This document shows, piece by piece, positions 1 to 64,000 of a DNA stretch of 64,000 bases (positions within the stretch are counted from its first letter, which is position 1; every line of letters begins with the position of its first letter). The notes below the pieces were generated by a model. That model made no database searches, was not told where the DNA came from, and saw nothing but the letters and a program-made list of their open reading frames with translations. Source of the stretch: a virus. Both the position numbers and the translations under genes were made by a program. The stretch is from the IMG/VR virus record IMGVR_UViG_3300021168_000001, positions 39,270 through 103,269 of that record, one strand, 5' to 3'.

Positions 1-750
1 ATTCGCATCGACAAAGCCGGTGCGGAACACGCAATTTGGAAGCGCCACTACGTTGGAGAAGACTACCGGAGTTGCTGACAGCGCGGCAGTGGTGGCAAGA
101 GAAAGTGTGACCGCCGTGCCTGTAACCGCGGCGATCGATGTGCCTGGAGCGATTCCGGCGCCGGAGACCGACTGACCGGCCTTGAGGCCAGTTCCGGAAG
201 CCACAGTGAGCGCGGTCGATCCGGAGCTGGCGGTTCCGGTGGTGGATATGGTGTCCGAAGAAGGCGGAGCCGCTTCGATGTCTCCGACCGTGCCGCCTGG
301 AACGGCCGAGTTCAGCGCGAGGCGAGTATAAACCTGCCCTTGCGATAGCGGCACGCCGGCTGCCAATGGCACCGTCATGCTGCCACGCTCGAGGATTTCA
401 CCCATCTCACCGGGCACATAGTAGCCGACCTGCTGGATGCCAGGAGTTACGCCAGCTGGGTAGGTCACCTGTGTCTTCACTTCGCGGACCGCGAAGCCGC
501 CGAACTGAGCGGCCACCAAGCCAGCATTTGCGAAGGATGTTGCGATGAAATCCGCAATGGAGTCCATCGTGTCGCCGCCACCAGAACTGTTTGGGATGAT
601 CACGCAAGGTGCAGCAAAAGCCACGTTGCTCAATCCGGTGGGCAGCACTTGCCGGGCGGTAATAACGCGCTCGTCCAGCCTCGAAACGGAACCGTCAAAG
701 CCGATATTCGGCCCGGTAACCGGAATTACCTGTCCAAAGGAAGTCCCCAT
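1..750 (-). CDS. Structural cement-like virion protein (partial)
   Basis: The frame starts at ATG 748-750 and runs off the left edge, so the C-terminus is missing. The roughly 250 visible residues begin MGTSFGQVIPVTGPNIGFDG and continue as Gly/Thr/Ser-rich beta-type sequence. The start lies 4 bp beyond the stop of the DUF2213 gene, inside which the TTCACCTCC complement (GGAGGTGAA) provides a Shine-Dalgarno site. Phages with DUF2213 proteins often encode a capsid cement or decoration protein (Gp24-like) at this place, just before the major capsid gene. The role is inferred mainly from position and composition. Confidence 0.55.
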   Translation of the reverse strand, partial: MGTSFGQVIPVTGPNIGFDGSVSRLDERVITARQVLPTGLSNVAFAAPCVIIPNSSGGGDTMDSIADFIATSFANAGLVAAQFGGFAVREVKTQVTYPAGVTPGIQQVGYYVPGEMGEILERGSMTVPLAAGVPLSQGQVYTRLALNSAVPGGTVGDIEAAPPSSDTISTTGTASSGSTALTVASGTGLKAGQSVSGAGIAPGTSIAAVTGTAVTLSLATTAALSATPVVFSNVVALPNCVFRTGFVDAN

Positions 751-754
751 GGCT

Positions 755-1771
755 TTACTTCACCTCCGCTGTGATCTTTTTACCGTGGCGATTGTTGTAA
801 AACTCCTGGAGCTTCGTGATGTCGTCGCCGCCAGTCGCTCCACCACCGGCATCGGCTGCCCTCGCACGGCTCGCACCCGCGAAGCGCGCATATCCATTGC
901 CGCTTGTTGAGAATGAATTCCCACTCACGCGGCGCATCTGCGCGTTGAACGCCTTGATGAGCGCCGAATCACCGCTACGCGCGATCAGCGGCTTGATGGC
1001 GCGCAATGCTTCTCGGGCCGCGGCGTCGGCTGCCCTCGCGAACTCTGCCGTATCCCGCGCGCGCTTCTTGCGTGGATCACCACCCTTGGTTCGCTTATAG
1101 CCTTCAGAGCCGCGAATCGGATGGAAGTTTCCACCTTCCGAATAGCCCTCGACGTCATCGGCGCGCTTGCGATCGCCAGCGTGGACGACTTCAGGCTCAT
1201 CCTCTTCGTCGTACTCATCCTCATCGTCAGGATCGGCGTCGTCGCCCTCTGCGCCCTCTTCGGGAATCAGGTCAGGATTGTCGGCATCGCCGCTTTCTCC
1301 GCCTCCCTCACCTTCGTGCATCGGCTCGTGCTGTTCTTCCTGAAGGTAGTTGTCCATCAATTTGCGGAGCTCGGCGATATCGGCATCTTCGGACCGGCGA
1401 GACTTGGCGTCCATCATCTTGTCAAGTGCCGAATGCAGCCTTTCACGCTCTTCGTCAGGTTCACCATCGCCAGCCTTACGATCATCTGCGCGGCGGTCAT
1501 CGGAACGGCGACTATCGTCCGCTTTCCTGTCGTCGCTGCGGTGGCTATCGTCAGCGCGACGGTCATCGCTCTTTCGATCAGCGGCCTGCACAATTTTCGG
1601 CTCGGGTGGAATGTCCATCTGCGCTCCCTCATCGTTGGCTCGCGCGGTTCCGGTTCTGGTGACTTTGCTCAGCTCCAGAGCGGCATCGGCCAACGATTCA
1701 GGATCCACACTCTCATCTTTGGCCGCATGCTGCAGCCCGTGGCCAAAGATACTCTTAAGCGTGAGTTTCAT
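755..1771 (-). CDS. Possible nested scaffold product from internal start in DUF2213 gene
   Basis: Met232 of the DUF2213 frame (ATG at 1769-1771) is preceded on the minus strand by AGGAG, nine bases upstream, in a purine-rich stretch that reads Pro-Gln-Glu-Lys-Lys in the long frame. Starting there gives a 338-residue protein (MKLTLKSIFGHGLQH...) with only the charged, scaffold-like part. Nested scaffold genes inside head protease genes are well known (lambda C/Nu3). Seen: the site and frame. Inferred: that it is used. Confidence 0.45.
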   Translation of the reverse strand: MKLTLKSIFGHGLQHAAKDESVDPESLADAALELSKVTRTGTARANDEGAQMDIPPEPKIVQAADRKSDDRRADDSHRSDDRKADDSRRSDDRRADDRKAGDGEPDEERERLHSALDKMMDAKSRRSEDADIAELRKLMDNYLQEEQHEPMHEGEGGGESGDADNPDLIPEEGAEGDDADPDDEDEYDEEDEPEVVHAGDRKRADDVEGYSEGGNFHPIRGSEGYKRTKGGDPRKKRARDTAEFARAADAAAREALRAIKPLIARSGDSALIKAFNAQMRRVSGNSFSTSGNGYARFAGASRARAADAGGGATGGDDITKLQEFYNNRHGKKITAEVK

Positions 1772-2464
1772 CAGCTTTTTCTCCTGTGGTGGATCGTTCT
1801 TTGTTGACGTTGAGGTTGAGTTACTGGCTGGGGTTTGTGGCTCAGGCTCAACCGCAGCCTGTTCCTCAACCGTGGCCACTTCTGGAGCGGCATCCATAAT
1901 GCGTGCTTCGGGGCCCGCCCTACCCTTTGTAACCACGGCCACATGATTGCCGACCATGGAGACTTGGAGAACGACATCGCCATCGCGATCAATGCTGTAG
2001 TCGTAGCCGCACGATACTTCGCGTTTGCGATTCTTGAGAATCTCGGATATCAGGGGCTCCGCGGTAACAACCAGATCTCCGATGAGCGGCCACTCGCCAT
2101 CATCCAAAACGTCTTTACCTTTGCGAACGTTTTGCACATGGCCACGCGCCAGATCATTGAAGTTTTCTGGCGTCACGAATTCCATGTTTGGCGGGTGATT
2201 GTCGGTGACAGTGGCGGCTTCGAAGCTATGGATTGTGTCCGGATGAAATACCTCCTCCGGCGACCGATATAGACGCACCATCGCATTAGGATTTGAAGTG
2301 TCTATGCCGAGATCGTTGGCTCGCTCCTCGGGAAGCTCCGATACTTTGTAATCCTGAAATCCAGTTCTAGCTATTGTTACATCGTGGCAGACAATAGATC
2401 CGTTAGGCATCTGCGTGATGTTGTCGCTGAGCCGGCTTCCGAAGTACCCGATTCCTGTTTTCAT
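755..2464 (-). CDS. DUF2213 protein, probable prohead protease with scaffold-like C-terminus
   Basis: 569 residues. The first ~190 match the DUF2213 type (early GYFGSRLS, then HSFEAATVTDNHPP, EVSCGYDYSIDRDG and VGNHVAVVTKGRAG), a family found in head modules and thought to act in prohead maturation. Residues 295-333 are a run of RRSDDRKADD-like units, 395-440 are very acidic, and residues 342-353 (RLHSALDKMMDA) carry a motif that recurs in two neighbouring proteins. The low-complexity, charged C-terminal half resembles a scaffold. ATG 2464 directly follows the stop of the upstream gene. Protease activity is inferred from family; no catalytic residues were assigned. Confidence 0.75.
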   Translation of the reverse strand: MKTGIGYFGSRLSDNITQMPNGSIVCHDVTIARTGFQDYKVSELPEERANDLGIDTSNPNAMVRLYRSPEEVFHPDTIHSFEAATVTDNHPPNMEFVTPENFNDLARGHVQNVRKGKDVLDDGEWPLIGDLVVTAEPLISEILKNRKREVSCGYDYSIDRDGDVVLQVSMVGNHVAVVTKGRAGPEARIMDAAPEVATVEEQAAVEPEPQTPASNSTSTSTKNDPPQEKKLMKLTLKSIFGHGLQHAAKDESVDPESLADAALELSKVTRTGTARANDEGAQMDIPPEPKIVQAADRKSDDRRADDSHRSDDRKADDSRRSDDRRADDRKAGDGEPDEERERLHSALDKMMDAKSRRSEDADIAELRKLMDNYLQEEQHEPMHEGEGGGESGDADNPDLIPEEGAEGDDADPDDEDEYDEEDEPEVVHAGDRKRADDVEGYSEGGNFHPIRGSEGYKRTKGGDPRKKRARDTAEFARAADAAAREALRAIKPLIARSGDSALIKAFNAQMRRVSGNSFSTSGNGYARFAGASRARAADAGGGATGGDDITKLQEFYNNRHGKKITAEVK

Positions 2465-3259
2465 TTACCGAGTATCTCTTTCCCGTGGATCACGTTTCAC
2501 GCCCATCTTGACTGCGCACGTTTCGCAGACTCGGCCCTGAGGGGTCGATATCATCCGCGAGGTTTCCTTTCCGCATCGTGCGCATTCGCTTTTCGCGTCG
2601 CCAGCCTTGCGCCCACGCACCGCATCGATACAGCGATCGAGCGTGGCATGCAGGCGAGCGCGGATCGCGGCACGTCCGGTCTTTGATTGCGCTGGGTCGT
2701 ACATCTCGGCTGGCGCGTCCTTGCTACGCACGTCATCGTATGGCTGTAGCGGACGCGAGCGATGCTCAGAATGCTCGAAACCGCCTTCGCCTTCGAAGTC
2801 GTCCTTCATTCGCCGTTTGCGGTCCATCACCCGATCGAGCGCAGAGTGCATCCGTGCGCGGTGGTCCATGCAGTCGTTCGCCCTCACCATCTCATAGCTC
2901 CCTTCACCGCTCGGACTGCCGCGCGTGATCACATCGTCTTCTTCGAATTCGGGGAGATTCTCTTCTACTTCAAATCGATCCGCACCATCGCCATCGATCG
3001 AGAATCCGCAGGTTGTCGAATGCCCCACTCCAGCACACCACTGCACCAAAGCGAGGAACCTTTCGAAGCGCTCGAGCACCTCGGCTGGCGCCGTGATTGT
3101 ATAGGTCCGCGTTTCACCGGGATCCGCATCGGCGGTCATGCCTCTCGCATTCGCGGTCGCATAAAATACGGATTTCGCCTTTTTGGGGTCGGAGTAGGTT
3201 TTGCGCATTGCTCGCATCACCTTGTTGCCCTCGCCTTTGAAGTACGCTCCTATTGGCAT
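2465..3259 (-). CDS. Head-module protein with two R[ML]HxxLD motifs and a zinc ribbon
   Basis: 264 residues from ATG 3259 (MPIGAYFKGEGNK). An upstream TTG would overlap the previous gene, so the ATG is preferred. The N-terminal ~90 residues look globular. Two copies of the motif follow, RMHSALDRVMDR (coded at 2819-2854) and RLHATLDRCIDA (2621-2656). The C-terminus holds CARCGKE...CETC, a likely four-Cys zinc ribbon. It abuts the DUF2213 start without a gap. The motif also occurs in the DUF2213 protein and in the product of 8763-9410, so the three may assemble on a common partner. Function unknown. Confidence 0.6.
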   Translation of the reverse strand: MPIGAYFKGEGNKVMRAMRKTYSDPKKAKSVFYATANARGMTADADPGETRTYTITAPAEVLERFERFLALVQWCAGVGHSTTCGFSIDGDGADRFEVEENLPEFEEDDVITRGSPSGEGSYEMVRANDCMDHRARMHSALDRVMDRKRRMKDDFEGEGGFEHSEHRSRPLQPYDDVRSKDAPAEMYDPAQSKTGRAAIRARLHATLDRCIDAVRGRKAGDAKSECARCGKETSRMISTPQGRVCETCAVKMGVKRDPRERDTR

Positions 3260-3264
3260 CGCAA

Positions 3265-3567
3265 TTAGTTCCCTGTGCAAATATTCAGGATTGCCTTCTT
3301 GCCGATTGAAATGGCCGCAATGTAAGTAGCGGCCCCAAGCACCAGGTATTGCGTGTCGCCGGCATTCACCATGAGGCTCGTGTTATTTACCGCAACCACA
3401 GTGACATCGCCCAACTGGACGGCGGCCGGGTCCGGACCAATATTCACCACGCGCACGACGGTATCGCCGCCGAGCGTTCCAGGCAATGCGACTCTGGATG
3501 ATGTGGAACCGGCGCCCATCCCGATACAGGCGTCTGGGGCGAATGCAGATTGCGGCGTGGCTGGCAT
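3265..3567 (-). CDS. Small virion-associated protein, unknown
   Basis: 100 residues, MPATPQSAFAPDACIGMGAG followed by an alternating hydrophobic, probably beta-rich segment (VVRVVNIGPDPAAVQLG, QYLVLGAATYIAAISIG). No signal peptide or metal motif. It is packed between the GNAT gene and the zinc-ribbon gene with junctions of a few bases, in the head operon. Size and composition would suit a small capsid or head-tail protein, but no family was recognised. Confidence 0.5.
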   Translation of the reverse strand: MPATPQSAFAPDACIGMGAGSTSSRVALPGTLGGDTVVRVVNIGPDPAAVQLGDVTVVAVNNTSLMVNAGDTQYLVLGAATYIAAISIGKKAILNICTGN

Positions 3568-4017
3568 CTACTCAAGTCCTTTCCGGAAGTTCACGATCCA
3601 CGGTGCACCTAGCAGCTCCATGTGCGCCTTCATTGATACTTCGTTGTGTCCATGCACAGCTGCCGAAATGTGCTTCAGGCCGCGTGCCCGACATTCCTGT
3701 TCAAGCCGCTCGATCAATTTCCCATATAGACCGCGGCGCCGGTGGCGGAGGTCGGTCCATGCAAGGCCGATGAATGCACCATCACACCACTCCTGCCAAA
3801 TGATCATCGATATCGGCTCACCATCCTCATTGCGCATGAGGATCAGCGAATTGTCTTTTACGGGAAGATAGGAACCTCCGACATTTCCCATTTCGATCTT
3901 CAGGTCATGCGCTATGCCGTGGGCGATGCTGACACAGAATTCGAGGATGTTGGTATCCTCGATCGTTCCCATTACTTCGATCGTTTCGGTCACCGCGCGC
4001 ATAGGATTCCGAAGCAA
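3568..4017 (-). CDS. GNAT-family N-acetyltransferase
   Basis: 149 residues. The acetyl-CoA pyrophosphate-binding loop reads RHRRRGLYGKLIERLEQE (about residues 91-108), a variant of the Q/R-x-x-G-x-G/A motif, preceded by the strand GAFIGLAWTD and followed by LKHISAAVHGHNEVSMKAHM, as in motif B of GNAT folds. GNATs transfer acetyl groups from acetyl-CoA to amines; the substrate cannot be told. Met6 is an alternative start. It overlaps the next gene by about 28 bp. Phage GNATs sometimes modify host or virion proteins, but nothing here identifies a target. Confidence 0.75.
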   Translation of the reverse strand: MLRNPMRAVTETIEVMGTIEDTNILEFCVSIAHGIAHDLKIEMGNVGGSYLPVKDNSLILMRNEDGEPISMIIWQEWCDGAFIGLAWTDLRHRRRGLYGKLIERLEQECRARGLKHISAAVHGHNEVSMKAHMELLGAPWIVNFRKGLE

Positions 4018-4361
4018 TCGACGCGCACCAGGCCGCGTCCGGTTCCATCCTGCGGGTGCGGATCCCAGGCCATCTGTCCGTTCAATCCGACTACCGCATG
4101 CAAGTGCCCGCGTGGGCTCTTGCCCTCGATCGTGTGATACACGGGCCCATTCTTGAATGCCTGTTTCAACCCAGGCGAATCGATGTCAACCTGAATGTAA
4201 TAGAGGTTGAATTGCTTTAAAAAATCCTGAGTTTGACTTAGAAACAAATCGTCGGTAGCGAATTCAGGGACATCGGCTTCTTTTATTTCGAGGATCGATG
4301 CCAGACATGCCTGAAAACAGCGGCCATTTTTCCCGGTGCGGCTTTGCGTCTGTGGGATCAC
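3990..4361 (-). CDS. Papain-like small protein, possible cysteine peptidase
   Basis: 123 residues from GTG 4361, which overlaps the portal stop (GTGA). Near the N-terminus GKNGRCFQACLASILEI places a Cys ahead of a helix, and HLHAVVGLNGQMAWDPHPQDG supplies a His and an Asp, the arrangement of papain-like folds (NlpC/P60 or C39-type). A similar pattern occurs in many small phage and bacterial proteins of unknown function. Peptidase activity is inferred from pattern only. Confidence 0.45.
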   Translation of the reverse strand: MIPQTQSRTGKNGRCFQACLASILEIKEADVPEFATDDLFLSQTQDFLKQFNLYYIQVDIDSPGLKQAFKNGPVYHTIEGKSPRGHLHAVVGLNGQMAWDPHPQDGTGRGLVRVDCFGILCAR

Positions 4362-7300
4362 GCTTTCACCGCTCCGGCTGGTCTGTTGAGGTTTGCCGTC
4401 GCGAGCCAGTACTTGAAGTCATCGATTTGCATCGGCGAGATGTCCATCATCACTTCATCGGCACGGTGATGAGCTTTAGGATAGGCTCGTTTCACCTCGC
4501 CAAGCGTATCGAATCCCAGGAACACCTTGTGCTCATCGAATCCCTTAGAAGTATGCAGATGGCGCTGGTCAACGATATAAACCCAATCGCTCTCAGGGTC
4601 CGGCCCGATGTAACAATCGAGCGAATCACCATCGGCTCCGGTGAACCCTTCGATATATCCATAGTGTGCCGGCATCCGGACCGACCATCCTTTGCCCGAT
4701 CGAATATGGCCCTTGGGTGTCTCGACCACACACGTAAGACCATGAATGTTGAACTCCATCACGCCCGGGTCATCGGCGTCGGCGGCGCGCCCTGGCTCGT
4801 CCATTTCAAGCGGATCGAAGCCAAGCATGTCGATCACCGACCGCGGCGTGCGCTCGAGCTCTGCATCATCATCGACGTCGTCGAAGTCGCCTTCGTATTG
4901 GCGCCAGTCGTCATCGGTCCGCTGCGCCGATCCATAGTGCACTTCGGGCAATTCCACACCAAATGCCTTATCGAAGGCCTCTTTGAAGAAATTGAGTTTG
5001 GTATCTCCGGCCCTCGCCGGCTCGGCGCTGCCCTCGCTCGCAGATTTCCATCCCGAGAAGATCTGCGGAGGAATATAGGACTGCAACGCGACGATTGGTG
5101 TGTTGCCGAGTTTCTCGGAAACAGCCTTCGCAACCTCCATTACCGCTTTCTTGTACTCCTTCGGATTGGTCGGGGCTTTCACTTTCTCGACAAGGCCGTT
5201 CGCGGTCTCGGCCGCCAGCGCGGTGCGAAAGTCCTTTGTCTTGAAGCCGCCGTGATCGAGGTTGTCCTTCGTGAAGTCGCGCAGGCTCGCATCGCTCACG
5301 GACGGAAAGAGATTGCCTTTCTCACCGGCCTTGGCACGCAGCTCTTTCAGCATCGATCCAAGCTGTGCGTCCTCGACCGGCAACGATATAGTCACGCCCT
5401 TCTTCCCAACGAAGCGCAGTCGCACGCTGTTGCCAAGCTGCCATACATGATGCCCCTGCAAGGTCGACGCACCATAGGCCTTTACCGCGCCTCCCGTGTC
5501 CGAATCGCTGCCGGGCCGGATCCCAGTCTTGCGCACCAGGTACATGCAGTCGGCATGATCCCGTACCTTGGCGTCCTTACTCTTGCGGAAGCCGTCCAGC
5601 TGCTTGTCGATCAGGCTCATGTTCTTTTGCAGTGCCTGGACGCGCTGGAACTTCAGGTCCGCCTGGCTGTTCTTGAACGTAGGCGAGTAGACATATTGCT
5701 TGCGACCTTTCGAATCGAGACCGGTTGCCAACAGGTCGGCCTTTGGCATCGGCGAGATTCGAACATCCTTCCACGCTGGCGGGATCTTCAGCGACTTGGC
5801 ATGCTCCGGCCAGTCCTCGCGACTGGAGTAGGACTGAAGGTGCGCGGTCTTTGTCGATTCCTCGCCCCCCGAACCGCCAGTGCTTTCTTTATCGGGATCG
5901 CTGGACCCTTCGCCACCACCGGGCTCCTCACGCGGTCCCATGCCCTTCCGCCGACGCTCCCAGGCCTTCTTTGAAGCTTTTGAATCATCGGTCGCCCTAG
6001 CCACCGCAGATAGCGCTCGCTTCTCGGCGCGCTGCGGCCCGAACAGCTTCTGCATCGTCGCAAGGCGCTTGTCGTCCTGCTCCCCTTCAGGATCGCCGCC
6101 CGGCTCTTTGCCGCTCTCGCCCTTGCTCCCTTGTCCCTCTTCTTCTCCACCCTCGCCTGTAAGCGATTCAAGACCACCCTCGCCGCCGCCCTGCTCGCCC
6201 ATGCTCATGACGTCATCGGACAGAGCCGCGATCCGCTCATCGGTAAGATTCGTTCCGAAGCCAGTTGCGTCGGAGGCCTGCTTCACCTCTTCGGCGCCAG
6301 CCCGCGGCGACATGATGCCGAGGTTGATGGCGACCGCCACCGTATCAAGAGTGGCCTTGGCAAGCTCCGACTTTTCCTTTTCATCCAATACGCGGACGGA
6401 TGGGAAGTTGAGGTCCAGATCGTCGGGGATCTCACCGAGCTCCGACATGCAAAGCACCGGGTACAGTTTCTCGAGCTGTGGCCGCAGTTCAACGTCCTGG
6501 TCGGTGGCGATCTTCTCCTCGTAGATTCGCTCATCGGCATCGTTCGATTGCCCAAGTCCGCTGATCGTGCGCCCCCAAAGACGCGTGACCGGGATTTGTG
6601 TCGCACCTGAGATGTCCAACTGAAACTGCTGATAAACATCGCTGAGGCCGGTGAAGGTATAGTTCACGGCCTCGATCCCGCCATCGGCCGGAAGCGGCAC
6701 CAGGCTCTGGTTTGACAGCAAGTGGTTCAGGGTTGTCATGCGCTGCTGAAACTGTATCGCGGCTTGCTGGTTCATGCCGACGCCAGAAAGAACCTTTGCC
6801 AGTTCCGGAAACTTCATACCAAGAATGCAGGCGCGGAACGTGAGCGATAGTATGTTCCAACTCATGTTGTCGCGCTTGCGAATCTCTTCATAGGCCGGCT
6901 CGATCACCGATATGCCCCAGTAAGTCTGCGCCTCATACTCCGGCGTCGGCACCTCTGGCCCGCTGAAGCGCAGTATTCGCGACGAGTGCACTAGAAAACT
7001 CTCGGCATCCGGCGCAGTGACCCGGTACATCTCCGGCTTGTTGAAGTCGGTCGGCCGATTGATGTCCGTGCAGATATCGCCGTGCGGCTGAATGCCTGTC
7101 CAGCGATCGAACGGGATCAGGCCTTTGTAATCGCCGACGCCGATCGTGTCAGGATCCAGCGGCTCCTCGAGATTATCCTCTTGACCATCGATCACCATGA
7201 GTGCGCCGCCGCCCCCGAAAAGCCTCGCCCACTTCAGCGCACGGAGAAGCGTCGATTTGGTCTGCGTGCGGCGAATCTTGCGATCGATCTTTGTCAGATC

Positions 7301-7624
7301 TTCGGGAGGGATATCGCTCGTCAGCTTCGGCCAGGCCCTCACCATATCCTGCGCTGGCGTATCAACGATGCGCCGAGAAATCCAGTGGTTCCGATAGAGA
7401 GTTATCAGGAGCCAGTAGTTGAAGCTCAGCCTATCGAGTTCATACGTCGCTGCCTCGGCAAGATTTGGTGTGCCGTATCCCATGCGAGCCGGCACATTTG
7501 AAAAATAGTCGAATGCCTGCGCATCGAATCCTTGTCCGAAACCCATCCTCTGGAGCTGCGCCTGCCGCTCCATATCCGGATTGGTCCCAGCCCTGATCCT
7601 ACGGCGCTGCTGCAATTCAGGCAT
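4358..7624 (-). CDS. Portal protein fused to topoisomerase IB-like and pyrophosphatase-like domains
   Basis: 1088 residues. About 1-470 is a DUF1073-type phage portal (LARLFGGG region, SGPEVPTPEYEAQTYWG, TRLWGRTISGLGQSNDADER). About 470-600 is an acidic Gly/Glu linker with a SKKAWERRRK motif. About 602-862 resembles bacterial/poxviral type IB DNA topoisomerase: IPPAWKDVRISP, ATGLDSKGRKQYVYSP, GIRPGSDSDT...KAYGASTL (candidate Arg703), FVGKKG (Lys741/742), KTKDFRT (Arg800) and QSYIPPQIF (Tyr850), so the catalytic set appears intact. About 955-1070 (GADGDSLDCYIGP, DEHKVFLGFDT) resembles the InPase domain of phage polyvalent proteins. The portal forms the packaging vertex; the extra domains may ride with the DNA or act on it during packaging or entry. 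No stop or frameshift separates the parts. Confidence 0.85.
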   Translation of the reverse strand: MPELQQRRRIRAGTNPDMERQAQLQRMGFGQGFDAQAFDYFSNVPARMGYGTPNLAEAATYELDRLSFNYWLLITLYRNHWISRRIVDTPAQDMVRAWPKLTSDIPPEDLTKIDRKIRRTQTKSTLLRALKWARLFGGGGALMVIDGQEDNLEEPLDPDTIGVGDYKGLIPFDRWTGIQPHGDICTDINRPTDFNKPEMYRVTAPDAESFLVHSSRILRFSGPEVPTPEYEAQTYWGISVIEPAYEEIRKRDNMSWNILSLTFRACILGMKFPELAKVLSGVGMNQQAAIQFQQRMTTLNHLLSNQSLVPLPADGGIEAVNYTFTGLSDVYQQFQLDISGATQIPVTRLWGRTISGLGQSNDADERIYEEKIATDQDVELRPQLEKLYPVLCMSELGEIPDDLDLNFPSVRVLDEKEKSELAKATLDTVAVAINLGIMSPRAGAEEVKQASDATGFGTNLTDERIAALSDDVMSMGEQGGGEGGLESLTGEGGEEEGQGSKGESGKEPGGDPEGEQDDKRLATMQKLFGPQRAEKRALSAVARATDDSKASKKAWERRRKGMGPREEPGGGEGSSDPDKESTGGSGGEESTKTAHLQSYSSREDWPEHAKSLKIPPAWKDVRISPMPKADLLATGLDSKGRKQYVYSPTFKNSQADLKFQRVQALQKNMSLIDKQLDGFRKSKDAKVRDHADCMYLVRKTGIRPGSDSDTGGAVKAYGASTLQGHHVWQLGNSVRLRFVGKKGVTISLPVEDAQLGSMLKELRAKAGEKGNLFPSVSDASLRDFTKDNLDHGGFKTKDFRTALAAETANGLVEKVKAPTNPKEYKKAVMEVAKAVSEKLGNTPIVALQSYIPPQIFSGWKSASEGSAEPARAGDTKLNFFKEAFDKAFGVELPEVHYGSAQRTDDDWRQYEGDFDDVDDDAELERTPRSVIDMLGFDPLEMDEPGRAADADDPGVMEFNIHGLTCVVETPKGHIRSGKGWSVRMPAHYGYIEGFTGADGDSLDCYIGPDPESDWVYIVDQRHLHTSKGFDEHKVFLGFDTLGEVKRAYPKAHHRADEVMMDISPMQIDDFKYWLATANLNRPAGAVKA

Positions 7625-7640
7625 TTATGCTCGACTCCGT

Positions 7641-7841
7641 TCATTCAGGCTTGTCCAGCCAGATCACTTTGCTTTCGTCGTAAGGCAGCGCTTGAATTCG
7701 TTTTCCATTTCGAATGAAAGCCCAGAGTACACGGCTGTCTGGATTCACAATGGCCAAAAGAACTGCGAGATCGATCTCGAATCCGTTGACTTTCATCACA
7801 CATCGATCCTGATCGACGAGGACCTTCGTGAGTTTTCGCAC
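7641..7841 (-). CDS. Small protein upstream of portal, unknown
   Basis: 66 residues if started at GTG 7839-7841 (reads RKLTKVLVDQDRCVMKVNGF), with AAGGCGG eight bases upstream. Longer in-frame starts at 7886 and 7916 would place the start inside the terminator hairpin at 7876-7900, so the short form is preferred. The protein is mixed alpha/beta with a hydrophobic middle (DLAVLLAIV) and no known motif. It lies 16 bp before the portal and is the first gene after that terminator. Confidence 0.45.
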   Translation of the reverse strand: MRKLTKVLVDQDRCVMKVNGFEIDLAVLLAIVNPDSRVLWAFIRNGKRIQALPYDESKVIWLDKPE

Positions 7842-7865
7842 GGCGATCACCGCCTTTGTATTTAC

Positions 7866-7900
7866 CCCAAAAAGAAGGGCGCGCATTGGGTACGCGCCCT
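7866..7900 (-). terminator. Rho-independent terminator after the secreted-protein gene
   Basis: On the minus strand AGGGCGCG and CGCGCCCT form an 8-bp perfect stem with a 9-base loop, followed by TTCTTTTT. It lies 32 bp beyond the stop of the gene at 7932-8732 and separates it from the portal operon. Confidence 0.75.
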
Positions 7901-7931
7901 GGCCTAAGTGATGCAACTCCTCTTTGGGAGC

Positions 7932-8732
7932 TTACTGTTGAACAAAAGTTAGAACGCCGTTGATGCCGCCTGTTCCGGTCGACAGCACGCAGAGTGCATT
8001 TCCAGCTGGAGTCGCGAACCTGCTTCCCTCGCCGCTCAGTCCCAGCACTGCGCCCGTCGCCGGTGCGAATGCGCCTGTCAATACCGTTGTCCCTGTCCCG
8101 CAGGTGGTGCCAGTTCCATATTCGAATTGGGCGGTCGTTGTAGCACCAACGCTGGCAGTAAATCCGCAGGCATAGACTACTTTGCCGGCGCTCAGTGCCA
8201 CTAGCTGTGTGGTCGTAGCCGTGCTGATCGCGACTGACACACTGGACTTTGTTACCGATGGATTCTCGCATGGATCACCAATATTGGCCAGAATCATTGA
8301 CGCCGATGGACTGAACGTTATGTTCAACAATCCGGCAGTCGGGTAGGTGCTCGAGCAAGCATAGGTGGCCACATACTGATCGCCCGTGCTGACCCCGGGA
8401 AACACCTGAAAGCTCTGTACACCGGTCGACGGCGTAAAGCTCACGGTCGCTACAGTTGATCCTGCCGTATTCACATTGTTTGACTGATAAGCTAGCGTGA
8501 CGGTGCAGCCGCTCGGCGATCCGGTGATTCCAGATTCAACAATCGTCAGCGTGCCCACGCCAGAAAAGTTCGGCAACCGCGATGCAGGGCTGGTCTGCGT
8601 GGCCGTGGCGGATACTGCCGTAAACAGGCTCACCCCGGACTGAGATGTATAGGTGGTCTGGGCGATTGACGGAATGACAGCTGCCGCAAGCAGAGCCAGG
8701 ATCGAAGTAATAACCGAAAACTTGAGTTTCAT
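7932..8732 (-). CDS. Secreted Ser/Thr-rich protein with signal peptide
   Basis: 266 residues. The N-terminus MKLKFSVITSILALLAAAVI followed by PSIAQ is a typical Sec signal peptide with an AxA-like site near residue 25. The mature part is Thr/Ser/Gly-rich and beta-type, with scattered Cys. A strong terminator follows the gene. Exported proteins of this composition are common in soil bacteria; here it may be released into the periplasm or medium during infection, or be carried on the virion. No enzymatic motif seen. Confidence 0.65.
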   Translation of the reverse strand: MKLKFSVITSILALLAAAVIPSIAQTTYTSQSGVSLFTAVSATATQTSPASRLPNFSGVGTLTIVESGITGSPSGCTVTLAYQSNNVNTAGSTVATVSFTPSTGVQSFQVFPGVSTGDQYVATYACSSTYPTAGLLNITFSPSASMILANIGDPCENPSVTKSSVSVAISTATTTQLVALSAGKVVYACGFTASVGATTTAQFEYGTGTTCGTGTTVLTGAFAPATGAVLGLSGEGSRFATPAGNALCVLSTGTGGINGVLTFVQQ

Positions 8733-8762
8733 GTGCTTTTCCCTTCTGCCTTGCGGCGTTGG

Positions 8763-9410
8763 TTAGGTTGTGGTTCGTACTGCATCGATTACTCGATCGA
8801 GCGCGATGTGCATCCGTTGCCGATAAACGGAATCGCTATCCGTAGCCTTGGCCGCGGCACGCTTCGCACGCATCGTCTCCCAGGCTTTCTTGGCCGCCGC
8901 GCTGCGTCCACCACCGCTTCCAGCTGCTGGCTTCTCCGCAGTCTTCGGCCGTTCGCTGCTTGAAGACGATGGCTGCTTTCGAGCTTCGCGCTTCTGTTGT
9001 TGCTCCTGCTCCCGTTTTCCGGCCCGCTGCCGAGACCGTTCGTGCGCTTGGCGCATAAAGTCTTCCCACGCGGATCGCGCAGCCGGTCGCGGCGAATGCT
9101 GGGATCCTTGCTGCTGATGCTGGCCGCGTTGCCGTGCAGCATTCGGGCCTAGCGTTTCGTAATTGTGAGACCCGGCCTGGTAGGAAGGCTCGTACTGATG
9201 GACCTTCTCGAGAAAGGCATTGGCCTCGGCAGTGTTACCAACCTTGCGGCTCGACGTCTCCATCGCCTTGAGTTTATTCAAGATCTCGGGAGATACATCT
9301 TTGCCGATCGCGTCCATCGCGCGAAAGATCTTCTGGATGTCGTTGGCACGGCGCACATTAGGTCTGCGTTCGTACAAATGTTCCATCCTTGTCTTCGCTC
9401 GGTCGCTCAT
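8763..9410 (-). CDS. Head-module protein with both recurring peptide motifs
   Basis: 215 residues. The N-terminal ~80 residues are helical; 95-165 are Gln/Arg/Ser-rich low complexity. Residues 174-183 read KKAWETMRAK, the tag found in five other proteins of this window, and 199-210 read RMHIALDRVIDA, the motif shared with the two proteins encoded at 755-3259. It is the only protein that carries both. It overlaps the upstream coding region by ATGA. Probably a structural or packaging-associated protein by position; function unknown. Confidence 0.6.
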   Translation of the reverse strand: MSDRAKTRMEHLYERRPNVRRANDIQKIFRAMDAIGKDVSPEILNKLKAMETSSRKVGNTAEANAFLEKVHQYEPSYQAGSHNYETLGPNAARQRGQHQQQGSQHSPRPAARSAWEDFMRQAHERSRQRAGKREQEQQQKREARKQPSSSSSERPKTAEKPAAGSGGGRSAAAKKAWETMRAKRAAAKATDSDSVYRQRMHIALDRVIDAVRTTT

Positions 9411-9778
9411 TGCGGCCTTGTCACGGCTGGCGCGTCAGCTGGATATTGTGCGTTCTCAAGCCTCTGCACTTTCGGAATTACATAGGAGTCCTGAGTCTGC
9501 GATACCTGCTGCAATTGAGACCGCATCGAGAGCACCTGTTCAACAAGATCACGCTGCCTCTGCGAGTCGTTCATTACCGATGCACGCACGGCCAACTCGA
9601 GGCGCCCCAGACGCTGGTCGATCTCTTCATCATGCCTCTCGTGCTCGAGAATCTGCCTGAGCGCCTGTGTCTGCCGGTCATCGGCATATTTATTTATCTT
9701 CGCCAGACCGCCAAAGATCGATCCGACAATCGTTAGAGCCGTGGCCACCGTCGCGAGAGTGATGTGTTTCGGCGTCAT
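9407..9778 (-). CDS. Small membrane protein with coiled-coil, possible holin or spanin-like
   Basis: 123 residues from ATG 9778, whose TGA/ATG overlap with the minor head gene decides the start; the longer frame has a charged, unlikely extension. One transmembrane helix lies near the N-terminus (residues ~7-23, ITLATVATALTIVGSIFGG), followed by a long predicted coiled-coil rich in Gln, Arg and Glu (DDRQTQALRQILEHERHDEE onward). One-TM-plus-coil proteins include tail-associated and lysis proteins; no specific family was recognised. Confidence 0.55.
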   Translation of the reverse strand: MTPKHITLATVATALTIVGSIFGGLAKINKYADDRQTQALRQILEHERHDEEIDQRLGRLELAVRASVMNDSQRQRDLVEQVLSMRSQLQQVSQTQDSYVIPKVQRLENAQYPADAPAVTRPQ

Positions 9779-10623
9779 GCCGCTGTGCGCTCCTTCATCC
9801 CGCTCAGGTTCCTGAAAGCGATTCGAGTCATGCTCATGATCCGGCCGTTCCGATGAACGCGGTGTGGCCATTTCACATCATCGAGTGTGAGCAGCGGAGA
9901 TTGAGGACAACGACAATTTGGAAAAGTTCCTCCGTGCCCACGTCCCAATGTGCTTTTCTCTCCAATTAAAGCCTCTGGCGATGGCGGGTCATCATAGAAC
10001 ACGATCACACCTTCCATATTTTTATGACTCGGCCTCACCCTCGTATCTTCCGACGTCAACCATTCGTAGCACGGTAGCCCGAGATGCTCGGCGCGCGCCT
10101 GCGTGAGAGCCGCGCTTGCCTTCATCGTTTCGGTCCGCGCGATCAGATTAATCCTGGTTCGCGTGAGTTGCGGAAACCGGTGTCGCATCATCTTGGCGAT
10201 CGCTTCCGGCCGGGCCCCTGCCTGCTGCGCCTCCGCGATCTCGCCCGTCAACTGCTGAGCGACCTTTCGCGGAATACTCGAGATATAGGCCGCATTCTCA
10301 TCAACTATCCTGCGAAGTGCAATCCCGACCGGCCCGGCCATTTCCCGCTGCAGGAGCCGATGTAACATTGAGCTCCGTTGCGCCCGCGTCGCCGCTTCAC
10401 GCCAGGTTCTCGCGTTCAGCACGTTGACCCACCGGCCCATCTCGCCGGCGACATAGGCTGCGGCATCAGCAACGTCTCGCCGCTCGCTCACCGCCGCCAG
10501 TTCTGCAATCCACTGCTCGAAGCTTACATCCGGCTTGCGTTGGGGGATGCTCGACAACATGAGTCTGCGGATCAGCCGCTGATACTCGAGTTCGATCCGT
10601 CGCGTAACCGTAAAGTCACTCAT
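9775..10623 (-). CDS. Mu F-like minor head protein
   Basis: 282 residues. The C-terminal half has the hallmark of the phage Mu gpF/SPP1 gp7 family (PF04233): INLIARTETMKASAALTQAR, YEWLTSEDTRVRPSHKNMEG and a late FPNCRCP with the conserved His/Cys arrangement. These proteins bind the portal inside the head and in some phages travel with the DNA. The gene is coupled by ATGA to genes on both sides. Confidence 0.85.
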   Translation of the reverse strand: MSDFTVTRRIELEYQRLIRRLMLSSIPQRKPDVSFEQWIAELAAVSERRDVADAAAYVAGEMGRWVNVLNARTWREAATRAQRSSMLHRLLQREMAGPVGIALRRIVDENAAYISSIPRKVAQQLTGEIAEAQQAGARPEAIAKMMRHRFPQLTRTRINLIARTETMKASAALTQARAEHLGLPCYEWLTSEDTRVRPSHKNMEGVIVFYDDPPSPEALIGEKSTLGRGHGGTFPNCRCPQSPLLTLDDVKWPHRVHRNGRIMSMTRIAFRNLSGMKERTAA

Positions 10624-10778
10624 TCGATCGTTGTGCCATGCGATTCTTTGAACTTGCGCAGCATTTCGTCTAGCTCTCGCTGCTCTTTTTCCGTCAATGG
10701 CTTGTAATTTGGCGGCAGCTTCGGCGGCAGCTTCGGTTGCGGTGGTTCGGTCTGCGGCTTCTTAGTCGGCTTCTTCAT
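10620..10778 (-). CDS. 52-residue Lys/Pro-rich protein
   Basis: ATG 10776-10778, stop TGA at 10620-10622 overlapping the minor head start (ATGA). Sequence begins MKKPTKKPQTEPPQPKLPPK and ends in a short charged helix (EKEQRELDEMLRKFKESHG). The upstream gene's stop overlaps its start in the same way, so it is a translationally coupled gene despite its size. Function unknown. Confidence 0.55.
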   Translation of the reverse strand: MKKPTKKPQTEPPQPKLPPKLPPNYKPLTEKEQRELDEMLRKFKESHGTTIE

Positions 10779-11293
10779 TTTTTCATCAGAGCTACGGCTG
10801 TGATGATCAGCGACAAGATCGCGATGATTGCAAAAATAATCTGAAAAACATTAGCGCCGCTTTTTTCTTTACCTGAACCTTGGCCCTCGATCAAGGCTAT
10901 GCGCGATTTCAAATCTCCTATCTGCACATCGAAGCCTGAGGCCCTGGTGCTCAAAAGCGCTCCCAACTGGTCAATCTGCTTGCTGGTTGCCGTCTCACTC
11001 TTGGCAATGGCGAGGTCGGAAGACTTGTTCTGCTCCCCAACCGCTTCCTTGGCCGCCTGCAATGCCGCCTGCACAGCCTTGTCGCTGTCACGGAATTGCG
11101 TCTGTACGCCTATAAACTTCTCGCCGTGAAGCTCTCGCAGGCCGTTCATCTCCGCTTTCAGCAATTCTTTGAGCGCCGCGAGTTCTCCTTTGAACTGCGT
11201 CTCGAGTCGCTGGCCCATCTCGGTTGTAAGCGTGGTTGGGTCAGGCCTGGGAAACGTGTCTTCGTTGCTTCTACGCCCCGCTACTCTATCCAT
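10775..11293 (-). CDS. C-terminally anchored coiled-coil membrane protein
   Basis: 172 residues. Residues ~25-140 are a long helical, probably coiled-coil region (LETQFKGELAALKELLKAEM, SETATSKQIDQLGALLSTRA). The last ~25 residues are a transmembrane helix (VFQIIFAIIAILSLIITAVA) ending LMKK. Tail-anchored coiled-coils in phage head/lysis regions have no fixed role. It starts 1 bp from the divergent promoter at 11294-11330 and is the first gene of this minus-strand run. Confidence 0.55.
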   Translation of the reverse strand: MDRVAGRRSNEDTFPRPDPTTLTTEMGQRLETQFKGELAALKELLKAEMNGLRELHGEKFIGVQTQFRDSDKAVQAALQAAKEAVGEQNKSSDLAIAKSETATSKQIDQLGALLSTRASGFDVQIGDLKSRIALIEGQGSGKEKSGANVFQIIFAIIAILSLIITAVALMKK

Positions 11294-11330
11294 TCCTCAA
11301 ATCCGTCCCAATGGGATATAATTCCAATCA
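11294..11330 (+). promoter_or_regulatory. Plus-strand promoter A with palindromic operator
   Basis: A perfect -10 (TATAAT, 11317-11322) is followed by TCCAATCA, making the decamer ATTCCAATCA that recurs at three other plus-strand promoters. The -35 is poor (TCCTCA). The spacer contains TCCCAATGGGA (11306-11316), an inverted repeat directly abutting the -10, also seen at 28935-28945 and as TCCCAATAGGA at 52172-52182. It drives the small operon 11356-12645. Confidence 0.7.
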
Positions 11331-11355
11331 TTCGCTTACCACTGAAAGGAAAGCA

Positions 11356-11547
11356 ATGCAATCCCTCTTTACCAACGCTGAAGCAATCCGCCGAGCTCGA
11401 TCTGCCTTTGAGATTCTGTCGAAGGCTGGCATCCGCAAGAATGTGGCCGTGGCCATGCTTGTGATGCGGAATAATCTCACCTACGACCAGGCTCGCGATC
11501 GAATCGCGTCCCTCGAAACGGCCACAGGAAGGATGCTTACGGAATGA
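11356..11547 (+). CDS. 63-residue helical protein, first gene of operon A
   Basis: ATG 11356 lies after GAAAGGAAAGCA, a good Shine-Dalgarno. The protein MQSLFTNAEAIRRARSAFEI is helical, with a C-terminal part (MRNNLTYDQARDRIASLETA) resembling a small helical bundle. Its stop overlaps the next start (ATGA). About 35 bp downstream of promoter A. No family recognised; early regulatory role possible from position only. Confidence 0.5.
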   Translation: MQSLFTNAEAIRRARSAFEILSKAGIRKNVAVAMLVMRNNLTYDQARDRIASLETATGRMLTE

Positions 11548-11762
11548 CTACCGATATCGAAGTTTGTTGCTGCGATGCAATGCTTCGTCGCCAACGCGAT
11601 AACAACAATATGCTTGGCGGTTCTCTTTTCAGTTGGACCTGCCCGGTTCACAAAAAGGTTTCGATGGATACGCGTCCGTTGCCGCCATCGACTATCCATC
11701 ATCACCCAGCGGCACCATTTCCGAGACCGTTCCCGCAAAGGAAGATGGTCGACGGTTTCTAA
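11544..11762 (+). CDS. Small Cys/His-containing protein, unknown
   Basis: 72 residues, start ATG overlapping the previous stop. CCCDAML near the N-terminus and CPVHKK later may bind a metal. The C-terminal third is Pro/His-rich. Confidence rests on the ATGA coupling rather than on homology. Confidence 0.4.
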   Translation: MTTDIEVCCCDAMLRRQRDNNNMLGGSLFSWTCPVHKKVSMDTRPLPPSTIHHHPAAPFPRPFPQRKMVDGF

Positions 11763-11797
11763 TCCGGCGCATACTGTTGAAAAGGAGGTCTAAACCA

Positions 11798-11986
11798 ATG
11801 AAGCCATCAACGAATGCCTTGTTCATGGCCCTCATTCGCCATGAGAACTCAACGAAGGAAGAGAAACAGGCTGAATGCCAACGGATTTGCCGAGAGGCCG
11901 CGCTCCGCGGTTTGCATTCAGTCCTGTGCCCAGTCCTTCACGACCAGTGGAAGCAGACGCCACAAAGAATCCGAAAGGCCGCATGA
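11798..11986 (+). CDS. 62-residue protein with strong ribosome site
   Basis: ATG 11798 follows AAAGGAGG, nearly the full anti-SD complement, which selects this start over longer frames. The sequence MKPSTNALFMALIRHENSTK is helical and basic with two Cys (QRICREAAL, SVLCPVLHDQW). ATGA overlap with the next gene. Unknown function. Confidence 0.5.
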   Translation: MKPSTNALFMALIRHENSTKEEKQAECQRICREAALRGLHSVLCPVLHDQWKQTPQRIRKAA

Positions 11987-12189
11987 CCGGAGACGATATG
12001 GTTCGTGAAGTCTTTTCGGTGGTTAGCGGCTGCAACCTCGATGTCCTGCATGCCACCTTCGGCGCTGATTTCCTGTTTTGTAATCGACCTTTCGTGCTCA
12101 TCGTCGAATGTCCTGCGAACCTGCGCGACGTGATCCGCCAGCACATCGCGCAGTCTCTTCCGAAGCACTGGACCCTTGAGTTCCGATAG
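11983..12189 (+). CDS. 68-residue alpha/beta protein, unknown
   Basis: MTGDDMVREVFSVVSGCNLD to the end, starting in an ATGA overlap with the previous gene. Alternating hydrophobic strands (FLFCNRPFVLIVEC) and a helix (LRDVIRQHIAQSL) suggest a compact alpha/beta fold. No family recognised. Confidence 0.45.
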   Translation: MTGDDMVREVFSVVSGCNLDVLHATFGADFLFCNRPFVLIVECPANLRDVIRQHIAQSLPKHWTLEFR

Positions 12190-12206
12190 CCGGAGTTTGA
12201 TGCCTG

Positions 12207-12407
12207 ATGCGTACGCCAGTTCACAACAGCGAAGCTTTGAGGTTACTCGCCCGGTTGAAATACCGCATGGAAGGCTTTGTTCTTCAAATTAGCCATAGCC
12301 CAACCGGATCGTCTCTTTGCCTGCCGCCACGATCAGCCGATTCATTAACGATTAGCCGCTGGCTCGACGAATTGGACAAGATCGAAGCCGAGCTCAAAAA
12401 GGACTGA
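12207..12407 (+). CDS. 66-residue protein, unknown
   Basis: MRTPVHNSEALRLLARLKYR onward, with an acidic/basic C-terminal helix (RWLDELDKIEAELKKD). It lies 17 bp after the previous gene and 1 bp before the next. No recognisable domain; supported by tight packing. Confidence 0.4.
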   Translation: MRTPVHNSEALRLLARLKYRMEGFVLQISHSPTGSSLCLPPRSADSLTISRWLDELDKIEAELKKD

Positions 12408-12408
12408 A

Positions 12409-12645
12409 ATGAAAGCCGAAGAGATCCAAGAGATAATCAGCCGCTGCGCCGAGATCTGCAAGGCAGCCAACCCGATCGTTGCGGCCGGTACCATGCAAAT
12501 CACCAACATCATGATCCAGGGCGAGATTGCCATCCGTCTTGGCGAGATAGCAGAACACCTCGGCGATATTTCCAATCGCCTGGACAACATATGTAATCCG
12601 AACAATGGCGATTCGCTGAATGTTACGACATTTTCCCCGATCTAG
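12409..12645 (+). CDS. 78-residue helical protein, paralogue of the 56847 gene
   Basis: Begins MKAEEIQEIISRCAEICKAA and carries RLGEIAEHLGDISNRL. The product of 56847-57047 also begins MKAEEI and has MLREIAAQLADLNEAL; the first 19 bases of the two genes are identical. Both sit in operons behind ATTCCAATCA promoters. The stop overlaps that of the convergent gene by 4 bp. Possibly a small regulatory or host-interaction protein. Confidence 0.5.
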   Translation: MKAEEIQEIISRCAEICKAANPIVAAGTMQITNIMIQGEIAIRLGEIAEHLGDISNRLDNICNPNNGDSLNVTTFSPI

Positions 12646-13259
12646 GGCAAGCTCTTGTAGCCGATCCCGCTGAACTCCACACTATAGGCGCCGGCAACCG
12701 ATGCAATGCACAGCTGCAGCTGCGTCACAATTGTGTTCGGAGCCCATCCGTGATTCTGTGCCGGGATCGCCGGCATCGCGATAGGCTTGCCATTCGCGCT
12801 GGCGAACCTGATGTTTTTGTTCACATAATCGAATCCATACCGAATTGCTACACCGTTCTCGATGTCAATCTCCAGCGGAATCGGTACGCCTGTGTTGACC
12901 CAAGGATTGTTGATCTGCGTCATCCACCCGTTGGCAACATTGAACTGAAAACTTCCATCGTAGGTGAATCCAGATGCGTCGGTGAACTTGCTGTCCATCT
13001 CGATGACCTGCGCATACTGGATGTCGTCGCCGAACTTTACCGTACAGCCGAACTCGACACTCGCCGAAGGGTTGAGCCACTGGCTCGTGCATTTCCCCAA
13101 TGCGCCTGAATCGGGCTGACCATCGCAAACGATCACCAGGCCGCTTGCAGTTTTCTCTACCGCAAAGCCGGTCGGCTGCTTCGGGTTGATTGTCGGGTCC
13201 CACTCTGGCGTCCACAGTCCATCACGTTCCAGATTAGTAATCTGCCAGGAATAACTCAC
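12642..13259 (-). CDS. Beta-sandwich-like protein, unknown (possible carbohydrate binding)
   Basis: 205 residues, all-beta composition: WTPEWDPTINPKQPTGFAV, FGCTVKFGDDIQYAQVIEM and a conserved-looking C-terminus (AYSVEFSGIGYKSLP). No signal peptide. The pattern resembles concanavalin-like lectin or glycanase sandwiches, but no catalytic motif is evident. ATGA overlap with the HNH gene upstream; convergent with the small operon 11356-12645. May be a tail or adsorption accessory protein. Confidence 0.5.
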   Translation of the reverse strand: MSYSWQITNLERDGLWTPEWDPTINPKQPTGFAVEKTASGLVIVCDGQPDSGALGKCTSQWLNPSASVEFGCTVKFGDDIQYAQVIEMDSKFTDASGFTYDGSFQFNVANGWMTQINNPWVNTGVPIPLEIDIENGVAIRYGFDYVNKNIRFASANGKPIAMPAIPAQNHGWAPNTIVTQLQLCIASVAGAYSVEFSGIGYKSLP

Positions 13260-13930
13260 TCCATCCTCCGATAAAGAACGCCTCGTTCAATCTCCCAATA
13301 CCGGTTTCCCTTGCGAGAATTGCACGGTTTACACGCGCCGACGACGTTCGCCCTTGTATGCTGTCCTTCCTTGGAAAGAGGCACAACATGGTCCATGGTC
13401 AATTCACACTCAATTCCGCACCACCAACAGCAACTACGCTGTTCAGCGATAATCGCAATCCACTGGCAGGGAGTTAAATCCCCTCTCCGTGAAGCAGCCC
13501 TCCTTTTGTGTCCACGGCTTCTGTTGATTGCCTTGTAAAGATCAGGCTTTTTCGCCATCGATCGCCTGACATAAACCTTGCATTTTTCCTTATTGTCCCT
13601 CGCCCACCTTACGGCGCGGGCGATTGCGATAGCGGCCTCTTTACGATAGCTCAATTTTTTGCTGCATCTTGTCGAGCAAGTCCGAGCTTCAGGATGGAAA
13701 GTGGAAGGTACGAATACATTGCCGCAAATCTCGCAATTCTTGGCAGAATGCTCTTGGTAGCCTATTTTCTTTCGATTCCATGATCTTTTCAGGCAATTTT
13801 TGCTGCAATATGTTTTTCTTGGACATTTCTGCGGTACCTCGAAATTGACATCGCAGGCCGCGCATTTACGCGTTCTGGATTTGGTCCCAGATCTTTTCAA
13901 TTCCTCCGCTTGCAAGCTGCCGGACTTCAT
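13256..13930 (-). CDS. HNH endonuclease with zinc fingers
   Basis: 224 residues from ATG 13930 (MKSGSLQAEELKRSG), which has GGAG 10-12 bases upstream; it overlaps the end of the endolysin by ~65 bp, and no later ATG exists. Three CxxC-type knuckles (KCAACDVNF, NCEICGNVF, WWCGIEC) precede the HNH core ELTMDHVVPLSKEGQHTRAN followed by CKPCNSRKGN. Likely a free-standing homing-type nuclease sitting between endolysin and the beta-sandwich gene. Confidence 0.8.
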   Translation of the reverse strand: MKSGSLQAEELKRSGTKSRTRKCAACDVNFEVPQKCPRKTYCSKNCLKRSWNRKKIGYQEHSAKNCEICGNVFVPSTFHPEARTCSTRCSKKLSYRKEAAIAIARAVRWARDNKEKCKVYVRRSMAKKPDLYKAINRSRGHKRRAASRRGDLTPCQWIAIIAEQRSCCWWCGIECELTMDHVVPLSKEGQHTRANVVGACKPCNSRKGNRYWEIERGVLYRRME

Positions 13931-14372
13931 CGTTAGGCTCCGCCACCGGGAACTGACCATTCATCTGAAAATGATCATAATCCTTGAAGTGTTCCCATAG
14001 GGCACCGCATTGCAATCCAAGCGAAGAAGCTACAGTAACCATCCGAATGTAGGAACTGGTTAGACTCTTTCCACCGTTACTTTCTACTGCTTTCCAGTCT
14101 GGCTGCCATGGATCTAATCCGATCACACCTGGTACTAAATCCACGGCGAGGCCGAAATTGTGCCAAGAAAATCCGCCACGTACATTTGTGACGATGGACC
14201 CTGGTGCGGTCCGGCCCTTCGCGTAGAGCTCATCCTGTTCGGCCACCGTGCGAAGGCCAGCAGTCACACGAATGTAGATGTCCTCGGCAGCAAGCATCGA
14301 GGCCATCTGACGAACCTTGTCCGCGAGGCCCGGGTAGAGATCCGCGAGCCTCGCTTCGGAAACTTCATCCAT
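13866..14372 (-). CDS. Endolysin, M15 family peptidase
   Basis: 168 residues. RVTAGLRTVAEQDELYAKGR, SWHNFGLAVDLVP and DYDHFQM form the M15 zinc-peptidase signature: His and Asp in SxHxxGxAxD and a final His in DHF. Enzymes of this type (L-Ala-D-Glu or D-Ala-D-Ala peptidases) cut the peptide stem of peptidoglycan and serve as phage endolysins. No cell-wall-binding domain or signal peptide is visible, so release would need a holin. TAATG coupling to the upstream gene. Confidence 0.85.
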   Translation of the reverse strand: MDEVSEARLADLYPGLADKVRQMASMLAAEDIYIRVTAGLRTVAEQDELYAKGRTAPGSIVTNVRGGFSWHNFGLAVDLVPGVIGLDPWQPDWKAVESNGGKSLTSSYIRMVTVASSLGLQCGALWEHFKDYDHFQMNGQFPVAEPNDEVRQLASGGIEKIWDQIQNA

Positions 14373-14719
14373 TACCGCCTCTTCCCTGGAATTCTTCCCA
14401 CCGGCGATTCGTGAATCAGGCGCTTGCCTTGCGGCGGTGAGACGTTTCCTTCTATGCCCATGAAGTTCGGCAGCTTCCTTGCTGGACTATCAGGAGCCTT
14501 GTCGCCAATTGACGACTTAAATTCCGAATGCCGCTCCACGAGTTCTGGATCACAAACGTGCGGATGCCATTCGGTATTTGGATAAATGGGCCCCTCGGGA
14601 TAGCTGAATGCTGTGCCTCCCCATTCGTTCCCCATTTTGCAGATGGTTGCGCCGCAATTCTCGCAGCTATGCGGACCATAGTAGACGATTCGCGAACTTC
14701 TGAATGTGATTGGTGACAT
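14372..14719 (-). CDS. Small zinc-binding protein next to endolysin
   Basis: 115 residues from ATG 14719 with AAGGAG upstream. CENCGATIC and a later HPHVC supply Cys/His ligands for one zinc site. The C-terminal region is basic and Pro-rich (FMGIEGNVSPPQGKRL). Function unknown; coupled to the endolysin by a TAATG overlap. Confidence 0.5.
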   Translation of the reverse strand: MSPITFRSSRIVYYGPHSCENCGATICKMGNEWGGTAFSYPEGPIYPNTEWHPHVCDPELVERHSEFKSSIGDKAPDSPARKLPNFMGIEGNVSPPQGKRLIHESPVGRIPGKRR

Positions 14720-14748
14720 TTTGTTTTCTCCTTACGTAAGTAGGTATT

Positions 14749-15057
14749 TCATTGTCCGCTTCGCTTTCGATAGTTTTCGATCTCGGCGAGGCAGATCTTC
14801 ATTCCCACCTCATCCTCGAGGCAGGAGTGGATCCGGATATTCGGCGTCGGCCGCCCATCGAGAGACTGCTTCCATCGCAGCCATTGCTCAGCGTCCATAT
14901 GCGTCTCGACGATCTCGATATCGTAAAAGTTGTTTTGGAATTTAGCCTGTTGGTGACGAATGTCTATCACTCCAACGTGGCTCAAATCCATTATGCGAAT
15001 GATCGATCTTGCCGGGCACTCGCATGTCACCAGGAGCACGCGCGGCTTGGCGCTCAC
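14749..15057 (-). CDS. 102-residue protein, unknown
   Basis: GTG 15057 overlaps the stop of the 27-residue upstream frame. Sequence reads SAKPRVLLVTCECPARSIIR then VGVIDIRHQQAKFQ and ends in a charged helix (KICLAEIENYRKRSGQ). Alpha/beta composition, no known motif. Confidence 0.4.
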   Translation of the reverse strand: MSAKPRVLLVTCECPARSIIRIMDLSHVGVIDIRHQQAKFQNNFYDIEIVETHMDAEQWLRWKQSLDGRPTPNIRIHSCLEDEVGMKICLAEIENYRKRSGQ

Positions 15058-15137
15058 AGTTGCCGCGCTCTCCTTCGCCGGATCCAGTTCTGGCCGCAGA
15101 ACGGTGGATACCAGATGGTCACCATTTTCTTAATCAT
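15054..15137 (-). CDS. 27-residue basic peptide frame
   Basis: MIKKMVTIWYPPFCGQNWIR then RRRARQL, with GGGGAGCGAGCAAG before the ATG and its TGA overlapping the next GTG start. The tight spacing to both neighbours suggests it is translated, but its size makes this tentative. Confidence 0.3.
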   Translation of the reverse strand: MIKKMVTIWYPPFCGQNWIRRRRARQL

Positions 15138-15151
15138 CTTGCTCGCTCCCC

Positions 15152-18112
15152 TCAGTTCGGAATCCCGTAATTATAGGTGCTCGTGTCTCCCGTCGCGCAT
15201 ATCACAGAAAATCCCACGCCGGGATTAGGTGTGGTCTGCGCCAGCGCGCCAGGCGTTCCGCCGACCGTCTTTATGCCGAACCATACGGTAGACGTCGCTG
15301 AGAAGTTACCATTTGTAACTCCGATCGTTCCACCGCTGGTGCAGGTAAATGTTCCCACACGAGACGATGAAAGCGGCACAGTTGTGAATGGCTGGCGCGG
15401 TGTTATCCCATTGCTAAGAATATCAAGGCAGTCGGATACCGAGCCGTTACCACACTGGATCTCTACCCCATTAGCTTGTGCATTAATGCGGCCATTTAGA
15501 AGCTGAGCTGATGTATGGTATAGGTCGATATGCGGATCAGTACTAGAACCCGGTAGCGATAGCCCTTGCGGAAAGGGTATCTGCGCCGTAAAGGCTGGAT
15601 TTTCCTGAGGCTGTGAATTTGAAGCGTTGTCCTGCAGGGCATCATGATATCGGGTGCATACAGGGTCGCCTTGATTAAAGATCGACCAAATTATTCTATT
15701 CACGGTCCCACCGCTCCAGCCGATGATATCCAGAGTGGGTACACGCGGACCACAAAATATATCGCTACTTTTCACAGCGCCTTCTAACTGCGTCGCATTT
15801 CTATAAGGATCGTTGGTCCCAGTAATCGGTGTCGCACCCTCCGCTGATAGCGTGTGCATTGTTAAAGATCCTGCAACACAGCAGAATATGTTTCTACTGA
15901 TCCCTTTAGCTAGTATCGTATCTATGGTCCCGCCTCCGGTCTCGCCGGAATCACGAGCAAAGATTCCCAGACCCAAAGAGCTGACTCCGGGGTAAGTGTG
16001 AGTGTTGGCGCCCTGCGGGATATTCATGGGATGCCCTGTTTGCCGCTGGCTTATAGTTGCAGGGAACTTAGCTATCTCAAGAAAATCTGGGCTATTCCCG
16101 GAGCAGCCGGAACACCAAAAATACTTGTCAAACCAATCATCCAACTTCTGTGAACCGCTTCCGGGTCCTCCATACGCCGGTAAACGTGGAATGATGTTGC
16201 GAGCACTAGTCGCATCAAAGAATCCGCCGCATCCCAGGGGTTGATCGATGCGATGGCACCACTGCCCGCCGTTGATCCAGCTACCAAGGCTATTGAATAC
16301 AAGATCAGAAGCAGTAAATCCTATATCCGTAGACTGGGTCCACATCCCCAGTCCACCATTAAATGTAATGCCTCCGATGTGGGAATAATTCGCATTGTTG
16401 ATTACTCCGATGTCAAGAATGGCGTTACTAGCCGTGAAATACTGAAGATCTAGACCCACCACATAGCCACCGTAAATCCACGGTTGCAAGTTATCAAAGG
16501 TCTGGCCATCCCAAGTGCCAATGTCGGAAGTGGCGTTTCCCAATGTAGAGGATTCACCAACAAAGCTAACTTCCGATCCAAGGTAAACATTGACGGGGAA
16601 TTGAGTCGGTGCGAGCGGAGTCATGTTGCTGCACTGCACCCATACCGGACTACCGGCTGTGTTACTGTTGCAGGCTCCGTGGTCACCGAAGACAATGGTA
16701 GGTGCCGTTACTCCGCAACCCGTAGCGTTGGTGCCGATCGTCATCGATGTGATTTGCCCGGCAGCGTTCGATGCCGCTGTTCCTTTGGCGACGATCGGCA
16801 CCCAGCCGGTGCCGATAAACCCGATGGTATTGCAAGTGCTGCTGCCTTTAACCGCATAAAAATTAATGGCTGACCCAGAGCTTGGCACGTATCCCGAGCC
16901 GCCAGCACCGACGCTTGGCGTTGTAATCGCCCCGCCTGATGTCGTCGTGGTAGCGGTCGCGCCGTCTCCTCCGACAGTTACTATGGTCGCAGTTGGCGGA
17001 GATGAGTAGTTGTATCCGCCAAAGACCACGGAGCACGACGCAATATGACCACCGCTGTCGCTCGTGGCTGTAATGTAAGCCTGATTTCCGCACTGAGCGC
17101 TGCCGTTGCATCCCCCGGTGACAATGGTGCGCATCGTTGAATTGATGGTGTAACCAGAGCCGGAAGATGTCACAGCGCAAGACGAAATTACGCCATTTGT
17201 ACCTAGTGTAGTTGATAGTGTTCCTCCGGTCCCTCCTCCTGCCTGGCCATAGCCGCCATCATCAGAGGCACCAGTGAGAACGTAATAAGGAGCCGTCGCC
17301 ATCAAATACTGCCCCGGTGGCTTTATGCATATGCCACCGGTCGCCGGAGAAACAAACGTTGCCTGCGCACATGCAGCGAATGCTGGGGAGTTATCCGTGC
17401 CGTACCAGAGATTGCCAGTGAAAGAGTTGAGGGCGGTTTTGTTCAGGACGACGTGAGTAGCATCTGTGACCGACACTATTTGCGCCGTGTTGTTCGTGGT
17501 CCATCCTGAAAGCGGAGTAAATGCTATATTCGCGAATGGCTGCGCGGTTGGAGCACCGATTGTTGCGAATTTCCCGATGTCTGTTAAGCCGCTGAAGTTC
17601 GTGTTGGTGCATGTGAGCGTAGTTCCCCCCACGGTCATAGAGCACGTGAAGTAACCCGACGCGCTCCGCTGAAGCGCGTCGCCAACCGCTCCATAGGCGG
17701 TGACCAGCTGGGTGGCCTTGCATGCGTTGGCACTACAGGCTTGATGGACCGTAGGGAGGTCGCTCCCCAGGTTAAGTTGATGAGTCGATGGGTTGATCGT
17801 GATGCTGGGATCGCCCTGGAACGAAGTCACCGCATTGTTGGCGAAGTTCACGGCAAACGCTGGCCCGGCAGGATTAGATGCTGTACCTCCATTCGAAGTC
17901 CATCCAGAACTCGAACAGAAATAGCTCAGATTGTTCGTAGTATCCGCATATGGCTCACCATAATTTACTGATGTGCAAGGTATCGTCGGCGCACCGCTAC
18001 CACTCACCTTGACCCACTTTACCTGTGTGTGCGGATTGATGGCCTGCTGGCCTACGCCATCAATCCACGAATTCCAACACACCAACAGGATCAGTATTAA
18101 CGCTCGACGCAT
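15152..18112 (-). CDS. Large beta-helix tailspike-like protein with signal peptide
   Basis: 986 residues. It begins MRRALILILLVCWNSWIDGVG, a plausible Sec signal, unusual for a phage tail protein. Around residue 140, VTAYGAVGDALQ resembles the head of pectate-lyase/tailspike beta-helices. Long Gly/Ser/Thr stretches with repeating strand-turn pattern follow (for example GGTGGTLSTTLGTNGVIS), then aromatic-rich loops (WIYGGYVVGLDLQYF, WCHRIDQPLGCGGFFD). Likely binds or degrades surface glycans, as a tailspike or as a secreted depolymerase-like protein. Confidence 0.65.
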   Translation of the reverse strand: MRRALILILLVCWNSWIDGVGQQAINPHTQVKWVKVSGSGAPTIPCTSVNYGEPYADTTNNLSYFCSSSGWTSNGGTASNPAGPAFAVNFANNAVTSFQGDPSITINPSTHQLNLGSDLPTVHQACSANACKATQLVTAYGAVGDALQRSASGYFTCSMTVGGTTLTCTNTNFSGLTDIGKFATIGAPTAQPFANIAFTPLSGWTTNNTAQIVSVTDATHVVLNKTALNSFTGNLWYGTDNSPAFAACAQATFVSPATGGICIKPPGQYLMATAPYYVLTGASDDGGYGQAGGGTGGTLSTTLGTNGVISSCAVTSSGSGYTINSTMRTIVTGGCNGSAQCGNQAYITATSDSGGHIASCSVVFGGYNYSSPPTATIVTVGGDGATATTTTSGGAITTPSVGAGGSGYVPSSGSAINFYAVKGSSTCNTIGFIGTGWVPIVAKGTAASNAAGQITSMTIGTNATGCGVTAPTIVFGDHGACNSNTAGSPVWVQCSNMTPLAPTQFPVNVYLGSEVSFVGESSTLGNATSDIGTWDGQTFDNLQPWIYGGYVVGLDLQYFTASNAILDIGVINNANYSHIGGITFNGGLGMWTQSTDIGFTASDLVFNSLGSWINGGQWCHRIDQPLGCGGFFDATSARNIIPRLPAYGGPGSGSQKLDDWFDKYFWCSGCSGNSPDFLEIAKFPATISQRQTGHPMNIPQGANTHTYPGVSSLGLGIFARDSGETGGGTIDTILAKGISRNIFCCVAGSLTMHTLSAEGATPITGTNDPYRNATQLEGAVKSSDIFCGPRVPTLDIIGWSGGTVNRIIWSIFNQGDPVCTRYHDALQDNASNSQPQENPAFTAQIPFPQGLSLPGSSTDPHIDLYHTSAQLLNGRINAQANGVEIQCGNGSVSDCLDILSNGITPRQPFTTVPLSSSRVGTFTCTSGGTIGVTNGNFSATSTVWFGIKTVGGTPGALAQTTPNPGVGFSVICATGDTSTYNYGIPN

Positions 18113-18130
18113 TCGATTCGATTCCTCGTT

Positions 18131-18676
18131 TTAGTTGTTGTATTTTATTGAGATCGTTCCGCCAGTGCAGATGAGGCGCCACCCGGCCGCTGCGCCGCCG
18201 CGGCCACCTCCGCCTGACGAATAGTAGTATGTGAAGTTCAGCGACATGGAGCCGGAATAGCTCCCGCCATCGCCATCGTTCGTGTCTCCGGAGAACGTCG
18301 TCACCACCGTCGCCGGCGCACTGATGCTTACCGGTCGCCCATTATTGGTGCCTGTAAAAGTCGCATAGGTCTCGGAGTCTCCGGTTACATGCGCTTCGTC
18401 CAGGTCAGCGACATTGTTCCAGACGATGAATCCGGTACCGGCGTTATAGCCAGTCAGGTATGTGTCGATCCAGAATGTTCCGCTGGGCTGCCCATTGATC
18501 GCGACCGGGATCCCATAGCAGTAGAGCGGGCTGCTGTCACGGCCGCAGTTGAAACCACCCTGTCCAACGTTGAGTGTGATTGGAAGTTGCTGCCCAGGAA
18601 CCTCATCCTGCGCCAAAACTAAAGTTGGAAGCATACACAGAATTGAAGCGAGTGCTGCAAAGCGTAGCAGTTTCAT
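18131..18676 (-). CDS. Secreted Gly-rich protein with signal peptide
   Basis: 181 residues from ATG 18676 (MKLLRFAALASILCMLPTLV, then LAQ), an evident signal peptide; a longer upstream frame lacks a ribosome site, whereas GGGAGAAAG lies before this ATG. The mature protein is beta-rich with a pair of Cys near each end and a SSGGGGRGGAAAG loop. It lies 18 bp from the tailspike-like gene and may be exported with it. Confidence 0.6.
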   Translation of the reverse strand: MKLLRFAALASILCMLPTLVLAQDEVPGQQLPITLNVGQGGFNCGRDSSPLYCYGIPVAINGQPSGTFWIDTYLTGYNAGTGFIVWNNVADLDEAHVTGDSETYATFTGTNNGRPVSISAPATVVTTFSGDTNDGDGGSYSGSMSLNFTYYYSSGGGGRGGAAAGWRLICTGGTISIKYNN

Positions 18677-18787
18677 TTGGTTCTTTCTCCCGATTGAAAT
18701 TTTGAATCCGGTTTGAATAAAGCATGCGCCAAATGCGCGATATCGCCACAAACTATGGTCATGATTCCAGTTAATCGATCATTCGTT

Positions 18788-20122
18788 TCACGCCGCCAAG
18801 AGTCGATAATCCGAAAACACTTCTTCAACCCCGTACCGCAGCGCATCGCACCCATGGTCGTTCGTTTTTATCGGTGCCTCTTCGCCGCGCTTAATCGCGT
18901 CCGGATCCCACATATACGACGGCAGTTCGCGAATCAGCTCTTCGCATTCGGCACTGATCCGAATCCGTCTTTGAGTAAGCACGCTCGAGGTCTTGCGGAT
19001 CCCATCGAGCACATCGTTGTTGGCATCCACTACCCAGAGATTTGCAGCTGACAACTCATTGCGAAAGCTGGCGGCCGAAGGATCGAGAACGATGCGCGGC
19101 TGGCTGCGCCGTTGCACGCGCGATACACTCACAATGCCGGCTGTGTTCTTGTAGCCGTCTGGACTAAGCCAGCAAACGATGTCGTCTTTGTACTGCGAGT
19201 CTGTCTTTTGACGCATCTCCTTCGCGGAGTCCCACCAATACTGACGATCGATCCAAAGCGTCTTGCCGTCGTCAATTGCCTCGAGCGCCGTGCACGGGTT
19301 GGCCGTGCCATAGTCCATGAAGACGATGTGGTCGACATAACCGCCAAATCCATAGAGCCCTGGCCCGATCTCTTCAGGGTGGTAAATCAGATCGGATGAC
19401 CAGGCACTGCCATAGATTGCGCCTTCGGCTGCGACCCATCGGCCGAGAATGTAACGCAGAAAGAAGACGCCGCTTTGCGAAGCTTTGATCGTTCGCTTTG
19501 AATTCGGGTCCAGGTTCGGATTGTCGTCCAGCGTGAACTCGATGTGCGTTAGGTCCGGCTTGAAGCTTTTGCCATCGATGACTTCGGTCTTCAGGTAGTG
19601 CGTCGGCGGGCCCGGGTTTGTGGTTCCGTAGAACCGCGATCCTTTTGGCGAAAGCCGCTGCATCAGAACAAAGAAGAAGGACCGCGGCCACTCGATCACC
19701 TCATCCCCGATCGCAACACCAATCGTCATTCCCAGAATGTTCGTGTATGACGCCTCATCGTTGGCGCCAATCACGAACCATTGAACTCCGGCGCCGTTCT
19801 CACCCAGAAACAGCCAGAGCTCACCGGTTGACTGATTGTAGGAGTACTTGTCTTTACCGATGATTTCGAACAGGTCGATGAGAATGTTCTTGTGAACCTT
19901 GCCCTTCGACTTGCCGATAATGACGCGCCGGCCCTCCACCTTGTATCGGCAGAGGTGAAGAATCACCTTCGCTGTAACGGCCCAGGTCTTGGCGGACCGG
20001 ACGGACCCGACAAGAATGTTGTACTTTCTGTCGAGCTCGGGCGGGTGCATGATGAACGCGTGCGCCTTGCGTCCGAACTGTTTAACTTTTTGTACAGGAG
20101 CAATCGACGTCCCGGTTGCCAA
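18788..20122 (-). CDS. terL: Terminase large subunit
   Basis: 444 residues, usual length. ATPase domain: NILVGSVRSAKTWAVTAKV (Walker A-like, GSxRSxKT), GVAIGDEVIEWP (Walker B), FYGTTNPGPPTH (coupling motif). Nuclease domain: HIVFMDYGTANPC, RIVLDPSAASF and KTNDHGCDALRYGVE with the conserved acidic residues of the RNase H-like fold. It pumps DNA into the prohead through the portal and cuts concatemers. The type resembles PBSX/Terminase_3-6 enzymes. Confidence 0.93.
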   Translation of the reverse strand: MATGTSIAPVQKVKQFGRKAHAFIMHPPELDRKYNILVGSVRSAKTWAVTAKVILHLCRYKVEGRRVIIGKSKGKVHKNILIDLFEIIGKDKYSYNQSTGELWLFLGENGAGVQWFVIGANDEASYTNILGMTIGVAIGDEVIEWPRSFFFVLMQRLSPKGSRFYGTTNPGPPTHYLKTEVIDGKSFKPDLTHIEFTLDDNPNLDPNSKRTIKASQSGVFFLRYILGRWVAAEGAIYGSAWSSDLIYHPEEIGPGLYGFGGYVDHIVFMDYGTANPCTALEAIDDGKTLWIDRQYWWDSAKEMRQKTDSQYKDDIVCWLSPDGYKNTAGIVSVSRVQRRSQPRIVLDPSAASFRNELSAANLWVVDANNDVLDGIRKTSSVLTQRRIRISAECEELIRELPSYMWDPDAIKRGEEAPIKTNDHGCDALRYGVEEVFSDYRLLAA

Positions 20123-20130
20123 CGGTCAGC

Positions 20131-20289
20131 CTACAATCCTTTGTGCCAGCGCATGCGCCGCTTGAATTCGCGATCCTCGCGAGCTTCTTTAATCCAGTTG
20201 GATATCCCTTTTGCGACTAGCCAGACAATGTATCCAGCCGCGACCGAAGCGATCGCATAGCCAGCCAGCCGGATATCGCCGATCGACAT
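20131..20289 (-). CDS. 52-residue single-TM protein beside terminase
   Basis: ATG 20289, stop TAG 20131-20133. MSIGDIRLAGYAIASVAAGY begins one transmembrane helix (to about residue 27), followed by a charged tail (EAREDREFKRRMRWHKGL). Eight bases before terL. Holin-like size and basic C-terminus, but one TM only; function unproven. Confidence 0.5.
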   Translation of the reverse strand: MSIGDIRLAGYAIASVAAGYIVWLVAKGISNWIKEAREDREFKRRMRWHKGL

Positions 20290-20307
20290 TCAGAAAATGT
20301 AAATGAT

Positions 20308-20727
20308 TTATCGTGGTTGCGTTAGTAGTTGTCCGAGCGAAGTACCTGAAGCCGGATTGATATACGGTATGCTACAGCCGAACATCGCAGGCTTTTGATT
20401 CGAGTCGACAACAGGAACGATGAAGCGGAAATCCTCGGAGTATTGGAATCGGCCTCCATCCCATCCATCGATAAGTGGCATGAACTTTCCATTGATCATG
20501 ATGGCTGAGGCTGAGCCTGTCGTTTCGGTAGCCGCAAGATGCCTCGTCCTGATGGTGTCGTTGAATTTCCTGATCTGCTCAGCTATCTCGATCTGCTGCT
20601 CATAGAGACGTTTGGCTTCGGCCGCCTCGGCTGGCGTCAATTGAATCACCTTCGCCGACTGCGCTATGACTGTGGCCACAAGCATGCACAGAAACATGAG
20701 TGCAACGATCCGACGTAGTTCTTTCAT
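20308..20727 (-). CDS. Exported protein with signal peptide and helix
   Basis: 139 residues. MKELRRIVALMFLCMLVATV then IAQ is a Sec signal; residues ~30-65 form a charged helix (AEAKRLYEQQIEIAEQIRKF). The C-terminal half is beta-like, ending GTSLGQLLTQPR. It may be a periplasmic accessory factor. Its start overlaps the preceding short gene by ATGA. Confidence 0.55.
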   Translation of the reverse strand: MKELRRIVALMFLCMLVATVIAQSAKVIQLTPAEAAEAKRLYEQQIEIAEQIRKFNDTIRTRHLAATETTGSASAIMINGKFMPLIDGWDGGRFQYSEDFRFIVPVVDSNQKPAMFGCSIPYINPASGTSLGQLLTQPR

Positions 20728-20864
20728 TGGACAGTCCCACCTATCGCTTCAAGCGATGGCGCGCGCTCCACGTATGTTGATTGACGAGGATCGTAGCCAT
20801 ACGCGTTGTTGTAGGCGAGAACTTCGATGTCGCCTGAACCGTCTGAAGTTTCGCGCCACGCCAA
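20724..20864 (-). CDS. 46-residue protein from TTG start
   Basis: From TTG 20862-20864, three bases after the upstream TAG, reading AWRETSDGSGDIEVLAYNNA and ending SLEAIGGTVQ. The TGA overlaps the ATG of the next gene (ATGA), as throughout the operon. Composition is protein-like. Function unknown. Confidence 0.45.
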   Translation of the reverse strand: MAWRETSDGSGDIEVLAYNNAYGYDPRQSTYVERAPSLEAIGGTVQ

Positions 20865-20867
20865 GAA

Positions 20868-21059
20868 CTATTGCCTACCGCAATTCCAAGTGATCCTGTG
20901 CCATGCATGCATTTCCTCGGCGGCCTTGGGGAACACTGGCTTAGGCAAGGCCACCGGAGCGAGTGTTACATGGATGAGGTCCTGGCACTGGTCGCACTGG
21001 TAAGTGTTCGGGTCCTCATTGTTCACGACCTTCGTCAAATTAAGATGTTCGCATTCCAT
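20868..21059 (-). CDS. Small zinc-ribbon-like protein
   Basis: 63 residues. CEHLNLTK near the start and CDQCQDLIHV about 17 residues later give a CxH...CxxC metal site. Ends HRITWNCGRQ. Similar tiny treble-clef proteins are frequent in phages; role unknown. Confidence 0.5.
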   Translation of the reverse strand: MECEHLNLTKVVNNEDPNTYQCDQCQDLIHVTLAPVALPKPVFPKAAEEMHAWHRITWNCGRQ

Positions 21060-21074
21060 CCCGGCGCGCTCCGA

Positions 21075-21281
21075 TCAGAGTCCCAATGTTTTGCCGGCGC
21101 TGTCGGCCATTGGCTTTTCATCTTCATTGTCGCTTTCGGGCCAAAAGTTCCCGAGGCAAGCGCGAGCAAGTTTAACCACCAGCGCCATGAATGCAACGAA
21201 GCCTACGATACAGCAGAGAGTAACTGGAACCACGAAGTTGATCTCCAGGTACTCCTCCCACGTCATCGGGTGGCCGGTCAT
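21075..21281 (-). CDS. 68-residue single-TM protein, candidate holin
   Basis: MTGHPMTWEEYLEINFVVPV then one long hydrophobic helix (VTLCCIVGFVAFMALVVKLA) and a hydrophilic acidic tail. One-helix holins exist, and no better holin is seen near the endolysin, but the call rests on topology alone. Coupled by ATGA to the upstream gene. Confidence 0.45.
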   Translation of the reverse strand: MTGHPMTWEEYLEINFVVPVTLCCIVGFVAFMALVVKLARACLGNFWPESDNEDEKPMADSAGKTLGL

Positions 21282-21445
21282 TTGCGATCCAGAGCTAAAA
21301 GCTCTTTGTCAGATCCACGAAATTCGACCAGTTCACCAAGTGCAACGACCGTATCGTTGAATGCTTTGGCCGCTTCCTCACTCACGCCTATCATGAGTTT
21401 GGTATTTTCTCCATGGAGACAAATCAGTTCGCGTACCCTTTTCAT
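21278..21445 (-). CDS. 55-residue protein, unknown
   Basis: MKRVRELICLHGENTKLMIG then VSEEAAKAFNDTVVALGELV, an alpha-helical protein whose TGA overlaps the next ATG. Good gene-like composition; no family recognised. Confidence 0.45.
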   Translation of the reverse strand: MKRVRELICLHGENTKLMIGVSEEAAKAFNDTVVALGELVEFRGSDKELLALDRK

Positions 21446-21454
21446 CGCTGATTA

Positions 21455-21646
21455 TCATTGCCTGCATCCTTCGGCGACTTCTGCTTTCTTGCTATGACAG
21501 CTGCATGTGCAGAACGGTCCAGGAACTCCATGCCTTGCTCTGAGGTGCCCGCTGCACTTCTTGTGTTCACTGCGCTTGCAGGTTGAGCTCGGATTGCTGC
21601 CGGGTCGGAATTGCTTTCTTAATCCCGGATACGGTCCAGGCTTCAT
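21455..21646 (-). CDS. Cys/His-rich small protein
   Basis: 63 residues. TCKRSEHKKCSGHLRARHG and PFCTCSCHSKK give seven or more Cys/His ligands, enough for one or two zinc ions. The start overlaps the stop of the ribbon-helix-helix gene. Likely nucleic-acid or protein binding; unproven. Confidence 0.5.
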   Translation of the reverse strand: MKPGPYPGLRKQFRPGSNPSSTCKRSEHKKCSGHLRARHGVPGPFCTCSCHSKKAEVAEGCRQ

Positions 21647-22191
21647 CCTGCCATTCTTTCCAGCTGCTCGATCGGATAGTTCTGCTCACACACCGTGCAG
21701 CGCATCATTGTCGGGCCCCACCGCTTCAGTTTACTGCGACACCGAGGACAGGCGTTCACTGGTTTAGCCTTCTTCGGGATCGGCGGCGGAACGAGCGGGG
21801 CAACCTTCGGCGATCGGTGGAGGTTAGGTCCGATTCGAGTCTGCTGCCCCGTGCGCTCGATCGACTGCACTCGCCGCTCGTGGCCAGCAGCAGCGCGGTC
21901 GATTTTTGGCTTCATGGGCCGGGATCCACCACGACTCCCGGCCCGGCGTACTGCTTTTGTGCGGGATGGGCTGGTAGTCCCCAACGCGATACTGCTGCGC
22001 CCAGCCTCGAGGGATGGCTTCCGGCCGGTGGCCGGCTTTAACCTGCGCGCGATCTTCGTTACTCGCGCTTTTGAAAGAACCCCGATGCAATAGTCCCGCA
22101 ACGTCAGGCCCTTCTTCGTGGCGTTGGACTTCAGCTTCTCCATCAAAGCTGGTGAGACATTGCGAATGTTCAGAGCACGATCGCCGCCCAT
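21643..22191 (-). CDS. Ribbon-helix-helix protein with C-terminal zinc ribbon
   Basis: 182 residues. LNIRNVSPALMEKLKSNATK followed by KGLTLRDYCIGVL matches the Arc/CopG ribbon-helix-helix fold (residues ~6-42). The middle is basic and low complexity. The C-terminus (CPRCRSKLKRWG...CTVCEQNY) is a zinc ribbon. RHH proteins are DNA-binding repressors that often control their own promoter; the perfect palindrome GATGTAACATC lies 6 bp upstream of its ATG. A regulator of late genes is plausible. Confidence 0.65.
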   Translation of the reverse strand: MGGDRALNIRNVSPALMEKLKSNATKKGLTLRDYCIGVLSKARVTKIARRLKPATGRKPSLEAGRSSIALGTTSPSRTKAVRRAGSRGGSRPMKPKIDRAAAGHERRVQSIERTGQQTRIGPNLHRSPKVAPLVPPPIPKKAKPVNACPRCRSKLKRWGPTMMRCTVCEQNYPIEQLERMAG

Positions 22192-22197
22192 GCCAAA

Positions 22198-22208
22198 GAT
22201 GTTACATC
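22198..22208. promoter_or_regulatory. Palindromic operator candidate before the RHH gene
   Basis: GATGTTACATC, an 11-bp palindrome around one central base, sits in the ribosome-site position of the RHH gene. The same palindrome occurs at 23926-23936 in the long intergenic region. Confidence 0.45.
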
Positions 22209-22220
22209 ATCACGAACAAA

Positions 22221-22243
22221 AGGCGCTCCAGAAAAGAGCGCCT
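22221..22243 (-). terminator. Rho-independent terminator before the RHH gene
   Basis: AGGCGCTC/GAGCGCCT, an 8-bp stem with a 7-base loop, followed by TTTTGTT on the minus strand and TTCATT on the plus strand. It ends transcripts coming from the terS side. Confidence 0.75.
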
Positions 22244-22291
22244 TTCATTCTGCCTGTTGCGTTGTAACGTACCTATCAGAGGTGTCCCGAG

Positions 22292-22331
22292 GCCGGATGC
22301 CTCACTCGTTTGTCTGAGTGCTGGGTCCGGC
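22292..22331. other. Two-part hairpin between terminator and next gene
   Basis: GCCGGA/TCCGGC and CACTC/GAGTG form outer and inner stems around a small internal loop. It lies in the ~100-bp gap between 22243 and 22344. No T-run follows, so it may be an mRNA 3' structure or processing site. Confidence 0.35.
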
Positions 22332-22343
22332 TTGCTCACGATT

Positions 22344-22604
22344 TTAGCTTATGTTGATGTTCACCGTGTTGGAGAATCGCTGCTCGCCTCCCTCACCAGT
22401 CCAGGTGTTCATTGATCCAAAGGCGCTAACAGTCACCTCGCGAACCGGGCTGTTGCCTGCGAGAGAGTCGGCGATCAGTGCGCGTGCCTTTTGCTTGATC
22501 GTCTCTTCCGGCTCCAGGAGCGTGCTCATCGATTCGAACTGCCGCTCGATCTGCGTGGCCGCTTCGTCCGACTTCATCCCGTTACAACTTACGCTCCAAC
22601 TCAT
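22344..22604 (-). CDS. 86-residue protein after terS, unknown
   Basis: MSWSVSCNGMKSDEAATQIE, a helical middle (EETIKQKARALIADSLAGN) and a C-terminal beta part (SFGSMNTWTGEG then RFSNTVNINIS). ATGA overlap with terS. Small proteins here may be virion components; no motif seen. Confidence 0.5.
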   Translation of the reverse strand: MSWSVSCNGMKSDEAATQIERQFESMSTLLEPEETIKQKARALIADSLAGNSPVREVTVSAFGSMNTWTGEGGEQRFSNTVNINIS

Positions 22605-23047
22605 TCCGAACCTCCCGAGCCACCGGTACCATCGGCCGGCTCACTGGTTGTTACATCCGTTTGTGCCTCGCCAGATTCCGCTGCTGGCGCCTCTTCGTCC
22701 TTCGGCGGCTCCGCGGCCGGCCCGGCCATCAATGCCTTGAAGAATCCCTCGAGCTGGTCTCCCAGGCCCGTCTGCTTCCGCCCACCCTCATCACTCTGCC
22801 CCAGGTGCTGCTTCCCCAACCAGATCAGCATCGTCGGGTTCTTCTTGTTCACACCCACATCGTACTGAGCTCGCTTGATGCTGGACTTCATTGTCGACCA
22901 GCCGCGCTCAACCTGCTTTTTGTATTTTCGGTGCAGCGTGTCTGCCGAGCAATCCAGCAGTTGGCCAATTTCCTCGAGGGTCAGACCGATCGAGGCAGCG
23001 GCTTCAACTTGCTTGGGATCGATGTTTGGTGTTGGTCGGCGACCCAT
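22601..23047 (-). CDS. terS: Probable terminase small subunit
   Basis: 148 residues. Residues ~10-45 form a helix-turn-helix (EAAASIGLTLEEIGQLLDCS), then KKNPTMLIWLGKQHLGQSD, a phrase typical of phage small terminase or terminase-associated DNA-binding proteins. The last ~45 residues are acidic and disordered. It recognises the packaging site and loads TerL. TerL lies 2.5 kb downstream with small genes between, which is looser than usual. Confidence 0.65.
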   Translation of the reverse strand: MGRRPTPNIDPKQVEAAASIGLTLEEIGQLLDCSADTLHRKYKKQVERGWSTMKSSIKRAQYDVGVNKKNPTMLIWLGKQHLGQSDEGGRKQTGLGDQLEGFFKALMAGPAAEPPKDEEAPAAESGEAQTDVTTSEPADGTGGSGGSE

Positions 23048-23284
23048 TCACGTAGCAACTCGTTCCTTTCCGCATTTGAATATTGGGGTTTAAGTTGAGC
23101 GGGGAAGCGAGTTTGAAAAGAAGAAATGGGGAGAGAAGAGGTGTTATGGGGCTAAATTTTCAATTGCTTATCGCTAAATCCGCTGAGGTTTTGAGAGGTG
23201 ATTGTTACATCAGGAAGGAATCTAAGTTGTTGTTTTCATTGTTATTTGTTTTTTGTGAAGACGCGCGAGCGGTCTCACCGCACA
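23048..23284. other. Intergenic region upstream of terS
   Basis: No convincing gene. It is purine-rich on the plus strand (GGGG and GAGA tracts, 23095-23150) and contains ATTGTTACATC (23201-23211), an imperfect copy of the RHH-gene palindrome. A packaging (pac/cos) site could lie here next to terS, but nothing proves it. A plus-strand frame (23083-23454) overlaps the next gene antisense and looks spurious. Confidence 0.4.
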
Positions 23285-23641
23285 CTACGCGTGCGCTGGC
23301 CGTCGAACGAGTAGTCCGTAACCGGACCAACGTTCAATCTGGAAACGAGATGTCTGGGAGTCTGGGAAGTTCATTCCTGCCAGGCCCAAAGAATCGTTGC
23401 GCGTCAGAGAACACGCTGAGTCCGGCGAATTGGAAGGATCTGGATGTAGTTTAGGTAGGGCGCTGTATTGATCGCCCATGAGTTTGAAAATCAGTATGGT
23501 CTGGCCTTTGCGCGGCACCGCCGACCGTTTAACAAGCCCTTGTTCTGCAAGCACTTCGTAGACTTCCACGTCGGCTTCAGATAGACGCATCATGAACTCG
23601 CCCGCGGCGTTACGCAGGACAGCAGAAGCTATTTTTGGCAA
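23285..23641 (-). CDS. 118-residue protein, unknown, TTG start
   Basis: TTG 23639-23641 with GGAG nine bases upstream; reads PKIASAVLRNAAGEFMMRLS then EADVEVYEVLAEQGLVKRSA, a winged-helix-like alternation, with strand ILIFKLMGDQY. The C-terminal half looks less ordered. Possibly DNA-binding; not recognised. Confidence 0.45.
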   Translation of the reverse strand: MPKIASAVLRNAAGEFMMRLSEADVEVYEVLAEQGLVKRSAVPRKGQTILIFKLMGDQYSALPKLHPDPSNSPDSACSLTRNDSLGLAGMNFPDSQTSRFQIERWSGYGLLVRRPAHA

Positions 23642-23948
23642 TGGGTCTCTCCAGTTCTGGCGCGGTGGAATCGCTCCGCGAGTGCGCTATTTAGGGAAGG
23701 ACGACAACTGCATGAAAGAATAGCGGTTTTGTTCCCTTTGTCAATGCACTGTTCGCGCGACAGGTTCTCAAGAAGGAAACTGGTTACCAGCCTCTACCGG
23801 GATTTACCGGAGATGGAAGCGGTATCTGGCAATGGAATTAAGTGTATTTAACATCAATAGTTTGAATATAGATATCCATTAAATTTCCACAGATTTATAA
23901 ACCGACATTTACCGGGGAATTCCAGGATGTAACATCATGTGACGATAG
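23642..23948. promoter_or_regulatory. AT-rich regulatory region with tandem palindromes
   Basis: No gene seen over ~300 bp. GATGTAACATC (23926-23936) is followed at once by ATGTGAC-GATA-GTCACAT (23937-23954), two adjacent operators by appearance. TACCGG repeats (TACCGGGATTTACCGGAGA near 23810; ATTTACCGGGGA near 23910) and TATAGATAT/TTTATAAA tracts around 23870-23900 suggest promoters on either strand. It probably controls the minus-strand late genes. Confidence 0.5.
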
Positions 23949-30332: not shown

Positions 30333-30544
30333 ACCGAAGGAAAACGTTCACGCCGGGCTGCAAGAATCTTGTCCGCCACGGAGATGGCCGTTTCAGCACT
30401 GGCATCATCACCGATAACATATTGCACAATGCTGGTCCAGAATTCCTTTTCTTCAGCAACGCGCACCCTCTCGTTTTCGTTCATTTTGACGAGCTCTTGC
30501 TCATCTTGAGATTTGCCTTCGGTCGATGACTTCCACATCGGCAT
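30329..30544 (-). CDS. 71-residue protein, paralogue of the 29292 gene
   Basis: ATG 30544 in a TGATG overlap (MPMWKSSTEGKSQDEQELVK). Acidic helix followed by EKEFWTSIVQYVIGDDASAE and VADKILAARRERF. The duplicated pattern F-W-x-S-I...A-D-x-x-L...RR links it to 29292-29501. Function unknown. Confidence 0.5.
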   Translation of the reverse strand: MPMWKSSTEGKSQDEQELVKMNENERVRVAEEKEFWTSIVQYVIGDDASAETAISVADKILAARRERFPSV

Positions 30545-30654
30545 CAATCACCTTCTGGACGAAAGTATCTTCTGACAAGAGCTGCGGCTCCAAAGACGGC
30601 GAGAATAATAATGATTCGCGTGGCGAATCCATCTGGCGTCGAAATCGGCAGCAT
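30544..30654 (-). CDS. 36-residue single-TM peptide
   Basis: [20 protein letters not shown] then FGAAALVRRYFRPEGD: one transmembrane helix with a basic end. It is coupled on both sides (TAATG upstream, TGATG downstream), which supports translation. Confidence 0.45.
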   Translation of the reverse strand: MLPISTPDGFATRIIIILAVFGAAALVRRYFRPEGD

Positions 30655-30908
30655 TAATATCCCCCGCTTCCGAGATTGCGCCGGAAGGTCAGAGGAACCT
30701 GGCCGCTGATCGCGCCGTTTGGATGGATCGTTGTCGATTCACCATCACCATCTGGCGGGACCAGAGTGGCTACATGCTTGCCGCTCTTCTCGATTTCGAC
30801 AGTCATGCCATGGGCGACTGAATCAATCACCTCGCCTGGCTGCGAACGAAGTTCCATCATGTTGACGCGCGCCCGCTGGCCTCTAAAGTCACGCTTTGGT
30901 ATCGGCAA
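30654..30908 (-). CDS. Phd/YefM-like antitoxin, orphan
   Basis: 84 residues. [20 protein letters not shown] then [18 protein letters not shown] follows the Phd/YefM pattern (helix L..N..E.i..v, strand, G..vA.LvP). Antitoxins of this type bind DNA and neutralise a cognate toxin. No RelE/Doc-like toxin is recognisable next to it, so it may defend against a host toxin or act as a repressor. Confidence 0.6.
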
Positions 30909-31134
30909 TTGTGTCCTCCTCTGCTGCTGGAATCTCTCGCGTAACCAATTCCATCTCCGGCCCGATGACGACGAACCTCACACCGATAGAGTCCGTGATG
31001 CGCTTTAATTGCAACGATAGCTCGGTGAGCCTGTCTTTCGAGAGACTCTCTTTAATTTGCAAAGCGTAAATTCCATCCCGCTCCAGTTTGACTGCTGTCT
31101 TGACCAGATCGGGAAGAGGCTCAGGCATTGGCAT
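30889..31134 (-). CDS. 81-residue protein, unknown
   Basis: ATG 31134 ([20 protein letters not shown]) inside the end of the upstream gene; a helical middle ([20 protein letters not shown]) and strand [13 protein letters not shown]. It overlaps the antitoxin-like gene by 20 bp. Confidence 0.45.
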
Positions 31135-31384
31135 TGGCGTCGCCTCTTTCAATGCGCTGTATATGGCCGTCCTCGGTTCGCATGTTGCCATCTTTCACGC
31201 GGTAGCCTTCAGCTACCACATGCCAGCCGAGACCGTCTTTGTCGAAATAATTGAAGTTGAGCGATATCGGCTCTGCATCCTCACGCTGGCTAATCGTCAT
31301 GGGACCGCTGAAAGTTCCTGCGACATCGTTAAATGAATATACCTTGCGCGGCGGAATATCTGGGAGAACTTCAGGACGAGGCAT
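31121..31384 (-). CDS. 87-residue beta-rich protein, unknown
   Basis: MPRPEVLPDIPPRKVYSFND, then TFSGPMTISQRED and FNYFDKDGLGWHVVAEGYRV with DGNMRTEDGH. Beta-sheet composition. No family recognised; the last codons overlap the next start. Confidence 0.45.
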   Translation of the reverse strand: MPRPEVLPDIPPRKVYSFNDVAGTFSGPMTISQREDAEPISLNFNYFDKDGLGWHVVAEGYRVKDGNMRTEDGHIQRIERGDANANA

Positions 31385-31408
31385 TGATTCCCTCCATGAA
31401 CAAACCCC

Positions 31409-31579
31409 CTATTTCCCTTCCCACTTTCCAACAGCATAGAAGTGGAACGAGGTGAATACAACGATGAAACCAACAATGCTGACTCTCCAAGGGATTTCTG
31501 GAGCGCAAGATGCAATAACCGCAGCCCCCGTCAAACACGATGTCATTGCTGCTCTGAGGATTCTATCGTCTGGAGTCAT
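31409..31579 (-). CDS. 56-residue membrane protein
   Basis: ATG 31579 overlaps the ParB-like gene stop. MTPDDRILRAAMTSCLTGAA begins a weakly hydrophobic helix, and VSIVGFIVVFTSFHFYAVGK is a clear second one. Holin-like two-helix topology, away from the endolysin. Confidence 0.45.
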   Translation of the reverse strand: MTPDDRILRAAMTSCLTGAAVIASCAPEIPWRVSIVGFIVVFTSFHFYAVGKWEGK

Positions 31580-32241
31580 ATCGCCTCGGTGAACAATCCT
31601 TTGGCATCGAGGTACGCGCGGCAGATTTCGATGATGGCTTTGCCGCGGTTCGGTTCGTCCGTCGCACGGATCGTGCGCTCGAAAAGCGGGAGATCTTCGG
31701 CCGGCAAGACAACCGTAATATTCTGTCCGAAGTTGGGAAGTCGTGAACCAGATACACTCGAGTCATCCGAGTCCTCGGCATCCTTGAAGAGTTGAGCGAG
31801 CGCGGCATCCTGGGCGGTGGTCGACAATAGCGTATCGAGAGCGGACGTTCCAAGTTGAATGCCGGCGAGCAGCTCACCAAGTTTTTCCGAATCCTCGATC
31901 GCCATGCCACCGAGCGGATCGATCGAGGCAAGCGCAAGTTTTTCTTCATCGATCGAAAGCTCGACGAACGTGACTGGGACTTTCTCGCCTCTCGCCGCAG
32001 CTAATTCTACTCTCAAGTGTCCGTTAACTATTTTCCCTGAAGTCTTATTTACTAGAACCTCTTCGAGCCACCCAAGTCGAGAAAGTGCCTCGCCTACCGC
32101 TGCGCGTTGGGTATCTGAATGAATCCGGAAATTCGAAGGATGCGGAACCAATGAGCTAGCGTCCACCGTTTCATGACCAACGATACGATTGCGCCATGTA
32201 ACGCCGCTCATGCTCGAGGGTTTGGCGGATCGTTTCGCCAT
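31576..32241 (-). CDS. ParB-like (ParB/sulfiredoxin fold) protein
   Basis: 221 residues from ATG 32241 (MAKRSAKPSSMSGVTW). VDASSLVPHPSNFRIHSDTQ and SGKIVNGHLRVELAAARGEK match the N-terminal ParB domain (box with ...P.N.R.h, then G.H...A). Phage members are often nuclease- or CTPase-like. No canonical DNA-binding HTH of partition ParB is evident. A parS-like site occurs at 49294-49309, but this protein lacks the usual parS-reading domain, so the link is open. Confidence 0.7.
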   Translation of the reverse strand: MAKRSAKPSSMSGVTWRNRIVGHETVDASSLVPHPSNFRIHSDTQRAAVGEALSRLGWLEEVLVNKTSGKIVNGHLRVELAAARGEKVPVTFVELSIDEEKLALASIDPLGGMAIEDSEKLGELLAGIQLGTSALDTLLSTTAQDAALAQLFKDAEDSDDSSVSGSRLPNFGQNITVVLPAEDLPLFERTIRATDEPNRGKAIIEICRAYLDAKGLFTEAI

Positions 32242-32792
32242 ATTTCTCCTCTCAGGATTGAACCTAGATTGCTTTTTGTTATGCCATAACGCTGGGCCAT
32301 CCGGACACGATTCCCCCGCCCCGGTGTGAACGTGGAGCGAATCTCGTTCACTCTGTCCCATGTGAGTTTCGCCATTGGGTGATTTTCACCACTCGGCGCA
32401 TTGACTCTACCATTTGCTTTACGGTCAATCCAATTGTTCGGCTTTGTATCCCATCGCAGATTGTCAAATCGATTGTCTGACTTTACGTCATTGCCGTGGC
32501 ATCCTTCCATCCCGTCTGGACACGGACCAATAAATGCTTCGAGCACCAAATGGTGAATCATTCGTGTGAGGCGGGTTTGATTGCCATCAGTAAAAATAAC
32601 GACTCGCAAATATCCAGTTCGATTCGGTCGAGGCTTTAGCCTATGAAGCGGACCGCCTGCAATCCATTGCACGCCGCCGCCTGCCTTCCCCATTCTGCGA
32701 AAAGAACTCCATACACTCCCATCATCCCCGACCCAATATGCTGGGTGGCCGACGACTTGAGCTAATCGAACATTTTCCGCAGGTTTTTCCAT
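32208..32792 (-). CDS. HNH endonuclease with NUMOD4-like start
   Basis: 194 residues. AYWVGDDGSVWSSFRRMGKA resembles NUMOD4, MIHHLVLEAFIGPCPDGMEG then CHGNDVKSDNRFDNLRWDT is the HNH_3 core, and MAKLTWDRVNEIRSTF...YGITKSNLGSILRGE is a DNA-binding HTH. Typical free-standing homing endonuclease. It overlaps the ParB-like start by 34 bp. Confidence 0.85.
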   Translation of the reverse strand: MEKPAENVRLAQVVGHPAYWVGDDGSVWSSFRRMGKAGGGVQWIAGGPLHRLKPRPNRTGYLRVVIFTDGNQTRLTRMIHHLVLEAFIGPCPDGMEGCHGNDVKSDNRFDNLRWDTKPNNWIDRKANGRVNAPSGENHPMAKLTWDRVNEIRSTFTPGRGNRVRMAQRYGITKSNLGSILRGEIWRNDPPNPRA

Positions 32793-32903
32793 TCAAGAGC
32801 AAATTCTATCTCAATGGTGGCCAAGCAACGTGGAAAACAGCATCTCCAAAGCTCACGTTTCCAACAGTTTACGGCGGTAAAATATTGCAAATAATAGACT
32901 TGC

Positions 32904-32917
32904 CATTATTCCAATCA
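32904..32917 (+). promoter_or_regulatory. Plus-strand promoter E with ATTCCAATCA
   Basis: CATTAT as -10 followed by TCCAATCA, giving the shared decamer. The -35 is unclear. It stands ~70 bp upstream of the first early plus-strand gene, in the divergent region 32793-32987. Confidence 0.55.
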
Positions 32918-32956
32918 TGAACTATCATTCAATCACGGCGTATACAAAAGACGCTC

Positions 32957-32983
32957 GGGGCCATCCAACCCCATGGAGATGAG
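32957..32983 (+). promoter_or_regulatory. 5' UTR hairpin/SD cassette 1
   Basis: GGGG/CCCC stem around a loop containing ATCCA, then GGAGATGAG (32975-32983), ending 5 bp before ATG 32988. Confidence 0.65.
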
Positions 32984-32987
32984 AAAC

Positions 32988-33449
32988 ATGAGCAGCGACA
33001 CTGCTTCTCGACAATTCGCAAGCTGGGCCGATGTCCACTTGTTCACTTTCGCAGGCGACGCGACACTCACACTCGTGAGCCGCAAGTCTGGCGAGCGCTT
33101 CACCTATCGGGTTGCCAAATCCGATCCCAACTCCAACGGCGACGTGGTCTACTTCGTGCGGGTCCTCTCCGGTCCCGACAATGAGAATGACTACCAATAC
33201 ATCGGGATGATCGATGCGACTGGCAGCTTTCGCACCACGAAGCGCAGCCGCGTGACTCCTGAGGCTCCCAGTTTCAAGGCCTTCACTTTTTTCCTGTCAC
33301 GCATGCGAGCCGGTGGCCTGATGTCTTCGACTCTCGAAGTGTGGCACGAAGGCCGGTGCGGTCGCTGTGGCCGCAAGCTGACAGTCCCTGAGTCAATCGC
33401 TCGCGGCATCGGCCCAGACTGTGCCGGGATGATGGCGGTGGCGGCATGA
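32988..33449 (+). CDS. DUF6011 protein
   Basis: 153 residues from ATG 32988, fixed by the cassette SD (MSSDTASRQFASWADVHLFT). The N-terminal ~110 residues are alpha/beta (GERFTYRVAKSDPNSNGDVV). The C-terminus CGRCGRKLTVPESIARGIGP then DCAGMM is the DUF6011 zinc-binding signature. First gene of the early plus-strand operon. Function of the family is unknown. Confidence 0.75.
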   Translation: MSSDTASRQFASWADVHLFTFAGDATLTLVSRKSGERFTYRVAKSDPNSNGDVVYFVRVLSGPDNENDYQYIGMIDATGSFRTTKRSRVTPEAPSFKAFTFFLSRMRAGGLMSSTLEVWHEGRCGRCGRKLTVPESIARGIGPDCAGMMAVAA

Positions 33450-33730
33450 GAATCATTTGCGCTGACTGTCAGGAACCTATTCCCGCGATGGGCCTGCCTG
33501 TGGTTTTGAAGTGGGGCAAGCGCGACGACCGGCACACCTTTCTAGGTCGTCCGATCCTCGAAGCTCTCCACCTCAACTGTGATCTGCTCCGCAAAGGCAA
33601 GACGCCGAGCTCAGGCAAAGCGAAGGCCGATCCCAAGCCGGTCGACGAGAGCGCGGCCACACGTCGCAAGGCGGCTGCTGCCAAAGCGTGGGAGACCATG
33701 CGAGCCAAGAAGTTGCAGGCTGGTGCGTGA
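33446..33730 (+). CDS. Zinc protein with KAWETMRAK tail
   Basis: 94 residues. CADCQEPIP begins a Cys-based site near the N-terminus, continued by HLNCDLLRKG. A disordered linker (TPSSGKAKADPKPVDES) leads to the C-terminal tail RKAAAAKAWETMRAKKLQAG, nearly identical to that of the head protein at 8763-9410. ATGA/TGATG coupled to both neighbours. Confidence 0.55.
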   Translation: MRIICADCQEPIPAMGLPVVLKWGKRDDRHTFLGRPILEALHLNCDLLRKGKTPSSGKAKADPKPVDESAATRRKAAAAKAWETMRAKKLQAGA

Positions 33731-33939
33731 TGACCGACCAAGAAGCAATCTTCAACGCGATGCGCATTGCAGCCGAGTTCATTCCAATTTTCGATGAACT
33801 CACTTCCAGTGATCTGCAAGGATGCGTCGGGGCTGAAGTATCTAAGCTTGGCCTTCCGTTCGATAGAGCAATTGAGGTCGAAGATCTGGCCTTGGAATAC
33901 ATCTACTCCCACCACGAACAGAAACAGGCTGGTGCGTGA
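33730..33939 (+). CDS. 69-residue helical acidic protein
   Basis: MTDQEAIFNAMRIAAEFIPI then FDELTSSDLQGCVGAEVSKL; ends YIYSHHEQKQAGA. Start coupled to the previous stop (TGATG). Unknown family. A 16-codon frame (33939-33989, MDWRQINGDTNVPEQY) follows in the same manner. Confidence 0.5.
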   Translation: MTDQEAIFNAMRIAAEFIPIFDELTSSDLQGCVGAEVSKLGLPFDRAIEVEDLALEYIYSHHEQKQAGA

Positions 33940-33992
33940 TGGACTGGCGACAGATCAACGGCGACACGAACGTTCCAGAGCAATACTGAACC

Positions 33993-34020
33993 GCCGCATC
34001 CACGGCGATGAGGAGATGAG
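33993..34020 (+). promoter_or_regulatory. 5' UTR hairpin/SD cassette 2
   Basis: GCCG/CGGC stem around loop CATCCA, then GATGA and GGAGATGAG (34012-34020), two bases before ATG 34023. Confidence 0.65.
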
Positions 34021-34022
34021 TT

Positions 34023-34343
34023 ATGGCTTACACAATTTGTGATCTGCACGGAAACCCAAAGCCGATTCGGCTGGTGATGTGGATGAACGACGCTCCGCAC
34101 ATCGGAGAAGCATTCACGCCCTATTGGTGGGCTTGTGATCCATGCAACGGTTCCGCCAATCGCTACGAACTAACGTTCCGCGCAGATCAGGACAAGCCGT
34201 GTGGCTACGCGTGGTATCAGGTCCTCACCTCGGACGATTCCCAAAACGATATCGATGCCAAGCTTGCCCACTACGCCAAAGTGATCGACGCACACAAGGC
34301 ATTGGAAGAGGCGCGCAGACAGTTTGAGCGATTGAATTCGTGA
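34023..34343 (+). CDS. 106-residue protein, unknown
   Basis: MAYTICDLHGNPKPIRLVMW, with CDPCNGSANRYEL as a possible metal site and a C-terminal helix (HKALEEARRQFERLNS). Start set by cassette 2. Not recognised. Confidence 0.55.
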   Translation: MAYTICDLHGNPKPIRLVMWMNDAPHIGEAFTPYWWACDPCNGSANRYELTFRADQDKPCGYAWYQVLTSDDSQNDIDAKLAHYAKVIDAHKALEEARRQFERLNS

Positions 34344-34429
34344 GCCGCCGCATCACTGTCGGTCCGCTCTGGCTTGAGCGCCTTATCTGCGTGCTTTGCG
34401 AAATATGGGACATATTGAGAGGACTATAA
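34340..34429 (+). CDS. 29-residue peptide frame
   Basis: GTG 34340 in a GTGA overlap; reads SRRITVGPLWLERLICVLCE then IWDILRGL. Amphipathic and hydrophobic, with two Cys. Supported only by coupling. Confidence 0.3.
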   Translation: MSRRITVGPLWLERLICVLCEIWDILRGL

Positions 34430-34431
34430 CT

Positions 34432-34614
34432 ATGGAACATCATGAGGTCCATATTGAACCGGTAAACAGCGATGATCCGCCACTGGTGAAGTTCGCCAGC
34501 GTAGACGAGTTCGAAGCCGAGGAGGTTGCCGCCGATCTTCGCCGGCAACCGAGGTGGTTTCCAAACGTTGTGCGAGTAGTGTCGATTAGCCAACCGAAGG
34601 ACGGTATGCAATGA
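34432..34614 (+). CDS. 60-residue acidic protein, unknown
   Basis: MEHHEVHIEPVNSDDPPLVK then FASVDEFEAEEVAADLRRQP. Preceded by GAGAGGACTATAACT; ATGA with the next gene. Not recognised. Confidence 0.5.
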   Translation: MEHHEVHIEPVNSDDPPLVKFASVDEFEAEEVAADLRRQPRWFPNVVRVVSISQPKDGMQ

Positions 34615-35132
34615 CCAATGTCGGCTTATTCAGTTTCATCATGACGGTGAGTTCGGATAATGGCTCTCCTCTTCTTGTCACCGGGACAGAGTTCTTCGAC
34701 TACGACTCTGCGAAAGGCGCATTCGAGGCCTGTAGAGAAGCGATCCGCCCGTTCGTGAGCAAACAGGGAGAGATGATTCGCGAGGCTGCGACTCTACTAC
34801 GATCTCCTACCATCGAAGAGTGGCACGCCATCGTCGATGCGCTCAAACACTATGGCTATGAGGCAACACTCGAAGGCGGAGGCGCCGCATGCCCATGGAT
34901 CGGTATCCAGCTTCCATTTGGCCGCTATGTCGCGTTCGGCGACAACGACGATATGTGGACTGGCAATCTTTACTCAGACTACGCTCACGGCTTTGAAGGC
35001 GGGGACATCATAGGCAACATCATCACCGATGTCCCGACAAGGTTCGTTGGCACGAACCGGCAGCATGTTCCAGGGAGCATCGCGGATGGATTCCACAGAG
35101 CTCTCGTTACCTATCTCAGCAATGATTTTTGA
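34611..35132 (+). CDS. 173-residue protein, unknown
   Basis: MTNVGLFSFIMTVSSDNGSP, with a helical middle (ATLLRSPTIEEWHAIVDALK) and C-terminal Gly/aromatic part (FGRYVAFGDNDDMWTGNLYS). Good coding composition and coupling. No family recognised. Confidence 0.5.
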   Translation: MTNVGLFSFIMTVSSDNGSPLLVTGTEFFDYDSAKGAFEACREAIRPFVSKQGEMIREAATLLRSPTIEEWHAIVDALKHYGYEATLEGGGAACPWIGIQLPFGRYVAFGDNDDMWTGNLYSDYAHGFEGGDIIGNIITDVPTRFVGTNRQHVPGSIADGFHRALVTYLSNDF

Positions 35133-35149
35133 TTGATTGGAGAAACGAA

Positions 35150-35602
35150 ATGAAAGCCTCTTTTGCTCTTTGCCTAGTTCTCTCTGTGCCGGCTGCGGCT
35201 CAGGCGGTCTTGCCTGAAGCACCAGCACCCCACATCAACCGAATTAACGCAGCACTCGATGGCGGCGAAATTCTGATGCGCGAACTTGATGCCGTCTCCA
35301 CGCGAATGGTCTTGTCGAACCCTTGCAGCTGCTTCCATGAGAGCGGCAACCTCGGTTTCATGCAGCCAGCCGCTTCATACGATTGGAGCCAATACGCTTA
35401 CTCTACTGGGATGGCGGCGGGATATATTTATTCCAGTCACCTGCTCTGGAAGGCTGGCAGTAAGCGGCATAGCCGCATCCTGCTCCTCGCATCGCGAGTG
35501 CTGCTCGCTTCAGATATCACCATGGAGACTCGCGCCGACGTCCACAATTTCCACCTCGCAACAATCACCACTCGGCCTGGATTCAAAAAGGTCGGAAAGT
35601 AG
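35150..35602 (+). CDS. Exported protein with signal peptide
   Basis: 150 residues from ATG 35150 (TTGGAGAAACGAA upstream). MKASFALCLVLSVPAAAQAV is a Sec signal with cleavage near Ala18. Later a hydrophobic helix (SKRHSRILLLASRVLLASDI) may reach into or across a membrane. Host-envelope interaction or superinfection exclusion are possible roles; none is proven. Confidence 0.6.
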   Translation: MKASFALCLVLSVPAAAQAVLPEAPAPHINRINAALDGGEILMRELDAVSTRMVLSNPCSCFHESGNLGFMQPAASYDWSQYAYSTGMAAGYIYSSHLLWKAGSKRHSRILLLASRVLLASDITMETRADVHNFHLATITTRPGFKKVGK

Positions 35603-35611
35603 AAGGGCATC

Positions 35612-35971
35612 ATGGCAGACGATCGTATGCAGCCATTACGCGAATGCTTGGCTGACCTGCACGCTATCCAACTCGCGTCGCACGCGATGAAAGACGTCGA
35701 TGGCAATCACATCGGTCGACTTGACTTGTACTCAATCAATGGCCGCGTACTCATTGTTCAAGTCCATTACCAGCGACGGCTCAACCAACTGAAAGCCGTG
35801 AAGATGGTAGCCGAAGGTACCGAGCCTCTGTCATGGGATTTGTACCGCCCGGTCACCGATGATGGCAAGATCGATGTAACACTCCAGGCGCTTAGGCTAT
35901 GGGCCAAGACTCCAACCGATTTGGACGAACTGGCGCCGAGGATTACGCAAAGAGCACCATCGAAGGCATGA
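35612..35971 (+). CDS. 119-residue protein, unknown
   Basis: MADDRMQPLRECLADLHAIQ, then HIGRLDLYSINGRVLIVQVH and a helical end (LQALRLWAKTPTDLDELAP). ATGA coupling to the disrupted gene downstream. Not recognised. Confidence 0.5.
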   Translation: MADDRMQPLRECLADLHAIQLASHAMKDVDGNHIGRLDLYSINGRVLIVQVHYQRRLNQLKAVKMVAEGTEPLSWDLYRPVTDDGKIDVTLQALRLWAKTPTDLDELAPRITQRAPSKA

Positions 35972-36197
35972 CCAACAATGCGACAGACAGCACTGGCGGT
36001 TCGTGGCACGACCTGAGCGACCGCACCGAAGGCTCGGACTTCTTTGTGGAGCAGGCGGTCAAGTATCTCGATACGGCCGGCATCCTAACTTTCGCCGCGA
36101 GGTCGCCCTGGCTTTTGGCGTCGACATCAACCAGCCATCGGTGAACATCGACGAGGATATCCTCAACGAGTTTCACAGAAGGGTCAGGCATTCATGA
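35968..36197 (+). pseudogene. Small gene with an apparent frameshift
   Basis: From ATG 35968, MTNNATDSTGGSWHDLSDRT then FFVEQAVKYLDTAGIL is protein-like. Beyond ~36085 the natural continuation is in another frame (HPNFRREVALAFGVDINQPS and EDILNEFHRRVRHS), whose TGA overlaps the next ATG as expected. The first frame instead ends at 36144 in an unlikely Ser/Thr run. Either a real one-base change, a sequencing error, or ribosomal frameshifting. Confidence 0.5.
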
Positions 36198-36499
36198 GCG
36201 CCGTCTATTGCGAGTGCGGAACATATCTCGGCAGAGAGGACCGTCTCAGCAACGATGCATTGCTCGATGATGAGTCAGTTCCATGGTGTTCCGTTGAATG
36301 CCTGTTTGAGCACAGCCCGGAGAAGACCGAGAAGGTTTGCGCTGCATGTCAAGACCGCTTTGACGATAAAGACAGAGTTATCGCCTGCCTGATGCTCCAT
36401 GCGGCCGAAGTGGATCCGGAAGATGCGTGCGCCTATTGCGGCGAATCTCTCGAAGCTGGAATCGATTACCGGGCCATCATCAGAACGAGGAACCAATGA
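36194..36499 (+). CDS. Cys-rich zinc-binding protein
   Basis: 101 residues with at least three CxC/CxxC pairs: CECGTYLG, WCSVECLF, CAACQDRF and CAYCGESLEA, consistent with two treble-clef zinc sites. Start and stop both overlap neighbours. Just upstream of the DpdA-like gene. Confidence 0.55.
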   Translation: MSAVYCECGTYLGREDRLSNDALLDDESVPWCSVECLFEHSPEKTEKVCAACQDRFDDKDRVIACLMLHAAEVDPEDACAYCGESLEAGIDYRAIIRTRNQ

Positions 36500-37374
36500 T
36501 AATTCGCGTCGGCTTGCCACATCGTGGCGGGAGACTTGCCTTCCACGCATTCAACCGAGAGTACCCGGCGATGGTCAGCGCCAGTGCCTTCTGGAATCCG
36601 AAGACGCGCGAATTCGTTGTGCCCGAGGCCAGCGACATTTACGAAATTGACTACGCTCTCGACAGCGCCGGATTCACCGCGATGAGGCTATGGCAGGCGA
36701 AGGGGAAGCAGCCAGCAAAGATCCGGCTGCGACCACCATATGGCCCCGCTCACTGTAGCGAGCTCGATGTATTGCTGATACGTCCAGGGGAAAATGCCGG
36801 CAATCCCTGCGAGCCGGAGATCGCGCGGAACCAAGCAGAGATCGATTACCGAATCAACGCCACAGCCACCTTGCTCGAAGGATCACTGCGAGTTGTTCAC
36901 GAATGGCAATCCGAATACCGATGGTTGACTCCTCCGGTCCCAGTGATCCAAGGATGGTCGGCAAGCGACTACCTGCGCAGCCTCGATCTGATGTTACAAG
37001 TTTGGGAACGGTGGCTTCCAGCGCCTGCGCTTATCGGTGTAGGGTCTGTGTGCCGGAGAAGCCTCAACCATCCGACACATGGGCTTTTTGCGATCCTCAC
37101 CGCGCTCGAGGGCTGGCTGCCATCAGGGTCCAGCCTCCATTTGTTCGGCGTAAAAGGCAGTGCATTGTCAGAGCTAAAGATGTTTGACTTTGTGGCGTCG
37201 GTCGACTCAATGGCGTATGACGCAAGGGCACGAATCAAGGCACACAGCGCATCAGCATCCAACAGCTTTGCACACCGATGCTGTGAAATGACGCACTGGA
37301 TGGAGGCCGCACAATGTCGGTCGCGTCTGGTCATCGGCGATCAATTCCGCCTTGCCTTCAAGGCCAGTAGCTGA
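36496..37374 (+). CDS. dpdA: DpdA-like deazapurine DNA transglycosylase (TGT fold)
   Basis: 292 residues from ATG 36496. ALDSAGFTAM matches the substrate-pocket DSGGF region of TGT-like enzymes; CEPEIARNQAEIDYRI, VPVIQGWSASDYLRSLDLM, ALIGVGSVCRR, LHLFGVKGSALSEL and ASVDSMAYDARA follow the DpdA/DUF7221 order. DpdA proteins exchange guanine in DNA for 7-deazaguanine derivatives, protecting phage DNA from restriction. No preQ0-synthesis genes were found in the window, so the base precursor would come from the host or from genes outside. Confidence 0.78.
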   Translation: MIIRVGLPHRGGRLAFHAFNREYPAMVSASAFWNPKTREFVVPEASDIYEIDYALDSAGFTAMRLWQAKGKQPAKIRLRPPYGPAHCSELDVLLIRPGENAGNPCEPEIARNQAEIDYRINATATLLEGSLRVVHEWQSEYRWLTPPVPVIQGWSASDYLRSLDLMLQVWERWLPAPALIGVGSVCRRSLNHPTHGLFAILTALEGWLPSGSSLHLFGVKGSALSELKMFDFVASVDSMAYDARARIKAHSASASNSFAHRCCEMTHWMEAAQCRSRLVIGDQFRLAFKASS

Positions 37375-37380
37375 ATTGTG

Positions 37381-37397
37381 TTGAATTATTCCAATCA
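37381..37397 (+). promoter_or_regulatory. Plus-strand promoter D with ATTCCAATCA
   Basis: AATTAT followed by TCCAATCA, sharing the decamer with promoters A, E and F. It lies right after the dpdA-like stop and ~65 bp before the next gene. Confidence 0.5.
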
Positions 37398-37432
37398 AGC
37401 GCATACACTTCTTTCACTCAATGTTTCATCAA

Positions 37433-37463
37433 CCCCATCAATCCAATGGGGAAAGGAGATGAG
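37433..37463 (+). promoter_or_regulatory. 5' UTR hairpin/SD cassette 3
   Basis: CCCCAT/ATGGGG (6 bp) around loop CAATCCA, AAA, then GGAGATGAG (37455-37463) directly before ATG 37464. Confidence 0.7.
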
Positions 37464-37781
37464 ATGGGAATCGCAGCATACAATCGTGGCTCTCGTGCAA
37501 TCAGCCAGCGCATCGACTCTCAACAACGGGCGGCGGAATTCGAGCTCATGAGCCACCTCAATTCGCTTCCAAAGTATCCCGACTGCGGCCAGCCACCCGC
37601 TCAAATCCAGTTCGTGTTTGAGCATGGAGTCTGGTGGGCGCAATCGAGCAAGGGCGCGGCAGGCTTCGCCTACTACTACCCAACTCTGCGCGAGGCGGTG
37701 CGCCGGTGGAACGTCTCGATTCGCGGCTACGCTGACGGGATCTGGATCGGCGACCCATTGCCACGCGAGGTGCAGTCATGA
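37464..37781 (+). CDS. 105-residue protein, unknown
   Basis: MGIAAYNRGSRAISQRIDSQ then a beta-type core (QIQFVFEHGVWWAQSSKGAA, LREAVRRWNVSI). Start set by cassette 3. No family recognised. Confidence 0.55.
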   Translation: MGIAAYNRGSRAISQRIDSQQRAAEFELMSHLNSLPKYPDCGQPPAQIQFVFEHGVWWAQSSKGAAGFAYYYPTLREAVRRWNVSIRGYADGIWIGDPLPREVQS

Positions 37782-38416
37782 CTGTCTACGCTTTAGGTTC
37801 GGACGGCGCGAACGGCACCAACGTTGGCATCTTCACATCGGAGGCTGACCTTTACCGCGCCCTGGCAGATGACATCTGCTCGCCTGCCGAATTGGATAAG
37901 GCGCGAGCACTGATCGACGCTGGAAACATCGAAGGGGCCAAGGAATTCCTCATCGATGAAGTCTCGCCACCTGAGTTCTACACTTTCTCAATCGATGAGA
38001 AAGATGTTACATCCGTGCAGAACAGCGCAGCCATTACTGTACTTCGAGCGATGCGCGAAGAACTCGAAGCCATGTCCGGCTATTGGACAGAGCGTATGTC
38101 CACACTCGCGCAGGCCGCTGACGAAGTTTTGACACCGCCGCCAGCATCATCCAATGCGTTGCCAGCAAGCACTAGACCGGAGTTGCCAGAAGAATCGCAA
38201 GAGGTTGAGGTCCGCATCCGCCTTGACGTGTGGGACTTTGAGCAATTCCGCGAGGCCGCACGCAAGCGAGCTCTCGAAGACGGTCTGGACGAAGAAGAGG
38301 CTGCGGAGTATCTCGACGAAGAAGAGAAGAGTATCGGCGAGTGCGCAATGATGCTCCTCGATCCCGGTGTCGGTCCCGCAGGTTCTGACGTCGAAGAATC
38401 CTCATGCATCGAATAG
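37778..38416 (+). CDS. 212-residue acidic protein, unknown
   Basis: MTVYALGSDGANGTNVGIFT then a long helix (ITVLRAMREELEAMSGYWTE), a Pro linker and an acidic helix (EDGLDEEEAAEYLDEEEKSI). Possibly DNA-mimic-like in its acidic part, but this is speculation. Coupled by ATGA. Confidence 0.5.
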   Translation: MTVYALGSDGANGTNVGIFTSEADLYRALADDICSPAELDKARALIDAGNIEGAKEFLIDEVSPPEFYTFSIDEKDVTSVQNSAAITVLRAMREELEAMSGYWTERMSTLAQAADEVLTPPPASSNALPASTRPELPEESQEVEVRIRLDVWDFEQFREAARKRALEDGLDEEEAAEYLDEEEKSIGECAMMLLDPGVGPAGSDVEESSCIE

Positions 38417-38453
38417 AACCGGCAGCGGAGCCGCTGCACAGAGAACCTTCCCC

Positions 38454-39200
38454 ATGGAAAAATCCATAATCGCGTGGACTGACAACACGTTCAACCCCTG
38501 GATGGGCTGCATGAAGGTCTCGGCCGGATGCAAGAATTGTTACGCCGAGACTCTAACCAAGAATCGAATGGGCCTCGACCTGTGGGGTCCGAACAGCACC
38601 CGCCAGGTGACTAGCGACTCGTATTGGAAGCAGCCATTTAAGTGGGCACGGGAGGCCAAGAAAGCTGGCGCGCGGCGGCGAGTCTTCTGCGGTTCTCTCT
38701 GCGACATCTTCGAATCCCATCCGATCGCCGACGAGACTCGCCCGAGGGTATGGGACATCATCAAAGCCACACCGGAGCTCGACTGGCAGCTGCTCACCAA
38801 ACGGCCGGAGAACATTGCAGCGCGGCTTCCGAAACAATGGCCACTGCCTAACGTTTGGCTCGGCACATCGATCGAAGATCGGAAGGCCTGCGCACGGCGC
38901 GACATTTTGGTGCAGGTTCCAGCTGTCGTCCATTTCCTCTCGCTGGAACCACTGCTCGAAGATATCGCTAGCACGCTCAACCTTGAAGACATCGAGTGGG
39001 CCCTGATCGGCGGCGAGAGCGGCCCTGGATACCGTCCCATGGATCACCAATGGGCTCGCAATTTGCAAGAGGCGTGCAAGAAGTCCGGCACCGCATTCTT
39101 CTTCAAACAGTCGGCTGCATTCCGCACTGAGATGGGAATCGAGCTCGACGGTCATATTGCCCGGTCCTACCCAACACCGCAGTTCAATATCTTGGTATGA
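38454..39200 (+). CDS. DUF5131 (phage Gp37/Gp68 family) protein
   Basis: 248 residues from ATG 38454 (MEKSIIAWTDNTFNPWMGCM). KVSAGCKNCYAETLTKN gives the conserved Cys trio of the family, with RVFCGSLCDIFESHP, WQLLTKRPENI, WLGTSIEDRKA and IEWALIGGESGPGYRPMDHQ in order. The family resembles radical-SAM-like proteins; its reaction is not established. Stop overlaps the next HNH start. Confidence 0.88.
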   Translation: MEKSIIAWTDNTFNPWMGCMKVSAGCKNCYAETLTKNRMGLDLWGPNSTRQVTSDSYWKQPFKWAREAKKAGARRRVFCGSLCDIFESHPIADETRPRVWDIIKATPELDWQLLTKRPENIAARLPKQWPLPNVWLGTSIEDRKACARRDILVQVPAVVHFLSLEPLLEDIASTLNLEDIEWALIGGESGPGYRPMDHQWARNLQEACKKSGTAFFFKQSAAFRTEMGIELDGHIARSYPTPQFNILV

Positions 39201-39919
39201 AACGATTCTACACAGATCGACTCGTGAAGCGCTTATTCGGCGGCTACGATCACTGCGTATGCGGTGAAGGTGATTGCCCTTTTCACATCGCCTATTGCGC
39301 CTGTGGCTGCGAGGAACCGGTAAATTATCGACGCAATGGAACTCCAAATATTTGGGTGCGTGGCCATGAACGGCGCGCCAAACGATGGACAGATGAACGT
39401 CGGCAAAGCTTTTCTGCGAAAAAGAAAGGTTGCCGCGGAATCTGGAAGGGCAAGACACTGCCCGAGTCTGCCCGCGAGAACATGCGCAAGGCTCGTGTTG
39501 GAATGACGCTGTCGCCTGAACATCGACACAATATTGGTCTCAGCATCACCGGTCGCAAATTCTCAGAAGCGACTCTGGATAAATTACGCGCTCACCGCCA
39601 TACGCCAGAGACAATCGCAAAGATGAAAGGCCGCACCGGATCACGCTGCCCAGCATGGAAAGGTGGAATTTCCTCCATCAATAACGCACTTCGCAACTCA
39701 ACGGAAGCGCGCCAGTGGAAACGAGAAGTGTTTCGTCGCGATAACTTCACCTGCCAGGATTGTGGTGCGAAAAGCTCTCGCGGCCACAAGGTCCACATCC
39801 AGGCTCACCATTTGCAAAGTTGGTCAGAGTTTCCAGCACTTCGCTTTGAAGTGAGCAACGGTCTCACGCTCTGCCATCTCTGCCATGGCATTCGACACGG
39901 GCGCAAATTGCGTCCATAA
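39197..39919 (+). CDS. HNH endonuclease with NUMOD3 repeats
   Basis: 240 residues. Cys-rich N-terminus (CVCGEGDCPFHIAYCACGCE), then NUMOD3-like segments (LSPEHRHNIGLSITGRKFSE, KLRAHRHTPETIAKMKGRTG), then the HNH core (NFTCQDCGAKSSRGHKVHIQ, AHHLQSWSEFP, LCHLCHGIRHG). A homing-type nuclease. Confidence 0.85.
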   Translation: MKRFYTDRLVKRLFGGYDHCVCGEGDCPFHIAYCACGCEEPVNYRRNGTPNIWVRGHERRAKRWTDERRQSFSAKKKGCRGIWKGKTLPESARENMRKARVGMTLSPEHRHNIGLSITGRKFSEATLDKLRAHRHTPETIAKMKGRTGSRCPAWKGGISSINNALRNSTEARQWKREVFRRDNFTCQDCGAKSSRGHKVHIQAHHLQSWSEFPALRFEVSNGLTLCHLCHGIRHGRKLRP

Positions 39920-39953
39920 CCTGCTGCGCATAGTGCAGCACCACTGAGGGCTT

Positions 39954-40181
39954 ATGCACAGAGGCGATCCACAACGACAGATCAACGAGGGCGACATCCG
40001 CGTGATGGCGAACAAGGCGGCGCAGCGAATTCTTCAAGGGCATTCCGTGTTCGTTAATTCGTCGAAACATGTGCGCGTCGAGGGATTAGAAGCACATCTC
40101 GAAGTTGGCATGTTCGCCGACGAGCACCAACTCACCCACATCATCGCCGAAGCGCTCAAGGAGTATTGGGGAGTCAAATGA
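39954..40181 (+). CDS. 75-residue protein, unknown
   Basis: MHRGDPQRQINEGDIRVMAN then ILQGHSVFVNSSKHVRVEGL and ADEHQLTHIIAEALKEYWGV. CTGAGGG precedes the ATG. Its stop overlaps the next start. Not recognised. Confidence 0.45.
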   Translation: MHRGDPQRQINEGDIRVMANKAAQRILQGHSVFVNSSKHVRVEGLEAHLEVGMFADEHQLTHIIAEALKEYWGVK

Positions 40182-40603
40182 ACGAACAATTGAAACGTCT
40201 TCGCGATCTTTTGGACGAGGATAACCAGGCAAGTCTCGCGTTGGTTATAGACTGCATCATTCGGAAACGTCTCGATCTAGTCGATGATGCCGCCGCAGTG
40301 GCAGCTAGCGTTATCGAAACTGGTGAACGCACACAAGCAGCCGATCAAATGTATCAGAGAGTTTTTCTTGCTTTGCGGGAACAAAGCGCCGAGGGAGTAT
40401 TTCGGACTATAACAGATGAAAGATTCAATCAGCTGGTCAACGGCCCACTGCATCACCCCATGCCAATGTTCTCTCTCATGCGAATGATGATGGCTTTGCG
40501 ATTCGTGGTCGACACAACCGGGGAAGCAGGCGAGCGCGCTCTCGAAGAGCACTGCGCAGAACGTCAGGCGGCAGACGAAGAATCGCCAATCGAGGACTTT
40601 TAG
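40178..40603 (+). CDS. 141-residue helical protein, unknown
   Basis: MNEQLKRLRDLLDEDNQASL and further helices (VDDAAAVAASVIETGERTQA, SLMRMMMALRFVVDTTGEAG). Start fixed by ATGA overlap. It stands upstream of the clamp-loader gene. Not recognised. Confidence 0.5.
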   Translation: MNEQLKRLRDLLDEDNQASLALVIDCIIRKRLDLVDDAAAVAASVIETGERTQAADQMYQRVFLALREQSAEGVFRTITDERFNQLVNGPLHHPMPMFSLMRMMMALRFVVDTTGEAGERALEEHCAERQAADEESPIEDF

Positions 40604-40611
40604 TCAATCGC

Positions 40612-40641
40612 GCGGGTATCCAACCGCTTTACGGAGATGAG
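40612..40641 (+). promoter_or_regulatory. 5' UTR hairpin/SD cassette 4
   Basis: GCGG/CCGC stem around a loop with ATCCA, TTTAC, then GGAGATGAG (40633-40641), one base before ATG 40643. Confidence 0.65.
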
Positions 40642-40642
40642 A

Positions 40643-41506
40643 ATGTCATTCCAGCAGATATTCGCCCCTGAGCCGCAGCAAGCAATGGGCTTCGCGCAGG
40701 TTCCCCAATCCGGGCTTGAATTTCCCCTCTCACTTGCGGAAAGGTATCAGCCTACACGCCTCGCCGAGTTTATCGGTCTCGAGCGCCCTAAGGCGGTCCT
40801 AACGGGCCTATTGCGCAAGCCTCGCGCCTGCTCTCTGCTCTTTGTCGGACCGCCCGGCGCAGGCAAGACCGTCGCCGGCATTGCCTTCGCGACGGAGCTC
40901 GGCGGATCCCTAAAGCATCTTGCTGCCCAGAAGTGTGACGTAGCCAGGATCGACAGCCTGCGCGACGAAGTGGCGTATGCCCCGAAGGGCGGCTGGTGGA
41001 CAGTGCTGATCGATGAAGCCGATGGCATGACCGACAAAGCGCAGCTTGCTCTGTTGTCCTGCATGGACGGAACGGCCGCGCTCAAGCCCACATTTGGCGG
41101 CGGCTTCGAGCGTGGCGCTCCGCCTCCAGTGGTCTACGTGTTCACCTGCAACGGATGGGGCCCGAAGCAGACAGAACCGCCGATCTCGCTCCTGCCTCGG
41201 TTCAAGAGCCGGTGCATGCAGATCGAATTCGACGCCGCGACGGAGCAGGACTTGGCTGGTTTCCTCGAGCGCATCTGGAAAGCCGAAGGCGGCTCATCGA
41301 ATGTAACATCGGACTGGTTCCGGTTCATGGCTCGGGGCGTCGGCGTGCGCGATGCTCTGATGCGGATGGACACCGATCTGTTGGCCGGTCCCAGGCCGAT
41401 CGAGATTCCAGTCTCGACTGCAAAGGTGGTCAACATCACCAACGATCGAGGCGCCGCTGCGCGCAAAGCATGGGAAACACGCAGGGCGAGAGCGGGTGCG
41501 CGATGA
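40643..41506 (+). CDS. Clamp-loader-like AAA+ ATPase with KAWETRRAR tail
   Basis: 287 residues. LAERYQPTRLAEFIGLERPK is the RFC-type N-terminal box, LLFVGPPGAGKTVAGIAFAT Walker A, WTVLIDEADGMTDKAQLALL Walker B, VYVFTCNGWG sensor 1, LLPRFKSRCMQIEFDAATEQ the SRC-like arginine finger region. It likely loads a sliding clamp or remodels a replication complex. The last ~17 residues (RGAAARKAWETRRARAG) carry the shared tag. The cassette SD favours ATG 40643 over 40637. Confidence 0.82.
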   Translation: MSFQQIFAPEPQQAMGFAQVPQSGLEFPLSLAERYQPTRLAEFIGLERPKAVLTGLLRKPRACSLLFVGPPGAGKTVAGIAFATELGGSLKHLAAQKCDVARIDSLRDEVAYAPKGGWWTVLIDEADGMTDKAQLALLSCMDGTAALKPTFGGGFERGAPPPVVYVFTCNGWGPKQTEPPISLLPRFKSRCMQIEFDAATEQDLAGFLERIWKAEGGSSNVTSDWFRFMARGVGVRDALMRMDTDLLAGPRPIEIPVSTAKVVNITNDRGAAARKAWETRRARAGAR

Positions 41507-41703
41507 GCGAAGAACTGAAAGCTTGCCCGTTCTGCGATGGCACACCTTTTATCCGCGAAGGTGGCAATCCATTCCTCAGTGTCCGCGAAGACGCTCACTG
41601 GTCTATTATGTGCGGGCGCGGATCGTGCATGGCCGAAGGTCCGCGCAGAGATACGAGAGAAGAGGCCATCGTCGCTTGGAATCACAGGGCAGGTGCGAAA
41701 TGA
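41503..41703 (+). CDS. Lar-like restriction alleviation protein
   Basis: 66 residues. LKACPFCDGTPFIREGG, WSIMCGRGSCMAEGP and TREEAIVAWNHRAG follow the Lar family pattern (LkpCPFCGg..., C..C.a.Gp, eAi.aWN.R). Lar of the Rac prophage modulates type I restriction. Antirestriction is inferred by family resemblance. Confidence 0.75.
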   Translation: MSEELKACPFCDGTPFIREGGNPFLSVREDAHWSIMCGRGSCMAEGPRRDTREEAIVAWNHRAGAK

Positions 41704-42179
41704 GCATGTTCTCATTCCCGCGAGGCGTAAAGTATGCCATCAATGAAGGCCACGGGCTCCGCTTTGTTACCTTCGCCGACATCAAGGCCGAAAGAATCGC
41801 AAAACAGAGGAGGCACCTTAATCGCGTACTCGCTACCACGTCGACACAGCGGCGTGCCTGCCTGATTTGGACATTTTTCGTGCCAGGTGTGATCTATGGA
41901 GGTTGGCACCTCTACATACGAACCATCGAAGAAAGCCTATGGCTTCATCCTCGGCTCGGTGCACGCGATCTTTCTGAAGGCCTGACGCTGGACATCATGC
42001 GCATGTTTCCTTGTAGATTCCTGCCCATCCTTCAAAACTTCGAAGCGTGGAAAGAGGCCTTCGCTCGCCAGCACACCTATGGCAGAAAGCGCGGCGGCAA
42101 AGTGCAAGGAATCGTTTTTGGCTGGACGGATTTGCAAGCTGGAGACCCATGTCCGAGAAACTTCGAGGTATCTCGATGA
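41700..42179 (+). CDS. 159-residue protein, unknown
   Basis: MSMFSFPRGVKYAINEGHGL, with basic and aromatic segments (WTFFVPGVIYGGWHLYIRTI, NFEAWKEAFARQHTYGRKRG). Start fixed by ATGA. No family recognised. Confidence 0.5.
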   Translation: MSMFSFPRGVKYAINEGHGLRFVTFADIKAERIAKQRRHLNRVLATTSTQRRACLIWTFFVPGVIYGGWHLYIRTIEESLWLHPRLGARDLSEGLTLDIMRMFPCRFLPILQNFEAWKEAFARQHTYGRKRGGKVQGIVFGWTDLQAGDPCPRNFEVSR

Positions 42180-42484
42180 CCGTCTCCTGCTCACTCTGCG
42201 GCCAGGAATGGCCACGCGATCCAGCGCTCGAAGTCGAATGCCCAAAGTGCCACGCGAAGGTCGGACACTATTGCATTGTGCGTCGGCCTTCCGGCCACAC
42301 CGCTAACTTTGGCCAGAAGGATCTGATCCACCCACAGCGCGACCAGCTTGCGATGGATAACGGATTCCTGCGACGGTGCCCGGCTTCTCCTAAAATCGAG
42401 CAGGCTCACTGCAAACTGCACACCCAGTATGTCGCCGAATGTTTTCGCTGCCGGGAACTGCAGCAGATGGAGTTGGCGCTATGA
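42176..42484 (+). CDS. Zinc-finger protein, unknown
   Basis: 102 residues. CSLCGQEW...CPKCHAKVGHYC and a later HCKLHTQYVAECFRCREL give two metal sites; the first resembles phage zinc-binding domains that follow the pattern CP.C.A..G..C. Start fixed by ATGA overlap. Confidence 0.55.
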   Translation: MTVSCSLCGQEWPRDPALEVECPKCHAKVGHYCIVRRPSGHTANFGQKDLIHPQRDQLAMDNGFLRRCPASPKIEQAHCKLHTQYVAECFRCRELQQMELAL

Positions 42485-42957
42485 CAGAGCGGATCGAATT
42501 CGGAATGCCGCGCACGTCTTGCTCATGCCGCGAATGCCGCCGCAATTGCTTATATATGCCAGGTTTTCTGATCCCCACCGACCTTGACCGCATGATTCCT
42601 CAAGATGTGGACCCTTTTGAGTGGGCCGATATCAACCTGCTCGCTAGTCCCGGCGCAATTGTGATTCGTGCTGGACAGCTTGCGAGAATACCAACATTGG
42701 TTCCGGCCACAAAGCCTGATGGCTCGTGTATTCATTATCGCCAGCATCGGTGCCAGATTCACGATACCTCACCATTCGGGTGCGCGTTCTTTGATTGCAG
42801 CGGCGATCCTGCGCAGGAGCAGCTCTCGCACATTGGTATCCGCGCTGTCTGCGTGAGCCTGGACAGCCTCTATGCTCGCATCTGGCTTCATCTCTGGAAT
42901 GCCGGACGCCGGCAGGATGGACCAGAAGTAATTCGTGAGAGGATGGGCGAGCTATGA
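42481..42957 (+). CDS. YkgJ-like Cys-cluster protein
   Basis: 158 residues. SCSCRECRRNCLYMPG near the start and DGSCIHYRQHRCQIHDTSPF then GCAFFDC match the YkgJ/zinc-or-iron-chelating cysteine cluster (CxxCxxxC...C..y..r.C.iy...P..C..f). Function of the family is uncertain. Confidence 0.65.
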   Translation: MTERIEFGMPRTSCSCRECRRNCLYMPGFLIPTDLDRMIPQDVDPFEWADINLLASPGAIVIRAGQLARIPTLVPATKPDGSCIHYRQHRCQIHDTSPFGCAFFDCSGDPAQEQLSHIGIRAVCVSLDSLYARIWLHLWNAGRRQDGPEVIRERMGEL

Positions 42958-43169
42958 CTACACAAGAGCTCTACGAGAAGATGCGCGTGACGGCACGCCA
43001 GGACTCAAACTCTTGGGATGATTTGGATTTCTGTACTGGCTTCGATGACAATGCATCGGACGCCGATGGTGAATTCTTCCTCTGGAGCGAGTTGTCGGAA
43101 AATACGCGAGCTATCTTTTCCCAGCGCTCTCAGCCTTGGCTAAGCCGCTATGAGGCCGGTGCGCAATGA
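42954..43169 (+). CDS. 71-residue acidic protein
   Basis: MTTQELYEKMRVTARQDSNS then WDDLDFCTGFDDNASDADGE. Coupled on both sides. Not recognised. Confidence 0.45.
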   Translation: MTTQELYEKMRVTARQDSNSWDDLDFCTGFDDNASDADGEFFLWSELSENTRAIFSQRSQPWLSRYEAGAQ

Positions 43170-43360
43170 CAGGTTTATTTGGGCGGAAAGACGAACAGCG
43201 CACAGCTGATCCCGATAACTATACGACATGGGATTCCGTGAGCACTGGCGGAGAATATCCGACCACTTTTTATGTTTGCCCGGTGTGCTTCTGCTTAGTA
43301 GGACAATGGTGGAATCCGGAAAAGCACATCGCGTTTCACAGAAAGGCGGGTGATCTATGA
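43166..43360 (+). CDS. 64-residue zinc-finger-like protein
   Basis: CPVCFCLVGQWWNPEKHIAFH resembles a C2H2-type site (C-x2-C ... H-x3-H) at the C-terminus, after an acidic start (MTGLFGRKDEQRTADPDNYT). Stop overlaps the next ATG. Confidence 0.5.
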   Translation: MTGLFGRKDEQRTADPDNYTTWDSVSTGGEYPTTFYVCPVCFCLVGQWWNPEKHIAFHRKAGDL

Positions 43361-43692
43361 ACGGCTACCTCGGCGAGACACCTATCAACATCGCAGAGCA
43401 CCCAGACTACAAAAGCTGGCCGGTTGCCCAGTGGGCTCTTCTTTATATCCACATGTACGGACAAATCGACGGCGACGATCACAAGGGATGGGTCCTCGAC
43501 CAAGTTGCTCGCATCCTCCTAGGCACTCCAGTTATGGTCTCACTGGCCAAATGGGATAACGGCCATGAGGAGGAACGATTCAATACAGGACAACCAAGCG
43601 CCGATTATCTTGGATGGGTGGAAATGATGCGCGGCAAAACCGATGAAAACGGCGAGCGCGAATACAGCTACGACGAAGGGATCGCGCCATGA
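43357..43692 (+). CDS. 111-residue protein, unknown
   Basis: MNGYLGETPINIAEHPDYKS then WPVAQWALLYIHMYGQIDGD and DHKGWVLDQVARILLGTPVM; ends with Glu/Asp-rich SYDEGIAP. Resembles a helical phage accessory protein; not identified. Confidence 0.5.
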   Translation: MNGYLGETPINIAEHPDYKSWPVAQWALLYIHMYGQIDGDDHKGWVLDQVARILLGTPVMVSLAKWDNGHEEERFNTGQPSADYLGWVEMMRGKTDENGEREYSYDEGIAP

Positions 43693-43820
43693 TCATTTCT
43701 TGTATCGGAATAGCTCTGATCGCTTTGAGCATCGCGGTCACTATACTGAGTGTCGCAGTTTTCAGGATTAGCCGCCGACTGGCAAAACTGGAAGGCACAA
43801 CGAAAGGACAAACCCAATGA
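43689..43820 (+). CDS. 43-residue single-TM protein
   Basis: MIISCIGIALIALSIAVTIL continues as one transmembrane helix, then a basic tail (RISRRLAKLEGTTKGQTQ). ATGA junctions on both sides. Confidence 0.5.
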   Translation: MIISCIGIALIALSIAVTILSVAVFRISRRLAKLEGTTKGQTQ

Positions 43821-44050
43821 GCGAACCAGTAACCACTACGCAGCAGCGAGTGGCCATGATGAACGGTGCACGACCAAAACTCTCCGAGTATGTTGATGAA
43901 CTCGAGATTACGCTTCAGGATTTGTTGATATCCGCCGAAATTGAGATCGGCGAAGAATCTTCAGCTGTGCTTGCTGCCCACAATATTCTCAACAAAGGCA
44001 AAGCGGTTATTCCAATCGTTCTTGGCACCAAGTACAACGGCATCCGCTGA
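43817..44050 (+). CDS. 77-residue helical protein, unknown
   Basis: MSEPVTTTQQRVAMMNGARP then LSEYVDELEITLQDLLISAE. Acidic helix and beta end (GKAVIPIVLGTKYNGIR). Stop shares a base with the next ATG. Confidence 0.45.
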   Translation: MSEPVTTTQQRVAMMNGARPKLSEYVDELEITLQDLLISAEIEIGEESSAVLAAHNILNKGKAVIPIVLGTKYNGIR

Positions 44051-44343
44051 TGGAAGACATCGAGCGCCACTTCATCCACCTAATCCCAGCCTCGACGCCG
44101 GTCTACAAGACCGACAAGAGAGAGAAGCAGAGAACGAAGGCCTTCCCTCCGGCAAAGACTCTAGCGCGTACGGATGAAGCCTGCACTATCGAACTCCAGT
44201 CGCCGGCGCCGGAGCGCGGAATGTGGAAGATTACTTGCAACGACTGCGAAGCCTGGGCAGTGGTCAGCGTCGAGCATTCCGTGCGTGATCCGAAGTTGTT
44301 CGAACTGCCTTGCGGCACACCGAAGCGAAAGGAGTTTCCATGA
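44050..44343 (+). CDS. 97-residue protein with Cys pair
   Basis: MEDIERHFIHLIPASTPVYK, then WKITCNDCEAWAVVSVEHSV with a CxxC and DPKLFELPCGTPKRKE. Perhaps a small zinc ribbon. Unknown function. Confidence 0.45.
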   Translation: MEDIERHFIHLIPASTPVYKTDKREKQRTKAFPPAKTLARTDEACTIELQSPAPERGMWKITCNDCEAWAVVSVEHSVRDPKLFELPCGTPKRKEFP

Positions 44344-44657
44344 TCTATATCTCAGTTGGTCCCAAGAATCAAAGACTGATCATCCTGGACGCGCACAATC
44401 TCGAAGCCCTCAAGAAAGGAAAGCAGGCGGCGACGCCAGACAAGCATGTAATGATTGCCTACACACCAGACATCGGATGGACTGCAGAGCAGCTTATCCA
44501 GATGAGTGGGGTATTCGTCGGCTCTGGAGGGTTAGTAGGGATCGATCCGTTCAAACTGGATGCGATTCTCGAAGAAGGCCTGACCCGGCCCATCGCACCT
44601 CAACAACCAGAGCACCCACACATCGACGTTCTCAAAGGCACGAAAACCCATGGCTGA
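44340..44657 (+). CDS. 105-residue alpha/beta protein, unknown
   Basis: MIYISVGPKNQRLIILDAHN, LEALKKGKQAATPDKHVMIA and MSGVFVGSGGLVGIDPFKLD. Alternating strand/helix; not recognised. Overlaps the next gene slightly. Confidence 0.45.
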   Translation: MIYISVGPKNQRLIILDAHNLEALKKGKQAATPDKHVMIAYTPDIGWTAEQLIQMSGVFVGSGGLVGIDPFKLDAILEEGLTRPIAPQQPEHPHIDVLKGTKTHG

Positions 44658-44886
44658 ACATTGGTGGTGCGTATCATGTATGCGCCGAGTCGAGGTGTCA
44701 CTGTCGCGGATAGCAATCAACGAACCTGACTATCGAATCCTGGAACGTCACTTTGTAACCGCGCCCACTGGCAAGGACGCCGAAAATATGATCCGCCTTG
44801 GATTCTCTTTTACCGATCCACTCAACGATTGGAAGTTCGAAGCGCACGGTCCACTAGACAATTGGAAAGGCCCAACCCATGACTGA
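44650..44886 (+). CDS. 78-residue protein, unknown
   Basis: MAEHWWCVSCMRRVEVSLSR has a CxxC; the rest is mixed (RHFVTAPTGKDAENMIRLGF). It ends 8 bp into the methyltransferase gene. Confidence 0.45.
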   Translation: MAEHWWCVSCMRRVEVSLSRIAINEPDYRILERHFVTAPTGKDAENMIRLGFSFTDPLNDWKFEAHGPLDNWKGPTHD

Positions 44887-47071
44887 AGTACGAGACATCA
44901 AGCACTTCCACTTTTGCTGCGGCGTTGGCGGTGCCGCCCTTGGTTTCAATCGCGGACGGGCAGAGGCGAACGGCCTGCGCGGAAACTTCCGCTGCCTTGG
45001 CGGGGTCGACTGCGATCCGGCCGTCATCCGCGACTTCACCCGGCGCACTGGGACCCGCGGAACCGTGCTCGATCTCTTCGACCACCAACAGTACGCCGAC
45101 TTTCACGGACACCTGCCTCCAGCCGATTGGCGCGAGGCCACACCCGAGGACATCCAACGCGCTGCTGGCTACGAACGGCCGAACCTTGTCTTCATCTCTG
45201 CGCCGTGCAAGGGATTCAGCGGGCTGCTCTCCGAGAGCCGCTCTAAGTCCGGAAAGTATCAGGCTCTCAACCAACTCGCGCTGCGCTGCATATGGCTCAT
45301 GTGCGAGGCATGGTCCGACGATCCGCCCGAGCTTATCGTCTTCGAGAATGTGCCGCGCATTGCCACGCGAGGCCGATCACTTCTCGATCGCATCTCCGCT
45401 CTGGCCAACGCCTATGGCTACGCCTGCGCCGAGACCTTCCACGACTGCGGAGAGATTGGAGGCCTTGCCCAATCTCGCAAGCGATTCCTCATGGTAATGC
45501 GCCACGTCGCCAAGGTACCGGCATTCCTCTACGAGCCACCGAAGCGGCCACTTCGCGCGGTCGGCGAGATCCTCGAGCAGCTTCCGCTGCCAGGCGACAT
45601 GCGCGGCGGCCCGATGCACTCGCTGCCAAACCTTCAGTGGAAGACATGGGTACGCCTCGCGTTCGTCGAGGCCGGGTCGGACTGGCGATCGCTCAACAAG
45701 CTACGCGTGGTCGACGGCAAGCTGGCCGACTATCTGCTAATCCCGGAGCGGCTGCGCAATGACAATCTCGGCGTGACCGAGTGGACTGAACCTTCCGGCA
45801 CCATCACCGGAGACGCGCGCACGGGCAAAGGCGGATTTGCAGTCGCGGATCCCAGGTGCGACGGCGAGCACTCGTATTCACAGTATGGTGTGCGCAGCTG
45901 GAATCAGCCCAGCGCAACACTCACCGCACACCGCTCTCCAGGTCAGGGCCCATTCTCTGTGGCCGATCCTCGCGCCGCTTCTAAGGTGTTCAGCGGCCAC
46001 GGCGTTGCATCATGGGATGCTCCGAGCGGTGCGGTCGCCGGCGAGAGCTGGCCAACGAATGGGCAATTCGCGGTCGCGGACCCGCGCTTCAGCTACGGCG
46101 AGCACACACACAAGAATGTGTTTCGTGTGGTGCACTGGGACGAAGCCAGCCAGACCATCTCGAGCGGCCACGGCCCATCATCGGGCGGCATGAACGTTGC
46201 CGATCCCAGGTTCTCTACGTCCGACAACTCGCACCAGAACATCATGCGAATCGTCGGCTATGATGAGCCAGCCAACGCAATCACTGGCGCGTCACACGTA
46301 ACCGGAGGAGCATCATGCATCGCCGACCCCCGCACTGGTTGGGCCCGACACAGCAATAACCTTACCGTGGAGCGCTGGGACGAACCATCAAAGACCGTCA
46401 TCGGCGGCGGCAAAGGCGTGCAAGGCGGCTGGCTTTCGATCGCCGATCCGCGGTGGCCGAACTCCCAAGGCGAGCACACCGGCAAATACCACGTCATCCC
46501 TTACGACGAACCGGCGCGAACCATTACCGGCAATGACCGCATCGGCAGCGGTGCGCTCTGCGTCGCTGATCCCCGCGCTGGCTTGAAGAACAGAAACGGC
46601 CAGGACCGCGAGAAGGGCGACGACTACCTCACTGGCGGTCAGTACGGCGTGGTTCCCTGGACGAACCCATCGTATGCAGTTTCCGGCGCCGCCCAGCATG
46701 ACAGCGGACCATGGAACGTGGCCGACCCGCGCATGCCGGAACCTGCAGAAAAGGTCTCGGCGTTGATCATCTCTCTCGACAACACTTGGCACCGGCCATT
46801 CACCACACTCGAGCTCGCCGCGCTCCAGTCGCTCGTTGACCCGGGCGAGCTCTTCGGGCCGGAGGCCTTCAATTACGATGGCAAGTCCGATTCGGCCAAG
46901 CGCGAACGCATCGGCAACGCTGTGCCGCCAGCCGCTGCGCAAGCCATCGCCGACACCATGGGCCACACGCTGCTTCTCGCATGGTCCGGCCAAACCTTCG
47001 CACTCTCTTGCCTACCGATTTGGGTGCGCCCCGTCGCAGTGGCCTTGAGCGTAGACGTACCAGTGGAGTGA
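44879..47071 (+). CDS. dcm: C5 cytosine DNA methyltransferase with eight tandem repeats
   Basis: 730 residues. Motif I FCCGVGGAALGFNRG (12-26), motif IV APCKGFSG with catalytic Cys110, motif VI IVFENVPRI (153-160), motif VIII QSRKRFLMV (198-206), motifs IX-X in the last 90 residues (ERIGNAVPPAAAQAIADTM). Between them, ~299-618, eight copies of a ~35-50 residue unit of the type WDEPSxTITG...GxxxVADPR replace or extend the target-recognition region. It methylates cytosine at an unknown site, probably to block host restriction. The repeats may give several target specificities or a DNA-clamp surface. Confidence 0.88.
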   Translation: MTEVRDIKHFHFCCGVGGAALGFNRGRAEANGLRGNFRCLGGVDCDPAVIRDFTRRTGTRGTVLDLFDHQQYADFHGHLPPADWREATPEDIQRAAGYERPNLVFISAPCKGFSGLLSESRSKSGKYQALNQLALRCIWLMCEAWSDDPPELIVFENVPRIATRGRSLLDRISALANAYGYACAETFHDCGEIGGLAQSRKRFLMVMRHVAKVPAFLYEPPKRPLRAVGEILEQLPLPGDMRGGPMHSLPNLQWKTWVRLAFVEAGSDWRSLNKLRVVDGKLADYLLIPERLRNDNLGVTEWTEPSGTITGDARTGKGGFAVADPRCDGEHSYSQYGVRSWNQPSATLTAHRSPGQGPFSVADPRAASKVFSGHGVASWDAPSGAVAGESWPTNGQFAVADPRFSYGEHTHKNVFRVVHWDEASQTISSGHGPSSGGMNVADPRFSTSDNSHQNIMRIVGYDEPANAITGASHVTGGASCIADPRTGWARHSNNLTVERWDEPSKTVIGGGKGVQGGWLSIADPRWPNSQGEHTGKYHVIPYDEPARTITGNDRIGSGALCVADPRAGLKNRNGQDREKGDDYLTGGQYGVVPWTNPSYAVSGAAQHDSGPWNVADPRMPEPAEKVSALIISLDNTWHRPFTTLELAALQSLVDPGELFGPEAFNYDGKSDSAKRERIGNAVPPAAAQAIADTMGHTLLLAWSGQTFALSCLPIWVRPVAVALSVDVPVE

Positions 47072-47073
47072 AC

Positions 47074-47487
47074 ATGACCAAGGACGCGATACAAACAGGC
47101 TATTACTGGATTCGCCTTTTATCCAAGCCACCAAATTTCTTCTCACCGCCTGACAGCGAGCCGCTGATCGCATGGCACGAGTATGGCAATTGGTGGCCGA
47201 AGGATCATCCATGTTCCGCCGACTCTCCTATCGGGTTCAATATCGAAGTCCTTTCAGCCCGCCTAAAGCCACCACAGATGCCGCACGACTTGCCTGACCA
47301 CGTGGTCAGCGTCATCGTTTCCGCACATCGCTGCCCGATGTGCCTCGGCCATATAGAACCGACGTACCTGCTGTATCCAGGTGTCTACGAAAGTTTGAAA
47401 TGCAGGGAATGCGGCTACGATGCAAAGCCATGGATCGACGCCAGTCGCGCACGACACGAGGCCGCGCACGATGCAAGGGAGGGATGA
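47074..47487 (+). CDS. 137-residue protein with zinc site
   Basis: MTKDAIQTGYYWIRLLSKPP at the N-terminus; HRCPMCLGHIEPTYLL and LKCRECGYDAKPW give a four-Cys zinc ribbon. It follows the methyltransferase by 2 bp. Unknown function. Confidence 0.55.
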   Translation: MTKDAIQTGYYWIRLLSKPPNFFSPPDSEPLIAWHEYGNWWPKDHPCSADSPIGFNIEVLSARLKPPQMPHDLPDHVVSVIVSAHRCPMCLGHIEPTYLLYPGVYESLKCRECGYDAKPWIDASRARHEAAHDAREG

Positions 47488-47867
47488 TGCACTGGAACGC
47501 ATGGTGGGGAAAGAGCTTCAGCGTCACCCGCTACTGGTCAGTGAACCTCTGGCCATCGGTGGAGTTCACATGGATCTGCGGCAACCAGAGTTTCCACGTC
47601 GATACAAAGTGGCTGCTCTGGGAGTTCAAGATCAACACGTTTTGGAGAAATGAGGAGGTCGCCACTGAGCCGGTTCCACCGGACGACGGTCCTGACTTCT
47701 CCTGCCAAAAGTGCGGGAAGGAATGCGATGTCGCTCCTCAGCCTCCGGCGCGCGCGATCTGCGAGGACTGCTGCGAAGACCACGAATACGTCTACGAGCA
47801 AGGCGAGCGCGGCCACTTCTGCAAGCACTGCAACAAGCCGGCACCACCAGATTGGTTCGACGACTAG
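47487..47867 (+). CDS. 126-residue protein with two zinc sites
   Basis: MHWNAWWGKSFSVTRYWSVN, an aromatic-rich first half, then CQKCGKECDV, CEDCCEDHEY and FCKHCNKPAPPDWF. ATG 47484 or 47487; the latter has better spacing from GGGAGGG. Last gene of the early plus-strand run. Confidence 0.5.
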   Translation: MHWNAWWGKSFSVTRYWSVNLWPSVEFTWICGNQSFHVDTKWLLWEFKINTFWRNEEVATEPVPPDDGPDFSCQKCGKECDVAPQPPARAICEDCCEDHEYVYEQGERGHFCKHCNKPAPPDWFDD

Positions 47868-47871
47868 ATTT

Positions 47872-48072
47872 TTACTTGCGGAGTCGTGGTATTCCAGGCG
47901 ATCCAAGATACGCGAAGACACCGAAGACATTCAGCAGCCACAGCACAACGCAAATGACCACCACGATGTTAAGGATGTACTTAATTTTTGCATCCATCGG
48001 GACGTAGGCATTGACCAGCCACAGTAGCACCCCAATTGCGATCAGAGTGATTATCAGACCCAGCAAACCCAT
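47872..48072 (-). CDS. Two-TM small membrane protein, Thivi_2564-like
   Basis: 66 residues from ATG 48072 (MGLLGLIITLIAIGVLLWLV). YVPMDAKIKYILNIVVVICV then LWLLNVFGVF matches the small Thivi_2564-type membrane family (NxYIPMD.KI..ILN.VVVI.V..WLL). Two helices with a short loop. Convergent with the plus operon by 4 bp. A holin role is conceivable. Confidence 0.65.
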   Translation of the reverse strand: MGLLGLIITLIAIGVLLWLVNAYVPMDAKIKYILNIVVVICVVLWLLNVFGVFAYLGSPGIPRLRK

Positions 48073-48124
48073 AAGCGGCACTCCCACAACACTCTAGGTT
48101 GGATGCCGCTTTCTCCGGAGGAAC

Positions 48125-48436
48125 ATGAGAAGGCCACGCATCCACTTCAGCAACCGCTACAGCATGAATAGAGATAGGGACAAGATCTGGCGGAAAGGGC
48201 TATACACTCCGGTCGGCCGGCGCGGCGAATTAATCGCTTTCCTTGGTTCGGTGTTGCTGCTCTTGGCATTGTTCCTGGCGATCAGAACCTGTAACCGGCC
48301 ACATACTTCCCATCCAACGCCGGCGCAGGTTTCTTTTTCTTCTCCGCCGCGGTCGTATTTTGCCTGTAATTCCAATTGGGATGCTTCTGCGGACCTGGAC
48401 ACCGCTTCGGAAGGCCTTCCTTCCCGGGAGCTCTAA
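48125..48436 (+). CDS. Possible single-TM protein, antisense overlap with next gene
   Basis: ATG 48125 has GGAGGAAC just upstream. MNRDRDKIWRKGLYTPVGRR precedes a strong helix (GELIAFLGSVLLLLALFLAI). The C-terminal half lies antisense to 48282-48518 and looks random, so the true gene may be shorter or absent. Confidence 0.35.
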   Translation: MRRPRIHFSNRYSMNRDRDKIWRKGLYTPVGRRGELIAFLGSVLLLLALFLAIRTCNRPHTSHPTPAQVSFSSPPRSYFACNSNWDASADLDTASEGLPSREL

Positions 48437-48518
48437 GCCAGGCCCGATCTATTCCCAGGTCAGCGCAGGCATCGCATGTGTAAACCAAGCGCCCAGTTCT
48501 AGTTTTCTCAATCGCCAT
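48282..48518 (-). CDS. 78-residue protein with Cys motif
   Basis: ATG 48518 (MAIEKTRTGRLVYTCDACAD). CDAC and KRCPGPQKHPNWNYRQN may form one metal site. Lys/Pro-rich end (TAAEKKKKPAPALDGKYVAG). It overlaps the end of the nuclease-like gene by ~10 bp. Confidence 0.5.
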   Translation of the reverse strand: MAIEKTRTGRLVYTCDACADLGIDRAWLRAPGKEGLPKRCPGPQKHPNWNYRQNTTAAEKKKKPAPALDGKYVAGYRF

Positions 48519-49272
48519 CGGATGAGATTGTACCATTAGGACGATCTAACGCCTGCAACTGCGCCAACGATTGCACCTTATCCAGCATGGAACGAATATC
48601 ATCACAAGCTTTGATCGCGCTAGAGATATGCTCGGTGCGATAGCGCAGCTGGCTAAGGACCCGAAGAGATTCGCCGACCTGCCCTCCGTTCCATGCATGG
48701 CTAAGGTCAATTCCGCTAGCCGCTCTGAATTCTTTTACCGTCTTTTGGAGATCATCGTACTTCTGCTTGTAATACCGGCCGCCCTCATCGCGAGCCTCAC
48801 CTCGAGCCTTGTCGATGCGCCTCGAAATCCCTGCTTCGTCCGCCTTCTGCACGTTACGCAGAAGGCTGGCAAGGAATTCTATGGAGATAGCTTTAGGCTT
48901 AAGTGGCGGCGCCTCGACGATAACTTTCATCCCGCCTTTACCGTTGGTGACCATCCATCCCCACGTCGGAGGAATTTCACCGCGCTCCATGACAATCGCA
49001 GTATCTGGAGTAGCAATCCACCAGCGATTGCAATATTGCTGGACAGCTGCTGACTTCTCGGGATTCTTCAATTCGTTCAGGAAGTCGTAACGCGACACCT
49101 TCACTTCGATCCCGTGGATGTCAAAGCCACGCGACGGCCAGACGCTCATGGCCACTGCATCAGCCCACCTATGCTTGCGAGCTCCAGTCCCGTCTGCAAC
49201 TTGCTCCAAGAAAGCGAAGGCTTCCCCACCGAATCGAACCTTGAGGCATTCAATCACTTCATTTGCGGTCAC
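48508..49272 (-). CDS. MmcB-like / PD-(D/E)XK nuclease-fold protein
   Basis: 254 residues from GTG 49272 (GGGAGACG upstream). RGFDIHGIEVKVSRYDFLNE then LKNPEKSAAVQQYCNRWWIA and PTWGWMVTNGKGGMKVI follow the MmcB/phage VRR-type nuclease core, with Asp and the E-x-K of EVK as candidate catalytic residues. The C-terminal half is a long coiled-coil (DDLQKTVKEFRAASG). Possibly DNA repair or recombination. Confidence 0.6.
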   Translation of the reverse strand: MTANEVIECLKVRFGGEAFAFLEQVADGTGARKHRWADAVAMSVWPSRGFDIHGIEVKVSRYDFLNELKNPEKSAAVQQYCNRWWIATPDTAIVMERGEIPPTWGWMVTNGKGGMKVIVEAPPLKPKAISIEFLASLLRNVQKADEAGISRRIDKARGEARDEGGRYYKQKYDDLQKTVKEFRAASGIDLSHAWNGGQVGESLRVLSQLRYRTEHISSAIKACDDIRSMLDKVQSLAQLQALDRPNGTISSDGD

Positions 49273-49293
49273 GAACGTCTCCCTACCTCCCGG

Positions 49294-49309
49294 TGTTCCA
49301 CGTGGAACA
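49294..49309. promoter_or_regulatory. Perfect parS-like palindrome
   Basis: TGTTCCACGTGGAACA is a 16-bp perfect inverted repeat matching the chromosomal parS consensus TGTTNCACGTGNAACA. It lies in the 40-bp gap between two genes. Confidence 0.8.
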
Positions 49310-49312
49310 TAG

Positions 49313-49762
49313 TTAGGCGACCACCTGTTGGCTATGGCTCGCTACGCCGACCGGAGTCACTTTGCGCGGGCTCGGCGTTCCCTTGCGTGGCCCTCTCTTG
49401 CGGGCGCTCATGATTCTCACCCGGCCGACCAGCTCCTCCGCCGAGGTCCGCTTCTTATCCAGAAATGCATCTGCCGCGACAATCATCGCCGGTGGCACCT
49501 GTTTCGGATTAGCGTGCAGGATCATCGGGATGTGAGGACGAATCCGCTTAAGTTGGCGAATCAGCTGGTCACCGTCCATCTGCCCTGGCAACACGAAAAC
49601 CGTGATCACCAGGTCTACCGCACACTCGCGGTAAATCCGGATCGCCTCCTCCGCGCTTCCGGTTCCCATCACGAAATAGCCGCGGATGTGGAGGAGATAC
49701 GAGAGCAGCGAAAGGTCCTGCTCGTTGTAGTCGACGCAGAGGATGATTTTTCTGGGTCTCAC
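49313..49762 (-). CDS. Degenerate response-regulator receiver domain
   Basis: 149 residues from GTG 49762, in a GTGA overlap with the upstream gene. RPRKIILCVDYNEQDLSLLS then LLHIRGYFVMGTGSAEEAIR and DAFLDKKRT give the CheY-like fold with the conserved Lys. The acidic pair is reduced (VDYNE) and the phosphoacceptor segment reads LVITVFVLPGQMDG, with no Asp at the usual place. It is probably a pseudo-receiver used as a docking module. A basic tail (KRGPRKGTPSPRKV) follows. Confidence 0.72.
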   Translation of the reverse strand: MRPRKIILCVDYNEQDLSLLSYLLHIRGYFVMGTGSAEEAIRIYRECAVDLVITVFVLPGQMDGDQLIRQLKRIRPHIPMILHANPKQVPPAMIVAADAFLDKKRTSAEELVGRVRIMSARKRGPRKGTPSPRKVTPVGVASHSQQVVA

Positions 49763-50331
49763 GATTGAACCGCCTTCCATGCGGCCAGCCAGCGCCGCTC
49801 CAGTTTCTCGATTGCTGATAACTCCAAGCCTAAGCTTTCGCGTTCTGCATCCCGGCCGGCGAAGGTCGGATGCTGGCACAGGACCCGCACCGCACATTCG
49901 ACATCGCCGGACCCAAACCGTGCCAACGTCCTGCCGATCCTGTCTTCCATCAGGATCGCCTTGGCCATCCACACATCGCGGCGGCGTGGATCGCGAGCGA
50001 CGGGCCGGAGACTGGCGAGCACCGAGCGAAGCCCTTCGGCTGCCTCCCGCTCTTCGAGCTCCGCTGCCGTGGGCAGGCCGAGCAGTTCACGGAGCCGCCC
50101 TGGGGAAGGCCAAAAGTTTGTTTCTTTCAACACCAGCGTTCCCAACTTTGCGATCTGATCCTGCGACAGGTCCGACAGACCCATCCAGTACAACTCCGCT
50201 AGCTCCTGGCTCCGCTCCGCCCGATGCACCAAACAGAGCAGGGAAAAGAGCTGATCCACCGCCGCACGCGTTGCCGACCTGCTGGCGGTGATGCTCGACG
50301 ACGGATGCGACTGCACGTTTTCCTTTGTCAT
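49759..50331 (-). CDS. Helicase-loader-like replication accessory protein
   Basis: 190 residues from ATG 50331 (MTKENVQSHPSSSITASRSA), with GGAG nine bases upstream. LSQDQIAKLGTLVLKETNFW then PSPGRLRELLGLPTAAE follows a phrase (fwPspgeLREL) seen in phage helicase-loader or replication accessory proteins. Met 50373 is an alternative. It overlaps the long 3' end of the replication gene frame. Confidence 0.5.
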   Translation of the reverse strand: MTKENVQSHPSSSITASRSATRAAVDQLFSLLCLVHRAERSQELAELYWMGLSDLSQDQIAKLGTLVLKETNFWPSPGRLRELLGLPTAAELEEREAAEGLRSVLASLRPVARDPRRRDVWMAKAILMEDRIGRTLARFGSGDVECAVRVLCQHPTFAGRDAERESLGLELSAIEKLERRWLAAWKAVQS

Positions 50332-51136
50332 TCGAGACGGCTCCGTTTGATCTTTGCCATTCGGCCTGGTCATCAAAGTAGCGACCTTGATTGAACCAGG
50401 TAGTCGGATGCGGTCGGAAGTCTTGGTTTTTATCAGCAGGCCGCTGACCGAGTGGGGATAGTGAAAACTCTTTGGCCTTCTTCCACAGGAACCGCCGCGC
50501 TGCATATGGGTCCATGGCGGGGCTTACCTTGTCGCCTGCGACCAGACGTTCGACTGCTCTTCGAATCGAAGCTATCGCCTTCGTTCTGCCAACCTTCCGT
50601 GGATAGGCCTGGTAAATCAATTCTTCCTGATCGGCAATCGTCAATTTTTTACCAGGAGCGTCAGCGACGGGATGGGGGACTATAGGGGGTTCTACTTGGC
50701 GGTTCTTTACGGTTCCTCCATATAAGGGGGTGTGGGGGAAATGTGAACTCTGTTCACCTGAACCACCGCTGGAGTTCACATGAGAACCTGAACTCTGTTC
50801 ACCTGAAATTATGTCTTCTTCATGTGAACTGCGTTCACTTGAATGACGTGAACTATGAGCGCCCAGTCCGAGCTTGTCCATATTCACTTGGTACCCCCAT
50901 GAGCGATGATTTTTGGGATGAGGAGTTTTAGATACCCAGCCAGCTCCAATGAGCTCATCGACGGTCTTGCCGACATATTCGCGCGTGAACAGAGTCCTCG
51001 AGGCAATCGATCGAATGAAGGGATAGCACCTCCCGGTTTTGTCGTTGGCATACTCTCCAATTGCCAACAAAACAAAACGAGCATTGCGATCCATCGGGCC
51101 GCGATCAAATATGGCGCCACAGATCCTCCCGCTCAC
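50087..51136 (-). CDS. Phage replication initiator-like protein (winged helix)
   Basis: 349 residues from GTG 51136, in a GTGA overlap with the HNH stop. RNARFVLLAIGEYANDKTGR then CYPFIRSIASRTLFTREYVG and DELIGAGWVSKTPHP form a winged-helix domain typical of phage O/DnaD-like proteins. A disordered Ser-rich middle precedes EELIYQAYPRKVGRTKAIAS and FRPHPTTWFNQGRYFDDQAE, the usual C-terminal replication motif. After ~50360 the frame continues open for ~90 residues of unlikely composition across the next gene. Confidence 0.65.
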   Translation of the reverse strand: MSGRICGAIFDRGPMDRNARFVLLAIGEYANDKTGRCYPFIRSIASRTLFTREYVGKTVDELIGAGWVSKTPHPKNHRSWGYQVNMDKLGLGAHSSRHSSERSSHEEDIISGEQSSGSHVNSSGGSGEQSSHFPHTPLYGGTVKNRQVEPPIVPHPVADAPGKKLTIADQEELIYQAYPRKVGRTKAIASIRRAVERLVAGDKVSPAMDPYAARRFLWKKAKEFSLSPLGQRPADKNQDFRPHPTTWFNQGRYFDDQAEWQRSNGAVSNDKGKRAVASVVEHHRQQVGNACGGGSALFPALFGASGGAEPGASGVVLDGSVGPVAGSDRKVGNAGVERNKLLAFPRAAP

Positions 51137-51762
51137 TGGAGCGTCCCAGGTTGATGTTCCCGCGCGATACGCTTTAGCCACTCGACACCACTAGTCTGCG
51201 CGGAAACAAGCGATTCATCCATCTTGTTTTTTCCATGCACGGCCAACAGCATCGTCAGTAAATAAACGAGCATTGATCCCAATTCTTTATCGGGGAGACG
51301 TGATAGTTCAAAGAAAGATTTGAAATTACCACTCATCAATTCCCGGCACAGATGACAGGTGTCCCAGCCAGTCTCTATAAATTTAATATTCTCGCAAACC
51401 GTGCACTTCCGCCCATACATCGCCAATAGCGAATGGCAACTTTCGCAAATATCAGAATATGGATTCCAGTGAGTCGCAGCACATTTACCACATCGAGCCG
51501 TCTTTGGTTTGCGTAACTCGGAACGGCCGAATTTCTCTATCTCATGACAACGCCGGCAAAGTGCTTCGAGGTCATCGTCTGGTTCATTCCCCAGGTTGCC
51601 GTACGAAACATGATGCACATTGAGGTCTTGGTCAAACGCGATCTCTACTAGCCAGCGTGGGATCTCGCACCGGTTGCATCTGTCATGGAAAAATAGAAAT
51701 TCTTTTCGACGCTCTTGCCATCCAGGAGATTTGATATATCGAGCGTACTCGGTTTTAGTCAC
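51133..51762 (-). CDS. HNH endonuclease with zinc ribbons
   Basis: 209 residues from GTG 51762 with GGAGG six bases upstream; ATG 51804 is possible but has no ribosome site. CNRCEIPRWLVEIAFDQDLN, VHHVSYGNLGNEPDDDLEAL and CRRCHEIEKFG are the HNH core with its Cys pairs; CGKCAATHWNPYSDICESCH, CTVCENIKF and CHLCREL add zinc ribbons. Upstream of the replication genes. Confidence 0.82.
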   Translation of the reverse strand: MTKTEYARYIKSPGWQERRKEFLFFHDRCNRCEIPRWLVEIAFDQDLNVHHVSYGNLGNEPDDDLEALCRRCHEIEKFGRSELRKPKTARCGKCAATHWNPYSDICESCHSLLAMYGRKCTVCENIKFIETGWDTCHLCRELMSGNFKSFFELSRLPDKELGSMLVYLLTMLLAVHGKNKMDESLVSAQTSGVEWLKRIAREHQPGTLQ

Positions 51763-51804
51763 ACGAATCCTCCATCGCCTGAGCACCGAGCTCAAATGCG
51801 CCAT

Positions 51805-52160
51805 ATTTTCAAAAGTCGATGAGAAAAATCCCGAGCACTGCTCCGCGACATCCTTGATTTGGTCGCGGGCCGGACTGGCGTCCAGCCCAACTCGACCGGC
51901 TCAGGGATACGTGGAATTCCAGTTGCACGCTGGAACGTCACCACCATAAAGCAGACACCTTATCGAGTCAACAAAAATTCACCATCGCCATTTCCTAAGC
52001 GAGACAACTCCGAAATGCTTCGGAGATTGTCTATATTCTAGATTCTGGACCCATATTCGGCTTGACTGGACCGATCCAGATCAAGCCTTTATCTCCGGTA
52101 ATCGTCCGTAAAGCATTCATTTTCAATGGCAAAAAAAGCGGCAAAAATGGTCGATTTTTG
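51805..52160. promoter_or_regulatory. Divergent intergenic region with inverted repeat
   Basis: No gene seen over ~350 bp. GACAACTCCGAA/TTCGGAG-TTGTC (52003-52031) is a 12-bp inverted repeat with one bulged base and a 4-base centre, next to TATATTCTAG; it could be an operator. AT-rich tracts lie at 52110-52160. It separates minus- and plus-strand units and may hold a promoter or origin; neither is proven. Confidence 0.45.
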
Positions 52161-52190
52161 TTGTGTCACTGTCCCAATAGGACTATTATT
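52161..52190 (+). promoter_or_regulatory. Plus-strand promoter G with operator
   Basis: TTGTGT (52161-52166), 17-bp spacer, TATTAT (52184-52189). The spacer contains TCCCAATAGGA (52172-52182), one base different from the inverted repeat at promoters A and of the RNA array, in the same position relative to the -10. Confidence 0.7.
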
Positions 52191-52225
52191 CATTCAACGG
52201 CGGAACAAAAAACGCCAACGCAAGA

Positions 52226-52252
52226 CGGGCCATCCAGCCCGAAGGAGATGAG
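52226..52252 (+). promoter_or_regulatory. 5' UTR hairpin/SD cassette 5
   Basis: CGGGC/GCCCG (5 bp) around loop CATCCA, then AA and GGAGATGAG (52244-52252), six bases before ATG 52259. Confidence 0.7.
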
Positions 52253-52258
52253 AAATCA

Positions 52259-53374
52259 ATGGCACACATGATCGAAAACGGAATGCTCGCCTACAAGGGC
52301 CAAACCCCATGGCACGGTCTCGGCGAGCGGGTCGAGAAGGGCTCGACCGGAAAACAGATGCTGGTCGCAGCCAAGATGGACTGGCCAGTCGAAGCCCTGA
52401 AGCTCCCCGGCGATAAAACGATCAAGGCATCAGAGCTCGCCCCATGGCGTGCAGTCACTCGCATGGACAACGGCCACGTTTTCCAAATCGTTTCCCAAAT
52501 CTACAAGCCAGTGCAAAACGAAGCCATCGTGGATTTTTTCCGCGAGTATTGCGAGGCTGGTCACGCTGAAATGGAGACGGTCGGCGCAATCCGCAACGGA
52601 TCAACGGTGTGGGCCTTGGCGAAGTTGAACGGCGGCGACGCCACTCTCAAGGGCGGCGACAAGACGAAGGGCTACATGCTGCTCGCTACGTCTCACGACG
52701 GATCGATCCCGACAATCGGCAAGCCGACTATGGTTCGCGTCGTATGCAACAACACTCTCACCGCTGCCCTGTCCGGCTGGCGTCGCGACGCTCGCAAGGG
52801 CGCACCGAATTTCTTCCGCCTGATCCACAACCAGAAGTTCGACAAGGCTGCGCAGAAGCAGGCTCAGGAAGTCATGGGAATGGCAGTGCAGCAGATGGAA
52901 GCGTCGAACGAGATCGCAGCGCAGCTGGCGAAGGTCCGTTTCGACGAAGATGCCAGACTCGAATTTGTGGAGCGCCTTGTCCTGTCCGGCTCGGTCCTGG
53001 ATGCAGTTGTAGAAACTCAGTACAGCGGCAAGAACAGCGAAGGCTCGATTCTTGATCAGGCCGTCGCGGTTACGCAGCGGCAGACCAAAGAGGAGCGCGA
53101 GAAGCGCATCGGCTTTATCGGCCGCTCGATTCTCGAGGCCATCATCACCAGCCCGGGATCAGACTTGGCCAGCGCGAAGGGTACAGCGTGGGGCGCGGTC
53201 AATGGCGCGACGTTCTATGCCGACCATGGCGCGAAGGCCTTCACTCACGACAATCGACTCTACAACACTTGGTTTGGCAAGAATGACAGTCTGAAGACAA
53301 AGGCCATGAGTGTGGCAATCGAGATGGCCGGAATTCAGACTCCGAACCTTGATGCGGTAGTGGCAGCGAGCTAA
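52259..53374 (+). CDS. DUF932 protein
   Basis: 371 residues. AYKGQTPWHGLGERVEKGST is the characteristic start of the DUF932 (phage/plasmid-like, TIGR03299) family; VFQIVSQIYKPVQNEAIVDF, TMVRVVCNNTLTAAL and RLYNTWFGKNDSLKTKAMSV follow. Members are common in phages and plasmids and often highly expressed early; function unknown. Driven by promoter G with cassette 5. Confidence 0.88.
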   Translation: MAHMIENGMLAYKGQTPWHGLGERVEKGSTGKQMLVAAKMDWPVEALKLPGDKTIKASELAPWRAVTRMDNGHVFQIVSQIYKPVQNEAIVDFFREYCEAGHAEMETVGAIRNGSTVWALAKLNGGDATLKGGDKTKGYMLLATSHDGSIPTIGKPTMVRVVCNNTLTAALSGWRRDARKGAPNFFRLIHNQKFDKAAQKQAQEVMGMAVQQMEASNEIAAQLAKVRFDEDARLEFVERLVLSGSVLDAVVETQYSGKNSEGSILDQAVAVTQRQTKEEREKRIGFIGRSILEAIITSPGSDLASAKGTAWGAVNGATFYADHGAKAFTHDNRLYNTWFGKNDSLKTKAMSVAIEMAGIQTPNLDAVVAAS

Positions 53375-53428
53375 CGCAAGGAATCAGCCGCCCTGACCCG
53401 GCGCGGGAAGTCCGGGTTCCCTTTGAGA

Positions 53429-53827
53429 ATGGAATTATCGAAGATTCGAGCGTGCAAACTGGAATGGTCAAAGCGCAATCCCGATAAGCGGTCAGCGCAT
53501 TTCCAAGTCCAGAACGAGCTCCGAAGAGGGAGGATTAAGAAATCACCGTGCGAAAAATGCGGCGCTCTCAAAGTGCAGGCTCACCACGATGACTACAGCG
53601 CTCCGCTAAACATTCGCTGGCTGTGCGCCCCGCACCATAAAGAGGCGCATGGATTCAAGCTTCGACCAAAGACAAAGACACCGAGAAATGCAACGAAGAA
53701 GGCCACTCTTTACACTGAAGCGGTTTCACTGCACTCTCAAGGTCTCTCTTATTCGAAGATCGCAACTATCCTGGGCGTAACCAAAGGGTACGCCTTCAAG
53801 ATCATCAACCGGCCACCGTACCAATAG
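53429..53827 (+). CDS. HNH-like protein with HTH
   Basis: 132 residues from ATG 53429 (MELSKIRACKLEWSKRNPDK). CEKCGALKVQAHHDDYSAPL then IRWLCAPHHKEAHGFK is a compact HNH/zinc-finger nuclease-like core. The C-terminus (LYTEAVSLHSQGLSYSKIAT, LGVTKGYAFKII) is a resolvase-type HTH. Possibly a mobile nuclease. Confidence 0.7.
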   Translation: MELSKIRACKLEWSKRNPDKRSAHFQVQNELRRGRIKKSPCEKCGALKVQAHHDDYSAPLNIRWLCAPHHKEAHGFKLRPKTKTPRNATKKATLYTEAVSLHSQGLSYSKIATILGVTKGYAFKIINRPPYQ

Positions 53828-53828
53828 C

Positions 53829-53854
53829 GGGCATCCAGCCCTGAAGGAGATGAG
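53829..53854 (+). promoter_or_regulatory. 5' UTR hairpin/SD cassette 6
   Basis: GGGC/GCCC around the five-base loop ATCCA, TGAA, then GGAGATGAG (53846-53854), three bases before ATG 53858. Confidence 0.7.
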
Positions 53855-53857
53855 ACC

Positions 53858-54040
53858 ATGGCAGCGACGAAAAAGAGCACGAAGGCGACGAAGAAGACCA
53901 CGAAGCAGAGCCGCAAGGCCAGCAAGCCGACGAAGCAGACGCGGAAGCAGACCGCAAAGAAGCCGGTCGAAATCAACGGCGACGTTCGCCACAATGCTGC
54001 ACTGAAGGCGTGGGAGACTCGGCGCGCGAAGGCAGCGTAA
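53858..54040 (+). CDS. Histone H1-like Lys-rich protein with KAWETRRAK tail
   Basis: 60 residues. MAATKKSTKATKKTTKQSRK then Lys/Thr-rich repeats to residue ~36 resemble histone H1-type or Hc1-like DNA-binding tails. The end, RHNAALKAWETRRAKAA, is the shared tag, here attached to what looks like a bare DNA-binding tail. Likely binds DNA; its expression unit has its own hairpin/SD cassette. Confidence 0.65.
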   Translation: MAATKKSTKATKKTTKQSRKASKPTKQTRKQTAKKPVEINGDVRHNAALKAWETRRAKAA

Positions 54041-54093
54041 ATTCGAATTCATTGGGCGGGCCGGTCTTTCCCGGCCCTTGGCTCCAGCAAAAC

Positions 54094-54120
54094 CCCGAAA
54101 TCCAAGCGGGAGGAGATGAG
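54094..54120 (+). promoter_or_regulatory. 5' UTR hairpin/SD cassette 7
   Basis: CCCG/CGGG around a loop containing ATCCA, then A and GGAGATGAG (54112-54120) directly before ATG 54121. A GGGCCGG/CCGGCCC hairpin lies ~25 bp upstream. Confidence 0.65.
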
Positions 54121-55455
54121 ATGGCAGCTGAACGCAGTGCGGTGCTTTTCTACAAAGGAGGCACCTCCAACAAGACGTACCAGGTGCAGATCGAGCCGAC
54201 CGATGATGGCCAGTTCGAAGTGAAGTTTCAATATGGCCGTACCGGGTCCACTCTTCAGACAGGAAGCAAAACGGCAAAGCCAGTGAGTCTCGCTGAAGCT
54301 GAGAAGATTTTCACCGGACTCATCACAGAGAAGACTGGCAAAGGATACAAGCTGGCCGGCATCATGCAGGCAGCGAAATCCTATCAAACCAAGGCAGCGG
54401 CGAAGACCGCCTCAGGAATTTTGCCGCAGCTACTCAACCCCATCGATGAAGCGCTCGCTGAGAAGCTGATCGCGGATGATGATTGGTTCATGCAAGAGAA
54501 GGCAGACGGCCACCACCAGATGGCACGCGTCCAGAGCCGCAATGTCATCGGATCGAACCGCAAAGGCGAAGTCATCGCCGTGTCCACGCGGATCGAATCC
54601 GGTCTCGCCGATATTCTCGGCGGCTATGCAGGTTCTTCCGTGGTCGACTTCGAAGCAGTGGGCGACACCGCCATGGTGTTCGATCTGCTCCAATTGGGCG
54701 ACGAGGACTTGCGGCATCTTGGCGCCTGGGAGCGCTGGCAGCGACTCTTTCCGTTGCTCAAAGGCTCAAAGTCCGTCATCTCTGTCCGCACCGCGGTCGG
54801 CACCGATGCCAAGCGGCGTCTGTACAACCAGATCAAAGCGGAGCGGGGCGAAGGCGTGGTCTTCAAGCGCAAGGATGCAGCCTACACAGCGGGGCGGCCG
54901 AACAGTGGCGGGCCTTTCCTGAAGTTGAAATTTGTGGCCATGGCAACCTGCGTGGTTCTCGGACAGAATGGCTCTAAGTCGAGTGTGATCCTCGGCGTGC
55001 TTGACGGCGGAAAGCCAGTCTACATCGGCAAGTGCACGATCCCGCCCAATCACACCATGCCGGTGAAAGGCGATCTGGTCGAAGTGCGCTACCTGTATGC
55101 CTACAAGGGCGGCAGCATGGTGCAGGCTGTCTACCTCGGCAAGCGCGACGACAAAGACACACCGGACACACGCGAGTCGCTCAAACTGAAAGCCAGCGGG
55201 GACGATCCGAAACCTACTCAAGAAGAGAAGCAGGCCGAGTGCTTCGATCCCGCTCCGCAGCGCAAGGCGAAGAAGCCAGCCAAGGCCGAGCTCCCACCGA
55301 AGAAGCCAGTACGCGTGGAGAAGCAGGCCGAGGTTCCTGCTCCAGCCACACCGAAGTCGAACGTCATCAGCATCGACCGCAGCGCAGCCGCGAAGAAGGC
55401 GTGGGATACGATCCGGGCCAACAGAGCAGCCGCGAAGAAGGCTGGGCAGTCATGA
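54121..55455 (+). CDS. WGR domain-ATP-dependent DNA ligase fusion with shared tag
   Basis: 444 residues. About 5-75 is a WGR domain (YQVQIEPTDDGQFEVKFQYG, RTGSTLQTG). The ligase core follows: EKADGHHQM with nucleotidyl Lys127, VVDFEAVGDTAMVFDLL, GEGVVFKRKDAAYT and FLKLKFVAMATCVV (motifs I, III, IV, V), then an OB-like domain. The tail is Pro/Lys-rich and ends SAAAKKAWDTIRANRAAAKK, the shared tag. ATP-dependent ligases seal nicks during replication; the WGR part may sense DNA ends or nicks. Confidence 0.85.
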   Translation: MAAERSAVLFYKGGTSNKTYQVQIEPTDDGQFEVKFQYGRTGSTLQTGSKTAKPVSLAEAEKIFTGLITEKTGKGYKLAGIMQAAKSYQTKAAAKTASGILPQLLNPIDEALAEKLIADDDWFMQEKADGHHQMARVQSRNVIGSNRKGEVIAVSTRIESGLADILGGYAGSSVVDFEAVGDTAMVFDLLQLGDEDLRHLGAWERWQRLFPLLKGSKSVISVRTAVGTDAKRRLYNQIKAERGEGVVFKRKDAAYTAGRPNSGGPFLKLKFVAMATCVVLGQNGSKSSVILGVLDGGKPVYIGKCTIPPNHTMPVKGDLVEVRYLYAYKGGSMVQAVYLGKRDDKDTPDTRESLKLKASGDDPKPTQEEKQAECFDPAPQRKAKKPAKAELPPKKPVRVEKQAEVPAPATPKSNVISIDRSAAAKKAWDTIRANRAAAKKAGQS

Positions 55456-56504
55456 GCACGCAGCAAATCGTATGGGGTGACTACTGCATGTGTGGTCACC
55501 AGAGCAATCTCCACCACTGGCGCCAGATCACTATCGTTGGCGATCATCTGGCTAACTTCTGCACCGCTCCGCATTGCGGCTGTCAGGGATTCGAGCGCGA
55601 ATCCGATGAACAGCAGAAAGCACGCCAAGAAAAACTGCGCCTTCAACACCTCATCGCCATCTGCCAGGCCTTTGCTAGTGCCAGCATCGACGCCAAAGTT
55701 GCCGGCCTCGGCACTCATGAGCCGCTGGCGATCGAGATTGAATTGCCTACCGGAGCGGTCGCGATCCTTGGCGACGATGGCGAGACCTGGGCTGGCCAGG
55801 TCTTCGCGGATCGTCAGGCCTTGGAAACACTCGCTCATGGTCGAGCAGTGCTTGTTACAACAGAGGTGGCCGTTGAAGCCAGAAACCCTGAGATCATCGC
55901 GGAAGGCATTCTCGAACAGGTCCTCGGCCCGGTCGATGTTTGCCTTTCCGGGAGTCCTGCGCGCGGCGGCATATGCGGTGATCCAGCGTGTGTTTGTGCT
56001 CCTGAGTTTCTGAGGATCAAGAACTGGAAAGCGAAGCAGAAGGCCTTCATGGAAGCGGCCTACGCGCTCAACACTGCTTGGGAACCATGCACCGTTCCAG
56101 GCGGTTATGGTGCAGGTCACTATCCATTCGCTGAATCGTTCGACGAGATCTGCGCACGCATCCACGACTGGGTGGAGCATCACCAGAACCCGAACAATCA
56201 AAGCGAAAACTCCTTGACATTCGATGCGGAGCAGAAGCCACTGAACTACAATCACGCTTCTCTCCACGATGATGGCGCTATCACCCTGCACACTTCAAAA
56301 CCAACGGTCAAGGCCATGGCGACACTACAAACATTTACACTCCGCTACGACGTGGAAGTCCAAGCCTATTCACGGGAGGAACTCCAAGAGCGTATCAACA
56401 GCGAGACGCCAAGTGACTTGCTAGAGAATGCCGTCAGCATAAACGTTGAGATCGTCACTCCTCCCACATCGCTCGAAGCGAGGTCGCTCGATTATGGATT
56501 TTAG
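55452..56504 (+). CDS. 350-residue protein with Cys/His clusters, unknown
   Basis: MSTQQIVWGDYCMCGHQSNL, HHWRQ... and CTAPHCGCQGFERES form an N-terminal metal site like those of small phage zinc proteins. A middle alpha/beta part (VFADRQALETLAHGRAVLVT) and PARGGICGDPACVCAPEFL follow. The last ~70 residues (FTLRYDVEVQAYSREELQER) look like a separate domain. Start fixed by ATGA with the ligase. Function unknown. Confidence 0.5.
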   Translation: MSTQQIVWGDYCMCGHQSNLHHWRQITIVGDHLANFCTAPHCGCQGFERESDEQQKARQEKLRLQHLIAICQAFASASIDAKVAGLGTHEPLAIEIELPTGAVAILGDDGETWAGQVFADRQALETLAHGRAVLVTTEVAVEARNPEIIAEGILEQVLGPVDVCLSGSPARGGICGDPACVCAPEFLRIKNWKAKQKAFMEAAYALNTAWEPCTVPGGYGAGHYPFAESFDEICARIHDWVEHHQNPNNQSENSLTFDAEQKPLNYNHASLHDDGAITLHTSKPTVKAMATLQTFTLRYDVEVQAYSREELQERINSETPSDLLENAVSINVEIVTPPTSLEARSLDYGF

Positions 56505-56615
56505 TGAAAGGCATTGGTGAATGTTGTCATGTTGAACTGGTTGCGCCTTGTTTGCTCTTTGTTCCTGGCTGCCGGCCCAGAAATCGTGGTGCTGGCAGCC
56601 TTGGTTTGTCTGCAG

Positions 56616-56652
56616 TTGCAGAAGGCTAGGCGGTCGGGTATTATTCCAATCA
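56616..56652 (+). promoter_or_regulatory. Plus-strand promoter F with ATTCCAATCA
   Basis: TTGCAG (56616-56621), exactly 17 bp, TATTAT (56639-56644), then TCCAATCA, the best-formed of the promoters sharing the decamer. Confidence 0.75.
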
Positions 56653-56822
56653 CCGCTGTTCGGAGGGATTGACCTTCACTGCGTTCATGGTCCTGCCGTC
56701 TCCCCATTTGGCGGCAGCATCTCCGGCGCAGGGAGAGCCAGAGAGGTAGGAGGGAAACCTTCTCTCGCGCTTCGAGGGCTTACACTCGGGGCTCGCGGCG
56801 GGGACCGAAAGGTCCTCGCCGC
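56653..56822 (+). ncRNA. Structured leader or small RNA downstream of promoter F
   Basis: ~170 nt without a credible gene. Successive hairpins: CTGCCG/CGGCAG (56693-56717), GAGAG...AGG/CCT...CTCTC (56741-56766) and a 12-bp stem GCGGCGGGGACC with tetraloop GAAA (56795-56822). The last is not followed by a T-run, so it may be a stable 5' leader of the 56847 operon or a processed small RNA. No sequence match to known riboswitches was recognised. Confidence 0.5.
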
Positions 56823-56846
56823 TTGACTGTATCCGGAGTTTTCAAA

Positions 56847-57047
56847 ATGAAAGCCGAAGAGATCCGCTCTTATCCAATCGCGAGTAGTTTCGGTCCACTC
56901 GAGGATTGTGCCTTCATGCTCCGGGAGATCGCCGCTCAACTGGCGGATCTCAACGAAGCGTTGCCGCGTAGCGGCGACAAATCCATAGCTCTTCCAGTCG
57001 TGCTCTGCGCTTCGAACGACGACATACCGGTGAGGATCAAACCATGA
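56847..57047 (+). CDS. 66-residue protein, paralogue of the 12409 gene
   Basis: MKAEEIRSYPIASSFGPLED then MLREIAAQLADLNEALPRSG. The start and the helical repeat match the product of 12409-12645. It is the first gene after promoter F and its structured leader. Function unknown. Confidence 0.5.
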   Translation: MKAEEIRSYPIASSFGPLEDCAFMLREIAAQLADLNEALPRSGDKSIALPVVLCASNDDIPVRIKP

Positions 57048-57304
57048 ACCGGCGACAGTTCTTGATCAGCATTGGAATGGTCACTGCAAGCACGATGGTC
57101 TCGCTACCTGCGTTGCCAGAATTGCCTCCGGTGCCGGAACTCCCAGCGCTCGATAGCGAATCGATCCTCGCAATACTCCTCACAGAGTGGGAACGAATCT
57201 ATGGTGTCAGACCATCCCCGAGTAGCTGTGATTACCAATTCTTGTCTGTATTCGCTCTCCAACTAGAGACCATGTATCAACAACTCTCGGAGTTTTCATT
57301 TTGA
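57044..57304 (+). CDS. Small protein with twin-arginine-like signal
   Basis: 86 residues. MNRRQFLISIGMVTASTMVS has RR-x-F-L and a hydrophobic run, as in Tat signals, then Pro-rich LPALPELPPVPELPALD and a helical end. It may be exported folded. Coupled by ATGA upstream and TTGA downstream. Confidence 0.5.
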   Translation: MNRRQFLISIGMVTASTMVSLPALPELPPVPELPALDSESILAILLTEWERIYGVRPSPSSCDYQFLSVFALQLETMYQQLSEFSF

Positions 57305-57783
57305 GCGAAGCCATTCGTATCTTTGCACAAAACGACGGTGATGTAACAAAGGCCTATTATGCCAGGCTCAACAGCCTTGGTCCGCTCGGCCAGTTGGCTG
57401 TCGCTTTGTTCCGAGCACAGAAGCGCTCGACCGCTGCGAAGAAGTATCGCGGCGGCGGATTCCGCGGCGCGGCCTACGACGTCAAGAACTGGTCGCTATC
57501 TGAGATTTGCCGGATCCTACTATCGTTCGATTCCGCCACCTTCGTTCCTTCCCACGGTGTTACGTTTTCTTGGGGCTGGCAACGCGACCCCAACACCCCA
57601 GGCTTTGAGTGGGTCTTGTACGTAGAGCTCCCAACGGGCCAAGCGAGTTTCCATTCAGCAGAGAGACTGAAAGGCCCAGACTTCAACGGCAAGTGGGACG
57701 GCGTGCGCGGCGGCAGCGTCACCAGCATTCTGGCCTTCTGCGATTCCATCGACAAACCAGGAGAGGAAGCAAATGGCCGATAA
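57301..57783 (+). CDS. 160-residue protein, unknown, TTG start
   Basis: TTG 57301 overlaps the previous TGA. Reads SEAIRIFAQNDGDVTKAYYA, LGQLAVALFRAQKRSTAAKK and SWGWQRDPNTPGFEWVLYVE. Proteins of this size often stand beside RecT/exonuclease pairs, but no family was recognised. Ends 10 bp inside recT. Confidence 0.5.
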   Translation: MSEAIRIFAQNDGDVTKAYYARLNSLGPLGQLAVALFRAQKRSTAAKKYRGGGFRGAAYDVKNWSLSEICRILLSFDSATFVPSHGVTFSWGWQRDPNTPGFEWVLYVELPTGQASFHSAERLKGPDFNGKWDGVRGGSVTSILAFCDSIDKPGEEANGR

Positions 57784-58846
57784 CCGGCAACAGCAGCAAC
57801 AACCGCAAGTCGCGCTCATGGACCCCAAGACCATCGGGGCTGAACTACAGAAGATGCGTGGCCAGATCGAGGCCGCTCTACCTCACCACATCTCACCGGA
57901 CCGCATGGCGCGGATTGCTCTCACTGCCTGCCGTATCAGCCCCAAACTCTTTCGCTGCACCAAGGAATCATTTTTCGGTGCCGTCATCATTGCAAGCCAG
58001 TTGGGCCTCGAGCCGAACGTGAACGGCCAATGCTATTTCGTGCCATACAAAAACAAGCATGGTCTTTACATCTGCACATTCATCCCAGGATGGCGCGGCT
58101 ATATGGATCTGGTGTCGCGGTCCGGCCGTGCCTCGGCCTGGACACAGGCAGTCTTCGACGGTGACGAGTTCGATTATGAATACGGGTCGAAGCCATTCGT
58201 CCGTCACAAGCCTGGTAAGTGGCACGGCAATATCAAGGCTCTCACTTACACCTATAGTGTCGGAGCGGTTAAGGGCATGGAAGATTGGCCCATCATCGAA
58301 GTCTGGACGGAAAACCAAATCTGGGAACACCGCAACAAGAACAACAAGGTCGGTGAAGAACACTATTCCTTCGCGCACCCAGAGATGTACGCACGCAAGA
58401 TCCCTCTACTTCAGGTGATCAAATACCTGCCATCCTCGGTCGAGCTCAACACCGCGTCGCAGTTGGACATCGCCGGCACCGAAGGTCGGCAGCGGCTCAC
58501 CATCGATGCCGCTTTCGCAGCTGATTACCTTGGCCCGGAAGATTCAGAAATTGAGTTCCTGATGGAAAAGCTGAACTGGGATAGCGAGAAGCGCAAGGAG
58601 ATTCGCAAGTCCTACGAGGATCGCCCAGACGAGCTCTTGAAATATCTCCAGAAAGAAGCAGCGCCACTGGACAACGGCAAATCGCAGGCCAAAGGCAGCA
58701 AGCCAAAAGAGGACACCAAGCCTTCCGATCCACCTAAACCCGAACAGCAAACGGAGCAGAAGAATGAGGCTCCGCCACAACAGGGTGCGGAACCGCAATC
58801 ATCGATGTTCGGATCTCGGCCGCAACCGGGCAGTTTCAAATTCTGA
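57773..58846 (+). CDS. recT: RecT single-strand annealing recombinase
   Basis: 357 residues. DRMARIALTACRISPKLFRC, ESFFGAVIIASQLGLEPNVN then GQCYFVPYKNKHGLYICTFI, PGWRGYMDLVSRSGRASAWT are the RecT core; a variable Gln/Pro/Lys-rich tail follows (KGSKPKEDTKPSDPPKPEQQ). RecT anneals ssDNA in phage recombination and repair, with a partner exonuclease; the PD-(D/E)XK gene two positions downstream is the likely partner. Confidence 0.93.
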   Translation: MADNRQQQQQPQVALMDPKTIGAELQKMRGQIEAALPHHISPDRMARIALTACRISPKLFRCTKESFFGAVIIASQLGLEPNVNGQCYFVPYKNKHGLYICTFIPGWRGYMDLVSRSGRASAWTQAVFDGDEFDYEYGSKPFVRHKPGKWHGNIKALTYTYSVGAVKGMEDWPIIEVWTENQIWEHRNKNNKVGEEHYSFAHPEMYARKIPLLQVIKYLPSSVELNTASQLDIAGTEGRQRLTIDAAFAADYLGPEDSEIEFLMEKLNWDSEKRKEIRKSYEDRPDELLKYLQKEAAPLDNGKSQAKGSKPKEDTKPSDPPKPEQQTEQKNEAPPQQGAEPQSSMFGSRPQPGSFKF

Positions 58847-58852
58847 AGCGCG

Positions 58853-59008
58853 ATGACAAAGAAGCGGACACACTACGGATCAATGCAGGTACGGTGCCCG
58901 AAATGTGGCGCTAAACCAAATCACGGCTGTGTCCGGTCCGATGGTTCTGGAAAGGCCCAACCGCACTCTGAGCGCGTTACTCAACTGAACGTACAGAGGA
59001 GCCAATGA
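58853..59008 (+). CDS. 51-residue zinc-finger protein
   Basis: MTKKRTHYGSMQVRCPKCGA then KPNHGCVRSDGSG and HSERV, the phage zinc-binding pattern CPxCxAxPxxxCxxxxG...H..R. ATGA overlap with the next gene. Role unknown. Confidence 0.6.
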   Translation: MTKKRTHYGSMQVRCPKCGAKPNHGCVRSDGSGKAQPHSERVTQLNVQRSQ

Positions 59009-59277
59009 AGAAGATTTTGGTTATCCATATCCCACTGGAACTCAACGATCTCGAAGACGCCGACTTCGATATCTTCCTCAAGGAATCGAAAGAAGCAGCT
59101 GGCATTCATGTTTGTGTTGCCCGATCCATCAGCGAAGAGGAGTCATATATCGGCAGGCAATTCGAGATCAATGCGGATTACTTCGAGACATCGATCATGG
59201 AGGTCCCCGAGGATCCAGAACTATTAGCTGTTGTTCACCACGGACGAGGCACCAGTGACAGCGAAGCGAAAAGCTAA
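59005..59277 (+). CDS. 90-residue acidic protein, unknown
   Basis: MKKILVIHIPLELNDLEDAD then FDIFLKESKEAAGIHVCVAR; ends LLAVVHHGRGTSDSEAKS. Alpha/beta, acidic. It overlaps the nuclease start by ~20 bp. Confidence 0.5.
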   Translation: MKKILVIHIPLELNDLEDADFDIFLKESKEAAGIHVCVARSISEEESYIGRQFEINADYFETSIMEVPEDPELLAVVHHGRGTSDSEAKS

Positions 59278-60595
59278 AACCGATCTGGTACAGATAGTCG
59301 GTAGCGAGATTCCGCCCCACCACCAGTCCACCGTGGAAAAGATGAATTGCCATGTCTTATACGGCGAGGACCAGATCAAACGGCGCCGGCAACCAGGTGG
59401 CATGGAATCAGCTCGCGGTCTTCAGATCCACCGAACTATGTCGCACTATGCGGGGCACTGCAAGGAACGTAAGGTCTCGATGGACCTTGAGGCCTTCGAG
59501 CACTTCCGCCAGGGAGCCGGGCCCCATGCGGCGAAGATCCTCTCCGGCCTGCGCGACGGCTACCAGGTTGACTTCCAGCACCTGATCGGCACAGAGCTCA
59601 ACTTCAGGCTTGACGGGAAATACCGGCCTACGACTCCGCTGGTGAAACTCAAATCGTACAGCACGATTGCACTGAGCACTGATCCTACCGAGTTTGAAGG
59701 CACACTCGATTCGTTGTACGGATTCCCTCAAGAATATCGAATGGTGATCGAGGATTACAAATCTCACCCTCGTCCATTCATGCCCGACGATCCCGACCAC
59801 GTTATGCAGGGCATCGAATACGCGGTGTTCGTCTTCATGCACTTCCCATGGGTCGAGCGGATCACCTTCCGTCTCATCTTTGTTCGCTATCGCAACTGCA
59901 CCCGGGAGACCGATTTCTTTCGCAAGGATTTGACGAAGTATCTCGAGGCCTTGCGCGCCTCGCGCGATCTTCAGAAGTCGATCCACAAAAAGTACGACGC
60001 CGGCGAAATTCTCGAGGCTACGCCCGGCAATCACTGCCTCTATTGCCCACTACTCACACCGCGGACCTGCCCGATCGCGGAATTCAATCCAGCGCTGCAG
60101 CACACCATGGAAGACCGCATGCGCTTCTATCTCTGGTATCAGCAATTCTCAAAAGCCAACACCAAGGTCATGAACGCGCACATCCAGGCGACCGGCCGAT
60201 CGATCATCGTGAAAGACGGCAACGGAAGGCCATACATGTACGGGCCGAAAGAAACTCAATCGAAGGTTTATCCAATCTTCGAGCGCGATCTCGACACGGG
60301 CGGGATTCTGTACGACCAGCAAGGCCGGCCGTCGCTCCCGATCATTGAGCACCTGATGGACCACGCGCATTCCGATCCAGACGATACCGAGTGGATGCTT
60401 AAACTTGTCATCTCTTCCACAAAGATGAACAGCGCGCTCAAGGCCAACTCGCGGGTCGTTCTCGATCAGCAACTCAAGGACGATGTGTTTGTCGTTACGA
60501 AGACGCCGATGAAAGTCACGCGCCCATCGGCCGAAGAGGAAGAGGAAGAAAGGCAATTCGATGAAGAAGACGACGAAGACGAAGACACCGATTAG
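59255..60595 (+). CDS. PD-(D/E)XK exonuclease, RecB/Cas4-like
   Basis: 446 residues from GTG 59255 (GACGAGGCACCA upstream). GLQIHRTMSHYAGHCKERKV places a His as in RecB/Cas4 motif I, EYRMVIEDYKSHPRPFMPDD carries the D/E-x-K core, and HCLYCPLLTPRTCP is a Cys cluster likely holding Fe-S with an upstream Cys. A very acidic tail (EEEEEERQFDEEDDEDEDTD) ends the protein. It likely resects DNA ends for RecT. Confidence 0.8.
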   Translation: MTAKRKAKTDLVQIVGSEIPPHHQSTVEKMNCHVLYGEDQIKRRRQPGGMESARGLQIHRTMSHYAGHCKERKVSMDLEAFEHFRQGAGPHAAKILSGLRDGYQVDFQHLIGTELNFRLDGKYRPTTPLVKLKSYSTIALSTDPTEFEGTLDSLYGFPQEYRMVIEDYKSHPRPFMPDDPDHVMQGIEYAVFVFMHFPWVERITFRLIFVRYRNCTRETDFFRKDLTKYLEALRASRDLQKSIHKKYDAGEILEATPGNHCLYCPLLTPRTCPIAEFNPALQHTMEDRMRFYLWYQQFSKANTKVMNAHIQATGRSIIVKDGNGRPYMYGPKETQSKVYPIFERDLDTGGILYDQQGRPSLPIIEHLMDHAHSDPDDTEWMLKLVISSTKMNSALKANSRVVLDQQLKDDVFVVTKTPMKVTRPSAEEEEEERQFDEEDDEDEDTD

Positions 60596-60608
60596 GCCAA
60601 AGGCACAA

Positions 60609-60796
60609 ATGCGAGATCAGATCGCTGATCTTTACCGGCGCATGGCGAATACCGAGGAGCAGCTCCGCAAGGTGACAAATCTGATCGAACTCGAGAAGCA
60701 GGCAAGATGGTGGCTGAGGAGATTCGCGCCAAGCCAACAATCCTGCGCGAAGGATCTGCGACGGTGGTCAACAACTACAAGCGCAGCATTTTCTGA
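60609..60796 (+). CDS. Small coiled-coil gene with uncertain frame
   Basis: ATG 60609 follows AAAGGCACAA. MRDQIADLYRRMANTEEQLR then KVTNLIELEKQA is a coherent helix, but the frame then turns into Trp/Arg-rich sequence and runs into the lipoprotein frame. A shift near 60705 would give MVAEEIRAKPTILREGSATV and a TGA at 60796, a better ending. Frameshift or error suspected. Confidence 0.35.
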
Positions 60797-60824
60797 ACTT
60801 CTCTCGGAAAGGTACTCCACGACG

Positions 60825-61295
60825 ATGGGTAAATCGAAGATCACAACACTGCTCCTACTCGCCGCAGTAATCCAGCTCGCCGGTTGCCAGCAACCGATTT
60901 TTCAGAATGGCGCTCATCCAACCGTGCGCTACGGTTACTACCGTTTGCATCCGCATCGATTCTCCTGCAAAGACGATCCCTATTCCTGCAAGGAATGTCC
61001 GGTTGGCAAGCCCGATCGCGTCATTCACCTGAAGCACGGAAACTACCGCGACGTGCCTGTCGAGGTTAACCTGTTCTTTGCCTGCGACGAAATCAACATG
61101 CTTGTGCCCGAGCACGGTCCAGGCGTGTACTCGGATGAATTCGTTTGCCAACGCGAGCCGCAGGATGGGTTCATCGAAATGGGTGGCCATACCTACTCAT
61201 GCGCACAGTCTCCGCAACCAGATAAGTTCAGCCTCGGCACCCTTAAACCCGGCGAGACTAAGACCCTTACCATTCCGATCGAGCCACCAAAATGA
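60825..61295 (+). CDS. Lipoprotein with lipobox
   Basis: 156 residues from ATG 60825. MGKSKITTLLLLAAVIQLAG then CQQP is a type II signal with lipobox LAGC. The mature part has several Cys (CKDDPYSCKECPVGKP, FACDEI, VCQREPQD) and a beta C-terminus (LGTLKPGETKTLTIPIEPPK). Envelope-anchored phage lipoproteins can block superinfection; no specific family was recognised. Confidence 0.65.
   Translation: MGKSKITTLLLLAAVIQLAGCQQPIFQNGAHPTVRYGYYRLHPHRFSCKDDPYSCKECPVGKPDRVIHLKHGNYRDVPVEVNLFFACDEINMLVPEHGPGVYSDEFVCQREPQDGFIEMGGHTYSCAQSPQPDKFSLGTLKPGETKTLTIPIEPPK

Positions 61296-64000: not shown

What the first reader, a model, noticed from the sequence alone, without database searches (positions are those of the whole stretch)
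4358..7624. Portal fused to a topoisomerase IB-like and a pyrophosphatase-like domain
One uninterrupted 1088-residue frame joins a DUF1073 portal, a region with the landmarks of bacterial TopIB including candidate catalytic Arg703, Lys741/742, Arg800 and Tyr850, and an InPase-type polyvalent-protein domain. A topoisomerase at the packaging vertex could relieve torsion during DNA packaging or ejection, or act on DNA after entry.
Basis: partly seen in the sequence, partly recalled or inferred. Interest (0 to 1): 0.87.

Follow-up and report, generated by a model that had tools for sequence, protein, structure and literature searches.

The report
Phage portal carrying a type IB topoisomerase
This phage's DNA-entry-gate (portal) protein carries an apparently intact DNA-untwisting enzyme of the poxvirus/human type plus a pyrophosphatase; the same enzyme recurs on unrelated portals and other head proteins of uncultured phages, nearly always next to a small, previously undescribed acidic partner protein, which suggests a widespread head-carried enzyme that phages may deliver with their DNA.

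Summary
Confirmed and extended. The 1088-residue ORF is real and lies on the minus strand. It joins a DUF1073 portal, a type IB topoisomerase (TopIB) and an InPase domain. AlphaFold plus Foldseek put the middle domain among solved TopIBs (variola enzyme, TM 0.82). The catalytic residues R703, K741, R800, N841 and Y850 are essentially invariant in 78 distinct phage domains; K742 is not catalytic. About 100 distinct relatives from uncultured phages form one clade, apart from cellular and jumbo-phage TopIBs. They are fused to at least five portal families, MuF, the head-maturation protease, NUDIX or ART, or stand alone; 89 of 99 lie beside head genes. No fusion occurs in 50,697 phage records. The module is better read as head-carried cargo than as a portal-specific swivel, though both remain open. 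New here: 92 of 99 TopIB genes have an adjacent ~54-residue acidic ORF (net charge about -13; PDVHFG..DWR..DPDDEEL..TP.DVIAMLGFDP), usually start-stop overlapping. Of 70 loci found with the peptide alone, 67 have TopIB just upstream. In the window it is fused in frame between TopIB and InPase. It probably binds TopIB, as DNA-mimic inhibitor or docking tag. Enzyme activity, virion location and peptide binding are inferred, not shown.

The parts
4358..7624 (-). whole fused ORF, 1088 aa plus stop (4358-4360): portal - TopIB - acidic peptide - InPase
6215..7444 (-). portal domain (DUF1073, PF06381), ordered part about residues 61-470
   Evidence: Pfam 2.6e-93, PHROG_146 1.5e-103; PDB portals Pam3 8hds and 9b41; AF2 pLDDT mostly 70-95
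5864..6205 (-). flexible linker, residues 474-587, low-complexity Gly/Glu/Ser/Lys-rich
   Evidence: AF2 pLDDT below 50
5042..5830 (-). type IB topoisomerase domain, residues 599-861; net charge +16
   Evidence: PF01028 + PF21338; AF2 pLDDT 92.8; Foldseek top 22 hits all TopIB; charge
5516..5518 (-). catalytic Arg703 codon
   Evidence: 78/78 conserved; aligned with the TopIB active site
5402..5404 (-). catalytic Lys741 codon (not Lys742)
   Evidence: 78/78 conserved; K742 variable
5225..5227 (-). catalytic Arg800 codon
   Evidence: 78/78 conserved
5102..5104 (-). catalytic Asn841 codon (His in poxvirus enzymes)
   Evidence: 77 of 77 aligned; alignments
5075..5077 (-). nucleophile Tyr850 codon
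   Evidence: 76 of 76 aligned
4796..4960 (-). acidic partner peptide fused in frame, residues 889-943 (net charge -15)
   Evidence: in relatives a separate overlapping ORF next to TopIB
4394..4756 (-). InPase (polyvalent-type inorganic pyrophosphatase) domain, residues 957-1077, with DGDSLD metal-site motif
   Evidence: PF18823 3.8e-33; homologous to the C-terminal domain of portal 9b41
755..2464 (-). head maturation protease (DUF2213), candidate processor of the fusion
   Evidence: PF09979 3.8e-39; PHROG head maturation protease
9775..10623 (-). MuF-like head morphogenesis protein (neighbour)
   Evidence: PHROG_324 1.4e-48
18788..20122 (-). terminase large subunit (neighbour)
   Evidence: PHROG_2 4e-34

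Best explanation
The gene encodes a portal subunit with a flexibly tethered cargo: an active-looking type IB topoisomerase, its acidic partner peptide and a pyrophosphatase. The C-terminal extension of the portal barrel lies inside the head, so up to twelve copies would be packaged next to the DNA. After (possibly protease-aided) release, the topoisomerase enters the cell with the genome, or acts on DNA at the moment of ejection. There it removes torsional stress from the incoming genome without ATP, so that early transcription, circularisation or replication can proceed; this resembles the role proposed for poxvirus virion topoisomerase. The acidic peptide binds the topoisomerase as a DNA mimic or docking tag. 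That would keep it from acting on DNA during assembly, or attach the next module (InPase, NUDIX, zincin). Shown by computation: domain identities, catalytic residues, fold, recurrent fusion to head proteins, conserved peptide linkage. Inferred: packaging, proteolysis, injection, relaxation activity, peptide binding.
For: TopIB fold and active site intact. One phage clade (SH-aLRT 97), fused again and again: PF06381 portals, Portal_Mu, lambda-type, HK97-type, PHROG_113/2662 portals, MuF, head-maturation protease, NUDIX, ART. 89 of 99 loci hold a portal, MuF, protease or terminase gene in the fetched stretch. TopIB is preceded by a recurring joint motif (HPRD..GKF.SGGG and variants) in 71 of 92, against 22 of 1646 control windows; the same joint separates other modules. 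Linker disordered in AF2. In Pa193, whose portal shares the InPase tail, residues 529-765 have no density, i.e. a mobile or removed tail (PMC11042391). Iyer et al. 2017 argue that InPase-portal and MuF-effector fusions are packaged and injected (PMC5512222). Acidic peptide: 92 of 99 TopIB loci; reciprocal 67 of 70; ribosome-site motif in 62 of 80 against a 16% background; charge -13 against +12; fused in frame in 5 loci; still adjacent when inverted in 3.
Against: No experiment; all head-clade members come from metagenomes. No proteolytic site is identified, and the window protein lacks a clear copy of the joint motif. One jumbo-phage contig (L060/L240) carries the TopIB-peptide pair near a DNA ligase and a second TopIB, not head genes, so a replication role is possible in some lineages. 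Two large portal extensions per subunit might be too bulky for the crown unless they are processed.
Confidence: 0.55

Rival explanations
1. Packaging/ejection swivel: TopIB stays on the portal crown and nicks and reseals DNA passing through, relieving torsion built up by the motor or by the tightly packed coil.
For: The most frequent single arrangement is a portal fusion (31 ORFs with the PF06381 portal profile and 5 with other profiled portal classes among 107 distinct TopIB ORFs; further portal classes). The portal C-terminus faces the head interior (inferred from portal structures; Pa193 barrel).
Against: The same TopIB is carried on MuF, on the maturation protease, or unfused; portals 61-65% identical lack it. 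L210 looks like a natural loss that removes TopIB and keeps the joint and the end of the peptide.
Confidence: 0.2
2. Host-directed effector: injected TopIB relaxes or nicks host DNA (or counters a DNA-topology-sensing defence), one of several interchangeable weapons along with ART, NUDIX and InPase.
For: Exchangeable with NUDIX and fused with ART (L063) and MuF, the usual effector carriers; an acidic peptide would then act like an immunity protein. Polyvalent-protein theme.
Against: TopIB is not known as a toxin; ordinary relaxation is mild in cells with gyrase; no defence target is known.
Confidence: 0.15
3. DNA-processing enzyme of phage replication or recombination (junction resolution, nick sealing, genome circularisation) that merely rides on structural genes.
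For: Jumbo-phage contig with the pair near a NAD-type ligase-like ORF and a second TopIB. Standalone TopIB in jumbo phages is described as part of DNA topology functions (PMC7824862).
Against: 89 of 99 loci are in head gene neighbourhoods; repeated fusion to late structural proteins.
Confidence: 0.08
4. Catalytically dead relic or DNA-binding domain used only to hold DNA at the portal.
For: Portal and MuF proteins often carry accessory domains (Iyer et al. 2017).
Against: All five catalytic residues are essentially invariant over a very diverse set.
Confidence: 0.02

Closest known systems
Polyvalent virion proteins and InPase-portal fusions (Iyer et al. 2017, PMC5512222); Pbunavirus portals such as Pa193 gp19 (PDB 9b41)
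   Same: Portal with C-terminal InPase domain; enzymatic modules grafted on portal or MuF; proposed packaging and injection
   Different: No topoisomerase in that inventory (the paper's only mention of the word is in its references); no acidic partner; Pa193 has no TopIB
Jumbo-phage TopIB (Motura, Lu11, PaBG, RSL1; matches PHROG_23460)
   Same: Phage-encoded type IB topoisomerase fold
   Different: Stand-alone, 25-29% identical over the aligned part, separate in the tree on long branches, not fused to head proteins in the records seen
Poxvirus/mimivirus topoisomerase IB
   Same: Same fold (variola 2h7f TM 0.82) and catalytic set; poxvirus enzyme is a virion component (established knowledge)
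   Different: About 22% identity, not fused to a structural protein, eukaryotic virus; independent recruitment
Bacterial TopIB (Deinococcus radiodurans 2f4q/3m4a)
   Same: Bacterial-type N-terminal domain and catalytic core, 28% identity
   Different: Cellular stand-alone enzyme; cellular TopIBs fall in the outgroup

Membership tests
Type IB DNA topoisomerase | Catalytic Arg-Lys-Arg-His/Asn-Tyr set | tested here: met
   R703, K741, R800, N841, Y850 conserved in 78 distinct domains, gaps only at contig ends; alignment to 2f4q and 2h7f
Type IB DNA topoisomerase | Two-lobe TopIB fold rather than tyrosine-recombinase fold | tested here: met
   AF2 pLDDT 92.8; the first 22 Foldseek hits are TopIBs, the recombinases follow with E above 1e-3
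Type IB DNA topoisomerase | ATP-independent relaxation of both supercoil signs | not testable with these tools
   needs purified protein
Phage portal, DUF1073/PF06381 | Family profile over the portal core | tested here: met
   2.6e-93 over 354 of 357 positions; PHROG_146
Phage portal, DUF1073/PF06381 | Place in a head-packaging gene cluster | tested here: met
   Protease, MuF and terminase on the same strand nearby
Phage portal, DUF1073/PF06381 | Dodecameric ring at the vertex | not testable with these tools
   structure of the particle needed
Polyvalent-type InPase (PF18823) | Family profile | tested here: met
   3.8e-33
Polyvalent-type InPase (PF18823) | Four acidic metal ligands | tested here: inconclusive
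   DGDSLD seen by eye in the sequence; the other ligands were not mapped
Polyvalent virion protein | Several enzymatic modules fused to a portal/MuF protein in a terminase-portal phage | tested here: met
Polyvalent virion protein | Packaged in the virion and processed | not testable with these tools
   needs virion mass spectrometry
Jumbo-phage TopIB (PHROG_23460 group) | Clusters with jumbo-phage TopIB | tested here: not met
   Separate clade in the tree, SH-aLRT 97, though long branches

The most novel reading that the evidence does not exclude
A large group of uncultured tailed phages carries a dedicated head-borne type IB topoisomerase, repeatedly grafted onto unrelated portal and head proteins, whose activity is gated by a dedicated ~54-residue acidic DNA-mimic protein, covalently fused in this phage. 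It would be a phage counterpart of the poxvirus virion topoisomerase with a built-in off switch.
Probability: 0.4. Interest if true: 0.92.

Novelty: new variant of a known kind. Interest (0 to 1): 0.83.

Why it matters
Whether phages carry enzymes that manage DNA topology across the packaging-ejection-entry step is, as far as I know, largely untested. A TopIB tethered to the portal, recurring on unrelated portals and nearly always paired with a conserved acidic protein, makes that question testable with two small proteins. The acidic peptide is unmatched in Pfam and PHROGs. If it binds and blocks TopIB it is a new natural inhibitor of the enzyme class that includes human TOP1, a drug target. 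The family was not found in isolate phage records, so it also marks a gap in cultured phage diversity.

Tried and rejected
Plus-strand reading of the coordinates: 8 stops, rejected. Tyrosine recombinase/integrase instead of TopIB: rejected by fold ranking. Assembly or frameshift artefact: rejected by recurrence and by an in-frame linker absent from split relatives. Programmed frameshift to make TopIB-peptide: not favoured, because the peptide ORF has its own start and ribosome-site motif in most loci and is on the other strand in three. Portal-only function: weakened by MuF, protease and solo arrangements. Full-length AF2 gave no useful model beyond residue 867 because the alignment is thin there. 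Genome contigs gave only three hits, plasmids only cellular-type TopIB. No literature on portal-topoisomerase fusions was found in the held library. My first joint-motif pattern was too narrow (54 of 92) and was widened after inspection (71 of 92), so that count is post hoc, though the background is about 1.3% under both patterns. The Pfam scan failed on coordinates and was repeated.

Full report
What is there. The frame 4358-7624 encodes 1088 residues on the minus strand. Profiles give portal (PF06381), bacterial TopIB N-domain and catalytic core (PF21338, PF01028) and polyvalent InPase (PF18823), all over curated cut-offs. Sequence neighbours in the PDB are the Pbunavirus portal 9b41 (portal and InPase), the Pam3 portal and Deinococcus TopIB. 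The contig is a 103 kb IMG/VR virus record. On the same strand lie a DUF2213 head-maturation protease, a MuF-like protein and the large terminase. No gyrase-B-type or type IA topoisomerase was found on the contig, and only one TopIB; the contig may be a fragment.

The TopIB is genuine. The AF2 model of residues 599-861 on a 66-member alignment has pLDDT 92.8. The first 22 PDB matches are all TopIBs, with variola topoisomerase bound to DNA at TM 0.82 and 3.2 A. R703, K741 and R800 are invariant in 78 distinct phage domains; N841 and Y850 are invariant wherever the sequence is not cut by a contig end. K742 varies.

It is a family. Scans of IMG/VR with TopIB alignments gave 173 and 135 confirmed stretches, of which the best 80 each were kept. 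After removal of duplicates 107 distinct TopIB ORFs were held, including a few cellular, jumbo-phage and isolate comparators. Architectures: PF06381 portal-TopIB 25, portal-InPase-TopIB 5, portal-TopIB-InPase 1 (the window), NUDIX-TopIB 5, MuF fusions 7, HK97-, lambda-, Mu- and PHROG_2662-type portals 5, ART 1, others. Pfam and PHROG scans confirmed the other portal classes, MuF and the head-maturation protease as partners. In 89 of 99 loci a portal, MuF, protease or terminase gene lies in the fetched stretch. Among 50,697 phage records there is no such fusion, only one weak stand-alone hit with the window domain and a few divergent jumbo-phage TopIBs with another query. A viral structure library likewise shows jumbo-phage and giant-virus/poxvirus TopIBs and no named portal, although some matches carry no name.

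The fusion is evolutionarily fluid. The phage TopIBs form one clade (SH-aLRT 97, long outgroup branches, quick search). On the tree, PF06381-portal fusion needs 16 changes against 27 for shuffled labels, of which at least 5 are forced by starred branches. Portals 61-65% identical to the window's have InPase but no TopIB. In the nearest relatives L027 and L028 the order is portal-TopIB, then a separate overlapping ORF with acidic peptide and InPase; the window has these two fused through a new linker.

The acidic partner. Immediately after TopIB lies a conserved short ORF, mean 54 residues and net charge -13 over the sampled stretch, consensus PDVHFG.......DWR....D.DPDDEEL..TP.DVIAMLGFDP, without a Pfam or PHROG match. 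A profile finds it within 1.2 kb downstream of TopIB in 92 of 99 loci. Three of the seven misses have under 400 bases left on the contig, and two others (L019/L021) show a divergent acidic MGFDP peptide by eye. In three loci it is adjacent but on the opposite strand. Searching with the peptide alone, 67 of 70 loci have TopIB within 1.2 kb upstream; many of these contigs are the same as in the TopIB scans, so this is a reciprocal test with an independent query, not an independent sample. Starts usually overlap the TopIB stop (commonest offsets ATGA and a 7-base shift), and 62 of 80 have a ribosome-site-like motif at the right distance against 16% background; the start was chosen as the best candidate, which inflates this figure. 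In five loci, the window included, it is fused in frame behind TopIB; in about thirty it runs on into further sequence, in some cases a recognisable module such as InPase, NUDIX or a zincin-like HExxH protein. The TopIB domain averages net charge +12. Conserved adjacency, in-frame fusion and opposite charge make physical binding to TopIB the simplest reading.

How it probably works. The portal barrel's C-terminal tail projects into the head. In Pa193, which shares the InPase tail, residues 529-765 have no density (PMC11042391), and here AF2 predicts a disordered linker 474-587. TopIB and InPase would thus be tethered inside the head next to DNA. TopIB is exchanged among portal, MuF and protease carriers through a recurring joint motif (71 of 92 against 22 of 1646; pattern refined after inspection). 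So the common property is being taken into the head, and delivery with the genome is favoured over a portal-specific swivel. The peptide would keep TopIB silent during assembly or dock further modules. Packaging, release, injection, catalysis and peptide binding are inferences.

Comparison with what is known. Iyer et al. 2017 described InPase-portal and MuF-effector fusions as packaged polyvalent proteins, without topoisomerases (PMC5512222). Stand-alone TopIBs of jumbo phages are known (PMC7824862). Poxviruses and mimiviruses have TopIB (PMC3493329), and poxviruses carry it in the virion (my own knowledge). New here are the recurrent head-protein fusions in phages and the acidic partner family.

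Limits. All clade members are metagenomic; architecture classes rest on profiles built here; distinct loci were separated by TopIB sequence only; the tree has no bootstraps.

Noticed in passing
L009, L016, L027, L032, L050, L083, L168 and others, upstream of TopIB and between other modules: Recurring inter-module joint motif F.E.(D/E)HPRD..GKF.SGGG (variants NPDEPRDE.GRWT, NPNHDP.TGRFTSAGG); candidate protease site or capsid-targeting tag in multidomain phage head proteins.
   Followed up: partly
L240 (281 kb jumbo-phage contig), two reverse-strand ORFs: One phage encodes both a head-clade TopIB with acidic peptide and a second, jumbo-type TopIB (564 aa), with a NAD-dependent ligase-like ORF between them.
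   Followed up: partly
L210 around 3820-4160: Portal of the L009 type in which TopIB and the first half of the peptide are missing, the joint HPRADDG running straight into DNDEELKETPASVIALLGFDP: looks like a natural TopIB deletion.
   Followed up: no
L044, L058, L074, just downstream of TopIB: The acidic peptide gene is present but on the opposite strand, convergent with TopIB.
   Followed up: partly
L063:2298-5303: TopIB fused to an ADP-ribosyltransferase (ADPrib_exo_Tox) domain in a phage head neighbourhood.
   Followed up: no
L016:6336-7916, L068, L084, L093, L156, L168: ORFs starting with (or containing) the acidic peptide that run on into a sequence with an HExxH motif (e.g. WRHEYGHAID), possibly a zincin domain.
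   Followed up: no
window 3568-4017 (-): GNAT acetyltransferase gene between the portal fusion and the head-maturation protease.
   Followed up: no
window 13256-14372 (-): HNH/endonuclease VII-like and endolysin genes within the head/tail module.
   Followed up: no
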